The notes beneath the pieces are model-generated. The model was not told the origin of the DNA. It made no database searches and saw nothing but the letters and a program-made list of their open reading frames with translations. From contig JACDNV010000033.1 of assembly GCA_017656425.1 (NCBI GenBank), positions 1-6,071 of the forward strand: a stretch of 6,071 nt of DNA, read 5' to 3'. The first letter of the stretch is position 1. The number at the start of each line of letters is the position of its first letter. This DNA comes from Candidatus Neomarinimicrobiota bacterium. GTDB taxonomy: Bacteria; Fidelibacterota; UBA2242; B5-G15. Below, piece by piece: positions 1 to 6,071 of this stretch. Made by a program: the position numbers and the translations under genes.

Positions 1-58
1 CTAGTTCCCAGTTAGGAAATGCGTGGGAATTTACACACAAAAGTTGACACAACCCCCG
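1..58. mobile_element. Probable end of an IS256-family insertion sequence (cut by left edge)
   Basis: Positions 27-58 read GGGAATTTACACAC, then AAAAGTTGACACAAC, then a run of C. Read inward from about 58 on the other strand this gives a G-run, then GTGTCAAC, then TTTTGTGTGTAAATTCCC. This resembles my recollection of IS256 (Mutator-type) terminal repeats, which commonly carry GTGTAAA and TTGACA-like blocks. No transposase coding sequence can be confirmed in the few bases available, and the partner repeat would lie outside the window. The TTGACA at 44-49 might instead be a -35 box, but I see no good -10 after it. Moderate-to-low confidence, resting on motif memory only. Confidence 0.35.
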
Positions 59-143
59 ATTTTTAGAAAATACAGAAGTAGAAATTGAAAAAAATAATAG
101 CAAAAGCCATTAGTTTTCTTAATACTGCCGGCATACCACATAC

Positions 144-183
144 ATAAAGAACCGTGTAAGCTACTCCTTACACGGTTCTTTAT
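144..183 (-). terminator. Intrinsic terminator of the nitronate monooxygenase-like gene
   Basis: Positions 144-160 and 167-183 are perfect reverse complements (17-bp stem around ACCGTGTAAG), with a 6-base loop at 161-166. The hairpin starts about 37 bases beyond the stop codon of the leftward gene. On the minus strand the stem's 3' arm ends in TTCTTTAT followed by GTATGTGG, so the U-tract is short and partly inside the stem. On the plus strand the 3' arm also ends in TTCTTTAT, so it could stop transcription in both directions, including read-in from the mobile-element remnant. Confidence 0.8.
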
Positions 184-219
184 CAGTCATCCTTATATGG
201 TAATTCCTTACATCATTCT

Positions 220-1197
220 TTAATAAGCCCTGCCCCATATCTTCTGTAAGCGTGATAGGATTGCCTCCCCCTCCCTAACAATCTCCTCAATAACTTCTTT
301 TATCGGCTTAACTTCATTAATCAGACCGACACACTGGCCCATGGCGATAGTTCCCTCTTCAATATTCCCTTCAAACAACGCACGGCGCCCCACCTGCCCG
401 CTAATTACGGTAAGTAATTCTTCCAGGCCAGCACCACGGGCCTCCATTTCCAGAACCTTTTTGGCAGCCGAGTTTTTCATCACCCGGGCGGCATTTCGAA
501 TGGACCGCTGGATAATCATAGTATCCGTTTCTTGGGCATTAACCATCCACTCCTTGTATTTCCAGTGCGCCAGGGACTCAGTGGTTGCTATAAACCTAGT
601 ACCCATCACTACCCCCTCGGCACCCAGAGACAGGGCCGCCACAAACCCCCGGGCGTCAGCAATGCCGCCCCCGGCAATAACCGGGATGTTTATACTATCT
701 ACTGTTTTTGGCGTTAAAACCAGGGTAGTTACGTCGTCCATGCCGGGATGGCCGCCACACTCAAACCCCACGATTGTCACCGCATCCGCCCCCACCTGCT
801 CGGCTTTTTTGGCGTAACGGACTGCCGGGACTTTATGTATCAATTTAATCCCTTCTTTTTTTAAAAGGGGGACAAATTCTTCCGGGTTACGCCCGGACGT
901 CTCTACCACCGGCACCTTCTCCTCCACTACGGCCTCAAAATATTGAGCAGTTTTTTCTCCGGGCCCCACTCCCGGCAGCATTGAAATATTAACCCCAAAC
1001 GGCTTATCTGTTAACGAGCGGGTTTTACGAATTTCTTTTATCAAGTCCTCCTTAGTCGGATGGGTGGCGGCAGTAATAATGCCCAGCCCACCGGCATTTG
1101 AAACGGCAGCCGCAAATTCGGCGCGGGACAGCCACTGCATGCCCCCTTGAATAATCGGGTATTGTATGCCCAAAAGTTCGGTAACCCTAGTTTTCAT
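220..1197 (-). CDS. Nitronate monooxygenase / enoyl-ACP reductase II (FabK)-like FMN enzyme
   Basis: A 325-residue protein of the NMO/2-nitropropane dioxygenase/FabK TIM-barrel flavoprotein family, full length for that family and cytosolic. Motifs seen: QGGM at 17-20 (flavin-binding N-terminus), NAGGLG at 34-39, the ECGGHPG loop at 146-152 with the family's conserved His at 150, IAGGGIAD at 174-181 and MGTRF at 198-202 (FMN phosphate-binding region), and a C-terminal GQ..GLINEVKP block near 287-298. Family members either oxidise alkyl nitronates with O2 or reduce enoyl-ACP; sequence alone does not decide. If the host is a strict anaerobe, an O2-using monooxygenase role is unlikely and a reductase or detoxification role is more plausible (inference). 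The start is supported by an AGGGGG site nine bases upstream. The gene is single, divergent from the permease operon, and clearly GC-richer than it. Confidence 0.9.
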   Translation of the reverse strand: MKTRVTELLGIQYPIIQGGMQWLSRAEFAAAVSNAGGLGIITAATHPTKEDLIKEIRKTRSLTDKPFGVNISMLPGVGPGEKTAQYFEAVVEEKVPVVETSGRNPEEFVPLLKKEGIKLIHKVPAVRYAKKAEQVGADAVTIVGFECGGHPGMDDVTTLVLTPKTVDSINIPVIAGGGIADARGFVAALSLGAEGVVMGTRFIATTESLAHWKYKEWMVNAQETDTMIIQRSIRNAARVMKNSAAKKVLEMEARGAGLEELLTVISGQVGRRALFEGNIEEGTIAMGQCVGLINEVKPIKEVIEEIVREGEAILSRLQKIWGRAY

Positions 1198-1205
1198 TTT
1201 TTCAA

Positions 1206-1212
1206 TCCCCCT
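1206..1212 (-). promoter_or_regulatory. Ribosome binding site of the NMO-like gene
   Basis: On the minus strand the sequence AGGGGGA precedes the ATG at 1197, with nine bases between the last G and the start codon. It supports this start over any internal Met. I found no convincing -35/-10 pair for this gene further upstream on the minus strand. Confidence 0.75.
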
Positions 1213-1235
1213 GGCAACTTAAAATTTTTCCGGAT

Positions 1236-1272
1236 GTAACAAATCACATTATCTCCTTTACCAAAATGTTAC
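1236..1272. repeat. Spaced inverted repeat in divergent control region
   Basis: GTAACA at 1236-1241 is mirrored by TGTTAC at 1267-1272, a 6-bp inverted repeat with a 25-base spacer. It lies 24-75 bases upstream of the leftward gene's start codon, where an operator for that gene would be expected. A chance occurrence in AT-rich DNA is quite possible. Confidence 0.25.
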
Positions 1273-1335
1273 TTACTACCCCCATGGCTACATGCAAAAG
1301 GTAGCTTTATATGTAATGGCTTTCGCAATTTTTGT

Positions 1336-1349
1336 ACCAATATATTGGT
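1336..1349. promoter_or_regulatory. Candidate activator-binding palindrome (upstream enhancer site 1)
   Basis: ACCAATATATTGGT is a perfect 14-bp palindrome centred about 162 bases upstream of the predicted sigma-54 start at 1505. Activators of the sigma-54 class normally bind as dimers to such palindromes 80-200 bases upstream of the promoter. Pairing it with the activator encoded at 3713-5632 is inference from position and local linkage only. Confidence 0.45.
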
Positions 1350-1370
1350 TTGGATAATTTTAATATATAC

Positions 1371-1384
1371 AAAAACCGGTGTTT
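1371..1384. promoter_or_regulatory. Candidate activator-binding palindrome (upstream enhancer site 2)
   Basis: A palindrome centred on ACCGGT (1375-1380) with AAA and TTT flanks is perfect except for one mismatched pair. Its centre lies 35 bases downstream of the centre of the ACCAATATATTGGT palindrome and about 127 bases upstream of the predicted sigma-54 start. Both share an ACC...GGT half-site, as expected for two sites bound by one protein. Which one is a true operator cannot be settled here. Confidence 0.35.
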
Positions 1385-1424
1385 CATTTTAAAACTTTTA
1401 AGTTATTAAATAAAACATTTCTAT

Positions 1425-1453
1425 TTGACAAACTTTTACAAAACTGATAAAAG
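1425..1453 (+). promoter_or_regulatory. Possible housekeeping (sigma-A) promoter
   Basis: A perfect -35 box TTGACA (1425-1430) is followed after 17 bases by TAAAAG (1448-1453), which matches the -10 consensus at four of six positions. It lies just upstream of the sigma-54 promoter and could give low basal expression of the same operon. The surroundings are very AT-rich, so a chance match is possible. Confidence 0.3.
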
Positions 1454-1478
1454 TAAATATTATTAGTCATCTTTTAAT

Positions 1479-1494
1479 TGGCATACAATTTGCG
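1479..1494 (+). promoter_or_regulatory. Sigma-54 (RpoN) -24/-12 promoter
   Basis: TGGCATACAATTTGCG matches the sigma-54 consensus TGGCAC-N5-TTGCA: the invariant GG is at 1480-1481 and the invariant GC at 1492-1493, with the canonical spacing. The predicted start is near 1505. It faces the permease-activator operon, whose second gene encodes a sigma-54 activator with an intact GAFTGA loop, so the two observations support each other. Scanning by eye, I found no second site with correct GG-GC spacing in the noncoding DNA. Confidence 0.8.
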
Positions 1495-1694
1495 AAAGTG
1501 AAGCAATCAAAATTTTGATAATATTAATAAAACTAAGACCATTATTTAAGTAAAATTATTATTGTAGGACGATCAGCAGAAAAATAATGAAAAAAATAAT
1601 GAAAAGAAAAAGGCCTCACCTCAAAATCAAATAATATGGTAAATTCGTTTGGTGATAAATATTTCAAGTTTAATGAATACGGGTTTTGTTGTAA

Positions 1695-1735
1695 GGCGTA
1701 TGTAGTCCGTAACCATTTTGATATGCCTCTACATA
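1695..1735 (+). other. Two overlapping, mutually exclusive hairpins in the leader
   Basis: TATGTAG (1699-1705) is perfectly complementary to CTACATA (1729-1735). GGCGTAT (1695-1701) can instead pair with ATATGCC (1721-1727), with one G-U pair. The two stems share 1699-1701 and cannot form together in this form. Such overlap is seen in switching leaders, but no U-rich terminator follows either stem. Confidence 0.25.
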
Positions 1736-1762
1736 GCTATAGTCAGCCTACTTAAGTAACAG

Positions 1763-1806
1763 GCCTGGTGGTTGGAGTGAAGTAGGTGCAAACCAAATGG
1801 CCAGGC
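1763..1806 (+). other. Hairpin in the leader
   Basis: GCCTGG (1763-1768) pairs with CCAGGC (1801-1806), and TTGG (1772-1775) pairs with CCAA (1793-1796), separated by a small internal loop (3 versus 4 bases). The apical loop is 17 bases and purine-rich. There is no U-tract, so it is not a terminator; it could be part of a folded leader RNA. Confidence 0.3.
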
Positions 1807-2280
1807 TGCGAGCTATAAAAGCCAATGGCATAAAAATACCTGGAACACGCCGTTAAAAACAGCAAGGCAACTATCAAGATACGCCAAGTGGCATTAAACC
1901 GACAGAAAGCGCAAAGAAGGCATTTCGAAAACAACCGAAAAATATATCGGTATTAAAAGGAGCTATGACTAATCTCGCCAGAGGGCATTGCATTGAAAGG
2001 GCCAAGCGGACCAGTATAAAGCCCTGGCCTCCATTAAACTAAAAAATTTTCACCATCAATACTGCTTAATTTTTTAATTCCTCTTGGTTGATAGAGAGCC
2101 AAAGGTCCACGAAGCTGAGGCGTAAGCCCTTACTCTTGACACCTGACAGCTAAGAGGTAAAATGACAAGCGCGGTGTTAAAGGAATGGTGGTTTTCTTCT
2201 TTGCATCATCTGGAAATTAATAGAAATAATATTAACTGAAATTGGTGAGGCCAAAAATTTCCTGTAGTTTAAATTATTTC

Positions 2281-2285
2281 GGAGG
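2281..2285 (+). promoter_or_regulatory. Ribosome binding site of the membrane protein gene
   Basis: GGAGG lies five bases before the ATG at 2291, a strong though slightly close Shine-Dalgarno site. Just upstream, GAAATTGG (2238-2245) can pair with CCAA plus TTTC (2251-2261, three-base bulge), leaving the site itself free. Confidence 0.8.
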
Positions 2286-2290
2286 ATAAA

Positions 2291-3679
2291 ATGAAAACCA
2301 CAATAATTGCAAAAAATTTCATATATTCATACAAAAATTTTTCATATAGGACCAGGCCTATACTCCTTACGAGTTTAACTTTAATATACCTGGTAAACAC
2401 GTTTATTCATTGGGAATTCCTGAATATTTTAGTGAACAGTATTTGCTTACTTTGTATAATAATATGCTTTCCCTTTGTTAAAAGCAGTGCCCGTATTGTT
2501 ACTTCAATTTTATTACTTTTTGGATCCATATTATTAATTTTAGCCGGTGCTGATTTGAAATTTTGGATGAGCTCCATAGGTAAAAATATTAATTTGGTAA
2601 CCCTCCTTATCATTGTCCCCATATTCGGGCTACCGCTTTATTATGGAGGATACTATAAAGTTCTGGATGCCCTGGCATGCAGGTATATGAATAGTGGCCA
2701 CAGGATTTACTGGATTCCCGCCTTGCTTGCTCACTTTTTCGGGGCTCTTATGAATATAGGGGCCATACCCGTTGTTTATCAATTAATTATTCGCGGCAAA
2801 TTATCATCCGCTTTTCGCACGGTCCCTATTGCCATTTTAAGAGGATTTAGTTCAGCCATCTATTGGTCGCCTAATATGATCTCAGTGGCAGTAGTAACTC
2901 ATTACTTAAATATACCCTGGAAAAAATTTGCCCAAATAGGTATCATATTTACTTTATTAAGCTTGTTAGCTGGCTGGCTCGTAAATGTATATTTTTTCAA
3001 TAAAAAAACCTCGAAGCCAAAGCAGGAAACGAAAGACATACAGGTTAATAGTAAAAAATTAACGGAATTAATAATTTTCTGTTCTATTTTTCTCGGCATA
3101 ATCATTATCATCGCTATCAAAACTACAATTCCCATACTTAACGCTGTTCCTTTAATCGCCCTGGTTTACCCTGTTATATGGCTTAGTTTTTTGGGCAAGG
3201 GAAATTTAATCTATAATGCGTACCGTGATTATACAAAAAATACCTTGCCCAAGTTCACGTCGGAAGTAGTTATATTTCTAGGGGTGGGTTTCTTCGCTGC
3301 CGGCATATTGGCATCCGGTAGCAACGATAAAATATCATTATTCTTATATGAATTCATTGGTCTTAACTCCTATTTATTATGCTTTTTCATATCATCGTCG
3401 GTTATTATATTGGCAATTTTGGGGATTACACCGATGGTTACAGTAATGGCTTACAGCGCTTCATTAAACCCCGACTTAATTGGTCTTTCTCCACAACTAC
3501 TCTCACTGGTACTGGTAGGCGGATGGGCCACAGGCATATTAGTATCTCCTTTTACCGGAATAACCCTGATAATGTCGGGACTGACGGAAAAAACACCTTT
3601 CGAAACAGCCCGCGAAAACTGGCCCTACGCTGCTATTATGGTGCTACTGCTTTCAGCCGTGCCTATATTGCAGAAGTAA
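2291..3679 (+). CDS. Polytopic membrane transporter, probably ion-transporter superfamily
   Basis: A 462-residue integral membrane protein with roughly 11-13 hydrophobic segments, for example near 42-63, 68-87, 101-119, 141-168, 176-202, 213-235, 258-277, 281-301, 325-343, 352-376, 400-428 and 446-460. A Lys-rich loop at 237-257, probably cytoplasmic, divides it into two halves. The halves show a matching pattern: G-A-I-P at 157-160 then GFSSAIYWSP at 185-194, versus G-I-T-P at 378-381 then GWATGILVSP at 411-420, each followed by a hydrophobic stretch and P-W or P-F. Duplicated halves with membrane-breaking G/S/P motifs are typical of secondary carriers of the ion-transporter superfamily (DctM, SLC13, CitMHS types), which often move organic anions. 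I cannot assign the exact family or substrate. There is no signal peptide cleavage site. It sits 33 bases ahead of the activator gene, so cotranscription and control by that activator are likely. An uncharacterised non-transport membrane protein is not excluded. Confidence 0.75.
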   Translation: MKTTIIAKNFIYSYKNFSYRTRPILLTSLTLIYLVNTFIHWEFLNILVNSICLLCIIICFPFVKSSARIVTSILLLFGSILLILAGADLKFWMSSIGKNINLVTLLIIVPIFGLPLYYGGYYKVLDALACRYMNSGHRIYWIPALLAHFFGALMNIGAIPVVYQLIIRGKLSSAFRTVPIAILRGFSSAIYWSPNMISVAVVTHYLNIPWKKFAQIGIIFTLLSLLAGWLVNVYFFNKKTSKPKQETKDIQVNSKKLTELIIFCSIFLGIIIIIAIKTTIPILNAVPLIALVYPVIWLSFLGKGNLIYNAYRDYTKNTLPKFTSEVVIFLGVGFFAAGILASGSNDKISLFLYEFIGLNSYLLCFFISSSVIILAILGITPMVTVMAYSASLNPDLIGLSPQLLSLVLVGGWATGILVSPFTGITLIMSGLTEKTPFETARENWPYAAIMVLLLSAVPILQK

Positions 3680-3699
3680 ATGCCCAAAAATTTCGTCAA

Positions 3700-3705
3700 A
3701 GGGGG
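3700..3705 (+). promoter_or_regulatory. Ribosome binding site that sets the activator's start
   Basis: AGGGGG at 3700-3705 lies seven bases before the ATG at 3713. The in-frame ATG at 3680, which directly abuts the permease stop codon, has no Shine-Dalgarno site, and the residues it would add do not belong to the PrpR_N fold. The start at 3713 is therefore preferred. Confidence 0.75.
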
Positions 3706-3712
3706 TTTTGGC

Positions 3713-5632
3713 ATGTTAGATATAAAAATAGGCGTAGTTTCTACAGATCACGAAACATCCAAGATAATACAGGAACTGGCTGACAAAATGCATTTAGATA
3801 TTCTGTTAAAAGAAGGAATATTGGAAGAAGGAGTTGTACATGCCCGTCAGCTCGAGCGTGAGGGTGTAGATATAATAATTAGCCGCGGAATAACAGGAAA
3901 AAAAATAAAAAAGAAAATTTCCTTACCAACGGTAATCATTGAAATTACCGCCTTTGACATACTTAAGGCACTTAATTCCGCTAAAAGCTTGGGTTCCAAA
4001 ATAGCTTTTCTTGGTAATAGAAAAGATATAGGGCCTGAATTTGATAGCATTACCAAAATTTTAGGAATAGAAGTTGAATGTTACCCGTACAATAATACTC
4101 AAGAAATGGACGAGCAGGTTACGAAAATATTAAACTCCCATGTAGATGTTATCGTAAGCACGGGCCTGTGTATATTTGAAATTGCTAAAAAGTCGGGAAT
4201 GAATGCCATTCTTGTAAAATCCGGTTATGAAGCCATTTATAACTCCTTAAAACGGGCTATAGAATTAATCCACGATATTCGCCGCACCCAGGAATTTTCC
4301 CAGAAATTTAGATCCGTTTTGGAGTCAACCAATGATGGCATTTTTATATTAGATAAAGATAAACGTATTTCATTCGTGAACCCTGCCGCAGAAAAACTTT
4401 TAAATATAAATGCCCACAAAATTTTAGGTCATAAAGCTGATGAGGTTAATCATAATTCTTTTTTGACTCCTATACTTAATAATAAAAAACAAGAAATAAT
4501 TAAAAAGATCGGAGAAAAACAATTTTGGTTAAATACCGTGCCTATTAGAATAAAAAATAAAGAACAAGGTTTAGTTATAATGTTTCAAAGTGCAGATAGA
4601 ATACAAGTTTTGGAACAAAGGTTTCGCCGGGAACTATTGAAAAAAAGACTAGTTGCAAAGCATACATTTAATGATATTGTGGGTAAAAGTGAATTATTAA
4701 AAAATACAATAGAAAGAGCAAAAAAATTTGCTACTACTGACGCAACGGTTTTAATTACTGGTGAAAGCGGTACCGGCAAAGAGTTATTCGCCCACAGTAT
4801 TCATAATGAAAGTAACAGGTCCAAAGGTCCTTTTGTCGCCGTAAATTGTGCTGCATTGCCAGAAAATTTATTAGAGAGTGAATTGTTTGGATATGAAGAG
4901 GGAGCTTTTACCGGGGCCAAGAAGGGCGGTAAAATTGGGTTATTCGAACTGGCACATGGCGGCACTATTTTTCTTGACGAAATTGCCGAAGTGTCTTTAC
5001 AGGTTCAGGCCCGCCTGTTAAGGGCCTTGCAGGAATGTGAAATAATGAGGCTTGGCAGCGACAGGGTTATCCCCGTTGATGTCAGAATCATTGCAGCCAC
5101 AAACAAGGATTTGAGTGCAGCAGTACAGCAGGGGAAATTCCGTAACGATTTATACTACCGCCTGGAAGTGCTGGACTTAGAAATTCCCCCTCTAAGGAAA
5201 AGAAAAGATGATATTGAAGTTCTAGCCAATTATTTTAAAGATATATTGAGTCATCAAATAAGCAAAAATGTTCCCGACTTAACACCAACTGCAATAGAAC
5301 AATTAAAAAAATATGACTGGCCGGGTAATGTCAGAGAATTGAGAAATGTAATTGAAAAGTATGTTTTATTAATTGAAGATAATCAAAATTGTGACGATTT
5401 AATTATAAAATTAATAAATGAAAAAATTTTAAAATCTTTTAACATAAAAGCCGATGACTCTGAACACATTACCATAAAAATAGGCAAATGGGAAGATATG
5501 GAACAACAAATCCTCGAATATTTAAAGTCTAAGGGAACAAGCATTAAAGACTTAACTAAAATACTTGGAACAAGCCGCACAACTATTTGGCGAAAGTTAA
5601 AGAATTCCGGCAAAAAGTCATTGGCAAAATAA
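3713..5632 (+). CDS. Sigma-54-dependent activator, PrpR_N-PAS-AAA+-HTH
   Basis: A 639-residue enhancer-binding protein (numbering from the ATG at 3713). Residues ~1-190 resemble the PrpR_N sensor fold of propionate-catabolism activators, ending in the typical [14 protein letters not shown] helix. Residues ~195-299 form a PAS domain ([22 protein letters not shown]). The AAA+ core has Walker A GESGTGKE (350-357), the sigma-54-contacting GAFTGA (397-402), Walker B GGTIFLDE (416-423), the [11 protein letters not shown] arginine-finger region (476-486) and WPGNVREL (536-543). A Fis-type helix-turn-helix lies at ~610-631 ([20 protein letters not shown]). All catalytic motifs are intact. It should bind upstream palindromes, hydrolyse ATP and open promoters bound by RNA polymerase-sigma-54. 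There is no receiver domain, so it should respond to a ligand through PrpR_N and/or PAS rather than phosphorylation; the ligand is unknown. It is the second gene after the permease, behind a sigma-54 promoter, so autoregulation is likely. It is AT-rich with many A-ending codons, unlike the NMO-like gene. Confidence 0.93.
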
Positions 5633-5699
5633 TAAATTTTAATGCCGACTGGGCAGTTTATTTCTATCTTTATAAGGTCATGAATTTTTTCAAAGTCAG

Positions 5700-5744
5700 A
5701 GGTCTCACTCTCTAAATGCCAAAGAGATTAGAGAAATGAGACCT
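5700..5744 (+). terminator. Imperfect intrinsic terminator of the permease-activator operon
   Basis: AGGTCTCA (5700-5707) pairs with TGAGACCT (5737-5744), and TCTCTAA (5709-5715) with TTAGAGA (5728-5734). A C opposite AA forms an internal loop, and the apical loop is 12 bases. The 15-bp stem begins 68 bases after the activator stop codon. The following bases (ATCTCAATATTTT) give only a weak U-tract, so termination may be partial. The near-symmetry also allows function against leftward transcription. Confidence 0.6.
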
Positions 5745-5757
5745 ATCTCAATATTTT

Positions 5758-5790
5758 GCAGTAAAGCTTTAATTAGCTTTTAATTACTGC
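5758..5790. repeat. Tandem AGCTTTAATT repeat inside a bulged hairpin
   Basis: AGCTTTAATT (5765-5774) is followed directly by AGCTTTTAATT (5775-5785), a tandem copy with one added T. The unit is enclosed by GCAGTAA (5758-5764) and TTACTGC (5784-5790), perfect reverse complements, and AGCT can pair with AGCT inside, leaving a five-base bulge. It could be a second, weaker transcription stop or an operator; slippage alone could also explain the tandem copy. Confidence 0.3.
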
Positions 5791-5809
5791 CAATTTTAAA
5801 ATATTTACC

Positions 5810-6071
5810 TTGAGTGGCCCAACCCACAATCCACCCCCTGCTTACCCTATCATGTCTCCCTGGGTCTGTGCCCTGACATTCCTTCGTTCAGCATAATGGG
5901 GGTGGGTGGGGCACCAGTACTCGTACGCAGGGTCATGCCCTAATGGAGATATTACAGGTTCCCCCACCCAAGGTTAAACTTTTATTTTATGATCATGAAG
6001 ATGAAGACTTATACCACCGTCGCAGGGGTTGTGGATATGTGGTCAACGCGGAGCGAAGGCCTGCGCGAATG
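5810..6071. other. GC-rich, inverted-repeat-rich tail; possible mobile-element edge
   Basis: Composition changes near 5810 from AT-rich to GC-rich. TGGGTGGGG (5903-5911) pairs perfectly with CCCCACCCA (5962-5970). Between them, AGGG...CCCT (5929-5941) and GTAC..GTAC form smaller hairpins. CGCAGG (6021-6026) pairs with CCTGCG (6060-6065). GGGTCTGTGCCCTGA (5862-5876) and GGGTCATGCCCTAA (5930-5943) are an imperfect direct repeat. A frame open from 5877 to the right edge has an ATG at 5943 with AGGG about ten bases before it, but its product resembles nothing I know. The motif TTGTGGATATGTGG (6029-6042) reminds me of noncoding ends of insertion sequences in related Firmicutes, but that is memory, not proof. 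Confidence 0.3.

Follow-up and report, generated by a model that had tools for sequence, protein, structure and literature searches.

A decayed ISLre2 transposase within the apparent long leader of a sigma-54-preceded operon

Why should an operon appear to carry a very long leader behind a sigma-54 promoter? At the locus described here, the leader contains the remnant of an ISLre2-family transposase, recognised from its sequence, and a near-consensus sigma-A-type promoter candidate stands between that remnant and the first gene. We consider it quite probable that these two elements, a decayed ISLre2 relic and a sigma-A promoter of the operon's own at 2136-2163, are the best explanation of the leader's length. 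Much of the leader would then be a 5'-truncated insertion sequence that shares the operon's orientation, and the true leader would be far shorter.

Layout of the locus

The window analysed here is one whole contig of 6071 bases from a 2.8-Mb genome. Its principal features are:

220-1197, - strand: nitronate monooxygenase gene (ORF list, Pfam)
1479-1494, + strand: sigma-54 -24/-12 site TGGCATACAATTTGCG, with exact GG-N10-GC spacing; predicted start about 1505
1505-1742, strand not assigned: AT-rich stretch, no detectable transposase similarity
1743-1844, + strand: conserved C-terminal core of an ISLre2 transposase, SAYLSNRPGGWSEVGANQMARLRAIKANGIKIPG (NF033529, residue identities, local profile)
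1845-2042, + strand: decayed remainder of the transposase frame, with an inner stop TAA at 1854-1856 and a final stop TAA at 2040-2042
2136-2163, + strand: near-consensus sigma-A/sigma-70-type promoter candidate TTGACA-16-TAAAAT, matching at 11/12 positions; predicted start about 2170
2164-2290, + strand: likely true short operon leader, read from the sequence and from the promoter candidate at 2136-2163
2281-2286, + strand: ribosome-binding site GGAGGA (sequence reading)
2291-3679, + strand: first gene, encoding a membrane protein of 462 aa that belongs to no named family (ORF list; ATG start at 2291)
3713-5632, + strand: second gene, a PrpR_N-PAS-sigma-54-activator protein (Pfam PF06506, PF00989, PF00158)

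The sigma-54 site joins GG-N10-GC to the -24/-12 consensus, differing from the consensus TGGCACGNNNNTTGCW at three positions. Shuffling the intergenic region 1000 times gave a site of equal quality in 37 cases and two sites in 15. A second sigma-54-like site, at 1339-1324, faces the nitronate monooxygenase gene, while that at 1479-1494 faces the operon; the divergent pair forms a 22-base imperfect inverted repeat, which suggests a common activator, possibly the protein encoded at 3713-5632. From the predicted sigma-54 start to the first ATG there are 786 bases, the distance given in an earlier note on this DNA. That note had also described a middle section less AT-rich than its flanks, and base composition agrees: GC content is 0.20-0.25 across 1401-1700, 0.40-0.45 across 1701-2200, and 0.28 thereafter.

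Searches of Pfam and NCBIfam returned no family for the membrane protein, and neither the species collection nor 245 genomes from the phylum yielded relatives of it, so that no insertion-free relative was available for comparison. Its distant relatives are plasmid-borne, 22-25% identical and all hypothetical proteins, one of them adjoining enoyl-CoA hydratase and acetate-CoA ligase family genes. The second gene has another in-frame ATG at 3680. Strong hairpins at 5700-5820, with z about -3 to -4 and immediately downstream of the activator gene, probably constitute the operon terminator, and the strong hairpin ATAAAGAACCGTGTAAG...CTTACACGGTTCTTTAT at 128-187, behind the nitronate monooxygenase gene, is probably a two-way terminator. 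Near the far edge of the contig, the open frame MKTYTTVAGVVDMWSTRSEGLRE... at 5998-6071 continues off the contig end and is unique in the genome.

The transposase remnant

The + strand frame from 1743 matches NCBIfam NF033529 with E=3.8e-6 over model positions 296-374 of 382, near the C-terminus. Since the piece is decayed and only 80 residues long, its score of 26 bits, far under the family's whole-protein cut-off of 200 bits, is what would be expected. When the whole genome was searched with the same model, this was the single place found (E=9.4e-6, one stop inside), and Pfam UPF0236, which describes the same family, matched the remnant weakly (E=0.03). The core at 1743-1844 is identical at 9-18 of 34 residues to each of ten ISLre2 transposases, taken from plasmids and species genomes, and a local profile built from these ten scored 27 bits at the remnant, while none of 300 shuffled leaders exceeded 4.5 bits. 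Some homologues had been retrieved by means of a motif drawn from this very remnant, which inflates both the local-profile and the identity scores; the NCBIfam match is independent of that step, and for this reason the claim of a transposase remnant rests on it.

How much of the gene survives? About the last 100 codons remain, and some 380 N-terminal codons are absent. Taken by itself, the tail at 1845-2042 is weakly supported, its best alignment, to the ISLre2 homologue L039, being equalled in 2 of 500 shuffles. Upstream of 1743, a frameshift-tolerant extension found transposase similarity scoring no higher than shuffles, and the resemblance there between YGFCCKAYV and YGCSAEGHV is suggestive by eye only. 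With an inner stop at 1854 and most of the gene gone, the element is a relic and not a working member of the ISLre2 family.

The earlier note had seen no convincing gene in this interval. No intact gene is indeed present, but a pseudogene had been overlooked, namely the end of an ISLre2 transposase. The same note had offered the scar of a lost gene as one reading, which is supported, the lost gene being this decayed transposase; it had also named a match to a broken transposase as the result that would count against a structured leader, and such a match is what the NF033529 search returned.

The ends of the relic are less distinct. No match to a right terminal repeat scored above shuffles in 2043-2290, and the left end and any target duplication likewise went undetected. 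One candidate for the element ends, the 9-base inverted repeat GGCCTCACC / GGTGAGGCC (about 1613-1621 and 2245-2253), was rejected, about one such pair being expected by chance on a rough estimate. Elsewhere in the window, GAATTTACACACAAAAGTTGACACAACC at 27-54, close to where the contig begins, is very similar to the right terminal repeat of Ligilactobacillus ISLre2 elements (L038, L050, L054) and thus marks another ISLre2-like end at the contig edge; no other close copy of it was found in the genome.

Folding of the leader

Does the region instead encode a structured RNA? Its length and intermediate GC content are in keeping with a structured regulatory leader or an independent small RNA, both of which had been proposed, and the former would be expected to fold beyond shuffled sequence. 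It does not: the folding energy of the entire leader is -176.4 kcal/mol, and that of shuffled versions -171.9 +/- 8.8 (z -0.51). In 120-base sliding windows across 1441-2400, z runs from -0.8 to +2.0, whereas it falls to between -4 and -5 at probable terminators in other parts of the window. The several potential hairpins described earlier are therefore no more numerous than chance would provide. At a loose threshold, comparison of the leader with Rfam gave no credible match and none near a gathering score, and a tRNA/tmRNA search found none. A DNA search for a homologous leader in the genome itself and in 60 related genomes returned only short AT-rich chance matches, and the middle section is of coding origin, as the NF033529 match and the residue identities indicate. 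Folding, Rfam and relatives alike leave both RNA proposals unsupported, and we regard either as highly improbable.

Promoters of the operon

The site TTGACA-16-TAAAAT is the sole 11/12 sigma-A-type site in the window, and a site of that quality occurred in 8 of 1000 shuffled leaders; its 16-base spacing is a little under that usual for sigma-A promoters. Published work places ISLre2 insertions 15-17 bases before the -35 of sigma-A promoters, the right end (IRR) adjoining the promoter (PMC3942029). The site at 2136-2163 had been found before this published rule was consulted. Among relatives the rule holds: six had a right end that could be clearly recognised, and five of these show a promoter match of 8/12 or better at 15-17 bases, compared with 3.5% of random positions; in the four of the six that have short tails the distance from transposase stop to -35 is 112-127 bases. 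Here the -35 begins 93 bases past the transposase stop, in the orientation that the rule describes, the exact tip of the relic not being located above chance. The candidate stands at about the place where a promoter would be expected from the insertion preference of ISLre2 elements. A transcription start close to the first gene, the other result that the earlier note had named as counting against a structured leader, is plausible on these sequence grounds.

Given this preference of ISLre2 elements for sites some 16 bases ahead of a sigma-A promoter, with the right end facing it, the operon most likely keeps a sigma-A promoter at 2136-2163. We propose that the element inserted in front of this promoter, which would be older than the insertion, and that the operon retained it, giving a real leader of about 120 bases (2170-2290). 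The relic would then separate the sigma-A promoter from the sigma-54 promoter at 1479-1494, which sits upstream of the relic. On the + strand no terminator-like hairpin was found across 1505-2290, so read-through from the sigma-54 promoter is possible and may add a longer transcript into the operon.

Alternatively, with the relic still an ISLre2 scar, the operon may be transcribed solely from the sigma-54 promoter; the 786-base leader would then be genuine, lengthened by the insertion sequence. The good site at 1479-1494 with its divergent partner at 1339-1324, the sigma-54 activator encoded in the operon itself and the terminator-free + strand all speak for this arrangement, and we treat it as a possibility of some weight, though doubtful in view of a near-consensus sigma-A-type site standing about where the insertion rule predicts. 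An origin of the -35 within the element has also to be weighed: TTGACAC at 2136 might be the tip of the insertion sequence, in which case 2136-2163 would be a hybrid promoter whose -35 comes from the element end and whose -10 comes from resident DNA. The sequence AAGTTGACRC does occur in the right ends of relatives and in the element end at 27-54, and TTGACAC is rare by chance, turning up in 36 of 5000 shuffled versions of 2043-2290; the match, however, is limited to seven bases with the remainder of the repeat differing, and in five of six relatives the promoter sits 16-17 bases beyond the tip, which leaves a hybrid rather unlikely. Still less credible is the reading that the operon, under a distant sigma-54 promoter and a nearby sigma-A one, has co-opted the relic, the transcript through the dead transposase having acquired a regulatory role of its own; we give this very little credence.

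Comparison with known systems

The ISLre2 family comprises the p-MULT 3 transposases of the Mutator superfamily (NCBIfam NF033529, Pfam UPF0236), and its insertion sequences have terminal inverted repeats and make a 9-base target duplication. Like these elements, the relic carries the C-terminal transposase motif SxRxSSRPxGWSxxGA..., and reads towards a gene, and a sigma-A-type promoter candidate lies shortly past its right side. Unlike an intact ISLre2 element, it consists of roughly the last 100 codons interrupted by an inner stop, and lacks the first 380 or so as well as recognisable terminal repeats. The operon, for its part, resembles sigma-54 operons with a PrpR-type activator in having a -24/-12 site upstream and the activator gene within it, but differs from them in the relic and the second, sigma-A-type promoter candidate that separate its first gene from the sigma-54 site.

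The relic comes from an ordinary kind of bacterial jumping gene, and with its recognition a spurious candidate for a novel regulatory RNA is struck off. The locus offers a small example of how the relic of a promoter-targeting insertion sequence can make a promoter seem to have a very long leader; where such leaders are met, all frames should first be checked for broken transposases.
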